Of a stretch of DNA of 64,000 nucleotides, positions 1-64,000 are shown piece by piece. The notes beneath the pieces were generated by a model. It saw only the letters and a list, made by a program, of their open reading frames with translations, searched no databases and had not been told where the DNA came from. Position numbers and translations under genes: made by a program. The DNA comes from Candidatus Tumulicola sp. (GTDB lineage Bacteria; Vulcanimicrobiota; Vulcanimicrobiia; Eremiobacterales; Eremiobacteraceae): NCBI GenBank assembly GCA_035601835.1, contig DATNNM010000014.1, positions 1-64,000 on the forward strand. Reading direction: 5' to 3'. Each line of letters starts with the position of its first letter. The first letter of the stretch is position 1.

Positions 1-2
1 TC

Positions 3-2162
3 CGCGTTCGGAACAATTTCCAACAACTCGCCTACTACGACGCGAGTCTGCTGACCGACGCGAGCGGTCACGGGCGCGCGACGTTCAAGCTGCCCGACGA
101 CCTGACCACATGGCGCGTGATGGTGGTCGCCGTGGCAGCCACAGACGCTGGCGCTGCGCAGAATTTCCGCTTCGGGTCCGGCGAAGCCACCTTCAGGACG
201 AGCAAGCCGTTCCTCATCAATCCGATCCTGCCGCAGTTCGCGAGGCCCGGCGACGTGTTCATGGGCGGGCTCACCGTCACCAATAGCGCGGGCCTTACCG
301 GCACGTTGAACATCAGCGGCGCGCTCGCCGGCGGCATCAGCTTCCTCGAGGGCGGCAAGCGCGATGCGAAGCACGAATTCGCGGCGCCGCTGGCGTCCGG
401 TACCCAGGGCTATCGGTTCCCGATGACCGCAACCGGGCTCGGGCTTGCTTCGGTGCAGTTCACGGCACGCGCCGGGACCGTTGGCGATGCTTTTCAGGTC
501 CCATTCGAATTGCGCGTGTTGCCGATCACGGAGCAAGCCGTGGAGTCGGGAACGACCAAAGACCGCGTGAGCATCCCGATCAATGTGGCGAGCAACGTGG
601 TCAACGAAGCGGGGGGTCTGGACGTCTCGATCGCCAGCACGCTCCTGCCTGAGGTCAGCGCGCCCGCGCACCGGGTGCTGCGCGAAGACAGCGACTTGCT
701 CGAGATGCTTGAACCAGCGACGACGCGTCTTTTGATCGCGGCCAACGTGAAGATGCTCGATGACCGTTTCGGCGCCAAAGGCGCGCAGGCGCGCGGCGTC
801 TCGACGGCGGTAGAAGAAGCGGCGGCGGCGCTGGCGGCCCTGCAGAAGCTGCAGCGAGCGGACGGGGGCTTCAGCTATTGGCCGGGCGCCAGGGAGTCGG
901 ATCCCTATACCAGCTCGTACGCGGCGGAGGCGCTTGGGCGCGCGCAAGCGGCAGGCATCAAGGTGGCCGATCCGCTGGTTGCCGGGCTGACGCGTTACCT
1001 GCAAGACGTGCTGGCGCATCCGGAACAGCACGAACAATATTGCGACGCACTGTGCGTCGCCGATCTGCGCCTGCGCGCGCTAAGCGGGCTCTCGGGCTTG
1101 GGCGAGAATCGACCCGACTTCCTTGATAGCATCTATCAGATGCGCGACAAGGTCGATTTAGCGGCGCAATTCCGGCTGGCGCGGTTGTTAACGCAGGCGT
1201 CCGGCCACAGCGGCCAGGCCAGCCAGATGTGGGCGAAACTGCAGGAGAAGATCTACGAGACGGGGCGGCTCGCCATCGTGAACGTGCCGCAGGGCTGGTG
1301 GTGGATGGATTCCACGACCACGGTGCAGTCGGAGGCGCTGCGATTGGCGGTCGCCCGGCAGATCAAGCCCGAGATCGTCGATCGCTTGCTGCAGAGCTTG
1401 CTGGCGCTGCGGCGCAACGGGACCTGGCGCTGTCCGTACGATGACGGGCAGGCGCTCACCGCGCTCGTGGATTACATGCGCGCCGAATCCACCCCGCCCA
1501 ACTTCTCGGCGAGTGTGATCCTGGCGGCGCAATCGCTTGCCAGCGTTCGCTTCGAAGGCTACGAGAACCCGAGCCGCGACATCTCGCTGCCGATGCAAGA
1601 CCTGCCGCGCGGCCGCGCCGACCTCGTGCTCTCGAAGTCAGGCACAGGCACGCTGCACTATTTCGTCGCCTACCGCTACTTGCTGGCCGGAAGTCAGCCC
1701 GGAATCCTCAATGGGCTGAGGGTCACGCGGGTGCTGCGGCCTGCGAACCAAAATGCGGTCATCAGGCGCTTTGGCATCGCGCGGAACGATACGCCCTTGG
1801 AGCTGGGGGTGGGCCGCGTTTTCGACATCGGCCTGGAGGTCATCGCCGACCACCGCGTGGACCACGTGATCATCTCGGACCCGCTGCCGGCCGGCTTCGA
1901 GGCTGTGGATCAGTCGTTTATGACCTCCAGCAGCTACTATCAGGCGCAAAGCGACAGCTGGAGCATCGATTACCAGACGATTTACCGCGATCGCGTGGTG
2001 GCCTACGCGGATCGTCTCGAGCCCGGCGTGTACAGTTTCCACTACCTGGTCCGGTCAGTCACCCCGGGGACCTATGCGTGGCCGGGCGCGCAGGGGTACC
2101 TGCAATTCGCCCCCGAAGAGTTCGGCCGCTCGGCCTCCGGAACGGTCAAGATTAAGGGTTGA
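3..2162 (+). CDS. Alpha-2-macroglobulin family protein, C-terminal part (5' truncated by window edge)
   Basis: The frame is already open at the first base, so this is the last 719 residues of a much longer protein. The first visible residues, ending in LPDDLTTWRVMVV, match the conserved segment just before the thioester-containing helical domain of bacterial alpha-2-macroglobulins. These are large periplasmic or surface proteins thought to trap foreign proteases. The helical repeat domain follows (roughly residues 210-500), then a beta-rich end with a PGTYAWPGA-type receptor-binding-like segment. Where classical members carry the thioester CxEQ, this one reads LLEMLEPATTRL: there is no cysteine and no glutamine, so it should not form the covalent thioester trap. 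The gene ends at TGA, 140 bases before the pilin genes. The family call is firm; the physiological role is inferred. Confidence 0.87.
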   Translation, partial: RVRNNFQQLAYYDASLLTDASGHGRATFKLPDDLTTWRVMVVAVAATDAGAAQNFRFGSGEATFRTSKPFLINPILPQFARPGDVFMGGLTVTNSAGLTGTLNISGALAGGISFLEGGKRDAKHEFAAPLASGTQGYRFPMTATGLGLASVQFTARAGTVGDAFQVPFELRVLPITEQAVESGTTKDRVSIPINVASNVVNEAGGLDVSIASTLLPEVSAPAHRVLREDSDLLEMLEPATTRLLIAANVKMLDDRFGAKGAQARGVSTAVEEAAAALAALQKLQRADGGFSYWPGARESDPYTSSYAAEALGRAQAAGIKVADPLVAGLTRYLQDVLAHPEQHEQYCDALCVADLRLRALSGLSGLGENRPDFLDSIYQMRDKVDLAAQFRLARLLTQASGHSGQASQMWAKLQEKIYETGRLAIVNVPQGWWWMDSTTTVQSEALRLAVARQIKPEIVDRLLQSLLALRRNGTWRCPYDDGQALTALVDYMRAESTPPNFSASVILAAQSLASVRFEGYENPSRDISLPMQDLPRGRADLVLSKSGTGTLHYFVAYRYLLAGSQPGILNGLRVTRVLRPANQNAVIRRFGIARNDTPLELGVGRVFDIGLEVIADHRVDHVIISDPLPAGFEAVDQSFMTSSSYYQAQSDSWSIDYQTIYRDRVVAYADRLEPGVYSFHYLVRSVTPGTYAWPGAQGYLQFAPEEFGRSASGTVKIKG

Positions 2163-2169
2163 TGAGGGT

Positions 2170-2183
2170 GTCCCGAACGGGAC
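2170..2183. other. Short hairpin after the alpha-2-macroglobulin gene
   Basis: GTCCCG-AA-CGGGAC forms a perfect 6-bp stem 7 bases after the stop codon. No T-run follows, so it is at best a weak or factor-assisted terminator. The rest of the 2163-2264 gap holds a TATAAAT box (2214-2220) that could be a -10 element for the pilin genes. No convincing -35 is seen. Confidence 0.35.
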
Positions 2184-2252
2184 ATACGCCCACGGGGCCT
2201 GGCAGGCCGATAGTATAAATGGGTGTGTGGGGGATCACAACTGCATAAGTTT

Positions 2253-2266
2253 ATGAGGTCCCTCAT
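2253..2266. promoter_or_regulatory. Palindrome upstream of the pilin operon
   Basis: ATGAGG-TC-CCTCAT is a perfect inverted repeat (6-bp arms, 2-base centre). Its left arm contains GAGG, which is also the best ribosome binding site for the mini-ORF at 2265. A hairpin here would hide that site, so it may control translation; it could instead be an operator in DNA. This is inference from position only. Confidence 0.35.
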
Positions 2267-2306
2267 GTCACATTTGCCCGTCAGGTGCTATCTTACCAAC
2301 AGATGA
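2265..2306 (+). CDS. 13-codon leader ORF coupled to the first pilin gene
   Basis: An ATG at 2265, six bases after GAGG, opens a 13-residue frame (MSHLPVRCYLTNR). Its TGA stop overlaps the ATG of the pilin gene in the ATGA arrangement at 2303-2306. The pilin ATG has no Shine-Dalgarno sequence of its own, so ribosomes finishing this leader could re-initiate there. Nothing suggests a function for the peptide itself. It is a plausible translated leader, but a chance ORF of this length cannot be excluded. Confidence 0.35.
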   Translation: MSHLPVRCYLTNR

Positions 2307-2761
2307 TTACTAAAACTTGGGGCCCCCGGCCCTTTGGTGCCGCTAGGGCTTTTACCATAATCGAAGCGCTGATCGCAATCGTCTTGGTTGTGTCGGCTGT
2401 GCTCGGACTCGTGGCTATCGTGCCGGCGACGATCGGCGGTACGATGCGCGACAGCCAGCGCATGCAGGCGATCGACGTCGGTCAGCAATACCTTGACAGG
2501 ATTCGGGAATACGCCACCACCAACGGCAAGATCACGGGTTTGCCGGCCGCGCCAAGCGTCGCTGTGGATGCAGGTCTATCGAACCAAGACAGCACGATCC
2601 AAGCAGCGAGCCCCGGCGTTTTCACGATCACGCCGAATTGTACGGCAGCTCCTAACGCCGTGTCGGGCCTCGAGTGGGACTGCGTCGTCACGGTCACGTG
2701 GACCGAGGCTTCTGAGAATCGGAGCGTCAGCGTTGAATCGTACATCGTCTCGCAGAAATAA
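2303..2761 (+). CDS. Type IV pilin-like protein (PilV/GspI-type minor pilin)
   Basis: A 152-residue protein with a short charged leader followed by AFTIIEALIAIVLVVSAVLG, the classic class III prepilin signal. Cleavage would fall before F, with Glu at position +5 of the mature protein, and the hydrophobic helix would insert in the membrane and pack the pilus core. The residue before the cleavage point is Ala where Gly is usual, which prepilin peptidases sometimes tolerate. I chose ATG 2303 because a leader ORF ends on it; a GTG at 2285 would add six residues with no better ribosome site. It is the first of three pilin-like genes that probably build a type IV pilus or pseudopilus tip. The peptidase and motor genes are not in the window. 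Confidence 0.72.
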   Translation: MITKTWGPRPFGAARAFTIIEALIAIVLVVSAVLGLVAIVPATIGGTMRDSQRMQAIDVGQQYLDRIREYATTNGKITGLPAAPSVAVDAGLSNQDSTIQAASPGVFTITPNCTAAPNAVSGLEWDCVVTVTWTEASENRSVSVESYIVSQK

Positions 2762-3404
2762 GTATTCGCGCGCGTTCAGCCTCGCTGAGCTGCTGACGGT
2801 TATTGTTATTTTCGGCCTGCTCAGCACGCTGGGCACGCTGGTCATCGCGCCGCTCATGTCGCAGCCGAACCGCCAGCAGGCGAAGGTCGACACGATCCAG
2901 GCAGCGACCCGCACGATGTACAGGATCGAGCGCGACCTGCGCATGACGTCACCCTCCGCGGTGTACGCGTGCACGTATCCGGCACCTTCGACCTGCACTT
3001 CGCCCAGCGTGATGACGTCGACGGCCGTCCTGGTGATCGCGACGCCTCGAGTGAATGGCAACGGCCAGCCGAAGTGGGACCCGACGAACGGGCAGCCCGT
3101 CTGGCAAGGCTTCAATGTGTACTGGCTTGCTGCGGATCCCAACGACGCGACGAAAACGAATTTGATGTTCAAGTATACCACCGCAACCATCCAGCCAGGC
3201 ACGTTCACGGGCGCCGACAACAGCTCGGTGAATACCGCGATCAGCGCCACCGACGCGGAGCTGCTCGCAACCGGCGTGACCGATCTCCAGACCTATATGG
3301 ACTCGACCAACAGCATCGTGGGGTTCAAGTTCAAGGCGCAAGCCACGGACGGCGGGCACACGAATGAAACGACCCTTCAGAGCAACGTCAACACCCGCAA
3401 CTAA
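2733..3404 (+). CDS. Type IV pilin-like protein (PilW/PulG-like minor pilin)
   Basis: A 223-residue protein starting at TTG 2733, chosen because GGAG lies 8 bases upstream and the frame has no other start that close to the leader. The prepilin motif is AFSLAELLTVIVIFGLLSTL after a basic leader, with Glu+5 present and again Ala instead of Gly before the cleavage point. The start sits 29 bases inside the previous gene, so the two are translationally linked. The C-terminal 170 residues are a Ser/Thr/Asn-rich soluble domain with little similarity that I can name. Likely a minor pilin or pseudopilin acting with its neighbours. The long in-frame extension upstream of the TTG is out-of-frame reading of the previous gene. 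Confidence 0.7.
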   Translation: MNRTSSRRNKYSRAFSLAELLTVIVIFGLLSTLGTLVIAPLMSQPNRQQAKVDTIQAATRTMYRIERDLRMTSPSAVYACTYPAPSTCTSPSVMTSTAVLVIATPRVNGNGQPKWDPTNGQPVWQGFNVYWLAADPNDATKTNLMFKYTTATIQPGTFTGADNSSVNTAISATDAELLATGVTDLQTYMDSTNSIVGFKFKAQATDGGHTNETTLQSNVNTRN

Positions 3405-3423
3405 CAGTTTGGAAGAGAACAAA

Positions 3424-4611
3424 ATGATGTCGAAAACATTCGCCTCGCCTCGGGGAAACCGGGGCTTTGCCATGATCTTCGCGCTCCTCGTGATCGTCAT
3501 ACTCTTGCTCGTCGGACTGGCCATGCTCGCCAACGCGCAAAACGTCGCCGGAAACGCGCGCAACACGGAAGTCAAGACGCTCACCTGGGATGCAGCGGAA
3601 GCCGGGCTCAACGCCGCGATGGACAAGCTCGATGTGGCGATCGTGAGCACCACGCCGGGCAACGGGACGCTTAAGAACACCTACACCTTCGCGTATACCA
3701 TCACGCCCAACTTTTCGGGCGGCATCGGCAAGCCCGGCACGGACTCCACCGGCGCGGCGATGACCATTCCTCCGGGCATGGGGTACGTGCAAAGCACCGG
3801 GACGAGTCCGGACGGCCTGCGCACCGCGATCGTCGAAGCCATCATCCAGCCGACCGGCATCAATCAACAGTTTCCCAACGATGCTATGGACGCCGGCGGC
3901 GACGTGCAAGGCAACTGGAACCACAAGATCGGCATCACCGAATGCCATCCAGGGAAAGACGACGCGACCGTGCACGCGAACGGCAACATCACCGCGACGG
4001 TAGGTTTTGATCAAGGCACCTCCACGGCATCGGGTACTACCGACACGCTTAACCCATCGCCCGGAGGCGTCAACACCCCGGTAGTGACGCTGCCGACGGC
4101 TTCTATGGGCTCGTTTGTCGCTGACGCGAAGACGATCGCGCAGGCCGGCGGGACCAGCCTGTACGTCCCGAGCAGCGGCTCGCTGCCGACGACCTTTGCC
4201 TGCCCGCTATCGGCTCCTACATACGGTTGCATCATCTTCTATGATGCAGCCTTGCACATCTCCGGATTGCAGGACTTCAACTACACCGGACACGTCGTCG
4301 TGGTCATCAACGGCGATTACAGCTCCACCGGCAATTCGGGATTCACGCTTCAGTCCGGCCAGCAGAGCGTGTTCGTGGTGAACGGCAATGCTGACATGGG
4401 CGGCAATAGCGACACCGGCGCGCTGTATTGGGTCAAGGGCGATACGACGATGCACGGAAACGGCAACATCTTCGGCGCTCTCGTGACCGGCGGCAACGCG
4501 ATCTTCGCAGGCGGCGGCAGCGGCGGAGGGTTCCAGTGCGATCCCAACGCGCTCGGCCTCACGCTGAAGTTCCCGGGCAAAGTGATCATCAAGAGCTACG
4601 CCGAGTATTGA
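3424..4611 (+). CDS. PilX-like pilus assembly / surface protein
   Basis: A 395-residue protein starting at ATG 3424, with GGAAGAG six bases upstream. The N-terminal GFAMIFALLVIVILLLVGLA is the PilX/PilX_N type of prepilin-related membrane anchor, followed by an alpha helix whose AAEAGLNAAMDKL matches the conserved post-helix region of that family. The rest is Gly/Ser/Asn/Thr-rich with repeated GN, GG and NG turns (for example VVVINGDYSSTGNSG), suggesting a beta-solenoid ectodomain exposed on the cell surface. It is the third gene of the pilin-like unit and is followed by a strong terminator. PilX-type proteins prime pilus assembly or mediate cell contact in other bacteria; that role here is inferred. 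Confidence 0.7.
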   Translation: MMSKTFASPRGNRGFAMIFALLVIVILLLVGLAMLANAQNVAGNARNTEVKTLTWDAAEAGLNAAMDKLDVAIVSTTPGNGTLKNTYTFAYTITPNFSGGIGKPGTDSTGAAMTIPPGMGYVQSTGTSPDGLRTAIVEAIIQPTGINQQFPNDAMDAGGDVQGNWNHKIGITECHPGKDDATVHANGNITATVGFDQGTSTASGTTDTLNPSPGGVNTPVVTLPTASMGSFVADAKTIAQAGGTSLYVPSSGSLPTTFACPLSAPTYGCIIFYDAALHISGLQDFNYTGHVVVVINGDYSSTGNSGFTLQSGQQSVFVVNGNADMGGNSDTGALYWVKGDTTMHGNGNIFGALVTGGNAIFAGGGSGGGFQCDPNALGLTLKFPGKVIIKSYAEY

Positions 4612-4633
4612 AATCGAAAAAGCTCGGACGAAG

Positions 4634-4668
4634 AAGAGGCGAGCCGATTGCGGCCCGCCTCTTTTTCT
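4634..4668. terminator. Bidirectional intrinsic terminator
   Basis: AAGAGGCG (4634-4641) pairs with CGCCTCTT (4656-4663). An inner GCC/GGC pair extends the stem, and a T-run follows. On the other strand an A-run becomes the T-run, so the hairpin can end both the rightward pilin unit and the leftward recombinase unit that converge here. Confidence 0.8.
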
Positions 4669-5587
4669 ATCCTGAGACCTCTAATTGTTTATTATGTTCA
4701 GAAGAGACATCGGCGTAGACCTGGGTCGCGGGTGGGCCCTCGTGGCGGAGAAGCTCCTGAACGTTGATGGGACTGACACCGCGCTCTAGAACGTGCACCG
4801 CAAAGAAACGTCTGAGCTTGTGGGGGCTTGCCTTTACCCGGAGCTTGCTCGTCTTGTAGATCCGGTTGAAAATTTCCCAAACATGCCGCGGACTGAGGCG
4901 TCTACGCGTGCGGCCTGAGAAAAGCGCGCTGTCGAGGGACCGTGGCCGCACACCTAGGTAGGTTCTAAGTGCGTCCGCCGTGGTCTGATTAAAGACGACC
5001 AGCCGCTGCCTCCGGCCCTTTCCTATCACTCGCATGGTCCGCGACTCTAGATCGACATCCTCGACGTTGAGCGCCGCTATCTCAGCGCGCCGGACGCCGG
5101 TGGCGTAGAGCATCTCCATAATGGCCCGATCCCGGGACTTCAACCACTGGACCCCATATTCGGGACTCGTCCGCAGCAGGATGGACGCCTCCCGTTCGTT
5201 TAGGACGCTTGGTGTGAGCTTGCCTCGAACTGGACGCCCAACATCAGCAGCAGGGTTGTCCTCACGCTTGCGCACGCGACCCAAGAAGCCGTAAAAAGAG
5301 CGTAATGCGGCAAGTTTGCGTCGAATCGCCGATGGCTTGTATCCTCTGGTCCCGGTCAACTCTTGAACGAATTGTCGCACCTGCCTGGTGGTCGCCGTGC
5401 TTAATCGCGGCCAAAGCTTGCCATGTGGAGATTCATTCACCGGAGCGCCGGCGAGGAAAGCTCCGAACAACTCCAAGTCTCCGATGTATGCGGAAATCGA
5501 CAACGGGCTTCGTCCGGCGCCACATAAGCTTGCGGCCCACTCGAGGATGATCGGATCGGTTGGGAATACGCTTTTTGCTCGAGGCAT
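4667..5587 (-). CDS. Tyrosine recombinase, XerC/XerD-like (second recombinase of the unit)
   Basis: A 306-residue phage-integrase-family recombinase. The N-terminal SAM-like core-binding domain (about residues 10-100) is followed by the catalytic domain. All catalytic positions are visible: Arg in YATGVRRAEI, Lys in GKGRRQR, His and Arg in HKLRRFF, His in LLRHEG and the nucleophile Tyr in TQVYADV. The second box reads HKLRR rather than the usual HTxRH, and LRH replaces LGH, so it is a diverged member. Its ATG overlaps the TGA of the gene upstream (TGATG), giving tight coupling. Together with the recombinase at 6231-7286 it could act as a XerC/XerD-like heterotetramer on the nearby dif-like site, or move an element. 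Substrate unknown. Confidence 0.85.
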   Translation of the reverse strand: MPRAKSVFPTDPIILEWAASLCGAGRSPLSISAYIGDLELFGAFLAGAPVNESPHGKLWPRLSTATTRQVRQFVQELTGTRGYKPSAIRRKLAALRSFYGFLGRVRKREDNPAADVGRPVRGKLTPSVLNEREASILLRTSPEYGVQWLKSRDRAIMEMLYATGVRRAEIAALNVEDVDLESRTMRVIGKGRRQRLVVFNQTTADALRTYLGVRPRSLDSALFSGRTRRRLSPRHVWEIFNRIYKTSKLRVKASPHKLRRFFAVHVLERGVSPINVQELLRHEGPPATQVYADVSSEHNKQLEVSG

Positions 5588-6234
5588 CAGGCGCTCGAAG
5601 CTCCCTCTTCGCGTATTGCAGTATCAGGAGCGGCCGGTGCGTAGAAGAGGTACAGCCGTGTCGAACCGTATGGCCATCTAGCCAGCCCGCCCTCTGAGAA
5701 AATATGTGCGTAACTGGTGCCGACGCTTGTAAGGCCCACTTCAAGGGGTAACTCTCCCCTAGCAAGGAGCAACGCGTCATTCCGACAAGGCGTCGAAGCA
5801 ACGTGTGAAACGTGGGATTGGAGTTTCATCGGGTCAAACCACTTAAAGAAACCGTCGGAGTCGCTCAGGCCACCCCAAAACTCGGCTTGGCAGCGCACGT
5901 GACGGCCATCGGATCCCGCGAGATGAGTCAATGACGAAAGAATCGCGCTATTCCTCGAAAGATCGCGATCTGAACCGCACTCGTATCCGATTTCGAGGAC
6001 TGCGTGATACACGTTCCCGGTCAGCAGTGCCGACCAGAGCAAAGCGAAGCCGTAGGCATCGTACACGTCGTATCTGTCACTGTAAGTCTGCACGAGCGCA
6101 TCGACCCACGCGCGATCAAAGCGCCCTTGATTGAGCTGGATCTTTAGGCGCCAGATATCCGAGAGAAGCTTCGGGTCGTCGGACAATCTGCGATCCGCAA
6201 GGTCTTGAAGCGATCTTTGAAAGACGTTGCTCAT
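5587..6234 (-). CDS. Unrecognised protein between two tyrosine recombinases
   Basis: A 215-residue soluble protein with no family that I recognise. No signal peptide, membrane segment or recombinase signature is visible: the Arg/His/Tyr boxes of its neighbours are absent. The first 100 residues look helical, with a DRYDVYDAYGFALLWSALL stretch. The end is rich in small residues and may be flexible. It overlaps the upstream recombinase by 4 bases (ATGA) and the downstream one by 1 base (TGATG), so all three are made from one message in fixed ratio. That suggests a partner of the recombinases: an accessory DNA-binding factor, a directionality factor or a cargo gene. Its codon choice looks less GC-biased than the housekeeping genes around it, consistent with transfer. 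Confidence 0.6.
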   Translation of the reverse strand: MSNVFQRSLQDLADRRLSDDPKLLSDIWRLKIQLNQGRFDRAWVDALVQTYSDRYDVYDAYGFALLWSALLTGNVYHAVLEIGYECGSDRDLSRNSAILSSLTHLAGSDGRHVRCQAEFWGGLSDSDGFFKWFDPMKLQSHVSHVASTPCRNDALLLARGELPLEVGLTSVGTSYAHIFSEGGLARWPYGSTRLYLFYAPAAPDTAIREEGASSA

Positions 6235-7286
6235 TTGCGCACGCCGCGTCTTCGCAGCACGATACCTTGGTTGTCGGCGCGGTCGCGTGGGTGATGCTCT
6301 TCGTAGCTCTTGCGAACGTGATCCTGAGTCATCTCGGCGTAGATCTGCGTGGTTTGGATGCTTTCGTGGCCCAAGAAATCCTTGATCGTCATCAGATCGA
6401 CTCCGCTCTTATGGAGATGGGTCGCTACGGAGTGGCGCATGGTATGCGGCGTGACCTTTCCCTCAAGACCGCTCAGTTTTACGTAAGCCGCGAAAATGTG
6501 GCCGACTTGCGGGTAGCTTAGCCGGCGGCCCTGCCGACTCACGAAAAGTGCCCCCTCCCGGCAGCGAGGTCGAACTCTCAGGTATGCTTGCAGTGCGTCC
6601 GAAGTGGCATGATTGAAGAACACGATTCGCTGCTTATTGCCCTTACCAATCACGCGGATGGTGCGGTCCGTAAAGTCGACGTCGCTGACGCTGATTCCGA
6701 CGAGTTCTGCGCGCCGCATGCCGCTGGCATAGAGAAGCTCCAGAATCGCGATGTCTCGCCTCCAACGCAGTTCGGGTTGGCCGGCCTCCGGGCGCGTGCC
6801 GATCAACCTCATGACATCTTCGACCGGGATCGCCTTCGGCAGCCGCTTCGGCAAGCGAATGTTTTGGACGTCGGCGGCAGGGTTCTCGCTCCGATATCCC
6901 TCGCGTTTCAGGTAGGCGAAGAAGCGGCGCAACACCGCCAGCTTCCGCCGGATGGCGGCCTCCTTATACCGCAGCGTGCCGAGATGCATGATGAATCTCC
7001 GCACGGATGAAACGGTCGCCTTCTGGAACAGCTGTGTAAACGGGCCCCTATATGGCCGGCCGTCGGCAGCCGCCGGGTCGCGCCCTTGTAGGAAGGCGCC
7101 GAACACCTCTACGTCACGCGCGTATTCACGCGTGGTTCGCGGGCTGCGCCTCGAGCTGGCCACTTCCTGCACGAATTCCATGACCAGCGGATCGGCCGGC
7201 GTTGAATCGCGGCATCGGCCATCAGGCCTTCCCGTGTAGGCGTTGATCAACGGTTTCGGCTTCTCGTCCGGACCTCGTTTCGGCAC
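6231..7286 (-). CDS. Tyrosine recombinase, XerC/XerD-like (first recombinase of the unit)
   Basis: A 351-residue tyrosine recombinase starting at GTG 7286, chosen because AGAAGGGG lies a few bases upstream; a GTG at 7310 would lie inside the palindrome at 7303-7330 and has no ribosome site. The catalytic set is complete and canonical: Arg in YASGMRRAEL, Lys in GKGNKQR, HTMRH, LGHESIQTTQ and the Tyr in IYAEM. It carries about 30 extra N-terminal residues compared with housekeeping Xer proteins and a basic tail (LRRRGVRK). It is the first gene of the three-gene overlapping unit. Two recombinases plus a third coupled gene recall recombinase-in-trio elements, but here the middle gene is not a recombinase. 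It could be the host Xer system or the engine of a small island. Confidence 0.87.
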   Translation of the reverse strand: MPKRGPDEKPKPLINAYTGRPDGRCRDSTPADPLVMEFVQEVASSRRSPRTTREYARDVEVFGAFLQGRDPAAADGRPYRGPFTQLFQKATVSSVRRFIMHLGTLRYKEAAIRRKLAVLRRFFAYLKREGYRSENPAADVQNIRLPKRLPKAIPVEDVMRLIGTRPEAGQPELRWRRDIAILELLYASGMRRAELVGISVSDVDFTDRTIRVIGKGNKQRIVFFNHATSDALQAYLRVRPRCREGALFVSRQGRRLSYPQVGHIFAAYVKLSGLEGKVTPHTMRHSVATHLHKSGVDLMTIKDFLGHESIQTTQIYAEMTQDHVRKSYEEHHPRDRADNQGIVLRRRGVRK

Positions 7287-7302
7287 AGCACCCCTTCTAG
7301 CG

Positions 7303-7330
7303 ATTAGCACAAATACTAGTTTGTGCTAAT
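7303..7330. other. 28-bp dif-like recombination site (11-6-11)
   Basis: ATTAGCACAAA, then a six-base centre TACTAG, then TTTGTGCTAAT: the arms are perfect inverted repeats of 11 bp. This 11-6-11 layout is that of Xer dif sites, where each arm binds one recombinase and strands are exchanged at the edges of the centre. The centre is not symmetric, so the site has a direction. It begins 17 bases upstream of the recombinase start codon. It could be the substrate of the two recombinases, an operator for self-control, or both. The rest of the 7331-7447 gap holds nothing I can name. Confidence 0.6.
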
Positions 7331-7447
7331 TGGCCTCGGGATTCGAAAACTCCTGGCTTTTGCTCGTGGTCTAGGACAATTGCGACTAGTCCCAGCTTGC
7401 TCTTCTACTGCAGGGGCGATCTGGTCTTGAAGTCTCGGGCCCTGTGT

Positions 7448-7966
7448 TTAGAGATAAGGTATGAGTTGGCCGACGTACTTGTCTTGGTTGGGGAGGCTGC
7501 GCAGCACGATGCGGATCACCTGCTCGGGGTAGCCGGATTCCAGCGTGATCGTAAAGGCGGTAAAGCAGTCGTAGGTATCGTCGCAGCCCCAAAACAGGAA
7601 GTTCTGGTCGCTGAGATAGAGCAAATGTTTCATCAGACCTGTCTGGTCTTTCGCCTTGAGGACGTTGATGTAACCGCCGTTGTAGTGCGGGTAGACGCGA
7701 AAGCCGATGGTCTGTTGGTCGGTCACGCTGATCACGATTTCCATCGACTGCGCGTATTTCAATCCCGTCGTCAACGATCCCACGAAGTTGTACGGGTTCT
7801 TGGTGCTCTGGTGAAACGTCACGCCCGCGTCGCCTGGCCCATAGGTCGTGAGAGTCGCTCGGAGGGCCTCTCGCGTCGCGTCGCGCGACGCGTCTGCGAG
7901 CGCAGGGAGCGCCGGCAGCGCCGAGAGCACAACAGCCAAGAGCACAAGCTTGACGACTTTATACAT
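7448..7966 (-). CDS. Secreted protein, YbjN-like fold possible
   Basis: A 172-residue protein. ATG 7966 is chosen because it opens a clean signal peptide (MYKVVKLVLLAVVLSALPAL, then ALADA for cleavage) and AAGGA lies 10 bases upstream. The mature part is about 150 residues of alternating strands and helices, with two nearby cysteines (WGCDD and YDCFT) that may pair in the periplasm. The end, with TLESGYPEQVIRIVLRSL and a final hydrophobic stretch, resembles the YbjN/bacterial sensory regulator fold, but the match is weak and I do not assign a function. It stands alone, leftward, between the recombinase unit and the regulator-protease operon. Confidence 0.65.
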   Translation of the reverse strand: MYKVVKLVLLAVVLSALPALPALADASRDATREALRATLTTYGPGDAGVTFHQSTKNPYNFVGSLTTGLKYAQSMEIVISVTDQQTIGFRVYPHYNGGYINVLKAKDQTGLMKHLLYLSDQNFLFWGCDDTYDCFTAFTITLESGYPEQVIRIVLRSLPNQDKYVGQLIPYL

Positions 7967-8057
7967 CGCTCCACGTTCCTTATATGGCAGGTGCCACGCC
8001 TGAATTGACGGCGCGACCGAGGGCAGGCTTCCAGCGCGCAGGCGCCGTTCCTTCACG

Positions 8058-8270
8058 TCACTTGCGGTCGAATTTGCCCCAGTCAAATCGGGTGACGTCG
8101 CCTGAGACGTGCAGCACGCTGCCGTCAAGATTCACGAGGACGCGGACCGGATCGTTGCCGCGCAATTCAACGAGAATAGCGCCGGTTCTGGTCGTCGCGC
8201 CGACCGCAAAACCGAACTTACGGAACTGCTTGATGACCTCTTTTTGCTTGTCGAACTTCTTCTCGGGCAC
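8058..8270 (-). CDS. Small protein of unknown function (70 aa)
   Basis: A small basic protein that begins right after the LuxR-type regulator gene ends. I take GTG 8270, which lies 20 bases past that stop; longer in-frame starts would run back into the regulator. The sequence starts PEKKFDKQKEVIKQFRKFGF, a charged helix, and continues as short strands (GAILVELRGNDPVRVLV, then GSVLHVSGDVTRF), so a compact helix-plus-sheet domain is likely. No signal peptide or membrane helix. It is the last gene of the operon with two HtrA-like proteases and the regulator. Function unknown; the start is uncertain. Confidence 0.5.
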   Translation of the reverse strand: MPEKKFDKQKEVIKQFRKFGFAVGATTRTGAILVELRGNDPVRVLVNLDGSVLHVSGDVTRFDWGKFDRK

Positions 8271-8289
8271 GACGCTAAAGAGTGTTCGC

Positions 8290-8931
8290 CTAGAGCATGA
8301 TGAGCCCTTGGCGGGCTCCGCGCGCCACGGCTTCGGTTCGGCTGGCGGCGCCAAGTTTGACGAAGATCGAGCCGACGTGGAATTTCACGGTATGCTCCGA
8401 GATGCCCAGGCGCGTGGCGATCGTCTTGTTGCCGAGCCCTTCGGCGAGCATCCGGAGCACGTCGATTTCGCGCGGTGTGAGCGCTTGACCGGGCGCCTCT
8501 AGGACGGCTGAACTGCTCGCAGGGACGAGCGTGGCGGCAGCGTCGGGGTGCACGACGATAAGACCCGCGGCGACCGCTTCGATGGCCGCGCTGACCTCCG
8601 CCGCACCCGCATCACGGGGCAAGACGCCGCGCGCTCCTGCGCGCAGCGCCTGCGCCGCGGTGCCGGGCACCGGATGATCGGCAAGCACAATGACCCACGG
8701 CGCTCCGCGGCGGTCTCCCGCGCCATCTTTGGCGCGCTGCACGTGGTGCTCGATCGCCTCGAGATCGCCGTCGAGCAGCACCACCTCGGCGGGCAACCGA
8801 TCGCCGCCGTTGCGGCGGTCAGGCACATCCGGCCGCCGCTCGACGAGCTCAAGCGCCGGGTTGGCGGCGATCAGCTCGCGCAAGCTCCGCTGAATCACGC
8901 TTGAGTCGGAAGCGATGGCTACGCGCGTCAC
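8290..8931 (-). CDS. Response regulator, receiver + LuxR-type DNA-binding domain
   Basis: A 213-residue NarL/FixJ-type regulator. The receiver domain (about residues 1-120) keeps the phosphorylation site Asp54 in VVLLDGD, but the acidic pair near residue 9 is reduced to one Asp, and the usual switch Lys is Arg (GVLPRDAG), so control by phosphorylation may be atypical. The C-terminal helix-turn-helix is clear: LTPREIDVLRMLAEGLGNKT followed by ISEHTVKFHVGSIFVKLGA. GTG 8931 overlaps the stop of the protease gene (GTGA). No sensor kinase is adjacent, so its input is unknown. It probably controls its own operon or a stress response linked to the proteases. Confidence 0.85.
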   Translation of the reverse strand: MTRVAIASDSSVIQRSLRELIAANPALELVERRPDVPDRRNGGDRLPAEVVLLDGDLEAIEHHVQRAKDGAGDRRGAPWVIVLADHPVPGTAAQALRAGARGVLPRDAGAAEVSAAIEAVAAGLIVVHPDAAATLVPASSSAVLEAPGQALTPREIDVLRMLAEGLGNKTIATRLGISEHTVKFHVGSIFVKLGAASRTEAVARGARQGLIML

Positions 8932-9809
8932 GCTGCTGCGGCCCCCTCGGACTCGGCCCGCAAACGAAACGTGTGTTGCACGGTCGAGCCGGCACGTAAG
9001 ATGTCAAGGGCTACAACGTCGCCCGGTTGCGCCTCGCCCACGGCCGCTTGGACCGAATCCGGCGCATCGATCGGCTTGCCCGCGATGCCGACGACGACGT
9101 CACCCGGAAGCGCTCCCCCTTCTTCTGCCGCGCCTCCGCGAGCGACTTCAAAGATCATCAGGCCAAGGGTCGGCCGATCGCCGCGCAACCGAACAGCCAC
9201 GGGGCCGGTCGTCAGGCCGAGCTGCGCGCGCGCGTCGCCGCCGCGCAGAAAATGTTCGATCGCCGCGCTCGGCACCGCGACGGCGAGTCCGCCGTAGATC
9301 ATGCTGTTGATGCCCACCACGCGCCCTGCGGCGTCCGCCAGCGGGCCGCCGGAGTTGCCGGGCGCGATGCGCAGGTCCGCCTGAATCCAGCGTCCGGCCC
9401 CGCGAGCGTTGCCCGTGTCGTGAATGATCCCGGCCGTGATCGCGCCGACGAGACCGAGCGGATTGCCGGCAGCTAACGCGAGCTCTCCCACCCGCAGCGT
9501 CGAGGAGTCCCGGATCTCGGCCGGTCGCAAGCCGGTCGCGTTCACCTCGAGAGCGGCGATATCGCGCCGAGCGTCTGAAGCGGTCACGCGTGCCTCAAAC
9601 GTCCGGCCATCGGAAAGCTCGACGCGCGCGCGGCCGCCGCGAGCCACGACGTGGGCGTTCGTGACGATCACGCCGTCGGCGCGCCAAATCACGCCGGATC
9701 CGCCGCCCGAGCGCGGCGCCATCACCTGGACGGTGCTACGGCGCAGCCGATCGGCGACTTCGGCCAGGTCGCGGTTTAAGATTCCGCCGGTGTCGATCAT
9801 CGCGCTCAT
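8928..9809 (-). CDS. HtrA-like trypsin-fold serine protease with PDZ domain (second of pair)
   Basis: A 293-residue S1C-family protein. The triad is complete: His53 in VTNAHVV, Asp in RRDIAALEV and Ser in APGNSGGPL. A PDZ domain follows (about residues 200-285; GGALPGDVVVGIAGKPIDAP). ATG 9809 is chosen because it overlaps the TGA of the upstream protease (ATGA). Unlike DegP or DegS, there is no signal peptide or membrane anchor, so the protein should stay in the cytoplasm unless exported otherwise. It lies between a paralogue and a LuxR-type regulator. The pair could form mixed oligomers that degrade damaged protein. Family firm, location and substrate inferred. Confidence 0.85.
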   Translation of the reverse strand: MSAMIDTGGILNRDLAEVADRLRRSTVQVMAPRSGGGSGVIWRADGVIVTNAHVVARGGRARVELSDGRTFEARVTASDARRDIAALEVNATGLRPAEIRDSSTLRVGELALAAGNPLGLVGAITAGIIHDTGNARGAGRWIQADLRIAPGNSGGPLADAAGRVVGINSMIYGGLAVAVPSAAIEHFLRGGDARAQLGLTTGPVAVRLRGDRPTLGLMIFEVARGGAAEEGGALPGDVVVGIAGKPIDAPDSVQAAVGEAQPGDVVALDILRAGSTVQHTFRLRAESEGAAAA

Positions 9810-10732
9810 TCTTGCGGTCGCTCGCCGACCGTCACGCTGACCTCGGTGGCAGCCCCGCCGCGCACCAGCCTTAGACGTAGGGCCTTGCCGACGCGGTCGG
9901 ATCCGAGCTGCGTCAGCACGTCGTCCGTGTCTTCGATCGGCGTGCCGTCGAGCGCGACGATGATGTCGCCCACGAAAATGCCACCGCGTTCGGCCGGGCC
10001 CTCCGGCTCGACCGCCACCACGATCGCGCCGCCGTCGCCGTTGACGCCCGCCGCGCGCCGCAGCGCATCCGATAGACGCACGGGCTGCATGCCGATGCCG
10101 AGGTAGCCGCGCGCGATGCGCCCACGCGTCAGCAATTGATCGATGACTCGATTCACGGTCGCCACTGGGAGCGTGAGATCGAAGCGGCGCGAGAGCGCCG
10201 AGGTGTTGATCCCGATCACGCCGCCGCTCGAGTCGATCAGCGGGCCGCCGGAAAAACCTGGATACAGGTTGAGGTCGAGCGCGATGAACTGCTCGACATG
10301 TCCGCCGCGCCACGTCCGCCATGCTCCGCCGACGGCGCTTGCCACGCCGCTGCTCGCGCGCAAACCGTCGTCGCCGGCGCGGGCGACGGCGATGACGAGA
10401 TGTCCGACCTTGAGCTCCTCGGCGCCGGCGAACTGCGCAACGGGCACGCCGCCCGCTTCCACCTTGAGCACGGCCAGGTCGGTGTCCGAGTCGCGCCCAG
10501 CCAGCGTGGCAGCGACCGAACGCCCATCCGGAAACGTGACCGAGATGTCGTCTTCCTGGCGAATGGTGTGGTCGGCCGTAACGATGACGCCCTGACGCCA
10601 GTGGACGCCGCTGGAGGGCGAACGATGGCGCGCGTGCACGGCAACAGTGAAGCGACCCGCGCGGTCGACGGCGTCGGCGAGGTCGTTGGAAAGAGCCAGC
10701 AGCGAGCCGCCGGCCGAGATATTTTGAGTCAT
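9806..10732 (-). CDS. HtrA-like trypsin-fold serine protease with PDZ domain (first of pair)
   Basis: A 308-residue paralogue of the next gene. The catalytic residues are His in VTADHTI, Asp in DTDLAVLK and Ser in YPGFSGGPL; the oxyanion motif reads GFSGG rather than GNSGG. The PDZ domain occupies roughly residues 215-300 (GGIFVGDIIVALDGTPIEDT). ATG 10732 gives MTQNISAGG and places the fold at the usual spacing. The longer frame upstream would overlap the HxlR gene. No Shine-Dalgarno sequence, signal peptide or membrane helix is visible. As the first protease of the operon it may be made together with HxlR, 47 bases upstream on the same strand. The atypical loops suggest altered specificity. 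Confidence 0.82.
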   Translation of the reverse strand: MTQNISAGGSLLALSNDLADAVDRAGRFTVAVHARHRSPSSGVHWRQGVIVTADHTIRQEDDISVTFPDGRSVAATLAGRDSDTDLAVLKVEAGGVPVAQFAGAEELKVGHLVIAVARAGDDGLRASSGVASAVGGAWRTWRGGHVEQFIALDLNLYPGFSGGPLIDSSGGVIGINTSALSRRFDLTLPVATVNRVIDQLLTRGRIARGYLGIGMQPVRLSDALRRAAGVNGDGGAIVVAVEPEGPAERGGIFVGDIIVALDGTPIEDTDDVLTQLGSDRVGKALRLRLVRGGAATEVSVTVGERPQE

Positions 10733-10779
10733 GCTATGATTATGAGCCGTTGAGGCCCCAAGGGGTACCGGAAAAAACG

Positions 10780-11136
10780 CTAGGCCGCCGGGATCGAGCT
10801 GGACTCGCGCCGTCCGAGCAACACCGATGAATGCTCCGTGGCCCAATCGTGCAGCTTGCCGAGGATTGGCAGCAGTCCTTCGCCGAGCTTGGTCAGCGCG
10901 TATTCGACGCGCGGCGGCACCTCCGGATGCACGGTGCGAGTGACCAAGCCGTCGGCTTCGAGGTCGCGCAACTGCCTTGTCAGCACCTTCGGCGTCACGC
11001 CTTCCAGCGCGCGCTGCAGTTCACCGAAGCGCATGGTCTTCTCACCGAGGTTGCAGATGATGATGACTTTCCACTTGTCCGCGATCATCGCCACGGTGCG
11101 CTGGATCGGGCAGGCAAGCTTGGTCGTGTAGGTCAT
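10780..11136 (-). CDS. HxlR-family winged-helix regulator
   Basis: A 118-residue regulator starting MTYTTKLACPIQRT, which matches the usual start of the family, with the conserved Cys near the N-terminus that serves as a redox or electrophile sensor in some members. The winged helix is plain: KWKVIIICNLGEKTMRFGEL, then GVTPKVLTRQLRDLEADGLV and VPPRVEYALTKLGEGL. ATG 11136 is preferred; a start at 11199 would cover the operator-like repeat. AAAGGAT lies upstream at a rather long spacing. It faces the DUF5069 gene across a short promoter region and probably controls both directions. HxlR proteins usually bind as dimers to such shared regions. Confidence 0.85.
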   Translation of the reverse strand: MTYTTKLACPIQRTVAMIADKWKVIIICNLGEKTMRFGELQRALEGVTPKVLTRQLRDLEADGLVTRTVHPEVPPRVEYALTKLGEGLLPILGKLHDWATEHSSVLLGRRESSSIPAA

Positions 11137-11182
11137 TTGGTTGTCGCTATCCTTTGGGTGATTATAGGTCAAAATAGATATT

Positions 11183-11216
11183 ACTATCTTTTTATCCATA
11201 AGTCAAGTAAGATAGT
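11183..11216. promoter_or_regulatory. Operator-like inverted repeat between HxlR and DUF5069 genes
   Basis: ACTATCTT (11183-11190) and AAGATAGT (11209-11216) form a perfect 8-bp inverted repeat with 18 bases between the arms. The centres of the arms are about 26 bases apart, between two and three helical turns. It lies in an AT-rich stretch in the divergent gap, where a dimeric HxlR protein would be expected to bind. A third half-match, TTACTATC, is part of the left arm. Confidence 0.5.
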
Positions 11217-11302
11217 GCCTGACAATCACAATTCAACCACTTCTAGCCTGCGTTTGCGGCCCGCCAAGGGCCCGCCAGGCCTCGAAAGGAGCCCCAACGA
11301 TT

Positions 11303-11746
11303 ATGGACCTCACCAAGACCTTCCCGCGCAGCGCGAAGGCGAAATTCGCCGGTCTGAACATGCTCGGCCGGACGACCGACAAAGCTCGAGCCTTCAACGC
11401 GGGGACTTTGGGCGAGTACCACTACAACTGCGGCATGGACCAAAAAGCCTTCGCCCTTTTGGGCATCGACCACGAGACCTACGCCAAGAAGGTCGCCGAG
11501 CTCAAGGACGACGCCGCGATCGAGCGCTGGGTCAAAGACGCTTTCCTGAAGGGCAGGAGCGGCACCCAGATCGATGCCTACAACAAGACTATCGAAGAGC
11601 TGCATCCGGAAGCCGGCAGCGAAGGCGAGAAGTACTTCCTCGAGCTGCGCGACACGGTCGCGCCGGGCCGCACCGACGTCACCACGTGGCCGGACCTGCT
11701 CGATCTCGACGAGCACCGTCAAGTCCCGATCAAGACAGCGGCGTAA
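11303..11746 (+). CDS. DUF5069-family protein
   Basis: A 147-residue soluble protein beginning DLTKTFPRSAKAKFAGLNML, then TTDKARAFNAGTLGEYHYNC, the conserved start of the DUF5069 family, whose members are about this long. ATG 11303 is preceded by AAAGGAG at 11 bases. The invariant-looking GRTTDKARA and GEYHYNC blocks suggest a conserved small-molecule or protein site, but no activity is known to me for the family. It is divergent from the HxlR regulator, so it is probably its target and may respond to the same redox or chemical signal. A strong terminator follows. Function unknown. Confidence 0.8.
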   Translation: MDLTKTFPRSAKAKFAGLNMLGRTTDKARAFNAGTLGEYHYNCGMDQKAFALLGIDHETYAKKVAELKDDAAIERWVKDAFLKGRSGTQIDAYNKTIEELHPEAGSEGEKYFLELRDTVAPGRTDVTTWPDLLDLDEHRQVPIKTAA

Positions 11747-11752
11747 GGAACT

Positions 11753-11777
11753 CCGGGGCTAAAGCCCCGGCACTACA
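11753..11777. repeat. Hairpin repeat A, copy 1
   Basis: CCGGGGCT-AA-AGCCCCGG followed by CACTACA. The same 25 bases recur at 49671-49695 in the same orientation. The palindromic core and position just after a gene fit a REP-like dispersed element. Confidence 0.75.
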
Positions 11778-11793
11778 GAACTCGAATGTCATC

Positions 11794-11825
11794 AAGCGCG
11801 CCCTCAGCGAGGGCGCGCTTTTCTT
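11794..11825. terminator. Strong bidirectional intrinsic terminator
   Basis: AAGCGCGCCCTC (11794-11805) pairs perfectly with GAGGGCGCGCTT (11809-11820) across a three-base loop, followed by TTCTT. Read on the minus strand the flanking A bases give a short T-tail. It sits between the converging DUF5069 and lipoprotein genes. Confidence 0.85.
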
Positions 11826-11830
11826 CGTCG

Positions 11831-12787
11831 CTATGGTCCGATGGCCGCCGCTTCCGGATTACCGCTCGGCGGCGTTAGCACGACCGTTGGTGCCAGCGTG
11901 TTCGAGAACGACGTCGCGACGGTCGGGAAGACCAGGATTTTGCCATTCTGGAGATCGGCGGCGTACAGGTTGCCCGCCGCGTCGATGGCGAGACTGTAAA
12001 TGTCCGTACTTCCGGTCGCTGTATCGACAAAGTCCGGCGTGGCGCCATTAGCTTGATTGCTGGCGTTGAAGCGGAGTAGGTGTCCAAGGCTGTGACTTCC
12101 GGCGTACAGGTTCCCTGCGCCATCCATTGCGAGCCCGATAATAGTCTCGCCGCCGGTATTGAGAACTGCGCTATGTGTTTCGCCGTTCGTAACCGGATGG
12201 TTGAAGCGGATGATGTTTCCCCCAGTGCCTTCGTTGGCTATGAAGAGGTCGCCGGCGGCGTTCCAGGCGAGTCCCTCGGGCCGGACGAGCAGATCCGAAA
12301 GCGTGATGCTCGGCGCCGGCGAGACGCTGCCGCTGTACGGCCCCGGGTACTGGTAACAGGCCCCAATGGTACTACAGGTCCACACAAGGCCGCCCGGGTC
12401 CACCGCCACGACATACGCGCAGCAGGTGAACCCCGTCGTGATGGTCGCGATCGGCGTGCTGGCCGACGTCACGAACGGCGCATAGGCGGTGATGTAGACA
12501 TTGCCTGTACCCTGATTATTCACGGCGACCATATCGCCGAACCGATCGAACGCGATGGATTTGACGTTCGTCGCCCCGTTGCCCGGCATCGTGACGGTTG
12601 GGGACGACGAGTTGCTCAGCGGCAACGCGAACTGCCAGATCTGCGGCGCAGGCGTAGACGCGTTCGACGCCGTGTAGAAATGCGTGAACGCCGGCAGCGG
12701 GTTTATGGGAGTAGTCGTGCTTGAATTGCAACCAAAGGTCAAAGCGGCGCCTGCTGCAACGACGGCGGCCGCAACGAATGTTCTCAT
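11831..12787 (-). CDS. Beta-propeller lipoprotein (NHL/SMP-30-like repeats)
   Basis: A 318-residue protein starting at ATG 12787, with GAGGAG seven bases upstream. The N-terminus is a lipoprotein signal, MRTFVAAAVVAAGAALTFGC, with Cys20 as the lipid-attachment residue; the lipobox (TFGC) is slightly off consensus. After a Ser/Thr-rich linker there are about six repeats built on patterns such as GLAMDGAGNLYAGSH, LAIDAAGNLYAADL and LAWNAAGDLFIANE. These are typical of NHL/SMP-30 type beta-propellers that often serve as protein interaction or sugar-lactone platforms. No catalytic metal site can be assigned. It stands alone leftward, with the terminator at its 3' side. Confidence 0.75.
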   Translation of the reverse strand: MRTFVAAAVVAAGAALTFGCNSSTTTPINPLPAFTHFYTASNASTPAPQIWQFALPLSNSSSPTVTMPGNGATNVKSIAFDRFGDMVAVNNQGTGNVYITAYAPFVTSASTPIATITTGFTCCAYVVAVDPGGLVWTCSTIGACYQYPGPYSGSVSPAPSITLSDLLVRPEGLAWNAAGDLFIANEGTGGNIIRFNHPVTNGETHSAVLNTGGETIIGLAMDGAGNLYAGSHSLGHLLRFNASNQANGATPDFVDTATGSTDIYSLAIDAAGNLYAADLQNGKILVFPTVATSFSNTLAPTVVLTPPSGNPEAAAIGP

Positions 12788-12867
12788 CGGTAACTCCTCA
12801 TCAAACGAACGGAAAAAACCACAGCCCCTGCACCTAGGTTGCGTTGCTGCCCGTTTCGGCACGACCG

Positions 12868-13386
12868 TTAGGCGACCTGCACCAACGCGCTCACAATTTC
12901 GTCGAGCGCGTCCTGTGCAAGGGCGCGCATTTCCTCATCGGTGCGGTCTTGGATCGGGTGCGCCACGAATACGCGTGCAGGATCCGCGCCGAGCGCGCGC
13001 GCTTGGCTGTCGGCAGCGCCCTTGAACGCGATCGAGGACACCATCACGGATGGGATGCCCCAGCTCTCCAGTCCCACGATGTCGTGCACACTGCACGACG
13101 AGCACGAGCCTCAGTCGGCCAGCGCTTCGATGACGGCCTCGCACTTGGCGTGGATCTGCTGCCTGAGATCCAACGGCGCGGGCTTGGTGAACGTGGGCTT
13201 GCGGAAGCGCTCGATGCGTGCGCCGCGTGCCACCAGCAACTCGCTGAGCCGGTCGAGAAAAACATCGCCGCGCGGTTTCGAGATATCGAGCAGCCCGAGC
13301 GTCTTGCCGCTCACGCCGCTCAGTCGCGGCGCGCGCGGTCGCGCTACGGGTTCTCTTTCCCCGGTTGGGTCCAGCAAAGCGCTCAT
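12868..13386 (-). CDS. UGSC-family selenoprotein (in-frame TGA read as selenocysteine)
   Basis: One 172-residue protein split by a single in-frame TGA at 13111-13113. Reading TGA as selenocysteine gives EALAD-U-GSCSSCSVHD, exactly the U-G-S-C motif that names this family, and the frame then stays open to TAA at 12868. ATG 13386 has GAGGTG six bases upstream and overlaps the stop of the thioredoxin-fusion gene (ATGA). The N-terminal half contains a Rossmann-like GKTLGLLDISKPRGDVFLD; the second half is GLESWGIPSVMVSS. The Sec-Gly-Ser-Cys pair is a redox active site, as in UxxC/CxxC proteins. A perfect hairpin follows the TGA at SECIS distance. The family's substrate is not known. selA, selB, selD and tRNA-Sec are not in this window and must be elsewhere. 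Confidence 0.88.
13081..13113 (-). promoter_or_regulatory. SECIS-like hairpin directing UGA to selenocysteine
   Basis: On the coding (minus) strand the TGA (13113-13111) is followed by 11 bases, then GTCGTGCA-GTG-TGCACGAC: an 8-bp perfect stem with a three-base loop rich in G and T (13099-13081). Bacterial SECIS elements are hairpins within the coding region about this far past the UGA, with a G/U-bearing loop for SelB. Position and loop content both fit. Confidence 0.7.
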
Positions 13387-14837
13387 GTACGCACCTCTCG
13401 AGTGACCGGTTGACTGCCGACCGGACCGCGGGCCCAACCCGCCAAGATCGCGGAGAACATGCCGGCGTCGCCGCCGGCGTGCACGAAAAGCAATCCGTCG
13501 GGCGTGAACTTAGGCACGGGCTTGCCGGCTACTTGCGGCGGCATCCCTTCGGCGCAGCCGCCCGCGCCGACGACGAGTTCGTCTCCCTGCACGGTCAACA
13601 GCTCCAAGAGCCGCTCCCGCAGGCGCGCCTTCGACCAGCCGTCATTGCGAAAAACGCGCCCATGTTCGGGGGAAACGATGACGACGGCGTCGGTCACGAG
13701 CGCAAGTTTCGGATGCCAGACGGCGCGCAAGCAGCCCGCATACGAGCGCGCCAGCGATTCGGCGCTGCGTGACTTTTGGTCCACGATGCCGCGCACGCCT
13801 TCGGCTGCGAAAAGCGTGACGGTCGACGCGCTGGGCGCGAAGCCGCGCTCAACCGACAGCGCTTCCCAGGGCGATCCCTCTTCTGCTTCTGCAAAGCAAA
13901 ACGTGTACTTGCCCGGGTTCCCGAGCGTAGCGCGATCCACGCCGCCGGGTTTGCCGCCGCCGACGTTGCGCACGACGAGCTGCAGCGCTCTGCCGATGGT
14001 CGCGTTCGCGCGATTGCCCTGGCCGAGCGCGTTGACGCCGGAGTTCATGCCGATCGCGCGCGCGATCGGTCCGTTCACGATGATCGCGGGGCCGACGAAC
14101 ATAGTGGTGGCGAGCACGCCGTGGATGTTGAACTCGTCGCTGCACGCCGCTTCGATCGCCGCCAAGACGACGGGGAAGTACTCCGGGCGGCAGCCCGCCA
14201 TCACCGCGTTGATCGCGGCCTTTTCGACAGTGCAGTCCGCCAAGTCCGGCGGCACGAGCGCGACCAGCTCATCCGGCTTGCGCGTCGTGCCCTCGAGCAT
14301 CCGCAAGACGCGCTCGGGCGTCGGCGGCACGAGCGGCAAGCCGTCGCTCCAGCCGCGCTCGAAGCACGCCTCGATGGCATCCTCGCCAGATCCGATCTCG
14401 ACGCGCCGCGAACGCAAGGCCGATCCGCCGCCGCGCGAGGCAAAGCGGTCCGCGACGTCCGGATCTTGCGTGCGCGAGCCGCAGCCCGGTCGAAAGCCCG
14501 GCAGCTCCGCGCCAAGCCCCGAGACGCCCGTCAGCGCTTCCCAATCCTCGCGCTTCCAGCCCTGAGTCTTTGCGGTCACGCGGCCCGCGCCGTCGACGCG
14601 CATGAGCGTCGGCACTATTTCGACGTCGAACGCGAACGACGCGTCGAGCTGCCGGTCGTCACGAACAGGCAGGCCGGGCGGAAACGCCGGATCGTCTTGG
14701 GAGAACACGGTCAGCGGCGGCGCCTCACGCGCGAGCTGCTGCAGCACCGGCACGACAAGTTCGCAGGTCGGGCAATCGCGCTTGACGACTGCTACGAGCC
14801 CCTCGGGGACAACAGGTCCTGTTGTACCTAGCCCCAT
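13383..14837 (-). CDS. Thioredoxin-domain fusion protein, partner of the UGSC selenoprotein
   Basis: A 484-residue protein in two parts. Residues 1-110 are a thioredoxin fold with a CPTC active site (Cys22 and Cys25 in VVKRDCPTCELVV) and a cis-Pro loop (VPTLMRVD). From about residue 150 a conserved domain that I cannot name follows, with blocks such as FERGWSDGLPLVPPTPERV, GCRPEYFPVVLAAIEA and NGPIARAIGMNSGVNALGQG. Several conserved cysteines occur there (LADCTVEK, MAGCRPEY, GAGGCAEG). The gene overlaps the UGSC gene by 4 bases and the rhomboid gene by 10. The obvious idea is that the thioredoxin part reduces the selenocysteine-cysteine pair of the UGSC protein. ATG 14837 is the furthest start; one just before the CPTC region is less likely. 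Confidence 0.72.
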   Translation of the reverse strand: MGLGTTGPVVPEGLVAVVKRDCPTCELVVPVLQQLAREAPPLTVFSQDDPAFPPGLPVRDDRQLDASFAFDVEIVPTLMRVDGAGRVTAKTQGWKREDWEALTGVSGLGAELPGFRPGCGSRTQDPDVADRFASRGGGSALRSRRVEIGSGEDAIEACFERGWSDGLPLVPPTPERVLRMLEGTTRKPDELVALVPPDLADCTVEKAAINAVMAGCRPEYFPVVLAAIEAACSDEFNIHGVLATTMFVGPAIIVNGPIARAIGMNSGVNALGQGNRANATIGRALQLVVRNVGGGKPGGVDRATLGNPGKYTFCFAEAEEGSPWEALSVERGFAPSASTVTLFAAEGVRGIVDQKSRSAESLARSYAGCLRAVWHPKLALVTDAVVIVSPEHGRVFRNDGWSKARLRERLLELLTVQGDELVVGAGGCAEGMPPQVAGKPVPKFTPDGLLFVHAGGDAGMFSAILAGWARGPVGSQPVTREVRT

Positions 14838-15520
14838 ACGCGGGGAGCCTCGCGCACTTTGAACGCTCCGATGACGATGAGCCCCACCACGAAGCCGACG
14901 ATGTGCTCGAGGTAGCCGACGCCGCCGCCGGTGCCGGTCTCCAACTGCACCGACAGGACCTGCAGCACGAACCAGAAGCCGATGACCACCAACGCGGGCA
15001 GCTGCAAAAACAAAGGGATGCAGCCGATGGGCAGCACCGCGTCGATCCGGTTGCCCCCGAAATACACGATGAACGCGCCAAGCACCCCGGCGATCGCACC
15101 GGAGGCGCCGATCGCGACCACCTCGGATCCCGGAAACGCGATGACCTGTGCGAGGCCTGCGGCGATCCCACAGACGAGGTAGAAAATCAAGAACCGGATC
15201 GGGCCCGTCAGATACTCGATGTCCGGTCCAAAGATGAACAAATACAGCATGTTGCCTGCGATGTGCAGAAAGCCGGCGTGCACGAAGAGTGCGGTGATGA
15301 GCGTGAGGCCTTCTGGGTGCGGCGCCGGCGCCGGCACTTGGACCTGATGCCAGATATAATACGGCGTGACGCCCAGCGCTCGCACGAAATGCTCCAGACG
15401 TGCCGGCGAGTCGGCGCCTAGCGCCAACTCGTAGACAAACACCACCACGTTCACGCCGATGAGCAGGTACGTCATGACGGGGAGGCTTGGAAGCCTGCCC
15501 TCGTCGCGGTATGGTATCAC
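14828..15520 (-). CDS. Rhomboid-family intramembrane serine protease
   Basis: A 230-residue membrane protein with about six hydrophobic helices. It begins IPYRDEGR, the common cytoplasmic start of this group. Helix 2 carries HAGFLHIAGNM, helix 4 the catalytic Ser in GASGAIAG, and helix 6 the catalytic His in LEHIVGFVVGLIVG-like order. Rhomboids cut helix-destabilised membrane proteins inside the bilayer. GTG 15520 is the start. The ribosome site is weak, so expression may depend on coupling with mlaD, which ends 13 bases upstream. The gene overlaps the thioredoxin-fusion gene, so the Mla, rhomboid and selenoprotein genes are probably one long unit. Substrate unknown. Confidence 0.9.
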   Translation of the reverse strand: MIPYRDEGRLPSLPVMTYLLIGVNVVVFVYELALGADSPARLEHFVRALGVTPYYIWHQVQVPAPAPHPEGLTLITALFVHAGFLHIAGNMLYLFIFGPDIEYLTGPIRFLIFYLVCGIAAGLAQVIAFPGSEVVAIGASGAIAGVLGAFIVYFGGNRIDAVLPIGCIPLFLQLPALVVIGFWFVLQVLSVQLETGTGGGVGYLEHIVGFVVGLIVIGAFKVREAPRVWG

Positions 15521-15533
15521 GCGCCTAGAACCG

Positions 15534-17000
15534 CTAGAAGGAGCCTTGAATACCGAACGTCGGCGACGGCGTCGCCGAGCCCATCACGTTGCGTTCGCCG
15601 TAGAACAGCTGCAGGCGCTTGGACAGGCGCACGTCGCCATAAAGGTCGAGCGTCGGGTGCTTTGGATCGTAGAACCGCGCGTCCACGCCCAGCGCGCCCG
15701 GCTGAAAGACGGCTTTGGCTCCGAGCTTCGAATACAGCACGCCGCCGGAGAGGGTGAAGTTCGGCGTGGCCCGTTTGTTGATGAGGAAATTGAACGAGCT
15801 GTTGTAGCCGAGGTCGTTGACGCCGAAGGTCACGCTCGTCGAAGAACGCGGCAAGAGCGTGATGTTCACGTCGCTCGTCGGTCCGCCGTTGCCCTTGCGG
15901 ATCCAGGACTCGCGAACCTGGCTCTCGATGAGGTTCATGCCGCCCAGGCCGTGCCCACGAGGCTGTGAGCCTGACCCCGGGACCGGCGTGCCGCCTGCCG
16001 CCGGCGTTGCGCCGGGGAGGGGCGAACTGTGCGCTTCCGCTGAGGAGAACGTGCCGAGGATATCGTTGGCTTTGGCGATCGCGGAGCTCAGATCGTACAC
16101 GGCGCCTTTCAATTGGGATTGGACCTTCGGATCGCCCGTGATGCCCTGCAGGTCCGATGCGACCTGCTTCATCCGCTCGCTGGCATCTTTGATGTTTGCC
16201 GCCGTCTCCACGACATTCTTGTGCAGGCTTGGGTCGCTGGTCAACGACGCGAAGTTCTGCATCGAGGTGTTGAGACTTTTGGCCGTCGAGGATAGGCTAT
16301 CCACGAGCTCTTGAAGGCGCGGCTTGTTCGCGGTCACCAATCCGTTCAGATTCGTGGTGAGTTGCTCGACGTTGTGGCCGCTCTTGGCTACGACGTCGTT
16401 CAATTGTGTCGCGGTCGAACGCATCGTCTCCGCGAGGGCGGTGAGGTTGGTGTCGGTGTGCGTGATCAGCGCGTCCGTGTGGGTGGCGATCGCGTCGAAT
16501 TTCGCAGCCAAGCGCGGCAGCTCTCGGTTGAATGACGCCAGCGTCTTATCGAGGCTCTTCATCCGCGCCTCGGCGCCGCCCACCAAATCGGCGATGGTCG
16601 CCGGCAGCGCGCCCCATGGCTGTTCGAACTCCGGCGGCACGCCATGCGCCATCGGCTCGGCCGCGACGTAATCGCGCGGCGGGCGGATGAGCAGCGTGGC
16701 CTGACCCGTGAGTGACGTCGCGATGAGGAACTGCGAGCCTTTCAGGATCACTTTGTTCTTGTCGATGGTGGCGATCACGTCGACCGTTTGATCCGGCAGC
16801 AGCACGATCTTGGTCACTTCCCCCACCGTCACGCCCGAGAGCAGGACCGTTGCGCCTTCCTGAAGGCCGCCGACGTCGACGAAATGCACGGCGATCTGAT
16901 AACCGCGCGCCTTCAGACCGAGATTGCTGACGACCACGATCACGACAAAAGCGCCCAGCAGCGCCAGCACGGTGAAGATGCCGACGCGGATCTGTTGCAT
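15534..17000 (-). CDS. mlaD: MlaD/MCE-family lipid-transport protein
   Basis: A 488-residue protein. ATG 17000 gives MQQIRVGIFTVLALLGAFVV, a single membrane anchor, then an MCE domain (about residues 35-120; VHFVDVGGLQEGATVLLSGV). A long helical region follows (about 150-330, rich in Ala, Leu, Asn and Thr heptads). The end is predicted beta-rich: the last 90 residues (GGVLYSKLGAK, LDLYGDVRLSKRLQLFYGE) look like outer-membrane-type strands. MCE proteins form hexameric lipid-conducting tubes between the membranes with MlaE/MlaF. A helical plus C-terminal beta part of this size would let it reach the outer membrane. It is 28 bases downstream of mlaF. Confidence 0.85.
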   Translation of the reverse strand: MQQIRVGIFTVLALLGAFVVIVVVSNLGLKARGYQIAVHFVDVGGLQEGATVLLSGVTVGEVTKIVLLPDQTVDVIATIDKNKVILKGSQFLIATSLTGQATLLIRPPRDYVAAEPMAHGVPPEFEQPWGALPATIADLVGGAEARMKSLDKTLASFNRELPRLAAKFDAIATHTDALITHTDTNLTALAETMRSTATQLNDVVAKSGHNVEQLTTNLNGLVTANKPRLQELVDSLSSTAKSLNTSMQNFASLTSDPSLHKNVVETAANIKDASERMKQVASDLQGITGDPKVQSQLKGAVYDLSSAIAKANDILGTFSSAEAHSSPLPGATPAAGGTPVPGSGSQPRGHGLGGMNLIESQVRESWIRKGNGGPTSDVNITLLPRSSTSVTFGVNDLGYNSSFNFLINKRATPNFTLSGGVLYSKLGAKAVFQPGALGVDARFYDPKHPTLDLYGDVRLSKRLQLFYGERNVMGSATPSPTFGIQGSF

Positions 17001-17028
17001 TGTGGCGCCGTTGCCGCGTTGGGCCGCG

Positions 17029-17832
17029 CTATAAAGGTATCGGCCCAAGTTCGCTTCCCTGCAAGAACTGCTGCACGATGGGGTTCGGCGACTGCCGGAT
17101 CTGCAGCGGGGTGCCCGTCTCTATGATCGTACCCTCGAACAGCATGGCGATGCGGTCTGAGACGGCGTACATCGAGGGCATGTCGTGCGAAACCACCACG
17201 CACGTCGCCTTCAGGCGTGCCTGGATGTCTTTGATGGTGCTCACGATGATGTGCGTCATGATCGGGTCAAGGCCGGTCGTGGGCTCGTCGAAAAGGATGA
17301 TTTCAGGGTCATTCACGATGGCGCGTGCAAAACCCGCCCGCTTCTGCATGCCGCCGGAGAGCTCCGAGGGCATGCGCTCTTCCACCCCGGCCAGGCCGAG
17401 CGCCGCAAGCGTCTCGCTCACCCGTTTGTCGATCTCCGCCTTGGAGAGCGTGGTATGCTCGTAGAGAGGATAGGCGACGTTTTCGGCGATGTTGAGCGAA
17501 TCGAAAAGGGCGGCATGCTGGAACGAGAAGCCCATGCCTTTGCGCATCTCGATGAGCTCGCGCTCGGGCCAATCCGTGATGTCTTCCCCGTTCACGGTCA
17601 CGCGGCCGCCGCTGGCATGGCGCAACCCGTTCATCACGCGCAGGATCGTCGACTTGCCGGCGCCGGAGAGCCCGATCACCCCGGTGACCTGACCGCGGAG
17701 CGCCTCCAGGGTGCAGTCTGAGAGCACGATCTTTTGATCGAAGCGCAATTCTACGCTGTCGAGTTTGATGGCCACGTTCCCCTTTGGAGGCCCGCTGACG
17801 CCGCGCCGGCCTGGCTCGCGCTCGCCGATCAT
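17029..17832 (-). CDS. mlaF: ABC transporter ATP-binding protein, MlaF-like
   Basis: A 267-residue ATPase. Walker A is GLSGAGKST, the Q-loop is FSFQHAALFDSL, the signature is LSGGMQKR, Walker B is EIILFDEPTTGLD and the H-loop is VVSHDM. FQHAALFDSLNIAENVA and the GMQKR signature are typical of MlaF/Mkl-type importers rather than drug exporters. Its start overlaps the stop of the MlaE gene (ATGA), so the permease and ATPase are made together. It powers lipid movement through the MlaE-MlaD channel at the inner membrane. The extra first 20 residues before the fold make the exact start slightly uncertain. Confidence 0.95.
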   Translation of the reverse strand: MIGEREPGRRGVSGPPKGNVAIKLDSVELRFDQKIVLSDCTLEALRGQVTGVIGLSGAGKSTILRVMNGLRHASGGRVTVNGEDITDWPERELIEMRKGMGFSFQHAALFDSLNIAENVAYPLYEHTTLSKAEIDKRVSETLAALGLAGVEERMPSELSGGMQKRAGFARAIVNDPEIILFDEPTTGLDPIMTHIIVSTIKDIQARLKATCVVVSHDMPSMYAVSDRIAMLFEGTIIETGTPLQIRQSPNPIVQQFLQGSELGPIPL

Positions 17833-18599
17833 GGCGCAAACAGCAGGAACGACAGCAAGAAATTCGCGGCGAAGATGAGGATGATCGACGCGACGACCGC
17901 TTGCGTCGTCGCCTTGCCGACTCCATCGGCGCCGCCGCTCGCGTTGAAGCCCTCATAGCACGCGACCATCGACACGATGATCCCGAAGACCACCGCCTTG
18001 ACCAGTCCTTTGAGGAAATCACTGGTGTCGACCGTGACCTGAACGGAATGGAAGTATTCGTACTGGCTCAGGTGCACCCGTTGCCACGCCATGATGTAGC
18101 CGGCGCAGATGCCTACGATGTCGGCGAAGATGGTCAGCAGCGGCAGCATGAGCACGCACGCCAAAAGCCGCGGCGTGACCAGCACCTTCGTCGGGCTTGC
18201 CCCCATAGATTGCAGCGCCTCGATCTGCTCGGTCACTTTCATCGAGCCCAGCGCCGCCGTGATGGCCGCGCCTGCGCGACCGGCGAACACGATGCCGCTG
18301 AGCATCGGGCCCAACTCGCGGAAGGTCGCGAAAGCCACGCTGCCCCCGATATAGCTCTGCAAGCCGAACGACACGGCGGTCGCTGCGGCTTCGAGCGAGA
18401 TCACAAGGCCGGTGAACAGCGAGGTCAGCGTGATGATCGGCCACGACTGCACGCCGAGGAAAAACGCTTGGCGCAGGATCTCCGTCGGCCGGATGCGCAG
18501 CGTGAAGGCGAAGCGCAGCGCGTCCGCCAGCATCATCGAGAGCCCGCCGGCGTATGCGAAAAACCGGCCGAGCGCGCTGCCCGCGACCTGCGCGATCAT
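17829..18599 (-). CDS. mlaE: MlaE-family lipid ABC transporter permease
   Basis: A 256-residue membrane protein of the MlaE/YrbE family (PF02405). Conserved blocks are clear: RELGPMLSGIVFAGRAGAAITAALGSMKVTEQIEAL and GASPTKVLVTPRLLA, followed by VGICAGYIMA and a C-terminal helix pair. It forms the inner-membrane dimer of the Mla complex, moving phospholipid with MlaF and handing it to MlaD. ATG 18599 overlaps the stop of the small gene upstream (ATGA). Gene order small protein-E-F-D, led by rph, is probably one unit. Confidence 0.95.
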   Translation of the reverse strand: MIAQVAGSALGRFFAYAGGLSMMLADALRFAFTLRIRPTEILRQAFFLGVQSWPIITLTSLFTGLVISLEAAATAVSFGLQSYIGGSVAFATFRELGPMLSGIVFAGRAGAAITAALGSMKVTEQIEALQSMGASPTKVLVTPRLLACVLMLPLLTIFADIVGICAGYIMAWQRVHLSQYEYFHSVQVTVDTSDFLKGLVKAVVFGIIVSMVACYEGFNASGGADGVGKATTQAVVASIILIFAANFLLSFLLFAP

Positions 18600-18940
18600 C
18601 GAGCAGTGCTCGGCTTGGGCGCAACATCAGCCGCCGCCGGCCGGCCGTCGCCAAGCGCCGCGAGGACGGAACGCGCACCCTGCAGCCGGCGCTCCGCGAC
18701 GCCGCGCTCGGCTTGAAGATTGTACTGGCGTTGGTAGAGGTCGTCGAATTTGCGCTCGAGCCCGCTGAGATGGGCGAGCGTCTCGCGCTCCAACGAGGCG
18801 AAGTAACGCCGGATGGCATGCTCGAGAGCCGCGCACGAAGCGGCATCGCCACGCCGCTCTGCCTCGCGTTTGGCGCGCAGCAAGCCGTTGTCGGTTATGT
18901 GGTAAGGCTCGAGGAGCGCGAGAAGAGCCCTAGCGTCCAT
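18596..18940 (-). CDS. Small coiled-coil protein of unknown function
   Basis: A 114-residue, mostly helical and charged protein (LLRAKREAERRGDAASCAAL, then FASLERETLAHLSGLERKFD). Heptad-like spacing of Leu between residues 40 and 95 suggests a coiled coil. There is no signal peptide or membrane segment, and it ends in an Ala/Pro-rich tail. It lies between rph (start 14 bases after rph ends) and mlaE (4-base overlap). The tight link suggests a cytoplasmic partner of the MlaE/MlaF machine, perhaps the position held by MlaB in proteobacteria, but it has no STAS domain. That role is only a guess from position. Confidence 0.55.
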   Translation of the reverse strand: MDARALLALLEPYHITDNGLLRAKREAERRGDAASCAALEHAIRRYFASLERETLAHLSGLERKFDDLYQRQYNLQAERGVAERRLQGARSVLAALGDGRPAAADVAPKPSTAR

Positions 18941-18954
18941 GACCCGGGAAAGGT

Positions 18955-19734
18955 TCAGCGTGCGGCGGCGGGTTTCCGGCCGAAATCAGGCAGGCCAAAG
19001 GGCTCGAGCACCGCTCTTTGCTGCTCGATGAGACGCGCGATGCCCCGGCCGGCCAAGGAAAGCAGACGGTCGAGATCGGTTTTTGGAAACGGCGCGCCTT
19101 CGGCCGTGCCTTGGACCTCGACGAAGCGCCCGTCGCCGGTCATCACCACGTTCATGTCGACCTGCGCCCGCGAGTCTTCTTCATAGACCAGATCCAGGAT
19201 GGGTCGTCCTTCGAGGATCCCCACCGACGTCGCGGCCAGCCAATCGAAAAGCGGCCAGCTGCGCAATGCGTTTTCGGAGCGCAAGCGCACGAGCGCGAGT
19301 ACAAGTGCGATGAAGGCGCCCGTCACCGCTGCGGTTCGCGTGCCGCCGTCGGCTTCCAGCACGTCGCAGTCCAGCGTGATGGTGCGGTCACCAAGCGCCT
19401 TGAGGTCGGTTATCGAGCGAAGGCTGCGTCCGATGAGGCGCTGGATCTCGTGCGTCCGGCCGCCGATGCGGCCTTTGGCGGATTCGCGCTGCGTGCGTTC
19501 TGCGGTCGAGCGCGGCAGCAGGGCGTACTCCGCCGTGACCCAACCCTGACCCTGACCCTTGAGGAAGATCGGCACCTTGCCTTCGACGGTCGCCGCACAC
19601 AAGATCTTCGTACGGCCGATCTCGACCAGCGCAGAGCCTTCGGCGTGCTGCAGGTAATTGGTCGTGACGCGAAATGGGCGCGCTTCGTCATCCTTGCGCC
19701 CGTCTGAGCGAGGTCCGCCGGAGACGGTTTGCAT
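18955..19734 (-). CDS. rph: Ribonuclease PH
   Basis: A 259-residue 3'-5' phosphorolytic exoribonuclease that trims tRNA 3' ends using phosphate. ATG 19734 gives [20 protein letters not shown], the standard start, with a GGGAAGAAG site upstream; the frame extends further but would cover the divergent promoter. Typical motifs are visible: [49 protein letters not shown] (phosphate-binding Arg), [20 protein letters not shown] and the acidic catalytic block. Length fits the family (about 240-260). It leads the leftward run to the Mla genes. Confidence 0.95.
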
Positions 19735-19811
19735 GTGCGGCTTCTTCCCGCTAGGGGCGCTCCATCCATGCGCAGAAAACCGGCCTAGTATCCGGGTTTG
19801 GAGGCGTGTCA

Positions 19812-20279
19812 ATGAAAACGCGACTCATTCGCTTTGCCGCATTCTTGCTTTGTATTTCAGGCCTCGCGGCCGGGCTCGCAATCGATGCGACGCGCCCCGC
19901 CGTCGCCGACGAAGTCATAGCGACGTGGAAAGGGTTCCTCAACCCCTCCACGCCCGGCAAGACGTATCATCTTTGCTCGCTGTCGCTGTCCGGCGATTCG
20001 CTCGTCTACAGTCTCAATGACGGAGCGAGGATAGATAGGATCAAGCTGGGTGCGATGAAGGACGTTGAGTACTTTCCGCGCGATCACTTCATCGTCATCA
20101 CCGGACGCGCCGGTCATGACGTCACCGAGGTGGATAACATCGGTACGCTGCGCAAGCATGGCTTTAACATGAATTTCTTCGAGCGCTCGGATTATGCGCT
20201 TGCCACGAAGGTGCTCGCGCGCTTGAAGCAACTCGCTCCCAGAGCCAGGTTCAGCTCGGAAAACACGCGCCAAGACTAG
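19812..20279 (+). CDS. Secreted protein of unknown function
   Basis: A 155-residue protein. ATG 19812 has GGAGG seven bases upstream; a GTG two codons earlier is weaker. The N-terminus is a signal peptide of [20 protein letters not shown] type, with cleavage likely after AVA or a little later. The mature part is about 125 residues with mixed strands ([34 protein letters not shown]) and a few charged helices. No recognisable domain. It is divergent from rph and converges on the next secreted gene, ending three bases before it. Function unknown. Confidence 0.65.
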
Positions 20280-20282
20280 CGT

Positions 20283-20738
20283 CTACGGCGCCGACCACGT
20301 GCTACCGTCAAGCTTGTAGAGTTGGATCGACGGCGATCCGTCCTTCTCGAGCTCGATTTGCATGCGCCCCTTGCCGTTTTTGTCCGCAACGAAAATCGCG
20401 GGGATCTGTTCCCCCGTCGATGTGGTTGCGAACCCGATGCCGAGTTGGCCTTTACCGGCCTGGTTCGAGAACGTCAGGCTCGGTCCCGAGGCGGCATAAC
20501 TTTGAAACTCGACGCGCGAGTGTCCGCTCCGGTCGTATAATGTGATCGCCGCGCGCGGGCCGATCTGCAGCAGCTTATTCCCATCGGCATCGACGAGCTC
20601 AAAGGTCTGCGCTTTGACGACTTTGGCAGCGGCGCCCAGCGCGGGCGTTGGCTGGGAGATCCTCGCGGCGCAGAATCCGCCGAGGAAGCCGGCGAGGATC
20701 GCGGCCGACAGAAGGCCGAGATATTGACCCTTATGCAT
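20283..20738 (-). CDS. Secreted or membrane-anchored protein of unknown function
   Basis: A 151-residue protein starting at ATG 20738, with AAGGAA eight bases upstream. A signal-anchor-like segment, GLLSAAILAGFLGGFCAARI, opens it. The rest resembles short beta repeats with KxQTFELVDADGNKLLQIG and GRMQIELEKDGSPSIQLYKL: a strand, turn, strand pattern that repeats three or four times with FVADKNGKG-type turns. That suggests a small beta-solenoid or sheet exported to the periplasm. It lies 11 bases upstream of glmS's 3' end on the same strand. No family is recognised. Confidence 0.65.
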   Translation of the reverse strand: MHKGQYLGLLSAAILAGFLGGFCAARISQPTPALGAAAKVVKAQTFELVDADGNKLLQIGPRAAITLYDRSGHSRVEFQSYAASGPSLTFSNQAGKGQLGIGFATTSTGEQIPAIFVADKNGKGRMQIELEKDGSPSIQLYKLDGSTWSAP

Positions 20739-20749
20739 GTGATGATTCC

Positions 20750-22579
<1,830 letters not shown>

Positions 22580-22582
22580 GTC

Positions 22583-23188
22583 TTAGAGTCTGCTCACCCG
22601 TAGGCCCTCGGCGGTCAGGATCGCGCTGAGGCGGCTGACGGCCTTGTCCAACTCATCATTCACGATGAGATAATCGTAATCTTTGGCGTGGCCGGCTTCG
22701 CGCCGCGCGGTCTCCAAGCGCACCGCAATGGCGTCCGCGGTGTCCGTATTGCGCCGTTCGAGGCGCTGCGCAAGCGCATCGTCCGACGGCGCCGTCAGGA
22801 ACACCAAAACCGCCTGCGGATACGCGGCTTTGACGGCGCGGGCTCCATTGACCTCAGGCTTCAGCACGACATCGCGGCCGGAACGCACGGCCTCGTCAAC
22901 GAAGCGGCGTGGCGTGCCATACAAGTTGCCCGCGTACTCGCGCGTCTCGATGAATTCACCCGCCGCCGCGAGTTTTTCGAATTGATCCCGATTCAGAAAG
23001 CGATAGTGCTCGCCCTCGACCTCGCCGGGCCTTGGCGGCCTGGTCGTCGCCGAGACCACGTAGGCGATGTTCGGCTCGACCATCCGCAGCGCCGCGATGA
23101 CGCTGTCTTTGCCGGATCCGGACGGACCCGAGACGACCAGGAGAACGGGTTTGCGCGCGACGATCTGGGCCAGAACGTTCTCCTTCAT
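22583..23188 (-). CDS. gmk: Guanylate kinase
   Basis: A 201-residue kinase converting GMP to GDP. The P-loop is VVSGPSGSGKDS, followed by the nucleotide-binding block VVSATTRPPRPGEVEGEHY and the lid region RREAGHAKDYDYLIVND. The catalytic Asp replaces Thr or Ser after GK (GKDS), as in most Gmk proteins. ATG 23188 lies only two bases from the ATG of the rightward NFACT gene. No strong ribosome site is visible upstream, because the shared gap is so short. It precedes glmS by three bases. Confidence 0.95.
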   Translation of the reverse strand: MKENVLAQIVARKPVLLVVSGPSGSGKDSVIAALRMVEPNIAYVVSATTRPPRPGEVEGEHYRFLNRDQFEKLAAAGEFIETREYAGNLYGTPRRFVDEAVRSGRDVVLKPEVNGARAVKAAYPQAVLVFLTAPSDDALAQRLERRNTDTADAIAVRLETARREAGHAKDYDYLIVNDELDKAVSRLSAILTAEGLRVSRL

Positions 23189-23190
23189 CG

Positions 23191-24933
23191 ATGACGCTGG
23201 ACAGTTGGATGGTCGAGCGCCTCGCGCGCGAACTGCACGCCGCGCTCGCCGAAGCTCGCGTTCAGGATGTGCGCAGCGGGCCGCAACATCTCTCGATCGC
23301 CTGTTATCGCAGGCGCACGGAGCTCGTGCTCCGCGCCTCTATCGAACCGAATGCGCCGGTCGTCGCGCTCCTGGAACGCGAGCCGACTGAAAGCGAAAAC
23401 GGCGCGGGCGGCTGGGCTGGTGGTGTCGCGCCTTTATTGCGCGGCAGCATCGTCACTTCCGTCCACGCCGTTCCTAACGACCGAATTCTCAACGTGGACA
23501 CCATTTCTCGTTCGGCGTTTGGGGTGCCTGCGATGCATCGCGTGACGATCGAACTCGAGCCGCGCAAAGCCAATGCGCTCGTGCTGCGTCCGCTCGAGGG
23601 CGGGGCGTGGTCGGTGCTGGCCACGGCAAAGCAGTTCTCGGGCGATGACGGCGGGCGCGCGATCGCGGTCGGCGAGCTGTATGAGGCTCCGCCGGCGCGC
23701 CGGCAGCGGCTGGATCGGGCGCAGTTCGCAGCCGCCGTGCTCGCCGCGAGCGAACCGACCGAGACAAGAGCGCTGGCGAAACTCTTGGGAGATTTCGACC
23801 CGACGTGCACGCCGCCGCTGGCGCGCGACATCGTGGAGCGCGCTCTTGCGGAAGGCGTCCCTCGGGAAGAGCTTTCGCGGCGGTTGCTCGAGCTTTGGGA
23901 TGAGTTGCGCCCCATCGTCGCGGCCCGTTCGGGCGACCTGACGGCTCCGATCATCGCCTATCGGCGCGGCCTGGAGATCATCGCCTGCCATGTCGTACCG
24001 CTGTCCTGGGCCACCGGCGAACGCACGCAGGTGGCTTCGCTCGCCGAGCTCAGCGCGGAGCGGATCGTACAAGGCGCCAAGGAGCGAGGCATCCCTGCGG
24101 CGATCGCATTGCGTAAGCGTCTCACCGTGATGCTGCAGCGCCGTGATGCCGAGGTGGCATCGCTGCAAGCGGCGCGACAGCGGGCAGCCGAAGCGGATGC
24201 GCTGCGCTTGGCGGGTGACGCCATCTATGCGAATCTCGCCGCGATCGAGCCGCGCGCGCGCGAATTGGTGGCGACCGACGGTCTGCGCGTCGCGCTCGAT
24301 CCGCTGCTGACCGCGAAAGCCAACGCCGCGCAATACTTCAAGCGCTACAAGAAAGCGCGCAGCGGGTTGCCGCAGATCGAAGCGCGGCTCCGCGCGTTGG
24401 CGCAGAACAAAGCGTTTTGGGATCAGCTGGTGTGGGAGCTCGATCGCGCGGAGACGATGGATGCGCGCGATGCCGCAACCGTCTACGAGGAGGTCGGCAA
24501 GGCGATCGGCGCTCGACGGCGCGTGTCGGCGCGGGTCTCGAAGCAAAAACCGGCAAAGCGCCCCGAGCGCGCCGTGGATGTGGGCGACGGCGCTGTTGCG
24601 TTTGTCGGGCGCTCGCCTGTGGAAAATGACCGGCTCACGTTTTCGGTTGCGCGGCCCGATGACTTGTGGTTTCACGCACGCAACATGCCGGGCGCGCACG
24701 TCATCCTCAAGATGCCCCGCGCGCGGGCGAAACCTACGGAAGCGCAGGTCCTCGCCGCCGCAGCGCTAGCCGCCGGGCAAAGCCGCGGCTCGGATGCCGG
24801 CAAGGTTGAGGTGGACTACACGCAGCGCAAGCACGTGCGCCGCCAGAGCGTGGGTAAGCCCGGGCTTGTGTGGTACACGGATTTCAAAACGGTGCTGGTC
24901 ACCCCGGCGGATGCAGCAAAAGAACGTCGCTAG
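23191..24933 (+). CDS. rqcH: NFACT protein, RqcH/Rqc2-type ribosome quality control factor
   Basis: A 580-residue protein of the NFACT family (Rqc2/FbpA). The N-terminal NFACT-N domain starts MTLDSWMVERLARELHAALA. A long coiled-coil region lies in the middle (about residues 290-400; KRLTVMLQRRDAEVASL). The C-terminal NFACT-R domain carries DDLWFHARNMPGAHVILKM, the most conserved block of the family. RqcH proteins bind stalled 50S subunits and add C-terminal Ala tails to mark the stalled chain for ClpXP. The start is 2 bases from the divergent gmk start, and no ribosome site is seen, so it may be leaderless. Confidence 0.88.
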   Translation: MTLDSWMVERLARELHAALAEARVQDVRSGPQHLSIACYRRRTELVLRASIEPNAPVVALLEREPTESENGAGGWAGGVAPLLRGSIVTSVHAVPNDRILNVDTISRSAFGVPAMHRVTIELEPRKANALVLRPLEGGAWSVLATAKQFSGDDGGRAIAVGELYEAPPARRQRLDRAQFAAAVLAASEPTETRALAKLLGDFDPTCTPPLARDIVERALAEGVPREELSRRLLELWDELRPIVAARSGDLTAPIIAYRRGLEIIACHVVPLSWATGERTQVASLAELSAERIVQGAKERGIPAAIALRKRLTVMLQRRDAEVASLQAARQRAAEADALRLAGDAIYANLAAIEPRARELVATDGLRVALDPLLTAKANAAQYFKRYKKARSGLPQIEARLRALAQNKAFWDQLVWELDRAETMDARDAATVYEEVGKAIGARRRVSARVSKQKPAKRPERAVDVGDGAVAFVGRSPVENDRLTFSVARPDDLWFHARNMPGAHVILKMPRARAKPTEAQVLAAAALAAGQSRGSDAGKVEVDYTQRKHVRRQSVGKPGLVWYTDFKTVLVTPADAAKERR

Positions 24934-26110
24934 CGCCTTAGCGGTCGCGCCGCTGTGGCTCCAGCCGCTGCGTTCGCTGGCCGTGCTGTCCGTGACCGCG
25001 TACTATCACCTTGCCTATCGCATCCGCGGCTGGGGTGGGGTGTTGCCGCGGAAGCGCGGGCCGGCACTTCTCGTCATCAACCATCAGCAGGAGATCGAGA
25101 CGGCCGTGATCGTGGCTACGCTGAGCGTGCGCTCGTGGTCATGGCGCTATCCGATCTTCGCGGTGTCGTCGCGGCGCATGTTCGAGCCGGGCTTCATGGC
25201 GGAGCGGATCCCGTGGCTGAACTTCGCCTTGCGGCGGTCGAAGTTCGGGCCCCTGTTCGGCGCGATCGGCATGCAACCGATCGAAAACGAACTGCACACC
25301 CGGCCGTTCGTCGGCTTGGCGAGCTCGTTGCTCGAGCGTCACGGCGATCTGCCATTGACCGACGTCTTTCGCGACAGGGCGCTTTCGCGACTGCCCGCCG
25401 GCATGAAGGATCTTTCCGATCTGCTGAGCTCCAAGTACTTCAAACCCGCCCGCAGCTACGTGTCCTTGTCGGAGTTGCGCGAGCCATATCGGAGCGAGTC
25501 GCTTGAGATGACCCGCACGCAGCTCGACGCCGATAGCGCGACCTTCGTGCGTCTGGTGAGCGACGGCGCGACGCTGTTCCTTGCGCCTGAGGGGCGCTAC
25601 AGCGGCGACGGAAAAATACAGCCCTTTCGCGGCCTTTTGTCAAGGCTCGCGCCGATGGCCCGGATTTGGATCGCCGCGATCAGCTACGATCCGTTCGTCG
25701 GGCGGCGCCTCTCCATGTTGTATCGCTTGGCGCCGGCTGATACGGCTACCGCGCTCGACGCACAGGTGAAAGCTGTGCGGCCCGTCACCACCAGCGCGCT
25801 GCTTGCCACGTGGCTTCGCAAGGAGCCGCGCCCGTTCTCCGCGCTTAAAGCGAGCGACGCGATTGCGCAACAACTGCGCGAGCTGCCGGCCGCGTTGTTC
25901 GTCGACCCGGACTTGCGCAGGAATCCGGCTCGCATGGTTCGCGCCGCGCTGGCCGGCATGAGGCGGCTCGGCATGCTGCGCACTGCCGGCTCGAGCCTAA
26001 CGCTTACGGAACGGCGCGCCCATCCGCAGTTCCCGCGGACGACCGACATGATCGCGTATCAAGCGAACTTCCACGAAGAGACGCTCGAGGGCGCTAGGAC
26101 TCTCTACTGA
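24911..26110 (+). CDS. Predicted 1-acylglycerol-3-phosphate-type acyltransferase
   Basis: A 399-residue protein with features of the PlsC/LPLAT fold. A first hydrophobic segment (LWLQPLRSLAVLSVTAYY) is followed by NHQQEIETAV, the position of the NHxxxxD motif, and by LFLAPEGRYSGDGKIQPF, which matches the PEGxxS box. The catalytic Asp of HX4D is Glu here (HQQEIE), which is uncommon. The long insert between boxes and the C-terminal 150 residues are unlike short PlsC enzymes. ATG 24911 lies inside the end of the NFACT gene. It probably acylates a lipid at the membrane; the acceptor is unknown. Confidence 0.62.
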   Translation: MQQKNVASALAVAPLWLQPLRSLAVLSVTAYYHLAYRIRGWGGVLPRKRGPALLVINHQQEIETAVIVATLSVRSWSWRYPIFAVSSRRMFEPGFMAERIPWLNFALRRSKFGPLFGAIGMQPIENELHTRPFVGLASSLLERHGDLPLTDVFRDRALSRLPAGMKDLSDLLSSKYFKPARSYVSLSELREPYRSESLEMTRTQLDADSATFVRLVSDGATLFLAPEGRYSGDGKIQPFRGLLSRLAPMARIWIAAISYDPFVGRRLSMLYRLAPADTATALDAQVKAVRPVTTSALLATWLRKEPRPFSALKASDAIAQQLRELPAALFVDPDLRRNPARMVRAALAGMRRLGMLRTAGSSLTLTERRAHPQFPRTTDMIAYQANFHEETLEGARTLY

Positions 26111-26721
26111 ACTTTGAGCTTGATCGTCACCTTGCCCGGATTGTCGACGTAGGCGCCGGGCGTGCCGTTGAAAGCGCTCGCGTCAGCGAAGCCCAGGTAC
26201 AGACGCGTCGCCCCGGCTGGCGCTTTGATGACCAGCTTGTCGCCCGTCGCGGTTTTCCCGGCGCCGATGTAGAACACTTGATAGAGCGCGGGCGAGACTG
26301 ACGCGTTGGACGCCGCGAGCGTCACGTCGAGCGTTCTCGGACCGGCGCCGCTGGACGCCGTCCCCGAAGCGAAGAGCCCGACGACGAACATTTCCTTCGA
26401 AGCGTGTCGGATACCCGAGATGCCGCGAGCCGGGGTGACCGTCGTGCCGTTGAATTGGTTGCCGCCTTGCGGGCCCCACATCGTGGACAATGTGCCGCAG
26501 CAGCCTATCTTGCCCGAGGTCGACAGGATGGTGACCTTGGCTCCTGGCATCACCGGTACCGATGGCGGGAGCGTGCCGCCGCGCTCCTTGTCGGCTGTGG
26601 CTAGTCCGGCGCTGTAGATGTCCGCTGTGGCTTTGACCGTAAGCGTCGTGGGGGCGCCGGCGGCCTGCGCCACGGCCCACGACAGTAAAGCGAACGCGAG
26701 AGCAAACGCGATGAGCCTCAT
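26104..26721 (-). CDS. Secreted protein with lectin-like (PA-IL-like) C-terminal domain
   Basis: A 205-residue protein starting at ATG 26721 with AAAGGAT five bases upstream. The signal peptide is MRLIAFALAFALLSWAVAQA, with cleavage after AQAA or AGA. The mature domain has KATADIYSAGLATADKERGG, a GCCGTLSTMWGP loop with two adjacent cysteines, and ends LYLGFADASAFNGTPGAYVDN then GKVTIKLKV. This last arrangement resembles calcium-dependent galactose-binding lectins of the PA-IL/LecA type, but the match is by pattern only. It converges on the acyltransferase gene with a 7-base overlap and lies 22 bases downstream of queA. Carbohydrate binding at the surface is a possibility. Confidence 0.6.
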   Translation of the reverse strand: MRLIAFALAFALLSWAVAQAAGAPTTLTVKATADIYSAGLATADKERGGTLPPSVPVMPGAKVTILSTSGKIGCCGTLSTMWGPQGGNQFNGTTVTPARGISGIRHASKEMFVVGLFASGTASSGAGPRTLDVTLAASNASVSPALYQVFYIGAGKTATGDKLVIKAPAGATRLYLGFADASAFNGTPGAYVDNPGKVTIKLKVQ

Positions 26722-26743
26722 GGGATCCTTTCTCCAAGCATGG

Positions 26744-27799
26744 TCACATTTCCGCAGTTCGTTCAGGCCTCCTCGTGAGCAGCATCGCATCTCCGAACGA
26801 ATAAAAGCGATAGCGTTCGCGCACCGCCTCTTCGTATGCGCCGAGGACGTTCGCCGTGCCGGCGAAGGCGCAGACGAGCATGAGCAGGGTAGAACGCGGC
26901 AAGTGAAAGTTGGTGATGAGCGCGTCGACGACGTTGAAGGTGAAGCCGGGAGAGATGAACAGATCCGTCCAGCGCGACCCGGGCTCGACCCGGCCATCGG
27001 TCGATAAACGCGCCGCGTCTTCGAGCGCTCGCGCGGCCGTGGTCCCCACGGCGATCACCCGACGTCCTTCGCGTCGCGCTTCGTTGATGGAACGTGCGGT
27101 TGCTTCGCCGATCTCGTAGCGTTCCGCGTGCATATGATGGTCGCGAAGATCTTCAACGCTGACGGGGCGGAACGTGCCGGCCCCGACATCAAGCGTGATC
27201 GTGGTCCAAGCGACGCCGCGTTCGCTGAGGCGTTCCAGCAGAGCCGGCGTGAAGTGCAAGCCGGCTGTCGGCGCGGCCACGGAGCCGTCATGCGCGGCGT
27301 AGACGGTTTGATAGCGCTCGGCGGCATCGGCTGGAGCGGTGCGGATGTACGGGGGCAACGGCACGAGCCCGAAGCGCAGCATCGCCTCTTCTACGGTCAC
27401 GCCGTAGAAACGCACGATGCGCGTTCCCTCGTCGCCGCGGGCGAGGATCTCGATGCCGCTGTCACGGTCCAGCGTCAGTTTGTCGCCTGGGCGCACGCGC
27501 GCGCCCGGCCGGACCACCGCCTCCCATGCGCCGGGCTCAGCCGCCGGGTGAAGCAGCAGCACTTGCGCCGCGCCGCCCTTGCTGCGCTTGGGCAGAAAGC
27601 GAGCGCGCAGCACGCGCGTGTCGTTGGCGACGAGCAGGTCGCCGGGGCGCAGCAGCTCGGGCAGTTCCGAAAACGTGTGATGGGCGAGCGGATCCCCGAA
27701 GACTAGCAGCCGCGACGCATCGCGCCGGTCCGCCGGCGTTTGCGCGATGAGCTCCGGCGGGAGGACGTAGTCGTAGGTGTCGGTGCGGTACGGATCCAC
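26744..27799 (-). CDS. queA: S-adenosylmethionine:tRNA ribosyltransferase-isomerase
   Basis: A 351-residue enzyme adding the cyclopentanediol of queuosine precursor to tRNA, using SAM as ribosyl donor. The start YDYVLPPELIAQTPADRRDA is standard for the family, and internal blocks match well: GDLLVANDTRVLRARF, GSVAAPTAGLHFTPALLERL, RVIAVGTTAARALE, SRWTDLFISPGFTFNVVDAL and TNFHLPRSTLLMLVCAFAG. Length fits QueA (340-355). Its start is one base past the stop of the SpoIID gene, so the two are probably co-transcribed with ruvB. Confidence 0.96.
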   Translation of the reverse strand: MDPYRTDTYDYVLPPELIAQTPADRRDASRLLVFGDPLAHHTFSELPELLRPGDLLVANDTRVLRARFLPKRSKGGAAQVLLLHPAAEPGAWEAVVRPGARVRPGDKLTLDRDSGIEILARGDEGTRIVRFYGVTVEEAMLRFGLVPLPPYIRTAPADAAERYQTVYAAHDGSVAAPTAGLHFTPALLERLSERGVAWTTITLDVGAGTFRPVSVEDLRDHHMHAERYEIGEATARSINEARREGRRVIAVGTTAARALEDAARLSTDGRVEPGSRWTDLFISPGFTFNVVDALITNFHLPRSTLLMLVCAFAGTANVLGAYEEAVRERYRFYSFGDAMLLTRRPERTAEM

Positions 27800-27800
27800 A

Positions 27801-28919
27801 TCAGATCTTCGAGAGCATCGTACCGCGATAGTAAAAGCCGAGGATCTGATAGATGCCGAATCCGGCGTCAGCCATCCCCTTGGCGCCCCATTGGCTCATG
27901 CCCACGCCGTGCCCGAATCCGGAACCGGTGACGCTGATGACATCGCCGTCGATGTCGATCGCCGCTATTCGGGTGCTCTTGACCACGTGCGTGCCGGCGA
28001 GTTTGCGGAACAGCGTTCCGGATATCGTGCGCGATCCCGCGCTGCCCACCACGGTCACGGAGATCAAGCGGCCCGATTCATCGGCCGGGCCAAGGTGAAT
28101 CGCCGCGACGTCGCCGACGTCGCCAACCCCGGCGCGGAGGGCTTGCGTGAAGTCCGCCAGCGGCACGCTCGCCTTCCACGCGAGGTGCGGGGACTCGGAG
28201 GCGTACGGATCGGGTGCGGCGCGAAGATAGGGCTGCGGGTCCTCAAGCGCGCTTCCGTCGGCGGTATAGCCGCCGTCACACGATGAGTAGTACGCCTTGA
28301 CGATGTGGTCGTTGTACACGATGACCACGCCGTGGGTCGCATCCACGGCATTCACGGCCGACTGCGTTTCGACGCCGGCTCCGCCGTACGCCTGATCCTG
28401 CTCGCCCGCCTTGACGTCGAAGCCGTCGTAGGCGTTGAAGCGGGCCCGCGCGACCGCGTACGAGCGCGACGCGATCGCCTGCACCTGGAGCGCGGTGTCG
28501 GGCCAATCCGGACTCATTTCGGCCGCCACCACGCCATACAGGTACTCCTCGAGGTCGAGTTGATTGACGACGTCGAGCGTGCCGTCGCCGTTGCGCCCGA
28601 TGAGGAGCGCGCCTCGATACGGACGCCCGTTGACAAAGAGCTGTGACAAGGTCAGCGGCGTCACGAGGATCTTCGGACCGGTTTGCACGGCGTCGGCGAC
28701 CAGCAAACCTGCGGCTTGCGGTTGGACGGAGAGCACCGTTGTGATCTCGGGCTGGACCAAAGGATCGTTGGATCCGCTACCCGGCGCGCGCACGATGAGT
28801 CCGCCGTCGGAGGAGATAACGGTCTGGAACTGGTGGTTCAAAAGTTGGACGCGGATCGGCGCGGCGTCAACGCGCGTGCCGAGAAGCGTCAGCACGGCGG
28901 CGAGCACGGCACACCTCAA
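27801..28919 (-). CDS. SpoIID/LytB-domain protein
   Basis: A 372-residue secreted protein with a SpoIID domain, the peptidoglycan amidase/transglycosylase-associated fold. Key blocks are LEEYLYGVVAAEMSPDWPDTAL then QAIASRSYAVAR, the CDGGYTADGSALEDP segment and the end GHGVGMSQWGAKGMADAG. TTG 28919 overlaps the ruvB stop (TTGA) and opens a signal peptide (MRCAVLAAVLTLLGTRVDAA); GTG 28907, with GAGG six bases upstream, is a good alternative. In non-sporulating bacteria such proteins trim or remodel peptidoglycan in the envelope. No sporulation genes are seen here, so a general cell-wall role is more likely. Confidence 0.82.
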   Translation of the reverse strand: MRCAVLAAVLTLLGTRVDAAPIRVQLLNHQFQTVISSDGGLIVRAPGSGSNDPLVQPEITTVLSVQPQAAGLLVADAVQTGPKILVTPLTLSQLFVNGRPYRGALLIGRNGDGTLDVVNQLDLEEYLYGVVAAEMSPDWPDTALQVQAIASRSYAVARARFNAYDGFDVKAGEQDQAYGGAGVETQSAVNAVDATHGVVIVYNDHIVKAYYSSCDGGYTADGSALEDPQPYLRAAPDPYASESPHLAWKASVPLADFTQALRAGVGDVGDVAAIHLGPADESGRLISVTVVGSAGSRTISGTLFRKLAGTHVVKSTRIAAIDIDGDVISVTGSGFGHGVGMSQWGAKGMADAGFGIYQILGFYYRGTMLSKI

Positions 28920-29983
28920 AGGAGCCGTGGTTGGTCTCCAACGCCGGCCAAGCCGAGGTGCGCTTTGGCCTTTGCCGTCGCGCGGCGGCCCGCCGCTGTG
29001 CGCTGCAAGAATCCGATCTGGATCAAGAACGGCTCCACGACGTCGGTCAGCGTGTCTTCTTCTTCATTGACGCTTGCCGCCAGCGCGCTGATGCCGACCG
29101 GCCCGCCGCCGTACTGGACGATGAGCGCCTTGAGGAACGAGCGGTCAAGCGGATCCAGTCCGAGCAAGTCGATGCCTTCGAGGGCGAGCGCGGCCTGCGC
29201 CACCTCTCGGTCGACACGTCCGCCCGCTTTCACCTGCGCGTAGTCGCGCACTCGCCGCAGCAGCCGATTGGCGATGCGGGGCGTCCCTCGCGCGCGGCCT
29301 GCGATCTCTGCGGCGCCGCCGGCGTCGATCGAAACGCCCAACACCTGCGCTGAGTGCTCCACGATCCGGCACAGATCATCGGCGCCATAATAGTCGAGAT
29401 GATGCACGATGCCGAAGCGCTCGCGCAGCGGTGCGGTCAGCAGACCGGCGCGCGTGGTCGCGCCGACCAGCGTGAACTGCTTCAGACTGATCTTGATGGT
29501 CTTCGCGTATGCGCCGCGGTCCACCATGAAGTCGATCGCGAAGTCTTCCATCGCCGGGTAGAGGAACTCCTCAACGACGTGGCTCAGGCGGTGGATCTCA
29601 TCGATGAAAAGGACGTCGCCGCGCTGCAGATTGGTCAGGATGCCGACCAGATCGCCGGGCCGCTCGAGCGTCGGCCCGGAGGCTTGTTGGAATTTAGCGC
29701 CCATCTCGCGCGCCACGATGTTCGCGAGCGTCGTTTTTCCAAGCCCCGGCGGTCCGTGCAGGAGCATGTGGTCCAGCGGCTCCTCACGCCCTTTGGCGGC
29801 CGCGATGGAGATCTTGAGGTTCTCGACCACGCTGCGCTGCCCCACGTAATGATCGAAGCCGGTCGGGCGCAGCGTGACCGTGATGATCTGATCTTCGATC
29901 GTCTCCGAGGGGGCGACGAGCGGGTGGCGTTCGGGCGATTGGTCGCCCTCACCGGCCGTCGCTATGGTCTTGCGTGGCGTCAC
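28916..29983 (-). CDS. ruvB: Holliday junction branch migration ATPase RuvB
   Basis: A 355-residue AAA+ helicase that drives branch migration on RuvA-bound Holliday junctions. Walker A is HGPPGLGKTTLA, Walker B is LFIDEIHRL, sensor 1 is LVGATTRAG and sensor 2 lies in TPRIANRLLRRVRDYA, followed by the winged-helix end. GTG 29983 overlaps the stop of ruvA (GTGA), so the complex is made in step. The N-terminal 25 residues before TLRPTGFDHYVGQ are longer than in E. coli, so a later start is possible. Confidence 0.97.
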   Translation of the reverse strand: MTPRKTIATAGEGDQSPERHPLVAPSETIEDQIITVTLRPTGFDHYVGQRSVVENLKISIAAAKGREEPLDHMLLHGPPGLGKTTLANIVAREMGAKFQQASGPTLERPGDLVGILTNLQRGDVLFIDEIHRLSHVVEEFLYPAMEDFAIDFMVDRGAYAKTIKISLKQFTLVGATTRAGLLTAPLRERFGIVHHLDYYGADDLCRIVEHSAQVLGVSIDAGGAAEIAGRARGTPRIANRLLRRVRDYAQVKAGGRVDREVAQAALALEGIDLLGLDPLDRSFLKALIVQYGGGPVGISALAASVNEEEDTLTDVVEPFLIQIGFLQRTAAGRRATAKAKAHLGLAGVGDQPRLL

Positions 29984-30600
29984 GTGGTCCTCTGCTGGCG
30001 GCGGTAGATCTCGTTGAGAAGTTCCTCGGCGCTCGTCACGCTTCCGTTGCCCGAGAACGCTTCCTTCGCCATGCGCTCCGCTTCCGGCCGTCGATACTGC
30101 AGCTGCAGCAGCACTTCGACCGCCTCGGCGACGAAATCGGGCTGCGGCTGCGCGGCGCGAGTCTCGCCTTGGATGAGTCCGAAGCGGGCGACCTTGCCTT
30201 GCAGTTTGGCGATGATGTCCTTGGCCTTTTGATCGCCGATGCCGGGCAGCTTGCGCAGCGCGGTCCGGTCGCCTTCATCGATGTAGCGGGCTATTTCAGC
30301 CATCGGACGCGCAAAGGCGCGCATCGCCGTCTTCGGCCCGATGCTCGCCACCGAGAGCAACGCCTCGAAGAACTCGCGTTCCACCGCGTTGGTGAAGCCG
30401 ACGTAGGTCGCGGTGCCGCGGTTGCCGTCCATTTGAAGGTAGGAAAAGATCTCGAGCTTGATCGGCTGACCCGGCTCGATGGTCACGATCTTGTCGACCA
30501 CGCAACCCGGCAGCATGATCTCGTAGCACAGGCCGCCGGTCTCCACCAGCGCCGAGTCGGGATGCTTCTCGCGCAGCACGCCTTCGATGCGTGAGAACAT
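29980..30600 (-). CDS. ruvA: Holliday junction branch migration protein RuvA
   Basis: A 206-residue protein that forms the tetramer holding the four-way junction for RuvB. Domain I is MFSRIEGVLREKHPDS, domain II the two helix-hairpin-helix motifs (LLSVASIGPKTAMRAFA and LRKLPGIGDQKAKDIIAKL), and domain III the C-terminal RuvB-binding helices (VEVLLQLQYRRPEAERM). ATG 30600 is chosen; the TTG codon just before it would add one residue. It overlaps the ruvC stop (TGATG). Confidence 0.95.
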   Translation of the reverse strand: MFSRIEGVLREKHPDSALVETGGLCYEIMLPGCVVDKIVTIEPGQPIKLEIFSYLQMDGNRGTATYVGFTNAVEREFFEALLSVASIGPKTAMRAFARPMAEIARYIDEGDRTALRKLPGIGDQKAKDIIAKLQGKVARFGLIQGETRAAQPQPDFVAEAVEVLLQLQYRRPEAERMAKEAFSGNGSVTSAEELLNEIYRRQQRTT

Positions 30601-31082
30601 CAATGGGCTCGTCCGTTGCGATGGGCGAATGCGATGGCGATGGCAAGCGCGTCCGTCACGTCTGCCGGCCTCGGCGTGCGACTCAAGCCAAGCAAGCGGA
30701 CGACCATCTTCGCGACTTGGTCCTTGCTCGCCGAGCCGCTCCCGACCAGCGCGCGTTTGACGGTCGTCGCCGAGAATTCGTGCACGACAAGGCCGCGCCC
30801 GGCTGCCGCGCCCAGCGCCGCCCCGCGGGCGTGCGCCATGAGGATGGTCGTTTTCGGGTTGACGGCCCGCGCGAACACGGCTTCGACGACCATGACAGCG
30901 GGCTGCGTCGCCGCGATCACGCTTGCGAGGCTCTGCGCGATGTCGCCGAGGCGTCCGGCAAGATCATCCGTCGCGCGCGTCTCGATCGTGCCCGCTTCGA
31001 TAAGCCGAAACCGGCTATCGTCATAATCGACGACGCCGTAGCCCGTGGATCGCAAGCTGGGATCGACGCCGAGCACTCGCAC
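30600..31082 (-). CDS. ruvC: Crossover junction endodeoxyribonuclease RuvC
   Basis: A 160-residue resolvase that cuts Holliday junctions. Catalytic acids are visible: Asp7 in VLGVDPSLRSTGYG, Glu in VVEAVFA and the Asp pair in RPADVTDALAIA. The Lys-rich DNA-binding block NPKTTILMAHARGAAL and KRALVGSGSASKDQ are typical. GTG 31082 is the start. It is the first gene of ruvC-ruvA-ruvB, upstream of which lies a hairpin-rich gap with no obvious promoter. Confidence 0.95.
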   Translation of the reverse strand: MRVLGVDPSLRSTGYGVVDYDDSRFRLIEAGTIETRATDDLAGRLGDIAQSLASVIAATQPAVMVVEAVFARAVNPKTTILMAHARGAALGAAAGRGLVVHEFSATTVKRALVGSGSASKDQVAKMVVRLLGLSRTPRPADVTDALAIAIAFAHRNGRAH

Positions 31083-31111
31083 GGAATGATTAATTCGGTA
31101 GTTAAAGGGCG

Positions 31112-31140
31112 CGACCTTCGGTCGTCCGAGCTTCGCTCGG
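31112..31140. repeat. Tandem hairpins upstream of ruvC; repeat B, copy 1
   Basis: Two adjacent hairpins: CGACC-TTC-GGTCG (31112-31124) and CCGAGC-TTC-GCTCGG (31126-31140). The second recurs, inverted, at 41759-41773. They lie between the kinase 3' end and ruvC. They may stop read-through or protect the transcript end. Confidence 0.6.
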
Positions 31141-31163
31141 AACGCTACATTAACGGCCGAAAA

Positions 31164-33257
31164 TTATTTGTTGCCGACGACGAGGTTGACGACGTTCGAG
31201 CCGGCCGCAGGCGCAACGCCGGGCGCGGGATCGGTTCCGACGACTTTCGCATTCGGGGCGGCGCCGGGCAATACCGTGACGCGATCGACGCGATAGCCGG
31301 CGCGCTCGAGCGCGGCTTTGGCCAGTTCAACGCTCATGCCGGTCACGTCGGGAACCGGACCTAACGCGGCTGAAGCTTGTGGAGCGGGAGCCGCACCCGC
31401 CACCACGATCAAGTCCACAGCGCCTCCCGGGGGCGCCTTTGCATAAGCGCCGGGAATCTGACTGACGACCGTGCCGGGAGTTTGATTGGGCACCGCCGCT
31501 TGCGTCACGATACCGGCGCTCAAGCCGGCCTGCGCCAGCGCTCGACGCGCATCGTCGATGTTCATGCCGACTATGCTGGGCACGTCCAGAGTCGCTGGGC
31601 CGCTGCCGCTGACGTCTACCATCACGGTCGAACCCGGCGATGCGTTGCTCCGCTCCGCCGGATCTTGGCTCAAGACCGTGTTGGCCGGGATATTCGGCAC
31701 GTCTACCGTCTGATTCACCTGCAGCTTTAGGCCCGCGGACGCGAGCTGCTTGCGAGCCTCATCCAACGTCAGCGACACGACGTTGGGCACGGCGATGATC
31801 GGCGGTCCTTTGCTCACCAAGAGCGCGACCGTGCCGCCCTTTTCGACCGGCGCGCCCGGCGCCGGGTTGCTAGCCGCAACGAGCCCTTGCTTCACGGACG
31901 TGCTGCTGATCGAGTTGCCGAGGCGCACCCCAAAGCCTTTCGCAGCGAGAAATTGCATCGCGACTCTCGGGTCTTGTCCGATGACGTTTGGCACATCAAG
32001 GAGCGCCGGCCCGCTGCTGACCTTGAGCGTCACTGTCTGTCCTGGATTCAAACGCACGTTGACCGCCGGATCGCTGCCGTCCACGAGTCCGCCTTGAACC
32101 GCGTCATCGGTTCGCTGCTGGATGGCGACGGCATCCACGCCGATCGTGCGCAGCGCCGCCACAGCTTCGGCCACTGATTTTCCGGTGAGGTCCGGCATGC
32201 GCAAACTGCGCGACGCCGCTTGCTGCGAAACAATGAGAGCGATGACCACCATGGCGGCGACGATTCCGGCGGCCCAGCCTATCGCGCTCCCGGTGCGCCA
32301 GCGCGCGGGCTCGTCCGGAAGTCTCACCCTCGCGGCAGCATCGGCGGCGTCGCGCGCGCGTCGCCGCAGCACCTCGGTCGCCGTGCCTGGGCCTAAGGCC
32401 GCGGCTTCGTCGATCTCGCCGCGCTGGGCCTTGCGCAGCGCTGCGAGCACCTCGCCCGCGGACTGATAGCGATCGCCGGGGAGCTTCTGCAGCAATTTGC
32501 GCACGATCGCTTGCATCGCTGGGCTGACTTCAACGCCGGCTGACGCCGGATCGGGAATCGGATCCGACAGATGCGCGGCGGCGATCGCTTCGTTCGAGGG
32601 GCCGATGAAGGGCCGAACGCCGGTGAGCATCTCGTACAAAACCACGCCGACGCTGTACAGATCGCTGGCTTCGCTCAGGCCCTCGCCGGTCAGCCGTTCA
32701 GGCGAACAGTAGGCAGCCGAGCCGAGCAACGTATCGGCGCGCTCCCCCGAGGATCGAGCCGAGCGCGCCAGCTCGTCGGGGCCATGCGCGTGGGCGACGC
32801 CGAAATCCGTGATGCGAACGACGTCCTCGCGAGTGATCAAGATATTCGAGGGCTTGATGTCTTGGTGCAGCAGCTCTTGGCGGTGCGCGGCCGCGAGCGC
32901 CGCGCAGATCTGGCGGGCATAGAGCACCGCGGTGGACTCGGGCAGCTTGCCCTGGCGCTCGATGAGAGCGGCCAGCGTCTCGCCGGGAACGTACTCCTCA
33001 ACGATGTAGTGGCTGCCGTTGACATGTCCGACGTCGTACGTGTTCACGATATTCGGGTGCGACAGTTTTGCCGCGGCTTGCGCCTCGAACACGAAACGCG
33101 CTACGAATTCCGCATCCTTGGCGAACTGCGGGCGCAGCACTTTGATGGCGACCTGTCTGCGCAGCAACAGATCGTAACCTCGATAGACGATCGCCATGCC
33201 GCCTTCGCCGATCTTGGCGTCGAGCCGATAGCGATCGTTGTAGATGATGTCGGTCAT
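31164..33257 (-). CDS. pknB: PASTA-domain Ser/Thr protein kinase (PknB/StkP-like)
   Basis: A 697-residue membrane kinase. ATG 33257 overlaps the stop of the penicillin-binding protein gene (ATGA). The kinase domain (about residues 9-270) has the glycine loop GEGGMAIVYRG, the Lys in VAIKVL, the catalytic loop HQDIKPSN (HQD where HRD is usual, Asp kept) and DFG in ITDFGVAH. One membrane helix (about 330-350, WAAGIVAAMVVIALIVS) separates it from five PASTA domains, each about 65-70 residues and starting with a VPxVxG-type block. PASTA domains sense muropeptides or lipid II and tune cell-wall growth. The pairing with a PBP gene supports that role. HQD suggests a variant activation mechanism but does not remove catalysis. 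Confidence 0.93.
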   Translation of the reverse strand: MTDIIYNDRYRLDAKIGEGGMAIVYRGYDLLLRRQVAIKVLRPQFAKDAEFVARFVFEAQAAAKLSHPNIVNTYDVGHVNGSHYIVEEYVPGETLAALIERQGKLPESTAVLYARQICAALAAAHRQELLHQDIKPSNILITREDVVRITDFGVAHAHGPDELARSARSSGERADTLLGSAAYCSPERLTGEGLSEASDLYSVGVVLYEMLTGVRPFIGPSNEAIAAAHLSDPIPDPASAGVEVSPAMQAIVRKLLQKLPGDRYQSAGEVLAALRKAQRGEIDEAAALGPGTATEVLRRRARDAADAAARVRLPDEPARWRTGSAIGWAAGIVAAMVVIALIVSQQAASRSLRMPDLTGKSVAEAVAALRTIGVDAVAIQQRTDDAVQGGLVDGSDPAVNVRLNPGQTVTLKVSSGPALLDVPNVIGQDPRVAMQFLAAKGFGVRLGNSISSTSVKQGLVAASNPAPGAPVEKGGTVALLVSKGPPIIAVPNVVSLTLDEARKQLASAGLKLQVNQTVDVPNIPANTVLSQDPAERSNASPGSTVMVDVSGSGPATLDVPSIVGMNIDDARRALAQAGLSAGIVTQAAVPNQTPGTVVSQIPGAYAKAPPGGAVDLIVVAGAAPAPQASAALGPVPDVTGMSVELAKAALERAGYRVDRVTVLPGAAPNAKVVGTDPAPGVAPAAGSNVVNLVVGNK

Positions 33258-34654
33258 CGCGGATACAGCGGCAGGCTGCCCTCGAGGATCTTGCGCGCGA
33301 TCGGCGCCGCGACCACGCCTCCGTAGCCTGCGTCTTCGACCACGACCGCCACCACGATGCGCGGCCGCTCCGCAGGCGCAAAGCACACGAACCATGCGTG
33401 CGGAGGAGCCCCGACGTGCGTCGCAGTGCCGGTCTTGCCGGCGACCGTCACTCGCGGCATGCGCGCGGCGGTCCCGGTGCCGCTGCGAACGACGGCGATC
33501 ATCATGTCGCGCAGCCGCGACGCGGTGGTTTCGGAGAGCACGCGCTCCCAGCGGGTCGGCGGCACGGACAGCGGAAGCCTGCCGTTGACTCGAAATTCTT
33601 TGACCAGCTGCGGCCGCATCATCACGCCGCCGTTGGCGATGGTCGAAGCGATCAGAGCCATGCGCAGCGGCGTCACCGCCAGCCCGCCCTGACCGAATGC
33701 CATTTGGGCAAGCTCGGAAGGCACGATCGTCGCCTTGGCGGGCACTTCATCTTGGGCGGTCGGAACGGCAAGGCCTGGCTCGTCTCCCACGTGAAAACGG
33801 TGCAGGTAGTCGTAGTACCCGTCGAGACCGAGCTTCAATCCGATCTGCGCGAAATCGACGTTGCTCGAAAGCGCGAACGCGCCCGTGAAATTTTGCGTGC
33901 CGGTGACTTCGTTCTCGGCGTTGCGGATGCGAAAACCGCCGACCTCGAAATAGCCCGGATCGGAGAAGGTGTCGCTCGGCACGACGGTGCCGGTGTCGAG
34001 CGCCGCGCTCGCGGTGACCATCTTGAAGGTCGAGCCGGGCGGATACAAGCCGGCGAGCGCGCGATCGAGCAGCGGAGACTGCGCGCTGGAGCGCAGCGTT
34101 TTCCATTGCGCCGCCAAGGTGTTGGGGTCAAACGTCGGACGATTGACGGCAGCAAGGATGTTGCCGTTGCGAGGATCCATCACGAGCGCCGCGCCCCGAA
34201 TGGAACCGGGCAGCGCCCGGTCGACTATGGCCGCGATGTCGGCACGCAGCGTCAGCACCACGTCGCTTCCCGTTTGGCCGCCCTTGCCTGCATTCTTGCG
34301 GAACAGACCGGCGGCATCGCCGACCCCTGTGAGCCGTTCATCGGGCGGGGAAAGGATCGAATCCAGCGCCGCCTCGAGGCCCGACTCGCCGTAGACGGCT
34401 GACGAGTAGCCGACGAGCTGCGACAGCGATGCGCCCGCGCCATAGATGCGCTTACCGGCTTTGCTTTGCGCGAGCGCGACGCCGCGTGCGTCCAGCAAAG
34501 CGCCTCGCAGTTCGTTGGTGAGACTGCGCCGCGGATTACCGGCGCGCGCGTTGGTGCGGGCGCGGTCGACCAACTGGACCCGGATCTCCTGCGCCGCCAG
34601 CAGCACGAACAGGGCGATGAAGGCGATGGTGAGATGAAGGACGCGTGCGCGCAC
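33254..34654 (-). CDS. pbpA: Class B penicillin-binding protein (transpeptidase, PbpA/FtsI-like)
   Basis: A 466-residue cell-wall transpeptidase. One N-terminal membrane helix (MRARVLHLTIAFIALFVLLA) anchors it, a short dimerisation part follows, then the penicillin-binding domain with SxxK in PPGSTFKMVTA, SxN in ALSSNVDFAQIG and KTG in VAGKTGTATHVG. GTG 34654 is chosen with GGAG nine bases upstream. It resembles the short PbpA type of Actinobacteria and relatives rather than FtsI of proteobacteria. It is followed at once by a PASTA kinase, the usual pairing in Gram-positive division clusters, but FtsW/RodA is not nearby. Confidence 0.92.
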   Translation of the reverse strand: MRARVLHLTIAFIALFVLLAAQEIRVQLVDRARTNARAGNPRRSLTNELRGALLDARGVALAQSKAGKRIYGAGASLSQLVGYSSAVYGESGLEAALDSILSPPDERLTGVGDAAGLFRKNAGKGGQTGSDVVLTLRADIAAIVDRALPGSIRGAALVMDPRNGNILAAVNRPTFDPNTLAAQWKTLRSSAQSPLLDRALAGLYPPGSTFKMVTASAALDTGTVVPSDTFSDPGYFEVGGFRIRNAENEVTGTQNFTGAFALSSNVDFAQIGLKLGLDGYYDYLHRFHVGDEPGLAVPTAQDEVPAKATIVPSELAQMAFGQGGLAVTPLRMALIASTIANGGVMMRPQLVKEFRVNGRLPLSVPPTRWERVLSETTASRLRDMMIAVVRSGTGTAARMPRVTVAGKTGTATHVGAPPHAWFVCFAPAERPRIVVAVVVEDAGYGGVVAAPIARKILEGSLPLYPR

Positions 34655-34667
34655 GGTTCCGGACTCC

Positions 34668-37600
34668 CTATGCGACCGTCATGCGGCTGGCGACATACTC
34701 TTGCAGCGGCCGGACGCGCACGGGTTCGTCATCGCGCGCCGAAAGCGCGACGAGGAGCGCTCGCACGGTATCGAGCGACGTGAGACAGGCCACACCCGCC
34801 TCGACGGCCGCGCGCCGAATCCGGTAGCCGTCGCTTTGCGACTGCGACGAAGCCGAGGCGTCGTTGACGACCAAGTCGACGCCGGCGCCGGCGATCAGGT
34901 CCACCACGTGCGGCGAACCCTCGGCGATCTTGTTCACGCGCGTGGCCCCGATGCCGTGCGCGTCGAGCATCTTCCACGTGCCGGTGGTGGCGAACAGTTG
35001 ATAATCCATTTCTGCAAAGGCTCTTGCCAGCTCGACCGCGGCCTCCTTCTCGGCATCGGAGATCGACAACAAAATACCACCGCCCGGCGGAGGCGGTGTC
35101 AGGCCGGCGCCCAGCATGCCGCGCAAGAGAGCGCCGGCGTAGGTGGAGTCGAGGCCAAGGACTTCGCCGGTCGATTTCATCTCGGGACCGAGCATCGTCT
35201 CCACGCGCCGCAGCTTCGCGAACGAGAAGACGGGGATCTTCACCGCCACGAAGTCCGGACGGGGCAGCAGTCCGAGGGCGAGACCCATGTCCTTGAGCTT
35301 TCCGCCCAGCGCGATGTGGGTCGCCGCCCCGACGAGCGGCACGCCGGTGAGTTTGGCGATGATCGGCACGGTGCGACTCGCGCGCGGGTTGGCCTCGATC
35401 ACGTACAGCTCGCCGCCGTACAAGATGTATTGCACGTTGATGAGACCGCGGATGCCGAGCTCTTTGCACAATTGCGTGGTGACGTCGACGATCCGCAGCT
35501 CGATGTCGGGTGGGATGTTCTGTGTCGGGTACACCGCCATCGAATCGCCGGAGTGGATGCCGGCCCGCTCGACGTGCTCGAAGATGCCCGGGATGATGAT
35601 GTCCTGGCCGTCGAACGCAGCGTCGACTTCGACTTCGATGCCGGCGAGATACTTATCGACCAGCAGCGGCGCGTGCGGCTGGATGGGCGGGGCGCTCTCG
35701 GCGTATGCCGCGAGTTGCGCTTCATTATACACGATCTCCATGCCGCGCCCGCCGAGCACATACGAAGGGCGCACCAGCACGGGGAAGCCTATCTCCCTGG
35801 CGATCTCGCGCGCTTTGCGGAACGAAAGCGCGGTCTTGCCCGCCGGCCGCGCTACGCCGAGTTTGGCCACCACCGCGTCGAACTTCTCGCGGTCTTCGGC
35901 GAGGTCGAGCGCCTGCTGACTCGTGCCGAGCACTTTGACGCCGCGAGCAGCGAGATCGCGCGCGAGATTGATAGGCGTCTGACCGCCGAAACCGAGCAGC
36001 ACGCCCTTCGCTCCGGTGGCGCGGACGGCGTTCTCCACCTCATCGACGCAGGGCGGTTCGAATATCAGCAGGTCCGAGATGTCGAAGTCGGTGCTGACCG
36101 TTTCCGGGTTGTTGTTGAGGACGACCGAGTCCACGCCGGCTTCGTGGAGCGCCCACGCCGCGTGCACGCACGAGTAGTCGAACTCGATGCCCTGGCCGAT
36201 CCTGATCGGCCCGCTGCCGACCACCACGACACTGGTCCGCTGCGGCTTGCGCAGTTCGTCTTCTTCTCCTACCGTCGCGTAATAGTAAGGCGAGCGCGCC
36301 GGGAACTCGGCGGCTGCGGTGTCGACGATCTTGTAAGCGGGCGCGGTTTGTTCGCCGCCTGCGGCGCGCACATCGGGCAGCGGCTTCTGCGTGAGCCTCG
36401 CGATCGTGGTGTTCGCGTAGCCCAGCAGCTTGGCAGGGACCACATCAGCACCCTTGCGCAGGTGTTCCTCGCACTCGACAAGCTCTTTGAGTTCCCACAA
36501 CCAGAACGCGTCGATGCTGGTTGTCTCGGCGATGGACTCGACTGAGCGGCCGCGCCGCAGACATTCGGCGATGACGAAGAGCCGCTCGTGGGTGGGCGCT
36601 CGCAGCACGTCCGTGAGCTCGTCGTCGCTCCATTGCTCGTGCGTCCAACCGGTGAGCGTGTCGCGGCCGATGTCGAGCCCGCGCACGGCCTTGAGCATCG
36701 CCTGCGAGAAGGTCCGCCCGATGGCCATCACCTCGCCGGTCGATTTCATCTGGGTGCCGAGGCGCGCGTCACCGAGCGGGAATTTGTCGAACGGCCAGCG
36801 CGGGATCTTGATCACGCAGTAGTCGAGCGTCGGTTCGAAAGCGGCCTTCGTCACGCCGGTGACCGGGTTGTCGATGTGCGGAAGCGTGCGGCCCAGCGCG
36901 ATTTTGGCCGCGATCTTGGCGATCGGATAGCCGGTGGCTTTGCTCGCCAGCGCGGAGGAGCGCGACACGCGCGGGTTGACCTCGACCACGTTGTACGCAT
37001 CGCTGCGCGGATCGAGCGCGAACTGGATATTGCAGCCGCCCTCGACGGCGAGATGCCGGATAATGTTGATCGCGGCGCTGCGCAGGCGATGGTAGTCGCG
37101 ATCGGAAAGCGTTTGCGAGGGCGCGATCACGATGGAATCGCCGGTGTGCACCCCCATCGGGTCGATATTCTCCATGTTGCAGACCACGATGCAATTGTCG
37201 GCGCCGTCGCGCAGGACTTCGTATTCGACCTCTTTCCAGCCCAGCAGCGAGGTCTCGAGCAGCACCTGATGGATGATGCTGGCGCTCAAACCGGAGCGCA
37301 CGATCTCCCGCAGCTCGGACTCGTCGTGGGCGATGCCGCCGCCGGTGCCGCCCAGCGTATACGCGGGTCTGACCACGAGCGGATAGCCCGAGCGAAGTGC
37401 GAACGCAAGCCCCTCCTCGATGCTGCGGACGATCGCCGATTCCGGCACCGGCTCGCCGATGTCGATCATGGCCTGCTTGAACAGCTCGCGGTCCTCCGCC
37501 AATCTGATGGTGCGCAGCGGCGTTCCAAGCAGTTTGACGCCGTAGCGCTCGAGCGTGCCGCGCTCCGCGAGCGCCACTGCGAGATTGAGTCCGGTCTGGC

Positions 37601-37871
37601 CGCCGAGGGTCGCGAGCATCGCCTCAGGGCGTTCGCGCGCGATGATGGCTTCCACGTGCGAAGGCACGAGCGGCTCCAGATAGACCGCGTCGGCGATCTC
37701 CGGATCGGTCATGATGGTCGCCGGGTTCGAGTTGACGAGCACCACGCGCGCGCCTTCCTCTTTAAGGGAGCGGCACGCCTGGACGCCGGCGTAGTCGAAC
37801 TCGGCTGCCTGGCCGATGACGATCGGTCCAGAACCGACGACGAGCACTGACCCGGGCGTACCGTTCCTCAC
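34668..37871 (-). CDS. carB: Carbamoyl phosphate synthase, large subunit
   Basis: A 1067-residue enzyme that makes carbamoyl phosphate from ammonia, bicarbonate and two ATP. Both ATP-grasp halves are complete: the first from residue 1 with VGSGPIVIGQAAEFDY, and the second with VVGSGPIRIGQGIEFDY near the middle. The middle oligomerisation block and the C-terminal allosteric (MGS-like) domain (FATTGTWKMLDAHGIGATRV) are present. It overlaps carA by 4 bases and feeds both pyrimidine and arginine synthesis. Very long reverse-strand reading frames overlie it; they are artefacts of GC-rich coding. Confidence 0.98.
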   Translation of the reverse strand: MRNGTPGSVLVVGSGPIVIGQAAEFDYAGVQACRSLKEEGARVVLVNSNPATIMTDPEIADAVYLEPLVPSHVEAIIARERPEAMLATLGGQTGLNLAVALAERGTLERYGVKLLGTPLRTIRLAEDRELFKQAMIDIGEPVPESAIVRSIEEGLAFALRSGYPLVVRPAYTLGGTGGGIAHDESELREIVRSGLSASIIHQVLLETSLLGWKEVEYEVLRDGADNCIVVCNMENIDPMGVHTGDSIVIAPSQTLSDRDYHRLRSAAINIIRHLAVEGGCNIQFALDPRSDAYNVVEVNPRVSRSSALASKATGYPIAKIAAKIALGRTLPHIDNPVTGVTKAAFEPTLDYCVIKIPRWPFDKFPLGDARLGTQMKSTGEVMAIGRTFSQAMLKAVRGLDIGRDTLTGWTHEQWSDDELTDVLRAPTHERLFVIAECLRRGRSVESIAETTSIDAFWLWELKELVECEEHLRKGADVVPAKLLGYANTTIARLTQKPLPDVRAAGGEQTAPAYKIVDTAAAEFPARSPYYYATVGEEDELRKPQRTSVVVVGSGPIRIGQGIEFDYSCVHAAWALHEAGVDSVVLNNNPETVSTDFDISDLLIFEPPCVDEVENAVRATGAKGVLLGFGGQTPINLARDLAARGVKVLGTSQQALDLAEDREKFDAVVAKLGVARPAGKTALSFRKAREIAREIGFPVLVRPSYVLGGRGMEIVYNEAQLAAYAESAPPIQPHAPLLVDKYLAGIEVEVDAAFDGQDIIIPGIFEHVERAGIHSGDSMAVYPTQNIPPDIELRIVDVTTQLCKELGIRGLINVQYILYGGELYVIEANPRASRTVPIIAKLTGVPLVGAATHIALGGKLKDMGLALGLLPRPDFVAVKIPVFSFAKLRRVETMLGPEMKSTGEVLGLDSTYAGALLRGMLGAGLTPPPPGGGILLSISDAEKEAAVELARAFAEMDYQLFATTGTWKMLDAHGIGATRVNKIAEGSPHVVDLIAGAGVDLVVNDASASSQSQSDGYRIRRAAVEAGVACLTSLDTVRALLVALSARDDEPVRVRPLQEYVASRMTVA

Positions 37872-38944
37872 CGCAGGGTCTTCACGAAATCGGCGAAGAG
37901 GTGACGAGCATCCGCCGGACCGGGCGACGCTTCCGGATGGAACTGCACCGAGGAGATCGGCAGGCTGCGGTGGCGGAACCCTTCGTTGGTGCCGTCGTTG
38001 AGGTTGATCATGGTCTGCTCGACGTCGGCGGGCAGCGTGGACGCGTCAACCGCATAGCCGTGGTTCTGCGCGGTGATGACGACCTCGCCGTCAGCGACGT
38101 GCTGCACGGGCTGGTTGCCGCCCCGGTGCCCGTACTTCAACTTATACGTCGTGGCGCCGAGCGCGAGCGCGAGCACTTGGTGGCCGAGGCACACGCCGAA
38201 GGTCGGCAGGCGGCCATACTCGATCACGCGCCGCAGCGTCTCGATGACTCCCGTCAGCTCGGAGGGGTCGCCTGGACCGTTGCTGACCACCAAGCCGTCC
38301 AGCTTCATCGCCAGCAGTTCGTCGAACGTCGTCGTGAACGGCGCCTCCAGCACTTCTGCGCCTGCAGCGGCCAGGCAGTTGGCGATGTTCTCTTTGGCGC
38401 CGCAGTCGAGCAGCGCAACGCGGATGTTCCCGCCGCTGCGCTGCAGCTCGCCGTGAGACTCGACCGCACGCACGAGATCGGGCGTCGCGAGCGGCGCCCC
38501 GATATAATCGCGCAGGGCGTCAGGCGCGCGCGCGATGGCTTCTTCTCCTACCGCGAGCACCGAGCGCATGGTGCCCGCTTCCCGCAGGCGGATGACCAGC
38601 GCGCGCGTGTCTAGGCCTTGGATGCCGCGCACGGCGCTTGCCGCCATCCACTCATCGACGCGTCCGGCGCTGCGATAGTGACTCGGATGCGCGCTCACGC
38701 GTTTGAAGACGGCGCCCGCGCAGCAGATCGTCTTGTGTTGCCGGACGGCGGGATCGATGCCGTAGTTGCCGATGAGCGGATAGCAGAACACGATGATCTG
38801 TCCGGCGTAGGATGGATCGGTGAGCGCCTCTTCATAGCCCGTGATGCCGGTGAAGAACACGGCTTCACCGAGAGCGATGCCCTCGGGCCCGATGCCCTGG
38901 CCCTCGTATGAGCCTCCATCCGCCAGCAGCAAGCGCGCTCTCAT
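37868..38944 (-). CDS. carA: Carbamoyl phosphate synthase, small (glutaminase) subunit
   Basis: A 358-residue glutamine amidotransferase that supplies ammonia to CarB. The class I glutaminase triad is clear: nucleophile Cys in FGVCLGHQVLALALG, and His and Glu in VQFHPEASPGP. The N-terminal synthase-binding domain starts MRARLLLADGGSYEGQGIG, which fits ATG 38944; a longer start would cover the end of pyrC. Overlaps carB by 4 bases and starts one base before the pyrC stop. Confidence 0.97.
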   Translation of the reverse strand: MRARLLLADGGSYEGQGIGPEGIALGEAVFFTGITGYEEALTDPSYAGQIIVFCYPLIGNYGIDPAVRQHKTICCAGAVFKRVSAHPSHYRSAGRVDEWMAASAVRGIQGLDTRALVIRLREAGTMRSVLAVGEEAIARAPDALRDYIGAPLATPDLVRAVESHGELQRSGGNIRVALLDCGAKENIANCLAAAGAEVLEAPFTTTFDELLAMKLDGLVVSNGPGDPSELTGVIETLRRVIEYGRLPTFGVCLGHQVLALALGATTYKLKYGHRGGNQPVQHVADGEVVITAQNHGYAVDASTLPADVEQTMINLNDGTNEGFRHRSLPISSVQFHPEASPGPADARHLFADFVKTLR

Positions 38945-38945
38945 A

Positions 38946-40253
38946 CTAGCCTGCATCTCTATGGAGAATCGCCCCACCGACGACGGTCATGGCGGGCCGC
39001 ACTTTGAACGTGCGGCCGGCGAAGGGCGTCACGCGGCCTTTCGACTTGAAGCGATCGGGGTCGACCGTCCAAGGCTTGTCCAAGAACAATCCCGTGATGT
39101 CGGCCGGCGCACCGACCGCGAGCGTGCCGCCGCGAACGCCGAGCAGGGCCGCCACGTTGCTCGAAAAATTGGCGACCATCGTCATGAGCGGCACGTCGGG
39201 CAGCGCATCGAACGTCGCGCCGACGGCGGTCTCCAAGCCTGAGAACCCCACGCAGGCGTTGGAGAGCGGCGGCTCTTTTTCGTATTCGGCGTGCGGTGCG
39301 TGGTCGCTCCCGAAAATCGTTATGGTGCCCTCGCTCACGGCTCTTCGCAGCGCGGCGACATCGGCGTCGGTGCGCAGCGGCGGGTTCACGCGCATGCGCG
39401 CATTGAAACCCTTGAGCTCGACGTCCGTGAGCTGCAGGTGATGCGGCGTGACCTCGCCCGTGATGCGGATACCCGCGGAGCGCGCCCACTGCAGCACGTC
39501 GATCGTCTGCTTCGCGCTCACATGGCAGAGGTGCCACAGCTTGTGGGTGGCTTGGGCGATCAGGGCATCGCGTGCCGCGATGGCGGCTTCAGCGACCGCC
39601 GGCATGCCGGGAACTCCCAAAATATCGCTCACGTCGCCCTCGTGCATCAGCGCGTCTTCGAACGACGGATCTTCGCAGTGCGACATTAGCGCCTGCGGCA
39701 GGTCTGCGATCAGCCGCGCCGCGTGATACAGCGCTTTGAGCGAGCGCGTGACGGCTCCGTCATCCGAGAACGCCACCGCGCCGGCCGCTGCCATGCTGCG
39801 CAGGGGCGCGAGCGCCTCGCCCTCGCGGCCGAGCGTGACCGCCCCGACCGGATAACAGCGAGCGCTGCGGAGCAGCGCCGCGTCTTCGATGAGCCGGCGG
39901 ATGGACAGCGGCGTGTCCAACGGCGGCCGCGTGTTTGGCATCGCGGCGACCGCCGTGAAGCCGCCGGCCGCCGCCGCGGCGAGTGCCGTGGCCAGGGTCT
40001 CCTTGTGCGGATCGCCGGGGTCGCGCGCATGCACGTGCGGGTCGATGAAGCCGGGGCACAGCACCATGCCGGTGCAGTCGATCCGTTCGGTGTGCGGATC
40101 GGGGGCCGATGGCGCGCCGTCCAGCAGCGCGGCGACCAGCCCGTTGCGCACCACGATCGTGCGTCTTGCGTCGAGTCCAAGGATCGGATCGATGACGCGC
40201 GCGCCGACGAAGTCGCGATTCTCAGCTTTGGCGCCGCCCGGCTGCACCCTCAT
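38946..40253 (-). CDS. pyrC: Dihydroorotase
   Basis: A 435-residue amidohydrolase closing the dihydroorotate ring. Metal-binding motifs are visible: HxH in FIDPHVHARDPG, then the two later His (AQATHKLWHLCHVSAK) and the final Asp in IFGSDHAPHAE. Length and the DPG motif fit the class I (PyrC/AllB-like) type of Gram-positives and Actinobacteria. ATG 40253 overlaps the pyrB stop. Next in the pathway after PyrB, in the same unit. Confidence 0.96.
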   Translation of the reverse strand: MRVQPGGAKAENRDFVGARVIDPILGLDARRTIVVRNGLVAALLDGAPSAPDPHTERIDCTGMVLCPGFIDPHVHARDPGDPHKETLATALAAAAAGGFTAVAAMPNTRPPLDTPLSIRRLIEDAALLRSARCYPVGAVTLGREGEALAPLRSMAAAGAVAFSDDGAVTRSLKALYHAARLIADLPQALMSHCEDPSFEDALMHEGDVSDILGVPGMPAVAEAAIAARDALIAQATHKLWHLCHVSAKQTIDVLQWARSAGIRITGEVTPHHLQLTDVELKGFNARMRVNPPLRTDADVAALRRAVSEGTITIFGSDHAPHAEYEKEPPLSNACVGFSGLETAVGATFDALPDVPLMTMVANFSSNVAALLGVRGGTLAVGAPADITGLFLDKPWTVDPDRFKSKGRVTPFAGRTFKVRPAMTVVGGAILHRDAG

Positions 40254-41173
40254 CGCCGCTCCTGGGCCCGTCCGAGCGCCCATTCGAGCACCGCCATGCG
40301 GACGTAGACGCCGTTTTCGACTTGCCGCTCGATGCGGCTCCGCTCGCCGGCCACGAGCGCGCCGTCCATCTCGACCCCGCGGTTGACGGGGCCGGGGTGC
40401 ATGACGATCGCATGCGCCGGCAGGGCCTTAGCGCGCGCGAGCGTCAGACCATAGCCTCCCGCAAGGTCCTCGTGCGCCGGCAGCTCGGCGCCGTCGCCGC
40501 GTTCCTTTTGAATGCGCAAGAGCATGATCGCGTCGGCGGTCGGCAGATGTTCATCCAGGTCAGCCGAGAGCGCGGCATAGCCCCAGCCCGGCGATGACGG
40601 TGGTAGCAGCAGCGGCGGCGCGCACAACACGATGCGAGCGCCCATCAGCGAGGCTGCCTTTGCAGCGGAGCGCGCCACGCGGCTGTGCTTGATGTCGCCC
40701 GCGATCACGAGCGTGCGGCCCTCGAGCGAACCGAATTCCTCCATCAGGGTCATGACGTCGAGCAAGCCTTGAGTCGGGTGGGCGTGCCAGCCGTCACCGG
40801 CGTTGAGCACCGCGCCGCTGAAATAGCGCGCGAGCGCATGCGGAAAACCGCTCTCGCGATGGCGCACGACCAGCGCATCGGCGCCGATCGCGCTGATCGT
40901 GCGCATCGTGTCTTCGAGCGTTTCGCCTTTGATCAGCGACGAAGATTCGGTCGCGAAGTCAAGCCAGGAAGCGCCGAGCCGGTGCGCAGCTGCGGCGAAG
41001 GAGGTCGCAGTGCGCGTGCTCGGCTCGAAGAACATGCCGAGGACGATCTTGCCTTTGAGGCGGACGCTGGAATCGGTGACGCCGCGTTTGAAGGCGCGTG
41101 CGCGCGTGATCAACGACTCGATGAGCGGTCGTTGCGCGTCGTCGAGGTCGAGGAGATGGCGCGCGCCTGTCAT
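40250..41173 (-). CDS. pyrB: Aspartate carbamoyltransferase catalytic subunit
   Basis: A 307-residue enzyme that joins carbamoyl phosphate and aspartate. The carbamoyl-phosphate site reads FFEPSTRTATSF, with HPTQGLLDVMTLMEEFG and MHPGPVNRGVEMDG near the C-terminus. ATG 41173 overlaps the pyrR stop (ATGA). No separate regulatory chain (PyrI) is visible, so control would be through PyrR. The start used matches the usual N-terminal alignment (RHLLDLDDAQRPLIESL). Confidence 0.96.
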   Translation of the reverse strand: MTGARHLLDLDDAQRPLIESLITRARAFKRGVTDSSVRLKGKIVLGMFFEPSTRTATSFAAAAHRLGASWLDFATESSSLIKGETLEDTMRTISAIGADALVVRHRESGFPHALARYFSGAVLNAGDGWHAHPTQGLLDVMTLMEEFGSLEGRTLVIAGDIKHSRVARSAAKAASLMGARIVLCAPPLLLPPSSPGWGYAALSADLDEHLPTADAIMLLRIQKERGDGAELPAHEDLAGGYGLTLARAKALPAHAIVMHPGPVNRGVEMDGALVAGERSRIERQVENGVYVRMAVLEWALGRAQERR

Positions 41174-41724
41174 TTCGGCCCGTAGATGACCACGCGGTCG
41201 TCGTCGGAGGCCTCCGGGCGCAGCTCCACGTGGATGTGCTCGTCGCGCGACGTGGGGACAAAGCGGCCCACGTAATCCGCTTGGATGGGCAGCTCTCGCA
41301 GGCCGCGGTCGATGAGCACGCACAGGCGCGCTGCTTGCGGCCGGCCCATGTCGGTGATCGCGTCGAGCGCGCCGCGGATAGTACGGCCGGTGAAGAGCAC
41401 GTCGTCCACGATGACGACTTCTTTGCCCTGCAGATCTTCGGTGATGTCGCTTTGCGGCATCTCGCGCGGCGCGTCGTCGTCCCGATATAGCGTGATGTTG
41501 AGAAAGCCGAGCGGCACGTCGACGCCGGTGCGCAGCCTGATCTGACCGTGTATGCGGCGCGCGAGGCTTTCGCCGCCCTTACGGATGCCGATGATGACCA
41601 GGTTCTTGCTGGCGCCGTTGGGCTCGATGATCTGATCGGTGAGCCGCTCGATCGTGCGCTGGAGGGCGGAAGCAGAAAGCACGACGCGCTTCTCTTGTTG
41701 GGCTGAAGCGTTCGTCGTGCTCAA
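41170..41724 (-). CDS. pyrR: Pyrimidine operon regulator and uracil phosphoribosyltransferase
   Basis: A 184-residue bifunctional protein that senses UMP to attenuate the operon and makes UMP from uracil. The PRPP-binding loop is VVIVDDVLFTGRTIRGALDA, and the family start block RVVLSASALQRTIERLTDQI is clear. TTG 41724 opens the frame; GTG codons just inside are alternatives. It is the first gene of pyrR-pyrB-pyrC-carA-carB. A PyrR RNA hairpin of the classic type was looked for upstream and not convincingly found, so control may differ. Confidence 0.95.
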   Translation of the reverse strand: MSTTNASAQQEKRVVLSASALQRTIERLTDQIIEPNGASKNLVIIGIRKGGESLARRIHGQIRLRTGVDVPLGFLNITLYRDDDAPREMPQSDITEDLQGKEVVIVDDVLFTGRTIRGALDAITDMGRPQAARLCVLIDRGLRELPIQADYVGRFVPTSRDEHIHVELRPEASDDDRVVIYGPK

Positions 41725-41747
41725 AACCGGGCGGCGTCCTCTCCGAC

Positions 41748-41780
41748 AGTATAGCGCGCCGAGCGAAGCTCGGAGGTCAA
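41748..41780 (-). promoter_or_regulatory. Possible pyrR promoter
   Basis: On the minus strand TTGACC (41780-41775) is followed 21 bases later by TATACT (41753-41748). Both boxes are good, but the 21-base spacer is longer than the usual 17, and repeat B fills most of it. If a hairpin forms there it could shorten the effective spacing. Confidence 0.4.
41759..41773. repeat. Repeat B, copy 2
   Basis: CCGAGC-GAA-GCTCGG, the inverse of the copy at 31126-31140. A 6-bp stem with a three-base loop in the pyrR upstream gap. Confidence 0.6.
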
Positions 41781-41800
41781 GGCAGTTTGACCGGACTTGC

Positions 41801-42751
41801 TTATTCGGCCCCCCGCTGCGACGAGCCTGCCGGACGTCGACGCCGTTCCTCGACCGTCACGGGGATTGCCTCCCGATGAGCTGTGACATGGCCGCCGAAG
41901 GCATTGGTGAACTTCGCAGCATCGATGACGAATGGCTTGGCGAACTGGTAGTAGACCTCGGTCGCCTCGCGGATCTGCGCATCGAATAATCCCGCCAACC
42001 ACATCATCGGCAGCGTGATGCGAGACATTTCGGCATGACGTCCTATCGCTTCAGCGGCCATCGTGATGAACTGCCGTCCGGTGAGCGGCTCGGCCGCCGG
42101 GATGTGCCAAATTTGACCAAGTGCTTCAGATCGCTCGCCGAGCGTGATGAGCCCTCGGGCCACGTCGGGCAGGTAGCTCAGCGTGTGCGGTGCGTCGAGA
42201 TTGGCGATCCAGGACGCGCGCTTTCCCTGCAGCATGGGATCGATGGCCAGCGCTAACGGGGCGCTCAAGCCGAAAGCGCCATAGAAGTCGGATGCGCGAC
42301 CAATCGTCAGCCGCACCGTGCCGCTGCGGTGAGCCGACAAGTACTTCTTCTCCAACTCGCTGCGCAGCCGTCCCTTGTGACCCACGGGCCGGCGCGGCGT
42401 GGCCTCGGTCATGGGGCCGTCGACGGGTCCATACATGTACAAATTGTCCATGACGACGAGCGTTGCACCCGCTGCAGCGGCGGCTGCGATGACCGCATCT
42501 GCGATCACCGGCAATTGGGCCTCCCAATCCCGGTAGGGCACGTTGGCGCAATGGTAGACAACGCTCGCGCCCGCGCAAGCGCGCTTCACATCGTCTGCTT
42601 GACGCGCGTCGAGAACGACCCACTCGACTTCCGGGTCATTGTGCCGCCGTCGGCTTGCCGCGCGCACGCGCTTGCCGTTCGCGGCGAGTTCTCGGACCAC
42701 ACTTGCGCCCGCCCCGCCTGTTCCACCGAGAACGACGTGCAGTTCGCCCAA
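41801..42751 (-). CDS. NAD(P)-dependent epimerase/dehydratase-like protein (extended SDR)
   Basis: A protein of about 316 residues with a Rossmann fold. The nucleotide loop is VVLGGTGGAGASVV near the N-terminus, followed by VVYHCANVPYRDWEAQLPVI. The catalytic region has NLYMYGPVDG, where the Tyr of the usual YxxxK is replaced by an unusual arrangement, so activity is uncertain. The start is not clear: TTG 42751 places the Rossmann loop at the usual distance from the start, and longer forms would read into the neighbour. No ribosome site is obvious. Possibly a sugar-nucleotide or steroid-like reductase. It lies alone between pyrR and the secreted cluster. Confidence 0.6.
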   Translation of the reverse strand: MGELHVVLGGTGGAGASVVRELAANGKRVRAASRRRHNDPEVEWVVLDARQADDVKRACAGASVVYHCANVPYRDWEAQLPVIADAVIAAAAAAGATLVVMDNLYMYGPVDGPMTEATPRRPVGHKGRLRSELEKKYLSAHRSGTVRLTIGRASDFYGAFGLSAPLALAIDPMLQGKRASWIANLDAPHTLSYLPDVARGLITLGERSEALGQIWHIPAAEPLTGRQFITMAAEAIGRHAEMSRITLPMMWLAGLFDAQIREATEVYYQFAKPFVIDAAKFTNAFGGHVTAHREAIPVTVEERRRRPAGSSQRGAE

Positions 42752-42768
42752 CCTGGATTCGGCGATGA

Positions 42769-43863
42769 CTACCCCTGGCGTTTCTTGCACTTGAGGTGCA
42801 ACGTGTAGCTCAACTTGCCTGTCCCTTGCGGCATGTCGAAGAGCGTCTTTGAGACGGATTCGCCGTCCTTCCACTTCATTTGTATCGTGCCCGGCGTCTG
42901 TGGCGCCGGCGGACCCCATCCGAAGCCGCGAGGACATGTGATCCTGAACGTCGTCGCCTTGTACCCCACCTCAGTGACCTTGAGCGTCGCGACGCCGCCC
43001 GAGATTTGACCGCCGACCTTGAAGTTCCTGATGCCTTGGAGACCGCTCATCCTGCACTGGCTGCCGGACGTGTCGACCACTAACGATGTTACGCCTTCGC
43101 CGGTGACAGGCTGCGGCGTCCCTTCGCTGACCTTGAACGTGAACAGACCTGTCTGGGTCATTCGGATCGTCCCCATCGGGGCGGGGGATCGAAAGACGAT
43201 CACAGCCTCTGACTCGAGTCGCGGCTCCTGGATCTTATCGATGAGTTTTTGGATCGTCGCAGCCTCGACCCTGTATGCCGCGGCCTCCTCGTGCGCCACG
43301 CCCGCCGGCGTCGGCCACTTGTAGGGCCATTGGTCGTTTCGGTGATGCTTGCGGAGGTTGCATTCGCTGGCGTGCTGGATCTCGTGCGCTCGTATCATTT
43401 CGGCCAATTGTCTGCACGGCATCGCAGCCATCGCAGCATTCAGAGGTGCGGTTTGAATCTCGCACTTTATCTGATCGGTCCGCGCGGCCACCTCCTCCGT
43501 TGCCGGCGCGCCGCACTCCGGCGACGGGAGGCGCAACAGCCGAGCACGTTCGAATTGGTCGAACACCGCAAGCTTCCAGACGATCTCGTTCAGCTCTGCG
43601 CGGCGCAGGGTCTCGCTCATGCCGGTATCGTCGATGACGTCCACCGGTGTGCCGGACGCATCGCGAACTTGAATGACCGGCGATGTCGCCAACTCGTCGT
43701 AGGCATTGGCGATCGCCTTACGCTGGTCGAGCAAGCTCTCGAGGCAGCGCAGGTGCTTGCAGTTGAGGCAATCCTCGTTGGATTGTGGCGCTACATCGCC
43801 CATGGCCGGCAAGACCGCAAGTGCAACCACGAGGGCGAAAGCGCACATCAAGCGGCGGAGCAT
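42769..43863 (-). CDS. Secreted protein with HExxH metallopeptidase-like motif
   Basis: A 364-residue exported protein (signal MLRRLMCAFALVVALAVLPA, cleavage likely after AMG). The N-terminal part has CLNCKHLRCLESLLDQRKAI with a pair of cysteines. Around residue 165 is IRAHEIQHASECNL, an HExxH zinc-site motif, followed about 25 residues later by HEEAAAYRVEA, which could supply a third ligand. The last 130 residues form a beta-rich domain with Cys residues (GSQCRMSGLQ, RITCPRGFGWG). This is the pattern of a periplasmic zinc peptidase, but no family is recognised. It lies four bases from the next secreted gene, so the four genes from 45692 leftward are probably one unit. Confidence 0.6.
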   Translation of the reverse strand: MLRRLMCAFALVVALAVLPAMGDVAPQSNEDCLNCKHLRCLESLLDQRKAIANAYDELATSPVIQVRDASGTPVDVIDDTGMSETLRRAELNEIVWKLAVFDQFERARLLRLPSPECGAPATEEVAARTDQIKCEIQTAPLNAAMAAMPCRQLAEMIRAHEIQHASECNLRKHHRNDQWPYKWPTPAGVAHEEAAAYRVEAATIQKLIDKIQEPRLESEAVIVFRSPAPMGTIRMTQTGLFTFKVSEGTPQPVTGEGVTSLVVDTSGSQCRMSGLQGIRNFKVGGQISGGVATLKVTEVGYKATTFRITCPRGFGWGPPAPQTPGTIQMKWKDGESVSKTLFDMPQGTGKLSYTLHLKCKKRQG

Positions 43864-43867
43864 GATT

Positions 43868-44701
43868 TTAGAAGTGGCCGAAAACGCTCGACCAGCCCTC
43901 CATCATGTGTTGAGCCTGGCTCGACGTCCAATGTTGCATCTCTATTTTCTTGATCAGCTGTGCGGTCGAGATGTTGCCGCTCAGACCGGATTGCGGTGCA
44001 GGCGTCGGAGGAGGTTGAGCGGCGACCGGCTTTCCGCGGAATGCCGCGCGCAAGGCATGTTGTTCGGCAGGCGTTGCCTGCGCCCAAAGGCTTTGAAGCG
44101 ACAACCACCACGGCACGAACTGGTTGAACTTCATCTGCGCTTCGGCCGGAGCACCCGGATACTGCCCGGCGATGCGCCTCGCGAAACCGGCGTGGTCCGC
44201 GATCGCCGCAGGCACCGGCTTCCCGGCTTGCTTGGCGGTGAATTCGTACATCGCGATGAAGGCGTCGACGACCGATTGGCGCAGCGGAGGCGTTCCCTCA
44301 GCGATGATCTTGTTGTGCTTGCGCCAAGCCGCGACCAGGGTTCTCTCGGTTGCCGCTGAAGCGCCCGTATCCGCCTGGAAAGCTGCGATGATTTGCGGTT
44401 CGACGAGGCTGCGCAGGATCGCGTTGTCCGAAGCGGAGTGTTTTGCCGCCCACGCCATCACGTTGTCCATGTCGTTGACGGTGGCTTGCGCGCCGGACGG
44501 GTCGCTCGACATATCGATGGCCGTGCCGTCGCGTATGGACTGCACCGCTGCCGCGTCGAGTTTGAATCCGAACGCCCACTCGACGAACTTCGTGATGTCG
44601 CTCTCGGCTTGATCTGTGCTTAAAGCCAATGCGGGGGGTGAAATGGCGAGCGCGAGGGCGCTTGCAAACACGGCGATGAAACGAATCGAAGCGTTTCGCA
44701 T
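43868..44701 (-). CDS. Secreted paralogue 1 (unknown family, tandem pair)
   Basis: A 277-residue exported protein. ATG 44701 has GAGGAGG eight bases upstream and opens a signal peptide (MRNASIRFIAVFASALALA, then AISPPALA). The mature part is about 250 residues, mostly helical, with blocks such as KFVEWAFGFKLDAAAVQSIR and AAWRKHNKIIAEGTPPLRQS. It is clearly a paralogue of the gene at 44877-45692, with identical stretches such as MYEFTAKQAGKPVPAAIADH. No known domain. The pair probably arose by local duplication. Function unknown; the position beside a putative peptidase suggests a shared envelope process. Confidence 0.62.
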   Translation of the reverse strand: MRNASIRFIAVFASALALAISPPALALSTDQAESDITKFVEWAFGFKLDAAAVQSIRDGTAIDMSSDPSGAQATVNDMDNVMAWAAKHSASDNAILRSLVEPQIIAAFQADTGASAATERTLVAAWRKHNKIIAEGTPPLRQSVVDAFIAMYEFTAKQAGKPVPAAIADHAGFARRIAGQYPGAPAEAQMKFNQFVPWWLSLQSLWAQATPAEQHALRAAFRGKPVAAQPPPTPAPQSGLSGNISTAQLIKKIEMQHWTSSQAQHMMEGWSSVFGHF

Positions 44702-44714
44702 GCGCTGGTCCTCC

Positions 44715-44873
44715 TCAGGGTGGACGAGAGACGTTTGACGCCCAAAAGCAGGTACCTTTGCCCACGGGCTCGAGGCCGCCTCGGTCCTCTATGATGGGCT
44801 CGCCGCACATTTCCGGCACGACAGCGAATGCGAACGCGACAACGGCGAAGCGGACCGAACTGCGAAGAGTCAA
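44715..44873 (-). CDS. Small secreted ORF between the tandem paralogues (52 aa)
   Basis: A TTG at 44873, three bases after the upstream stop, opens a 52-residue frame ending just before the Shine-Dalgarno region of the next gene. It starts MTLRSSVRFAVVAFAFAVVP, very like the signal peptides of its two neighbours, and continues through two cysteines (EMCGEP, GTCFWAS) to a Pro-rich end. No ribosome site is obvious. It may be a real small exported protein or a decayed third copy of the paralogue. Either way it shows the same signal-type start. Confidence 0.42.
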   Translation of the reverse strand: MTLRSSVRFAVVAFAFAVVPEMCGEPIIEDRGGLEPVGKGTCFWASNVSRPP

Positions 44874-44876
44874 AGG

Positions 44877-45692
44877 CTAGAAGGGGTTTGACCAGTTCGA
44901 CATCATGGATTGACCCTCGTTCTGCACGAACAGGTGCTCTTTGTATTTTTCTTCTGCGCTGACGTTGCCGCTAAGACCCGATTGCGGAGCGGCCGTTGGC
45001 GGCGGTCGGACGGCGACCGGCTTCGCGCGGAATGCCGCACGGAGGGCGTTTTGTTGCGCCGGTGTGGACTGCGCCCAAAGGGCCTGGAACGACAACCACA
45101 GCGGTTGGATCTGATTGAATTTCATCTGCGAGTCGGCCGGCGCGGCTGCGTATTGGCCCGCGACGCGCCTCGCGAATCCCGCGTGGTCCGCTATCGCCGC
45201 CGGAACCGGCTTTCCGGCTTGCTTGGCGGTGAACTCATACATCGCGATGTAGGCGTTCACGACGGATCGGCGCAGCGGTGGTCTTCCCTCCGCGATGATC
45301 CTGTTGTGCTTGCGCCATGCTGCGATCACCGCCTTCGAAGCGAAAGCGGAAGATCCGGTATCCGTCTGCCACTGCGCGACCAGGTTCGGCTCGACGACGC
45401 TGCGTAACAGACGGCTCTCCGAAGGCGAGTGCTTTGCGACCCAAGCCATGACGGTGCTCATGTTGTCGAGGCTCGACTGCGATCCGGCCGGGTCGCTTGC
45501 CGTGTCGACGACAATGCCCTGGCGGATGGATTGAAGCGTCGCGGAGTCGAGTTTGAATCCGAACGCCCACTCGATGAAACTCTTGTTGATACTGAGGGCT
45601 TGATCGGTGCTCGCGCCCAGCGCCGGTGGTGAGATCGCGAGGACGAAAGCACTCGCGGAAATGGCGATGAGACGATGCGTGGAGCTTCGCAT
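44877..45692 (-). CDS. Secreted paralogue 2 (unknown family, tandem pair)
   Basis: A 271-residue exported protein starting at ATG 45692, with GGAGGAGGG about eight bases upstream; the start six codons earlier would cover that site. The signal peptide is MRSSTHRLIAISASAFVLA, then AISPPALG. The mature domain repeats the blocks of paralogue 1: FIEWAFGFKLDSATLQSIRQ, AAWRKHNRIIAEGRPPLRRS and MYEFTAKQAGKPVPAAIADH. Similarity is strong in the middle and weaker at both ends, the C-termini differing most (VSAEEKYKEHLFVQNEGQS here). Function unknown. The first gene of the leftward secreted cluster. Confidence 0.62.
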   Translation of the reverse strand: MRSSTHRLIAISASAFVLAISPPALGASTDQALSINKSFIEWAFGFKLDSATLQSIRQGIVVDTASDPAGSQSSLDNMSTVMAWVAKHSPSESRLLRSVVEPNLVAQWQTDTGSSAFASKAVIAAWRKHNRIIAEGRPPLRRSVVNAYIAMYEFTAKQAGKPVPAAIADHAGFARRVAGQYAAAPADSQMKFNQIQPLWLSFQALWAQSTPAQQNALRAAFRAKPVAVRPPPTAAPQSGLSGNVSAEEKYKEHLFVQNEGQSMMSNWSNPF

Positions 45693-45794
45693 GGGATGGC
45701 CCTCCTCCAAGGATGGTGGAGTTTTGACACCGGAAAGGACGGACCTTGCGAACGCAGTGCCGGGGCCGGGGGCATGCCCGTCGAAAGCCGGGAT

Positions 45795-46652
45795 ATGATC
45801 GTCCGGCGATCGAGGTGGAAGACGTTTCCGCTCGTGTTGTGGGGCCTATCCGGTATCTTCACCGGGCTGTTGGTTTCCCGCCTCGCGATACTCATCGCCC
45901 TTACGCAGGACGTGCCTGTTCGCGCTGCCGGTCTCTTCCTTGTCGGTGGCGCGCTGCTTGGCGGGATCATCGGAGTGTTGTGGGGCGCGATGCGGGTCCG
46001 ACAGGCGCTCGCGCCTGTGCAGGCAGGCAACCGGCCCCTCGTCACGATCGATGCCGAGGTCGCCGCCGGACCGCTCGCCGAGCAACTGCGCGCGTTGACG
46101 GCATCGCTCGAGGCGCTCGGCTTCGTGCGGCAGCGCGATTACGGCTTGGCCGGTCCCTTGGGCACGACGCCGGTCCGCGGGTTTGCGCGTCTTCTGTTCC
46201 ATCCGGGGCATCAATGCTTTGCCGAGATCAACGCAGCCGCAGGACTCGTGGTGTCCGTCGAGCTCGGAGTCTCGCTGCTCACCATTCTGAACGACGGCTG
46301 GTCCATCGCCGCGTGGGGCAGGTTCAATCCCAGCACGGCAGGACTGCACTACGTCAGGCGTCTGCCGCGCAAGTTATGGAAGATCTTTCCCGGAGCGGCG
46401 CCCGATCGGCTTTTAGCGGAGCACCTGGCGATGCGCGACCCTATCATCGCGGACTTGGGCCTAGCGATCGTCTCGTCGCCGCTGCCCGATGTCTACTTCG
46501 ATGAGATCCAGCGCGCCACGGCCTTGCGCAACGAGGCTTTCGGGCACAAGAACATCATCGCGTATCTCGTCGAGGCTGACCTCTACGCGATGCATCCGAA
46601 GATGGAGTGGCTTGGCGACTACGCGAAGAGCCAGTCCCGCCTCAGACTTTAG
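45795..46652 (+). CDS. Membrane protein of unknown function
   Basis: A 285-residue protein with two N-terminal membrane helices (FPLVLWGLSGIFTGLLVSRL and AAGLFLVGGALLGGIIGVLW) and a 200-residue cytoplasmic part. ATG 45795 opens a basic N-terminus (MIVRRSRWK); ATG 45774 is an alternative seven codons upstream. The soluble part has LTASLEALGFVRQRDYGLAG, NDGWSIAAWGRFNPSTAGLH and ends WLGDYAKSQSRLRL. No known domain is recognised. It is divergent from paralogue 2 and converges on the GYD gene with a 4-base overlap. Function unknown. Confidence 0.65.
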   Translation: MIVRRSRWKTFPLVLWGLSGIFTGLLVSRLAILIALTQDVPVRAAGLFLVGGALLGGIIGVLWGAMRVRQALAPVQAGNRPLVTIDAEVAAGPLAEQLRALTASLEALGFVRQRDYGLAGPLGTTPVRGFARLLFHPGHQCFAEINAAAGLVVSVELGVSLLTILNDGWSIAAWGRFNPSTAGLHYVRRLPRKLWKIFPGAAPDRLLAEHLAMRDPIIADLGLAIVSSPLPDVYFDEIQRATALRNEAFGHKNIIAYLVEADLYAMHPKMEWLGDYAKSQSRLRL

Positions 46653-46969
46653 CCTCCCGCGGGGCGGAAGCTGACCGCCTTCTTCGCGGCTTGATCGACT
46701 TCTTCAGGCGTGACGAGCACGGTCGTCTGCGACTTCACGGTGCCGGTCACAACGGTCGCCAGCGCCGTGGCGAACGCGGCCACGTTATCGGGCACGTCGG
46801 CGATCGCGATGACGTCTGCTGCGCCAAAAGCGAAGTAGAACGCCTCGAGCTTGCCGCCGACGCTTTCCACGAGCTTTTGCGCCGCGGCGCGCCGCGCCGT
46901 GCCACCTTCTTTTTGAAGGCCGCGCACGCCCTCGGTCGTGTATGAGATTTGAACGAGGAATTTAGGCAT
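46649..46969 (-). CDS. GYD-domain protein
   Basis: A 106-residue single-domain protein of the GYD family. It starts MPKFLVQISYTTEGVRGLQK, the family block, with FAFGAADVIAIADVPDNVAA in the middle, where the conserved dyad sits in a ferredoxin-like fold. Members are often found beside metabolic genes and are thought to bind small ligands, but no activity is established. It lies 29 bases downstream of valS on the same strand, so it is probably co-transcribed with it. Confidence 0.82.
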   Translation of the reverse strand: MPKFLVQISYTTEGVRGLQKEGGTARRAAAQKLVESVGGKLEAFYFAFGAADVIAIADVPDNVAAFATALATVVTGTVKSQTTVLVTPEEVDQAAKKAVSFRPAGG

Positions 46970-46998
46970 GATACATCCTCCCTAGTGATCCTCAAGCA

Positions 46999-49593
46999 TC
47001 AAAGGCTGGCGAGGCGCTCGCGGCTGAGCGCGATCGCGGCGCGCAGTTCTTCCAAGCGCGCGCGTTCCTTTTCCACCACGGCCGGCGGCGCTTTGTCCAC
47101 GAAGCCTGTTTTCAGCTTGCGCTCGATGGCCTCCGCCTCCACGCCTGCTCGGTCGAGCTCTTTGCGCAATCCGGCGCGTTCTTTTTCAAGATAGGCTTCA
47201 TCGACGGGCAGCAATATCTCCATGCTGCCAAGTCGCCGGGTGACAGCGTGAGCAGGCCGGCCGTCCCCCGATGCCGGCGCATGCACCTTGGCTGCCCGAG
47301 CCAGCCGCTCGACCACGTTCTGCTCGCGGGCGAGCAGTTCGAGCAGCGCGGCATCGGCGCCCACGACGGTGACGTCGCGCATCTCTCGATAGGGCAGCTT
47401 CGGCATCGCGCGCAGCGAGTTCACCGCGTCGATGAATTCCAAAAGTCTCGTCATGTCGCGCCGCGCGCTTTCGTCTTCGCGGCCGGTCGCGGAAGTCGGC
47501 CAAGCAGACGAGCCGATCCGTTTCCCCTCGTGCGGCAGGCGCTGCCACAGCTCTTCGGTGACGAAGGGCATGATGGGGTGCAGCAGCTGCAGCGCGGTTG
47601 CAAGGGCGTGGCGCAATAGCGGAGCACGGGTTGGGGCCCGGTCCTTGGCGATCTCCAGATACACGTCGCAGACCTTGTTCCAAACAAACGCGTACATCGT
47701 CTCGGCCACTTCGGAGAAATCGAACGCCTCGAGCGCCGCAGTCACCCGCCGGATCGTCGTGGCCAACTCGTCCATGATCCAGCGATCCGGCAGCGTCCAG
47801 GCTTTGGCGTTTGGGATGGGCGCATCGGGGCTGAGGTCGAGATCGAGGGCGAAGCGCACCGCCTGCCAGATCTTGTTGCAGAACTTGCGCGCGGCATCGC
47901 ACTTCGATACGGCGAAGCGGACGTCTTGAGAACCGTGCATCTGCGACACGATCCCGTAGCGGGTCGCATCCGCGCCGTAGCTCTTCACCAAGTCCATAGG
48001 ATCCAGCGAGTTGCCGAGCGACTTGCTCATCTTGCGCCCTTCCTCGTCGAGGATGAGCGGGGTGATGAGCACCGTCGAAAAAGGGATGCCGCCTGCGAAC
48101 TTGATCCCCATCATGACCATGCGCGCGACCCAGTTGAAGATGATCTCGCGCGCGGTGACCATCACCTGATTGGGATACCAAGCCTTGAGCTCCGGCGTCT
48201 GCTCGGGCCAACCGAGGATCGAGAACGGCCACAGCGCCGCGGAGAACCACGTGTCGAGCGTGTCGTCGTCCTGCTTGACTTCTTTGCCCCCGCAGTTCTC
48301 ACACGCGCCCGGCGCCGTCTCGGCGACCGTGACGTGGCCGCTGGGGCAATACCAGACCGGAAGCCGATGGCCCCACCATAGCTGGCGCGAGATGCACCAA
48401 TCGCGGATGCGCTCCATCCAATCTTCGTACGTGCGCGTGTAGCGCTCCGGCACGAAACGGATGCGGCCCGTGCGCGTTGCCGCCAGCGCAGGTTCGGCCA
48501 GCGGCTTGATTTTGACGAACCATTGCAGGGACAGCAGCGGTTCGACGATGGTGTCGCAGCGGTAGCAGGTGCCGACGCTCACGGCGTACGGCTCTTCCTT
48601 CACGAGCAGACCGCGCTCGCGCAAGCGCTTGACCGCGAGACCGCGAGCCGCGAAGCGGTCGAGGCCGGCGAATTCCGCTTCGACCGCGTCCGTCATCTTC
48701 GCGTCGATGCCGATCACCGATATGGCGGGCAGACCGTGACGCTCGCCGATCTCGGCGTCGGTGTAGTCGTGCCCCGGGGTGATCTTGAGCACGCCCGTGC
48801 CGAACTCGCGCACGACCGCTGCATCCGCGATCACGGGTATCGGATGCGGTGACAACGGCCGTAGGACCAGCTTCCCGATCAACTGCTTGTAGCGCTCGTC
48901 ATCCGGATGGACCGCTACCGCGACGTCGGCGAAGATGGTTTCGGGCCGCACGGTCGCGATCACGACTCCGTCACCGCCGTCTTCGGCTCGATAGCGGACA
49001 TAGTACAGCGTGTCGGGGCGGTCTTCGTGCTCGACCTCGGTGTCGGCCAGCGTCGTGCCGCAACGCGGGCACCAATTGACGAGCCGCGTGCCGCGGTAGA
49101 TGAGCCCCTCGCGGTACAGCGCGACGAACACCTTGACGACCGCGCGGCTGAGGCCTTCGTCCATGGTGAAGCGGTCGCGCGCCCAATCTGGCCCGAAACC
49201 CAGAGCGCGGAATTGCTTGTAGATGATGTCCCCGTACGTCCGGCGCCATTCCCACGCGCGCGCAAGGAATTTCTCGCGGCCGATGTCCTGGCGCGTCAGG
49301 CCCTCACGCGCGAGCTCCTTCTCGATGACGTTTTGCGTCGCGATGGCGGCGTGGTCCTGACCCGGCAGCCAGACGCTGTTATCTCCCCGCATGCGGTGCC
49401 AGCGGGTGAGGATATCCATCGGCGTATAGGTCGAGCCGTGACCCATGTGCGCCCGGCCCGTGATGTTCGGCGGCGGCATGGAGATGACGAAGGGCGGTCG
49501 CGAGGGATCCGGCTCAGCGTGAAACGCGCCCTCGGTCTCCCAGCGCGCGTACCACGCGGCTTCGATCGCGGCGGGATCGTACTTGTCGAGCAT
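46999..49593 (-). CDS. valS: Valine-tRNA ligase
   Basis: An 864-residue class I synthetase charging tRNA-Val. The HIGH signature is HMGHG, with PGQDHAAIATQNVIEKELA after it. The editing domain lies in the middle, KMSKS is intact in GRKMSKSLGNSLDPMDLV, and the C-terminal coiled coil (EKERAGLRKELDRAGVEAE) is typical of ValS. ATG 49593 gives MLDKYDPAAIEAAWYARWE, the standard start; a longer frame would run into the hairpin-rich gap. A 123-base gap separates it from clpX and contains repeat A. Confidence 0.97.
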   Translation of the reverse strand: MLDKYDPAAIEAAWYARWETEGAFHAEPDPSRPPFVISMPPPNITGRAHMGHGSTYTPMDILTRWHRMRGDNSVWLPGQDHAAIATQNVIEKELAREGLTRQDIGREKFLARAWEWRRTYGDIIYKQFRALGFGPDWARDRFTMDEGLSRAVVKVFVALYREGLIYRGTRLVNWCPRCGTTLADTEVEHEDRPDTLYYVRYRAEDGGDGVVIATVRPETIFADVAVAVHPDDERYKQLIGKLVLRPLSPHPIPVIADAAVVREFGTGVLKITPGHDYTDAEIGERHGLPAISVIGIDAKMTDAVEAEFAGLDRFAARGLAVKRLRERGLLVKEEPYAVSVGTCYRCDTIVEPLLSLQWFVKIKPLAEPALAATRTGRIRFVPERYTRTYEDWMERIRDWCISRQLWWGHRLPVWYCPSGHVTVAETAPGACENCGGKEVKQDDDTLDTWFSAALWPFSILGWPEQTPELKAWYPNQVMVTAREIIFNWVARMVMMGIKFAGGIPFSTVLITPLILDEEGRKMSKSLGNSLDPMDLVKSYGADATRYGIVSQMHGSQDVRFAVSKCDAARKFCNKIWQAVRFALDLDLSPDAPIPNAKAWTLPDRWIMDELATTIRRVTAALEAFDFSEVAETMYAFVWNKVCDVYLEIAKDRAPTRAPLLRHALATALQLLHPIMPFVTEELWQRLPHEGKRIGSSAWPTSATGREDESARRDMTRLLEFIDAVNSLRAMPKLPYREMRDVTVVGADAALLELLAREQNVVERLARAAKVHAPASGDGRPAHAVTRRLGSMEILLPVDEAYLEKERAGLRKELDRAGVEAEAIERKLKTGFVDKAPPAVVEKERARLEELRAAIALSRERLASL

Positions 49594-49670
49594 CGGCCCA
49601 AGCTCTTGTGCCACGCTCGCTTTGTTCGGGCGAACGCACGAGGGCCCTGCCCGGATCAAACAAGAAGGGC

Positions 49671-49695
49671 CCGGGGCTAAAGCCCCGGCACTACA
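49671..49695. repeat. Hairpin repeat A, copy 2
   Basis: Identical 25 bases to 11753-11777 (CCGGGGCT-AA-AGCCCCGG then CACTACA), in the same orientation, in the gap between clpX and valS. Bases after the repeat also share TCGAAT with copy 1. Confidence 0.75.
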
Positions 49696-49716
49696 TTCGA
49701 ATCGAGAATGTGGCGG

Positions 49717-50979
<1,263 letters not shown>

Positions 50980-50988
50980 CCGTATCCT

Positions 50989-51621
50989 TTACGCGGCTGA
51001 TGGTTTCAAAGCGCTGGCGGCCTGGGCTTCGCGTGATGCCTTGGTGATCACCGAATCCACGATGCCGTAGTCCACCGCTTCGGGTGCTGTCAATATGTAG
51101 TCCCGCTCGAGGTCCCGTTCGATTTTCTCGAGCGTCTGTCCCGTGGTCTCCACATAGATATCGGCAAGAACGCGACGGCTTTTTATAAGGTCGCGCGCAT
51201 GGATCTCGAGGTCGGTTGCCTGCCCGCCCAGTTGCGAGACCCACGGCTGATGGATGATGACCTTCGAATAAGGTAGGGCATAACGCTTGCCTTTGGCCCC
51301 GCCGGTGAGCAGCACCGAGGCCGCACTTGCCGCCATGCCGGCGCACAGCGTCGCGACGTCGGGTTTCACCAACCGCATCGTGTCGTAGATGGCAAGTCCC
51401 GCTGAAAGCGATCCGCCCGGACTATTGATGTACATCTCGATATCGCGGTCTGCGTCTTCTTTTTCCAAAAACAGCAGCTGCGCGATGACCAGATTGGCCA
51501 GGTTGTCGTCGATCGCGCCCGTCACGAAGACGATCCGCTCTTTGAGCAGGCGCGAAAAGATGTCGAAGGCGCGCTCGCCGCGGGCGGTCTGCTCGACGAC
51601 CATCGGCACCAGGTGTCCCAT
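50989..51621 (-). CDS. clpP: ATP-dependent Clp protease proteolytic subunit
   Basis: A 210-residue serine protease forming the tetradecameric chamber. The catalytic Ser lies in [10 protein letters not shown], the His in [10 protein letters not shown] and the Asp in [17 protein letters not shown] 51621 gives [20 protein letters not shown]; the internal Met seven codons later is the usual processing region. Between tig and clpX, the classic order. Confidence 0.97.
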
Positions 51622-51637
51622 GTTTTAATGACTCTCC

Positions 51638-52987
51638 TTAACTGCTTATCGTTTCGTCGCCGGAGGGTTCTGGGCCCGCGGTCACTTCCGGGGCCTTCTC
51701 CGTCACACTAGCCTTTTCGACAAGAAAGGCCATGGTCTTGTCGCGTCGGATGGCATCCATGAGCCGGCCCAGGTCCCCGCTGTGCTGGAGCATCTCGACG
51801 GCCGCTCCGCGGGACCGGCCGGTCGAGCGGGCTAGGCGCTCGATTTCCCCTTCAAGGTCGGCCGTGGTGGCCTCGATCTTCTCGGTCTTGGCGATCTGCT
51901 CGATCAGGAGCGCCGCCTTTACGCGCCGTTCCGCGTCGCCCTTGACCTCCTCCCGGAGTTGCTCTTCGGTCGTGTTGCGCGAGCGCAGGTACGCCTCCCA
52001 CGATCGCCCCGCATTCTCAACAGAATCCTTGGCGTCGGCCAGCATGCTGCGCATTTCGCGCTCGACCAGAACGCCTGGCAACGGGAAATCGTGGCGCGCG
52101 ACAAGGACGCCGAGCAATTCCCTCTCCATGCTTTCGCGAGCGCGGGCTTCGGCCACGATTTGATGCCGGCGCCGGACGTCGTCGCGCAGCGCATCGAGGC
52201 TTTCGTATTCCGAGACCTGCTTGGCGAAGGCGTCATCGAGTTCGGGGAGCACCGGTACCTTGACGTCGTGCACGGAGACCTGGAAAAGCGCGTCTTTGCC
52301 CGCGACCGCTTGCGCGTGGTAGGCGGCGGGGAACGTCACACGCACGCTGCGCTCTTCGCCGGGTTTCGCGCCGTAGAGCTGCTCGGCAAAACCCGGGGTG
52401 AACTTCTCCGGCAGCACTTCGGTGGTGTGGCCGTGCGCTGCGCCGCCCTCGAACGGCTGGCCGTCGATCGTGCCTTCGTAGTCGAGCGTCACGACGTCGC
52501 CTGCTTGTATGCCACGATCCGTGACCGGTTCGAGCGTCGCGGCGCGCTTCCGTAACGATTGCAAGCTGCGTTCGACGTCCTCGTCCGAGACGTGCACGGC
52601 GGGTTTGCCGATCGGCACGCCGAGGTAATCTTTGAGCTCGATGTCCGGGCGGACCGCGACCGTAGCCTTGATGCGCAGTGCGCGGCCATCGTCAACGCGC
52701 TCGAGGTCGATCTTGGGGCGATCGACGGGTTCAAGATTGTGTTCCTTGAGCGCCTTGGTATAGGCATCCGGCACCACGTCTTCCATCGCCTGATGGTCGA
52801 TGCGCTCGGCCCCGACATGCTGCTCGAAGATGCGCCGTGGCACGTGGCCCTGCCGGAAGCCGGGGACGCGGTGCTGCTTGACGAGCTTGCGGAAGGCGCG
52901 CTCCCGCGCCTCGTTGAGATCGGAAGCGGAAACTTCGATATCGAGTTGGACTTCGGTCGGAGCGAGCTTGGTGACGGTGGCGGTCAA
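51638..52987 (-). CDS. tig: Trigger factor
   Basis: A 449-residue ribosome-bound chaperone. The N-terminal ribosome-binding domain carries a FRQGHVPRRIFEQHVG-type signature loop, the FKBP-like peptidyl-prolyl isomerase domain follows (VVTLDYEGTIDGQPFEGGAA) and the C-terminal arms are long helices. It is the first gene of tig-clpP-clpX, just after the tRNA-Gly gene, which is a common arrangement. Confidence 0.97.
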   Translation of the reverse strand: MTATVTKLAPTEVQLDIEVSASDLNEARERAFRKLVKQHRVPGFRQGHVPRRIFEQHVGAERIDHQAMEDVVPDAYTKALKEHNLEPVDRPKIDLERVDDGRALRIKATVAVRPDIELKDYLGVPIGKPAVHVSDEDVERSLQSLRKRAATLEPVTDRGIQAGDVVTLDYEGTIDGQPFEGGAAHGHTTEVLPEKFTPGFAEQLYGAKPGEERSVRVTFPAAYHAQAVAGKDALFQVSVHDVKVPVLPELDDAFAKQVSEYESLDALRDDVRRRHQIVAEARARESMERELLGVLVARHDFPLPGVLVEREMRSMLADAKDSVENAGRSWEAYLRSRNTTEEQLREEVKGDAERRVKAALLIEQIAKTEKIEATTADLEGEIERLARSTGRSRGAAVEMLQHSGDLGRLMDAIRRDKTMAFLVEKASVTEKAPEVTAGPEPSGDETISS

Positions 52988-53003
52988 TGCTTTCCTTTAA
53001 CGG

Positions 53004-53078
53004 TGGAGCGGAAGACGAGATTCGAACTCGCGACCCTCGCCTTGGCAAGGCGATGCTCTACCGCTGAGCTACTTCCGC
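53004..53078 (-). tRNA. tRNA-Gly (GCC)
   Basis: Reading the minus strand, the acceptor GCGGAAG pairs with CTTCCGC, the D-arm is AGCTCAGCGGTAGAGC, the anticodon loop is TTGCCAA with GCC and the T-arm contains GTTCGAATC. The CCA end is encoded (53004-53006). It lies just upstream of tig. The fold is complete. Confidence 0.95.
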
Positions 53079-53157
53079 GCGGCGAACGATGGAGATTATC
53101 CGCGAGCCTCCCTTCTCCTCCGCGGGGAAAGCGCTGAACGCGGCGAACGACGCGCGC

Positions 53158-53286
53158 ATGAACGGCGGCACTCTTCTTGCAACCGTCCTCGTTGTCGGCG
53201 GAGCGCTGTATCTTTTTATTTTCTTGTGGGTCACGCGCGAGCGCTTGAAGGAGATCGGGCCGCCGAAGCCGCCCGGCGGCCACTAA
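53158..53286 (+). CDS. Small single-span membrane protein (about 42 aa)
   Basis: MNGG then TLLATVLVVGGALYLFIFLW, one clear membrane helix, followed by a basic tail (RERLKEIGPPKPPGGH). ATG 53158 gives the compact form. An ATG at 53089 would add 23 residues but starts close to the tRNA. No ribosome site is clear. The stop overlaps that of the convergent gene by three bases. Tiny membrane proteins with such a tail are common and often regulate larger complexes; function unknown. Confidence 0.5.
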   Translation: MNGGTLLATVLVVGGALYLFIFLWVTRERLKEIGPPKPPGGH

Positions 53287-54140
53287 TTCGCGCTGTCTCC
53301 GCTGTAGGCGACGCCGAATGTCTCTTCGATCGCGTGCACGATCGCGTCGTACAGTTCTTTGTTCTGCAGTTCGAAGTTCGCATCGGTCAAGCTGAGCGAG
53401 GGAAGATTCCCGGCTAGCACGAGGTCGTTCGGCACCTTGCGGAAGACGCGATACACGGCGAGCTGCTGAAGCAATTTGGGAACGCTCGAACCTCCCGCGC
53501 GCTGCACGATGAAATCCAACAACGGGCGTATGGGCATGCCGGTGACCGTGCGTTTCAACGAGAACGACAGCGGCGCCGGCTCTTCAAGCGGCGCTGCGGG
53601 ACTTTCGCCATATTCGTCCGGCAACGGCGCGAAAACGTCGGGCAGCGGCTCCCGCGGCTGAGGTACGAACTCATCCGAGGGGATTTCATACACCGGTCCG
53701 TGAGGCGGTGCGTGGTCGAAGACCGGATGCTCTTCGGGCAGCGGCGGCGCTTCGGGGGTGGTGAATGGGGCTTCCGCGGCGGGCGCAAGTTCGACGGGTG
53801 CGCGTTCGGCGGGTGTTTGCTCGACCGGCGTGTGATCGATCACCATCAGCGCTTCGGTCGCCGGCGGCGCAACTGGGCTTCCCTTCTGCTGCAAGTATTC
53901 TTCGAGCGTCACCTGGCGCAGCGACACGAGGCCGAGCGTGTGCAGATGTTCGCACAGCGCCTCGAGATACGCGACGTCGAGTCCGATCGACCACGCGACA
54001 TCGCCGGCGGAGGTCACGCCGTCCAAGGCGAGCACGAACTCCCACTCGTAGGGCTGCATGAGCACCCCGATGGCGCTGGTCTCGAAGTGCGCCGACCGGG
54101 TGTAGACGCTTTTCGGCGTGAACGGCGTGAAGCGTTTCAC
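53283..54140 (-). CDS. Unknown protein with acidic Pro-rich linker, last gene of chemosensory unit
   Basis: A 285-residue cytoplasmic protein in three parts. The first 85 residues form a compact domain (MQPYEWEFVLALDGVTSAGD, then VAYLEALCEHLHTLGLVSL) like a small winged helix. Residues 95-185 are an acidic linker rich in Pro, Glu and Ala (PEAPPLPEEHPVFDHA). The last 100 form a helical domain (PIRPLLDFIVQRAGGSSVPK). The first domain recalls modules with a DUF4388-type fold in myxobacterial and cyanobacterial signalling proteins, but I am not sure. It is the last gene after kinase, receiver and two CheX-like genes. Probably an output or scaffold of that pathway. Confidence 0.6.
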   Translation of the reverse strand: MKRFTPFTPKSVYTRSAHFETSAIGVLMQPYEWEFVLALDGVTSAGDVAWSIGLDVAYLEALCEHLHTLGLVSLRQVTLEEYLQQKGSPVAPPATEALMVIDHTPVEQTPAERAPVELAPAAEAPFTTPEAPPLPEEHPVFDHAPPHGPVYEIPSDEFVPQPREPLPDVFAPLPDEYGESPAAPLEEPAPLSFSLKRTVTGMPIRPLLDFIVQRAGGSSVPKLLQQLAVYRVFRKVPNDLVLAGNLPSLSLTDANFELQNKELYDAIVHAIEETFGVAYSGDSAN

Positions 54141-54150
54141 AGTTGCTGAC

Positions 54151-54594
54151 TCATGAGGCTAGCGCGATGCCGAGATACGCGAGTTGGTCGTTCCACTCGA
54201 TCGGCAGCATGAAGCGCGTTGAGGGGATGGCGAACGAAGGCTGCTGGCCATCCTGGATGGTCTCGGGAACCGAGATATGCAGCTGATTGCCGAACTGCTC
54301 GCGCGCGTTGCTGGCGATCGTGCTCGCCATCTCGCCGACCAAGTCGCGGCGCAAGCTGTCGTCGACATCCTTCTCGCCGATGCGATGCAGCACTTCGGTC
54401 AGAAAAGCGCTCGGCATGGTGATATAGATGCACCCTTCGTTCGAGCCGGACAAGCGGATGAAGCCGCTATAGTCCAGGAAGCTCGGCGGCCGGAATTCGA
54501 TGACCGGCTCGCGCAGATGCGGTTTCTGGCGCGCGATCTTCTGGAAATAGTTGACGACGATCCCGACGAAGAGATTGAGGTCGCTGTCCGTCAC
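54151..54594 (-). CDS. CheX-like phosphatase 1
   Basis: A 147-residue protein of the CheX/CheC fold. The helix carrying the active pair reads VGEMASTIASNAREQ, where CheX has ExxN; the Glu is present and the second position is Ser where Asn is usual, so activity may be altered. The rest fits the family (PSFLDYSGFIRLSGSNEGCI). CheX removes phosphate from CheY. It overlaps the second CheX-like gene by 4 bases. Confidence 0.75.
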   Translation of the reverse strand: MTDSDLNLFVGIVVNYFQKIARQKPHLREPVIEFRPPSFLDYSGFIRLSGSNEGCIYITMPSAFLTEVLHRIGEKDVDDSLRRDLVGEMASTIASNAREQFGNQLHISVPETIQDGQQPSFAIPSTRFMLPIEWNDQLAYLGIALAS

Positions 54595-55073
54595 GATACG
54601 GCTCCGTTCATCGACAGCGGCTCTTCATCTTTCAGGCAGACGATGAGCGACGAACGGTGCCCGTCCCACAGCACCGGGATCACGAACGTCGCGACGTTGT
54701 TCGGGAAGTGGATGGCTTCGGGACGGCCACGCAGCACCACCGGGACCGAGATGAGGAAGTTGCGGCCCAGGTGTTCGCGCGCGTTGCCGGAGATGGTGTT
54801 GGCGATCTCGCCCACAAAGTCCGCGCACATGTCGTCGGAGACGTCGGTCTCACCCAGCTGCTGCACCAGCTTTTGGACCATCAGGCGGGGTGCGGTGTAG
54901 TAGACGCAGCCGCGGTGCAGGCCCGTGATGCCGATGATGGCCGAAAAGTCGGAGATGATCTGGTCCGCCGGTTCCTTCAAAAACGGCGTGCCGATCTGCG
55001 CGGGCACTTCGGCTATCGTCTTGAAATAGTTGGCCGTCCCGTTGATGAACACGCGGATCTCTTCTTCCGTCAT
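54591..55073 (-). CDS. CheX-like phosphatase 2
   Basis: A 160-residue CheX-fold protein. The ExxN pair is intact in VGEIANTISGNAREHLG, unlike in its neighbour. The beta segment GITGLHRGCVYYTAPRLMVQ is typical. It lies four bases from the receiver gene whose product it likely dephosphorylates. Two CheX proteins in a row suggest a division of labour: one active phosphatase and one with a changed site. Confidence 0.78.
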   Translation of the reverse strand: MTEEEIRVFINGTANYFKTIAEVPAQIGTPFLKEPADQIISDFSAIIGITGLHRGCVYYTAPRLMVQKLVQQLGETDVSDDMCADFVGEIANTISGNAREHLGRNFLISVPVVLRGRPEAIHFPNNVATFVIPVLWDGHRSSLIVCLKDEEPLSMNGAVS

Positions 55074-55077
55074 GCTG

Positions 55078-55440
55078 TCAGTTCTCGAACAGTTCCGTGA
55101 GCTCTGTATCGAGCATCTCGGGGGTGAAGGGTTTGAGCAGGAACCCCTGCGCGCCGCGCTTGATCGCTTCGACCGCCGTGGCCTTGTCGGCTAGAGCTGA
55201 AATGACGAGGATGAGAGTGTCCGGCTTCTTGGCCAGGATCGCATCCACGCACGACAGTCCGTCCAGCTCGGGCATCGTGATGTCCATCGTGACGACGTCG
55301 GGCTCGAAAGCATCGAACTCTTTGAGCGCGTCCACGCCGTTGCCGGCCGTGCGGACCTCTTCAAAGCGCTGCCCGCCGATCATGCGCTCGATCGCGCGCC
55401 TGATCACGTTCGAGTCATCGACGATCAGCAGTTTCATCAT
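55078..55440 (-). CDS. CheY-like single-domain response regulator
   Basis: A 120-residue receiver domain with no output part. The acidic pair and phospho-site are visible (LLIVDDSNVIRRAIE, then DVVTMDITMPELDG), the Thr/Ser switch in LVISALADKAT and the Lys in GFLLKPFTPE. ATG 55440 is chosen, with a second ATG one codon later. It sits between the CheA-like kinase and two CheX-like phosphatases: the phosphorylation, dephosphorylation cycle is complete in four genes. Confidence 0.9.
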   Translation of the reverse strand: MMKLLIVDDSNVIRRAIERMIGGQRFEEVRTAGNGVDALKEFDAFEPDVVTMDITMPELDGLSCVDAILAKKPDTLILVISALADKATAVEAIKRGAQGFLLKPFTPEMLDTELTELFEN

Positions 55441-55460
55441 CCTCGTCTCGCCGCGCGCGG

Positions 55461-57644
55461 TCATTTCGGCAACATGAAGGAGAACTCGCAAAAACGCCCG
55501 GGCACGGCTTGTACCGAGATTTCGCCGCCCCATTCGTCGACCACCCGCTGCTTGATGATATCCATGCCCATGCCGCGGCCGGCTTCGGCGGTCGAACCGT
55601 TCCTGGTCGAGAAACCTGGCGCGAAGATAAGACTCGCGAGTTGAGAGTCATCGACGCTGCGCGCCTGGGCATCGGTGAGCAAGCCGCTTTCGACTGCGCG
55701 CGACCTGATCTTGACCGGGTCGAGGCCATGGCCGTCGTCGCGAAACGTGAACCCGAAGAAGTTCGCGGGGACTTTATCGCGCTTGCGGATGCTGATCGTC
55801 GCCGAGCGGGGCTTGCCCAAGCGTAGCCGTTCTTGCGGGTCTTCCACGCCGTGCGCGAGGCTGTTGCGCGTGAGTTGGATGAGCACGTCGCGCAGCAGCG
55901 GCCTCCGATCGGGCGCCACGTCGCGCGTGTCGAAACCGTTCGTCTCAACCTTGATCTCTTTGCCGAGCTTGAGCGCCAGCGATCGGGCGAGTCCCTCGAC
56001 CCCGGCGAGGATGTCGTCGCGAGTGGCCGGTGCGGCGGACCCCGGAGCCGGCGGCGTTGCGTGCGCCGGCGCGGCGACCACGCGCTGGATGCCCACAAGC
56101 TTCTCGCGCAGTTCCCCGAGCTCCTCAAGGTCTGAGCGCATCTGCGACTGAGCGATTGCGACCGCCAAGAAGTCGTCGCCGCTGAGCGATTTACGGCTGC
56201 GCAGGTCGGACAGCTTGGTTTCGAACTGTTCTGCCACTTCCTGGAAATAGTCGAGGTGCAAGTAAGCAGCATTTCCCTTGATGTTGTGCACGCAGCGGAA
56301 CACGGTGTTGAGCCGCTCGCGCATCAGGTTGAGCTGCGGGGTCCCGCCGGCCGTGAGATCCTCGGTCTTCAACGCGGCGTTGATCTGGTGAAGCTGCTCC
56401 TCGGCCAACTTGATGAACTCATCGAGCTGGACGGGGTCGACGTGTAGGATGCTCAAGAGCAGCTCGAATTGCCGGCGCTTGAGTTGTTCCGATTCGCGCA
56501 GCCGATTCTCGAGTTGGACGCGGGCCGTGACGTCCGTTACCGCGACGAACACGCGCGGAATGGTGGTCCCATCGTAGATGCGGCGGAACGTGAATTCGAG
56601 GAAACGCAAGAGAAAGCCGCCCTGGGGATCGGGGAAGTTGACCTCGACCTCGTCGAGCGGATTGACTTTGAGCACGGCGCGTTCTTTCTTGGCGGAATCG
56701 AAGAGCAGCGCCAAATAGTCCTTCGTCGTGTTGTACATCTTCTCGGTGAGGATGCGCTGCATGATCGCCAGGAAGTTCACGCCCGCCGGCTCGGGCAGCC
56801 TGAGGATCTGCTTGACCTCACGCGAGTATTGGCTGGAGATCCGATACAGCGGATCGATCAGCAGCAGACCCTGCGTGACCGTGTTCATGATCAGGTCGGT
56901 GCCGGCTTGCGCTTCCGCGAGTTGGCGCGAGCGCGCATCGATCTCGACGTTTTTGTCCTCGAGATTGATGGCGTAGCCTTCGATTTCGCGCTGCCCTTCC
57001 TGTACTCGCAAGAACAGCAGCCCGACGAAAGCTACAAAACCGAGGATGCCGATGACGCCGAACAGATTGCGTGGTGCCGTCAGCGGCACGAGCGCGCGCG
57101 CTGAGGCGGCCCGCACCGCTAGAGAGAGCGCTGTGGTCTGGTCGAGCAGCGGTCCTGCGTTCTTGCGGGCGTATGCGACCGCCAGGGGCAGCGCGGCTGC
57201 ATCGCCGCCTTTGAGTTTTTCGATCAAACGCGCGAGGGGCTGCCACAAGGCTTGGGCCTGTTGCGCAGCGGTCAAGCCGGGACCTGACGGCAGCGGGTCC
57301 AGGTTCAATTGCGCGCCGCTCGAGTCGGTGAGGATGCCGCCGCGCACGAAGGCGTTCAGTTCGGTATCGAACTGCTCCGAGGCCGTGAGCAGGTTTGCGA
57401 TGTCGGCTTGCGGGGACTTCCGTCCCGAGGCTTCGGTCTGCACTGCCAGCAGCAATTCCGGAACGCGCTGTGACAGCATGCGTTCGCGTTCGGCTGCGTC
57501 GACTTGGATCGCTTGTGTCTGCGATCGCTGCGAGATCGCGTCGTCGTAGAAGATGACTCCCGCCAGCGAAAGGATGAAGGCAAGGGTGCACAACGTCGTG
57601 GCGACGTTTTGCGCGATGCGGATCCAAACGGAGCGCTCGTTCAC
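55461..57644 (-). CDS. Membrane-bound CheA-like histidine kinase with PAS and Hpt domains
   Basis: A 727-residue kinase. Two membrane helices (about 11-33 and 192-212) enclose a periplasmic sensor domain (VDAAERERMLSQRVPELLLA-like, of the PilJ/nitrate-sensor type). A PAS-like cytoplasmic domain follows (about 240-380, NTVTQGLLLIDPLYRIS). The Hpt domain (near residue 455) has CVHNIKGNAAYL, with the phospho-His. The catalytic domain ends the protein with the N-box LTRNSLAHGVEDPQER, which is the CheA form, and G-boxes DDGHGLDP and GRGMGMDIIKQRV. No dimerisation P3 or CheW-like P5 domain is seen. It is therefore a self-contained membrane CheA that needs no separate receptor. The GTG or ATG start lies near the OFA transporter's 3' end. 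Confidence 0.88.
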   Translation of the reverse strand: MNERSVWIRIAQNVATTLCTLAFILSLAGVIFYDDAISQRSQTQAIQVDAAERERMLSQRVPELLLAVQTEASGRKSPQADIANLLTASEQFDTELNAFVRGGILTDSSGAQLNLDPLPSGPGLTAAQQAQALWQPLARLIEKLKGGDAAALPLAVAYARKNAGPLLDQTTALSLAVRAASARALVPLTAPRNLFGVIGILGFVAFVGLLFLRVQEGQREIEGYAINLEDKNVEIDARSRQLAEAQAGTDLIMNTVTQGLLLIDPLYRISSQYSREVKQILRLPEPAGVNFLAIMQRILTEKMYNTTKDYLALLFDSAKKERAVLKVNPLDEVEVNFPDPQGGFLLRFLEFTFRRIYDGTTIPRVFVAVTDVTARVQLENRLRESEQLKRRQFELLLSILHVDPVQLDEFIKLAEEQLHQINAALKTEDLTAGGTPQLNLMRERLNTVFRCVHNIKGNAAYLHLDYFQEVAEQFETKLSDLRSRKSLSGDDFLAVAIAQSQMRSDLEELGELREKLVGIQRVVAAPAHATPPAPGSAAPATRDDILAGVEGLARSLALKLGKEIKVETNGFDTRDVAPDRRPLLRDVLIQLTRNSLAHGVEDPQERLRLGKPRSATISIRKRDKVPANFFGFTFRDDGHGLDPVKIRSRAVESGLLTDAQARSVDDSQLASLIFAPGFSTRNGSTAEAGRGMGMDIIKQRVVDEWGGEISVQAVPGRFCEFSFMLPK

Positions 57645-57657
57645 GCGCCTGAGCCGG

Positions 57658-58989
57658 TCACTGCGCCGCCGGGAGGGTCGCCGGGGCGGCCGTCTCTTCG
57701 GGTTTGCGGATGATGAACGGGATGATCATCGCGACGATGGGGAGGATTGCGGCCGGGACGATCGCGCCGCTGAACGAGCCCGTGGCGTCTTTCACCGCCG
57801 AGATGAACAGCGGTCCGAGCAGTCCAGCGCAGCCCCACGCGGTGAGCACCAAGCCATAGTTCGCGCCGAAATGCTTGGTGCCGAAGTAGTCGGCGTTGAA
57901 CGCCGGCATGACGCCGAATCCGCCGCCGTACGAGAGCAAGACGATGAAGTAGGATGCCGCGATGAACGTGATGTCGGTGAGGTGCCCCAGCGTGAAATAC
58001 ACCGCGACTTGAAGTCCGAAGATGAAGACGAAGGCGGCGTTCCGGCCGATGTAGTCGGAGAGGGTTCCCCAGACGATGCGGCCCGTGCCGTTTGCGAGCG
58101 CGACCGTGGCGTACGCCGCTGCCGCGACAGCGACCGGCGCTTTGCTCAATTCTTGGATGATGGGCACGGCGTTGCTGATGAGCAAGATGCCGCAGCTGAC
58201 GTTGAGGAACAGCATCAGCCATTGCATGTAGAACTGCCCGGTGGTCAGCATTTCTTCGGTCGTGAAGGGACGCGTCGCCAGGGTGGCAGCCGCGGCTCTG
58301 CCGGGGCGGATGTAGAGAGCCGGCGGATTGTCCACGAACACGGCACAGGCCAGGCCGACGATGATGATCGCGATGCCGGAAATGACGAAGATCGTCATGA
58401 GATCGTGGACTTGGCTCGGCGCCAACGAGTAGCGATAGTGATCGAACGCGACGTGCGCTGCGAGCGCGTCCGCTTTGGCCTTTGCGTAGACGCCCGCGGC
58501 CTTCGCCACGTCCGTGAACGTCGGCATGTATTTCAGGGCGTTGTTGTAGATGTAGCTTCCCAAGCCGAAGCCCATGATGATCAGGCCGCCGCCGAAACCG
58601 CGCGCGTCGGGGAACCACTTGATCACCGCGGACACGCAGGCGATGTATCCGAAGCCCAATCCTAATCCGCCCAGCACGCCGTAGGTGGCGTACAGCCACA
58701 GCGGACCAAATTGCGGTGTGCCGAGGCCTGCCAGGATGTTCCCCGCGCCCCACATCACCACAGCCGCGAGAAGCACAAAGCGCGGCCCGCTGACGTCTTG
58801 CCAGCGGCCGCCGACAGCGGCGCCGATGCCTAAGAAGAGGTTAGCGAGCGCGAACGCCCACGTGGTGGTCGTGTTCGACCAGCCGAAGCTCGCGAGCAGG
58901 GGTTGGGTGAACAGGCTCCATGAGTACACGGTGCCCAAGCATACCATTACGAGCACGCCGGCCAGCGCGACGACCCAGCGGTTCTTCAT
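57658..58989 (-). CDS. OFA-family MFS transporter (oxalate/formate antiporter-like)
   Basis: A 443-residue protein with about 12 membrane helices. ATG 58989 gives MKNRWVVALAGVLVMVCLGT and YSWSLFTQPLLASFGWSNTT, the conserved start of the OFA group, with GAGG four bases upstream. Internal blocks YGGGFGVMPAFNADYFGTKH and NYGLVLTAWGCAGLLGPLF are also typical. Members exchange organic acids such as oxalate/formate or act as carboxylate porters. The substrate here cannot be told. It lies upstream of the chemosensory kinase on the same strand, 13 bases away, so it may be read through. Confidence 0.85.
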   Translation of the reverse strand: MKNRWVVALAGVLVMVCLGTVYSWSLFTQPLLASFGWSNTTTTWAFALANLFLGIGAAVGGRWQDVSGPRFVLLAAVVMWGAGNILAGLGTPQFGPLWLYATYGVLGGLGLGFGYIACVSAVIKWFPDARGFGGGLIIMGFGLGSYIYNNALKYMPTFTDVAKAAGVYAKAKADALAAHVAFDHYRYSLAPSQVHDLMTIFVISGIAIIIVGLACAVFVDNPPALYIRPGRAAAATLATRPFTTEEMLTTGQFYMQWLMLFLNVSCGILLISNAVPIIQELSKAPVAVAAAAYATVALANGTGRIVWGTLSDYIGRNAAFVFIFGLQVAVYFTLGHLTDITFIAASYFIVLLSYGGGFGVMPAFNADYFGTKHFGANYGLVLTAWGCAGLLGPLFISAVKDATGSFSGAIVPAAILPIVAMIIPFIIRKPEETAAPATLPAAQ

Positions 58990-59088
58990 CTGACCTCTAT
59001 AGGACTTGCGGCGCAGGCTTGCGGTTACAGCCGCGCCCTTCCTTAATAATCGGCCAAAAACAGCCCCTAATGTAGCGTTTTGGCTAGG

Positions 59089-59135
59089 CCGTAGCCGCGG
59101 ACCGATCAACACCGTAGCCACGGACCTTTAGGTCC
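59089..59135. repeat. Imperfect direct repeat and hairpin (repeat C)
   Basis: CCGTAGCCGCGGACC (59089-59103) and CCGTAGCCACGGACC (59112-59126) differ by one base. The second runs into GGACCT-TT-AGGTCC (59122-59135), a 6-bp hairpin. The gap 58990-59151 between the transporter and tRNA-Leu holds only this. Confidence 0.55.
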
Positions 59136-59151
59136 ATGTCGCGCCTCGGGC

Positions 59152-59235
59152 TGGGCAAGACAGGAATCGAACCTGCAAGGGTGTTACCCCACCGGATTCT
59201 AAGTCCGGCGCGTCTGCCAGTTCCGCCACTTGCCC
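59152..59235 (-). tRNA. tRNA-Leu (TAG)
   Basis: On the minus strand the acceptor GGGCAAG pairs with CTTGCCC. The anticodon stem CCGGA/TCCGG encloses CTTAGAA with TAG, a long variable arm (GGTGGGGTAACACCC region) marks a class II tRNA, and the T-arm has GGTTCGATTCC. CCA is not encoded. The 5' end is duplicated 2 kb away (61277-61290). Confidence 0.92.
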
Positions 59236-59323
59236 AGGCTAATTTTAAAAGGGTTCGCGGCTAATCGGTGCCATCCATCGCGCTTCTGCAATCATTCTTG
59301 TAACCAGATTTCCTGAAATAGCG

Positions 59324-59980
59324 CTAGGCGCGGTAGCTGACTCCAAGGTAGCTCAAGAAGACGCGGGTGAGTTCGCGGGCTAGTTCATCGTCATTCCGCG
59401 GGAGGCGCGGGTCCTCCATCTCGGGCAAGACATCGAGCACCACGATCTCCTGCAAGGCGGCTCCGAGGAGCATCAGCGCGAACGTGACCGCTTTTGCCGG
59501 ATGCGGGTGCCGGATCTCCTTCCGCTTGAGCAACAAGAAGTCGGCGACACGCTGAACCGACCGCACCTCAACCTCGACAACCTTCTTCTTGAAGGCCGTG
59601 TCCGGGTGGGCCAAGATGAACTGGTGGATCGCGCGCAGCATCCGCGCGTTCTTGCGGTGGGCTGCAAGGCTCGTCTTCACGGCCATCTTGGCGAAGTCAG
59701 ACAGCGACCCAAGCTTGGCAAGCTTCGGCGTCAGGACCGCCGCGTTCGCCGCCTCCAACCGCTGCACGAAATCCAGCACCGCACTTCGTATTAGGGCGTC
59801 CTTGTCGGGGAAGCGCCGGTACACCGAGCCCGCGGAAAGCCCGGCACGAGCGGCGACGCGCGGGACGGTCGCCGCTTCGAGCCCCTTTTCATTCAGGATC
59901 TCACGGGCTGCTCGCATCAGGCGCGCCTGAGATTCCTTGCTGCGCGCCTGCTGCGGTTCAAGGGTCTTTTTTCGGACCAT
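59324..59980 (-). CDS. TetR-family transcriptional regulator
   Basis: A 218-residue repressor. The helix-turn-helix is clear near the N-terminus: QARLMRAAREILNEKGLEAA then VPRVAARAGLSAGSVYRRFP. The C-terminal ligand domain is helical, with no recognisable ligand signature. It is divergent from the MFS gene, and a TetR-type operator overlaps that gene's promoter, so it most likely controls the pump and itself. ATG 59980 is used. Confidence 0.88.
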   Translation of the reverse strand: MVRKKTLEPQQARSKESQARLMRAAREILNEKGLEAATVPRVAARAGLSAGSVYRRFPDKDALIRSAVLDFVQRLEAANAAVLTPKLAKLGSLSDFAKMAVKTSLAAHRKNARMLRAIHQFILAHPDTAFKKKVVEVEVRSVQRVADFLLLKRKEIRHPHPAKAVTFALMLLGAALQEIVVLDVLPEMEDPRLPRNDDELARELTRVFLSYLGVSYRA

Positions 59981-60014
59981 CGCTGCTCAATCCAACGCTC
60001 TCGTCCATCGGGTC

Positions 60015-60051
60015 TTGACAGAACGTGAATGTAGGTTTACATTTACATTCA
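60015..60051 (+). promoter_or_regulatory. MFS promoter with overlapping TetR operator; probably leaderless
   Basis: TTGACA (60015-60020), 17 bases, then TACATT (60038-60043): a good sigma-70-like promoter. TGAATGTA (60026-60033) and TACATTCA (60044-60051) form an 8-bp inverted repeat that overlaps the -10 box, as expected for a TetR operator. The expected start of transcription falls at or within a few bases of the ATG at 60051, so the message would be leaderless. Confidence 0.65.
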
Positions 60052-61274
60052 TGGCAAGCACAATCCTTTCCGCTTCGAATGCCGCCCGGCACCCCTTACG
60101 CAGTCCTGCCTTCCGGCTGCTATGGATCGGCCGTACGGTCTCAAATCTCGGAGATCAATTCTACCTCGTCGCGCTGCCGTGGCTCGTTCTTCAACTGACC
60201 AACTCCAGCCTCGCGCTGGGCACGATCATGATGACGGCGACGATCCCCGTCGCCGTGCTCATGCTGGTGGGCGGAGCGGTCAGCGACCGTTTTTCGGCGC
60301 GCAAAATCTGGATGCTGACGACGTCTGCGCGCACGCTGTCCGTCACCTTAGTCGGCCTGCTCGTCTGGTTCCATGCGCTCCAGCTCTGGCACGTCTACGT
60401 GCTCGCGCTACTCTTTGGAGTCGCTGACGCCTTTGCGGCTCCCGCTGCTCAGACGTTCTTGCCCTCGCTTGTGGACCGGGAACAATTGCCGGCAGCAAAC
60501 TCGGTCACGCAAATGACCCAGCAGCTTACGACCATCCTGGGTCCGGCACCGGCCGGGCTCGTCATCAGAGCGTTTGGCGTGGCTTGGGCATTTTTCATCG
60601 ATGCATTTAGTTTTCTCTTCGTCATGGCCGCGCTCTGGCGGTTGCCTGACCCCCAACGCTCACAAACCGCCGCCAAGAAAGGACTGCTGCACTCCATCGC
60701 TGAGGGGCTGCACTACATCAACAGCGATGCTGCGTTGCGCTCGCTGCTCATCCTCGCGGCGGCGTTGAACTTCTGCCTTTCTGGGCCGATCTCGATAGGC
60801 TTGGCCTGGATCGCCAAACAGAACTTTGCGTCGCCCGTGGCATTCAGCATCTTTGTTTCAGCCGTGGCCCTCGGTTCGCTAATAGGCGCGGCTCTCGCTG
60901 GGCTCTATAAACCGCGCCGGCGTGGGGTCACGATGATCGTGGTGAGCGCGCTGATCGCGTTGTTCACCGGGCTTCTCGGTTTGCTGGCGCACGCGTGGCT
61001 CTTGGCAGTCGTTCTGCTGGCGATGGGCGCTGCGGCCGGCTTCTTGAACGTGCACATCATCGCTTGGTTCCAGCAGCGCGTTGAACGCGAAATGCTCGGC
61101 CGGGCGACCAGCGTGCTCATGTTTGCGGCCGTTGGACTCGCACCCGTTTCGCTGCTGCTCGCGGGTCTCGCAGTGAAATGGAACCTCACGGCGATGTTCG
61201 TCAGTTCCGCCGTCTTGATGTTCCTGGCTGCCGCCGTCGCAGCGTTGACAAAACCGGTTAGGGAAATTCAGTAA
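60051..61274 (+). CDS. MFS transporter, drug efflux-like
   Basis: A 407-residue protein with 12 predicted helices in two halves. ATG 60051 gives MASTILSASNAARHPLRSPA, and the sugar-like motif GGAVSDRFSARKIWMLTTSA marks helix 2-3 as in the major facilitator family. AALTKPVREIQ ends it. The closest match by pattern is the drug-efflux type (MFS with NLGDQFYLVALPWLVLQL). The divergent TetR gene and operator suggest that it is induced by a toxic ligand. Confidence 0.87.
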   Translation: MASTILSASNAARHPLRSPAFRLLWIGRTVSNLGDQFYLVALPWLVLQLTNSSLALGTIMMTATIPVAVLMLVGGAVSDRFSARKIWMLTTSARTLSVTLVGLLVWFHALQLWHVYVLALLFGVADAFAAPAAQTFLPSLVDREQLPAANSVTQMTQQLTTILGPAPAGLVIRAFGVAWAFFIDAFSFLFVMAALWRLPDPQRSQTAAKKGLLHSIAEGLHYINSDAALRSLLILAAALNFCLSGPISIGLAWIAKQNFASPVAFSIFVSAVALGSLIGAALAGLYKPRRRGVTMIVVSALIALFTGLLGLLAHAWLLAVVLLAMGAAAGFLNVHIIAWFQQRVEREMLGRATSVLMFAAVGLAPVSLLLAGLAVKWNLTAMFVSSAVLMFLAAAVAALTKPVREIQ

Positions 61275-61276
61275 TG

Positions 61277-61290
61277 CCGCCACTTGCCCA
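61277..61290. repeat. 14-bp copy of the tRNA-Leu 5' end (att-like direct repeat)
   Basis: CCGCCACTTGCCCA here is identical to 59223-59236, which covers the first bases of tRNA-Leu. The TetR/MFS pair lies between the copies. Such tRNA-end duplications often mark a past integration event, although integration more often uses the 3' end of the tRNA. No integrase gene is between them. Confidence 0.5.
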
Positions 61291-61293
61291 CGC

Positions 61294-61611
61294 CTATATT
61301 GGATTTTCTCGGATTCGCCGCCAATGAGCCAATATTGCCGCCGCTACGTCTGCCGGCTCTTCCTGGTCCCATCGGACCCTAATAACACCTGAAATTGGAG
61401 GCAGGCTTGCATCTGTCGCCACGAAGCATTCGTAGACACCAGCGTCAACCGCGCGGTAGCCGAACTCAAAATCGCCGAATCTTCGAGATGCGCCGCTCGA
61501 ATTCGTTGACCCGGCTACCTTTCCGATCTCCTCAAAGTAAGTTTTTATCCAAGCGTCCCGGCGGTCCGCCCACTCCAGGTCATCCAGCGATGGGAAATCT
61601 ACGTTTTCCAT
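61294..61611 (-). CDS. Small protein of unknown function (105 aa)
   Basis: A 105-residue soluble protein, acidic at its start (DFPSLDDLEWADRRDAWIKT), then strands (FEFGYRAVDAGVYECFVATD) and a helical end (AAAILAHWRRIRENPI). It looks like a compact alpha-beta protein. No signal peptide or motif. ATG 61611 has a GAGAG-type site upstream. It converges on the MFS gene, about 20 bases away, and is the first gene past the att-like copy. Its fold is not recognised and it could be from the same island. Confidence 0.55.
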   Translation of the reverse strand: MENVDFPSLDDLEWADRRDAWIKTYFEEIGKVAGSTNSSGASRRFGDFEFGYRAVDAGVYECFVATDASLPPISGVIRVRWDQEEPADVAAAILAHWRRIRENPI

Positions 61612-61633
61612 GAACTGCTCTCAGTTCGGGGCG

Positions 61634-62098
61634 CTAGCCCTCGGCGTGATGCTCCACGCGTAGGAGATTGCGCACCGTGCCGTCCGGAGACGCATCGCGT
61701 GCCAGCAGATCGGCCCGGCGCCACTCCTCGTCGTCAGACACGACGCCCTGCAGCAAAAGCGTGTCCCCGACGGCATCGACGACGATAGGCCGCTCGCGCA
61801 GCCGGTCGTCTTGCCCCAAAGCCCGGCGCAGTTTTGCGATCGGCGAATGCGACTTCGCAATCATTTCGCGCACGGCCGCGAAGACTTGCTCGGTCACGCG
61901 CATCATGGTGCTCGCGCCGACGTAAACGGCCGCCGTAAGCCGGTCTTGATCGGAGCGCAGTACGCGGGCAAGACGTGCGGTGCCGTAGCGAAGCCGGCGC
62001 GCCATCTCCAACCTGCAGGCAGGCGGAGACGCGATCAGGCCGGCGACTGCTCCCAGGAGTGCCGCGGAAGCGATTCCGCTTGTAAGTCGAGTGTCCAC
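61634..62098 (-). CDS. BON-domain-like protein
   Basis: A 154-residue protein. GTG 62098 is chosen, with a GGGGGCGACAA purine-rich stretch upstream; a longer frame would run into the tRNA-Lys gene. The first 40 residues hold a hydrophobic segment (SGIASAALLGAVAGLIASPP). The C-terminal part, PIVVDAVGDTLLLQGVVSDD followed by EEWRRADLLARDASPDGTV, matches the BON pattern (a strand, a helix, then the VxNLL strand), a phospholipid- or protein-interacting envelope domain. Likely membrane-associated. The start is uncertain. It lies between tRNA-Lys and the small unknown. Confidence 0.6.
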   Translation of the reverse strand: MDTRLTSGIASAALLGAVAGLIASPPACRLEMARRLRYGTARLARVLRSDQDRLTAAVYVGASTMMRVTEQVFAAVREMIAKSHSPIAKLRRALGQDDRLRERPIVVDAVGDTLLLQGVVSDDEEWRRADLLARDASPDGTVRNLLRVEHHAEG

Positions 62099-62121
62099 TT
62101 GTCGCCCCCGTTTTGTTCGAG

Positions 62122-62197
62122 TGGTGCGTCGTGAGGGACTTGAACCCACAACCAACGGATTAAGAGTCCGCTGCTCTACCAATTGAGCTAACGACGC
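62122..62197 (-). tRNA. tRNA-Lys (CTT)
   Basis: On the minus strand GCGTCGT pairs with ACGACGC, the D-arm is AGCTCAATTGGTAGAGC, the anticodon loop is CTCTTAA with CTT and the T-arm is GTGGGTTCAAGTCCC. ACCA at the 3' end (62122-62125) includes an encoded CCA. Confidence 0.95.
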
Positions 62198-62273
62198 GCG
62201 CGGCGCATTTCGCCGAAGCGGATATTACTACATGCGCACGAATTGTACCCTTCGTTTCTTAGGAGGTCTAGCG

Positions 62274-64000
62274 ATGATACGGAGTCTCGTTTTTGTCGTT
62301 GCTTTCGTCGCGTTTGCGTCGACGCTCGCACTGGCGGCCTCGGGTCCGCCGCCGACGCGCGTTGCAAGCGTCAGCGACACGTTCTTCGGCGCGGCAGTGG
62401 CTGACCCATATCGGTGGCTTGAGAACGATCGCTCGCCGCAGGTATCCGCGTGGATCGATGCGCAGAACAAATACGCCGACGGCGTGTTCGCTCGTTTCAA
62501 GGACCAGGCCGGCATCAACGCGCGACTTCGGCAGTTGGCGCTGACCGGACCACAGCAGTTCGGCGCCAAGGTGGTCGCGGGCAAGCTCTTCTCCTTGCGG
62601 GAGGTTCCGCCGCAAGCGCAGCCGGTGCTCGCCGTCCAAGCGTGGCCGCTCGGCGCCTTGCGAACGCTCGTGGACACCAATCCGGCGGGCGGGCTCGTGT
62701 CGATCGAAGGTTACTGGCCGTCACCGGACGGGCGCTATGTCGCGTATGCGACCCAAGAAGCCGGCGCCGAAGCGACGACGATGCACGTCGTGGAGGTCGG
62801 ATCCGGTCGAATTCTGGCGGAGAGCCTGCCGCGCGTCGGGGGAGGCACGTCGACCGACGCGCTGGCTTGGGATGGCGACTCAAACGGCTTCGTCTACACG
62901 CACGTGCCGGCTCCGGGCAGCGTTCCAAAGGGACAAGAGTTCTTCAATTCGGTTCTTTTCCATCACAAACTTGGCTCTGCCGCGAGTGCTGATACGCTCG
63001 CGCTTGGCAAGGGCTTCTCGCCTGTGGCCGAGTGGAATGCGATGGACTCACCCGACGGTCGAGCCGCGGCGCTCGTGCACTACGGCGACGGCTCGTACTG
63101 CAACGTGTATCTGCGCGAAGGCGGACGCTGGGTCAAAGTCGTCGACGCTTCCGCGGGCGTGTTGGTGGGCGATGACGAGACGCGCGTCCTCACCGCTGCG
63201 TTCGTCGGCGACCGGCTATACGTCATCGAGACTACCGGGCACCCGCGCGGCGAGATCGTAGCGATCGATCCGCACGGAAAATCGCGCACGGTGCTCGCGC
63301 AAGGCGACTGGGCGGTGCGCGGGATCTATGCTATTCGCGGGGGCTTCCTGACCCGGGAGGTGTGGGGCCCCGCGTGGCGCGTGCGGCAGTTCACGGCGGC
63401 CGGCATGTTGGTGCGCACGGTCGCGCTGCCCTCGCGCGGCATCAGCGTGGGCACCATAGCGGCTGAGCCCGGAAGCTCCGCCGCGCTCATCGAGTACGCG
63501 GGCTGGACCACACCGGAGCGCTGGGTGCGCTACGATGCGCAAAGCGGCGCGCTCACGACGCTGTATCAGTTGAAGCCCGCGGCCGATTATTCGGACGTCG
63601 CCTTCACCGTGGAGTATGCGGTGTCGCGCGACGGCACGCGGGTGCCGTTCACGGTCCTCCACAAGCGCGGCGCCGCTGCGAATGCGACGGCACCGGGCAT
63701 CCTCACGGCCTACGGCGGCTACGGGCTCGAACAGGGGCCCTTCTTCATCGGCTCCGCTCTGTTCTGGATCGAACGTGGCGGCGTCTACATCGTCGCCAAC
63801 ATCCGCGGCGGCGGCGAACTCGGTGAAGCGTGGCACTTGGGCGGCAATCTCACGCACAAGCAGAACGACTACGACGACTTTGCGGCGGTCGCTCAAAAGG
63901 CGATTTCTTCGGGATGGGTGGCGCCCGGACGGCTGGGCATCGTCGGCGGCAGCAACGGCGGCTTGCTGATGGGCGCAGCGTTGACGCAGCATCCGGAGCT
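62274..64000 (+). CDS. Prolyl oligopeptidase family serine peptidase (3' truncated by window edge)
   Basis: 575 residues are visible; the end of the gene lies beyond the window. A signal peptide (MIRSLVFVVAFVAFASTLAL) and an excellent AGGAGG seven bases before ATG 62274 open it. The N-terminal propeller starts DPYRWLENDRSPQVSAWIDA, the standard S9A start. The catalytic domain begins near GTRVPFTVLHKRG, with ILTAYGGYGLEQGPFF and the nucleophile Ser in GIVGGSNGGLLMGAAL; the Asp and His lie outside the window. These enzymes cut short Pro-containing peptides; this one would act in the periplasm. Its predicted size is 680-720 residues. Confidence 0.93.
   Translation, partial: MIRSLVFVVAFVAFASTLALAASGPPPTRVASVSDTFFGAAVADPYRWLENDRSPQVSAWIDAQNKYADGVFARFKDQAGINARLRQLALTGPQQFGAKVVAGKLFSLREVPPQAQPVLAVQAWPLGALRTLVDTNPAGGLVSIEGYWPSPDGRYVAYATQEAGAEATTMHVVEVGSGRILAESLPRVGGGTSTDALAWDGDSNGFVYTHVPAPGSVPKGQEFFNSVLFHHKLGSAASADTLALGKGFSPVAEWNAMDSPDGRAAALVHYGDGSYCNVYLREGGRWVKVVDASAGVLVGDDETRVLTAAFVGDRLYVIETTGHPRGEIVAIDPHGKSRTVLAQGDWAVRGIYAIRGGFLTREVWGPAWRVRQFTAAGMLVRTVALPSRGISVGTIAAEPGSSAALIEYAGWTTPERWVRYDAQSGALTTLYQLKPAADYSDVAFTVEYAVSRDGTRVPFTVLHKRGAAANATAPGILTAYGGYGLEQGPFFIGSALFWIERGGVYIVANIRGGGELGEAWHLGGNLTHKQNDYDDFAAVAQKAISSGWVAPGRLGIVGGSNGGLLMGAALTQHPE

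Follow-up and report, generated by a model that had tools for sequence, protein, structure and literature searches.

In the XerS/difSL and XerH/difH systems, a described hallmark is a single Xer gene located beside its site (PMC5357621), and in Coxiella the only Xer is encoded on a plasmid, beside the plasmid dif (PMC9765430). The locus analyzed here lies in a 64,000-nt stretch of Candidatus Tumulicola sp. DNA (the window, i.e., the whole stretch studied), the genome of which consists of 18 contigs. It comprises three coupled genes, rec1, mid, and rec2, and a dif-like site (Table 1). In our view, the trio is probably a variant of the Xer/dif locus in which mid, from an undescribed family, is a putative accessory component, rec1 is foreign, and rec2 is native. 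It is the predicted chromosome dimer resolution (Xer/dif) locus of the window genome.

Table 1. Features of the trio locus, in window positions.
Feature	Coordinates	Strand	Remarks
rec1, Xer-type tyrosine recombinase, 351 aa, horizontally acquired type	6231..7286	-	all 40 invariant Xer columns kept
mid, 215-aa protein, undescribed recombinase-associated family	5587..6234	-	
rec2, Xer-type tyrosine recombinase, 306 aa, native lineage type, diverged	4667..5587	-	31/40 invariant columns kept, catalytic residues intact
ATGA overlap, rec1 stop / mid start	6231..6234	-	
TGATG overlap, mid stop / rec2 start	5585..5589	-	
mid residues 72-200, conserved C-terminal alpha/beta domain	5635..6021	-	invariant N95, D127, E165, G167, R186, W187, P188, Y189
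dif-like site ATTAGCACAAA-TACTAG-TTTGTGCTAAT	7303..7330	.	perfect 11-bp arms, 6-bp centre, 28 bp

The sequence-only reading of this DNA had described two tyrosine recombinases flanking an unrecognised gene, and of the three minus-strand ORFs only rec1 and rec2 indeed matched Pfam and NCBIfam models (Phage_integrase at E 3e-41 and 1e-33, respectively; XerC/XerD as the top NCBIfam models for both). Neither of them has lost a catalytic residue (R, K, H-x-x-R, H, and Y). The reported ATGA and TGATG start/stop overlaps were borne out at 6234-6231 and 5589-5585. The middle protein, said to have no recombinase boxes, gave zero matches in Pfam, PHROGs, and NCBIfam (E up to 1); whether it belongs to a known, unrelated family was looked up in this way, and it falls outside all the libraries searched. 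The rec1 open frame extends to 7310, and its start is most likely the GTG at 7286, judging from the putative ribosome site AGAAGGGG just 5' of it. The GC3 values of mid (0.61) and rec2 (0.645) are below those of the neighbour genes outside the trio (0.76-0.84). Between the end of rec2 and a convergent gene ending at 4611, positions 4635-4664 contain a GC-rich hairpin and then a T run, an arrangement that resembles a terminator. The genes adjoining the Xer locus at 2285-4611 encode pilin-like N-terminal hydrophobic segments, with weak TadE/Tad matches.

The palindrome at 7303-7330, absent from the earlier reading, precedes the start of rec1 by 17 nt. Its arms are identical and perfectly symmetrical, and a search allowing up to 3 mismatches found it as the sole copy in the genome. 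We infer that it is a dif, on which rec1 would act.

For comparison, 60 relatives of the same family or class were analyzed. One strong Xer match was detected in 56 of them (split over two contigs in G004) and two in G055 only; no Xer was found in G001, G010, and G059. The window genome has two, rec1 and rec2, side by side. From 250 bp upstream to 90 bp inside each xer start, we sought 28-bp sites that had the core AAA-C.....-TT and whose arms matched at 6 or more of their 11 positions. A dif-like site was present just upstream of xer in 26 of the 39 genomes, the window genome counted; this number is partly fitted because the core was written after the first sites had been seen, and the control rate of 0.007 expected per region, taken from the rest of the loci, is not fitted. 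The core motif revealed no site near xer in 13 of the 39 genomes, and a scan for palindromes with 11-bp arms without the core motif gave little enrichment upstream of xer. Since sites of the same format adjoin xer in so many genomes, this class appears to use single-Xer/dif modules like XerS/difSL. The comparison thus shows the norm in this bacterial class, one Xer gene directly behind its own predicted 28-bp dif-like site. The papers searched contained no account of dif in this lineage.

The arms of these sites were of the form ATTAGCACAAA/TTTGYGCTAAT for the rec1 type, GTATCATGAAA/TTCTGNGATAC for the rec2 type, and ACTTCCCCAAA/TTTGGGGAAGT for a third type. In the closed genome of G014 (3,508,363 bp), dnaA is located at 137 and xer at 1,693,789, in the terminus region opposite the origin, where cumulative GC skew has a broad maximum close by; the stretch upstream of this xer contained no recognised site. 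Within one family, the sole Xer occurs in three types with differing dif arms (G002, G003, G009, G012, G006, G007, and G008; loci L077, L043, L079, L078, L069, L036, and L033), and several of these Xers adjoin the same neighbour genes (families F6, F7, and F8), as if Xer-dif modules were swapped in place. The window genome also encodes a third, distant tyrosine recombinase, L047 (G000:C11:453290-453922), about 31% identical to rec1, with a palindromic sequence of its own in the start region (CGTCAATGTAT-CTTATG-ATATATTGACT).

The two recombinases of the trio belong to different Xer lineages. In the rpoB tree, the window genome joins G004, G011, and G013 (100/98); each of these three has a single Xer, of the rec2 type, as do G007 and G008 of the same family. 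As the nearest genomes by rpoB have the rec2-type Xer only, rec2 is regarded as native. In the Xer tree, the rec1 type clusters with G006 from the same family and with G027, G056, and G054 from another one (100/100), and this grouping across families points to horizontal movement of the rec1 type. The rec2-type dif was found once each in G004, G008, G011, G013, and G050, against a background that is not zero (one match in G006 in the reversed control), and was not found in the window genome. At the columns that are invariant in other Xers, rec1 retains 40 of 40 residues and rec2 31 of 40 (9 lost); at nearly invariant columns, rec2 retains 52 of 67 vs. 65 of 67 in G007, G008, and G011. The rec2 branch is long (0.93). 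Altogether, the lineage, dif, and column data suggest that an Xer arriving together with its dif drove out the native dif and that rec2 stayed as a fast-changing third gene. This gene would now encode a specialised second subunit or else be a relic on its way out, and may retain a role.

In a tblastn search, plasmids of Streptomyces and Thermobispora gave weak matches to mid (E 1e-6 to 1e-4), which align with it over the full length, with 26 invariant residues over five sequences. Further scans brought the family to about 27 homologues, and almost all of these come from phage-plasmids of actinobacteria or from viral contigs. With both the window protein and L112 left out of its construction, a profile recovered mid at E 2.5e-26 among 884 window frames and had zero matches among the reversed frames. 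No homologue was present in any of 395 other actinomycete species, and the window's own class yielded one more, in G095 (L112). On its chromosomal contig, this gene (G095:C22, 6333-7019) follows a regulator-like gene at a distance of 44 bp; genes resembling glmM and rsgA are nearby, and the contig ends before any recombinase. A candidate homologue in G019 (E 0.006) was rejected, as it sits in a frr/pyrH/tsf-like gene cluster without a recombinase. The idea that the gene found after xer in several relatives (a DUF4097 protein, F4) had given rise to mid as a diverged copy was also dismissed, the Pfam family being different. The papers searched contained no account of the mid family.

In our own tally of 28 distinct mid loci, a recombinase is directly beside mid at 23 and within 700 bp at two more (L083 and L096); the three loci without an adjacent recombinase are L090 and L091 (one 1.8 kb away) and L112 at its contig end. 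Genes overlapping by 4 bp occur as tyrosine recombinase then mid (pFP4, L093, L104, and L107), as mid then tyrosine recombinase (L141 and L143), and as mid then degenerate recombinase (pSAM1, L088, L095, and L102). The two genes are divergent at L099, L108, and L109 and convergent at L155. On pCQ4 the trio appears again, as recombinase, mid, and degenerate recombinase; the full trio with two Xer genes was seen in the window genome only. A single ATGA overlap, taken alone, is ordinary; the coupling in the trio is held to exceed chance because the 4-bp overlaps between mid homologues and recombinases recur across unrelated phage-plasmids. As to whether relatives share the coupling, a point on which the sequence-only reading had staked its interpretation, the answer is divided: close relatives lack both the trio and mid, and distant phage-plasmid relatives have the recombinase-mid coupling. 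In phage-plasmids of Streptomyces, degenerate tyrosine recombinases with an incomplete catalytic set are encoded directly 3' of mid (L081 6618-7451, L084 6485-7690, L088 6618-7448, and L095 6606-7439). Upstream of the phage-plasmid operons, dif-like palindromes were noted in 4 of 20 cases vs. 0.4 expected, the best being those of L141/L143 and L107; this small excess is suggestive only.

The partner recombinase is not always of the tyrosine type. At L106 (by a 4-bp overlap), L152, and L154, mid is coupled to serine recombinases (Pfam Resolvase, E 2e-44, 5e-44, and 3e-25, respectively), and the mid tree places two of these serine-linked loci, L106 and L152, within a 100/100 clade together with the tyrosine-linked L100, L103, and L104. 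That the coupling persisted while the partner enzyme changed its chemistry is our strongest evidence for a function of mid in site-specific recombination in general. Pairing with both kinds of enzymes makes a general action on DNA or on the complex more likely than one enzyme-specific contact.

The fold of mid was modelled with AlphaFold2 (pLDDT 86.8, and 92 for the C-terminal domain of the homologue L143). Foldseek alone gave no match under E 0.001 in PDB or BFVD. With the L143 domain, VIA-align returned PD-(D/E)XK folds, as read from the titles, in 13 of 15 rows (rows 1-13; Z 2.6-4.0), headed by Hjc 1gef (Z 4.0, rmsd 3.2, 77 aligned); the other domain rows included 2wcw, 2wiw, 2wiz, SPARDA, SwaI, and the Prp8 endonuclease-like domain. 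The whole mid gave few rows, with Hjc, SPARDA, and HinP1I among them, and no tyrosine recombinase appeared among the rows listed. Given the low Z values, the PD-(D/E)XK likeness is taken as a lead, the modelled C-terminal domain weakly resembling this fold. The invariant D127 and E165 match the positions of its acidic residues; the active-site-like motif is ExG, G167 replacing the canonical K in every aligned homologue, and the invariant R186 is a candidate substitute for the lysine. A sequence-profile comparison of mid with Hjc by hhalign revealed no link. Serine recombinases form no Holliday junction, so a junction role suits mid poorly, and a general action on the site DNA is preferred.

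Mid is seen as most likely a recombination accessory protein, with an inferred biochemistry. At the native Xer locus, an Xer of foreign type (rec1) has settled together with its predicted dif; the native dif is gone, and the native Xer (rec2) survives as the third gene of the operon, with mid in between. In the mechanism that we propose, rec1 would perform the strand exchange as a homotetramer on this dif with its perfectly symmetrical arms. Mid, translated from the shared message, would be an accessory factor acting on DNA at the site or close to it, for instance by helping synapsis, setting directionality, or clearing failed intermediates. Of the interpretations offered earlier, that of a new accessory factor is probably right, mid being no recombinase and lying outside the described families of the libraries searched; that of a variant Xer system fits well.

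Several other explanations were considered. Mid may be passenger cargo, a small nuclease-like protein of defence, competition, or plasmid maintenance that merely travels on mobile DNA alongside recombinases and came to lie by chance in an Xer operon of which rec2 is a decaying relic. The rarity of the family, its residence mostly on phage-plasmids, the low GC3 of mid and rec2, the invariant residues lost from rec2, and the three mid loci with no adjacent recombinase would all agree with this. We nevertheless regard it as unlikely, though far from negligible: the translational coupling to recombinases is repeated, in both gene orders, and was retained across the change from tyrosine to serine partners, and the catalytic residues of rec2 are intact. 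Much less credible is a repressor operator of the operon, rather than a recombination site, at 7303-7330. Operators are typically palindromic, this palindrome lies within the probable promoter region, so close to rec1, and the operons of L141, L143, and L107 likewise start with palindromes; an operator would hardly account for an 11-6-11 format that is fixed while the arms vary and track the Xer type, for the conserved core, or for the one copy per genome, as with XerS/difSL and XerH/difH.

The trio could also be suspected of being a mobile element of the RIT, strand-biased circularizing element (SE), or GInt kind, or one integrated at dif (IMEX), as it has two recombinases with a third coupled gene and the rec1 type has spread horizontally. 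Among the fold matches listed for mid there is no recombinase, in contrast to the recombinase-like fold of SE Tfp and GInt GinC (PMC10214605), and mid is not a recombinase of the RIT kind. The region 3300-9500 contains no flanking or end repeats, the genome has the single dif-like site (within 3 mismatches) instead of the two flanking ones of an IMEX, and rec2 is of the native type; hence the new mobile element that the sequence-only reading had envisaged was abandoned, and we hold this origin to be very improbable.

Returning to the variant Xer/dif locus, a farther-reaching version of this reading is put forward tentatively, at somewhat less than even chances: mid would represent a new class of accessory proteins, probably with a nuclease-like fold, serving both tyrosine and serine recombinases, and the operon would be a single-Xer system turning into a two-recombinase one, in which an invading Xer and its dif took over while the resident one was retained and became specialised. 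As a rule, an accessory factor in site-specific recombination works with one particular enzyme. If one protein is coupled to two recombinase families of unrelated chemistry, both would seem to share a need, for example control of the site or handling of recombination products, and no description of such a need was found. An essential housekeeping system would moreover be exchangeable, Xer and dif moving as a module. With invader and incumbent Xer in one genome, the origin of two-recombinase Xer systems becomes testable.

Compared with known systems, mid resembles PD-(D/E)XK nucleases such as Hjc in the weak fold match of its homologue's C-terminal domain and the comparable placing of the invariant D and E, but has ExG in place of ExK and no sequence similarity to them. 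As a multi-gene recombinase operon, the trio is akin to RIT, GInt, and the gamma-mobile-trio (GmtY/GmtZ). The third protein of RIT and GInt is, however, a recombinase or has a recombinase fold, whereas mid is unmatched to recombinases in three libraries, and the NCBIfam model of the gamma-mobile-trio, like all others, fails to match it. With SE (intA-tfp-intB-srap) the trio shares a pair of catalytic tyrosine recombinases that flank a coupled third gene, but Tfp is larger and has a recombinase-like core, whereas the 215-aa mid has another predicted fold, and the trio lacks inverted ends and srap (PMC10214605). Like XerC/XerD/dif, it combines two related recombinases with an 11-6-11 site; unlike there, the two genes lie side by side and stem from separate single-Xer lineages, and the arms are symmetrical, with no unlike half-sites. 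The plasmid Xer/dif of Coxiella provides a precedent for mobile Xer/dif modules (PMC9765430). As in XerS/difSL, XerH/difH, and the Legionellales XerL, an Xer-type gene adjoins a dif-like site, but in contrast to these single-recombinase systems, two Xers of different lineages and an unrelated gene are joined here in one operon with one dif.
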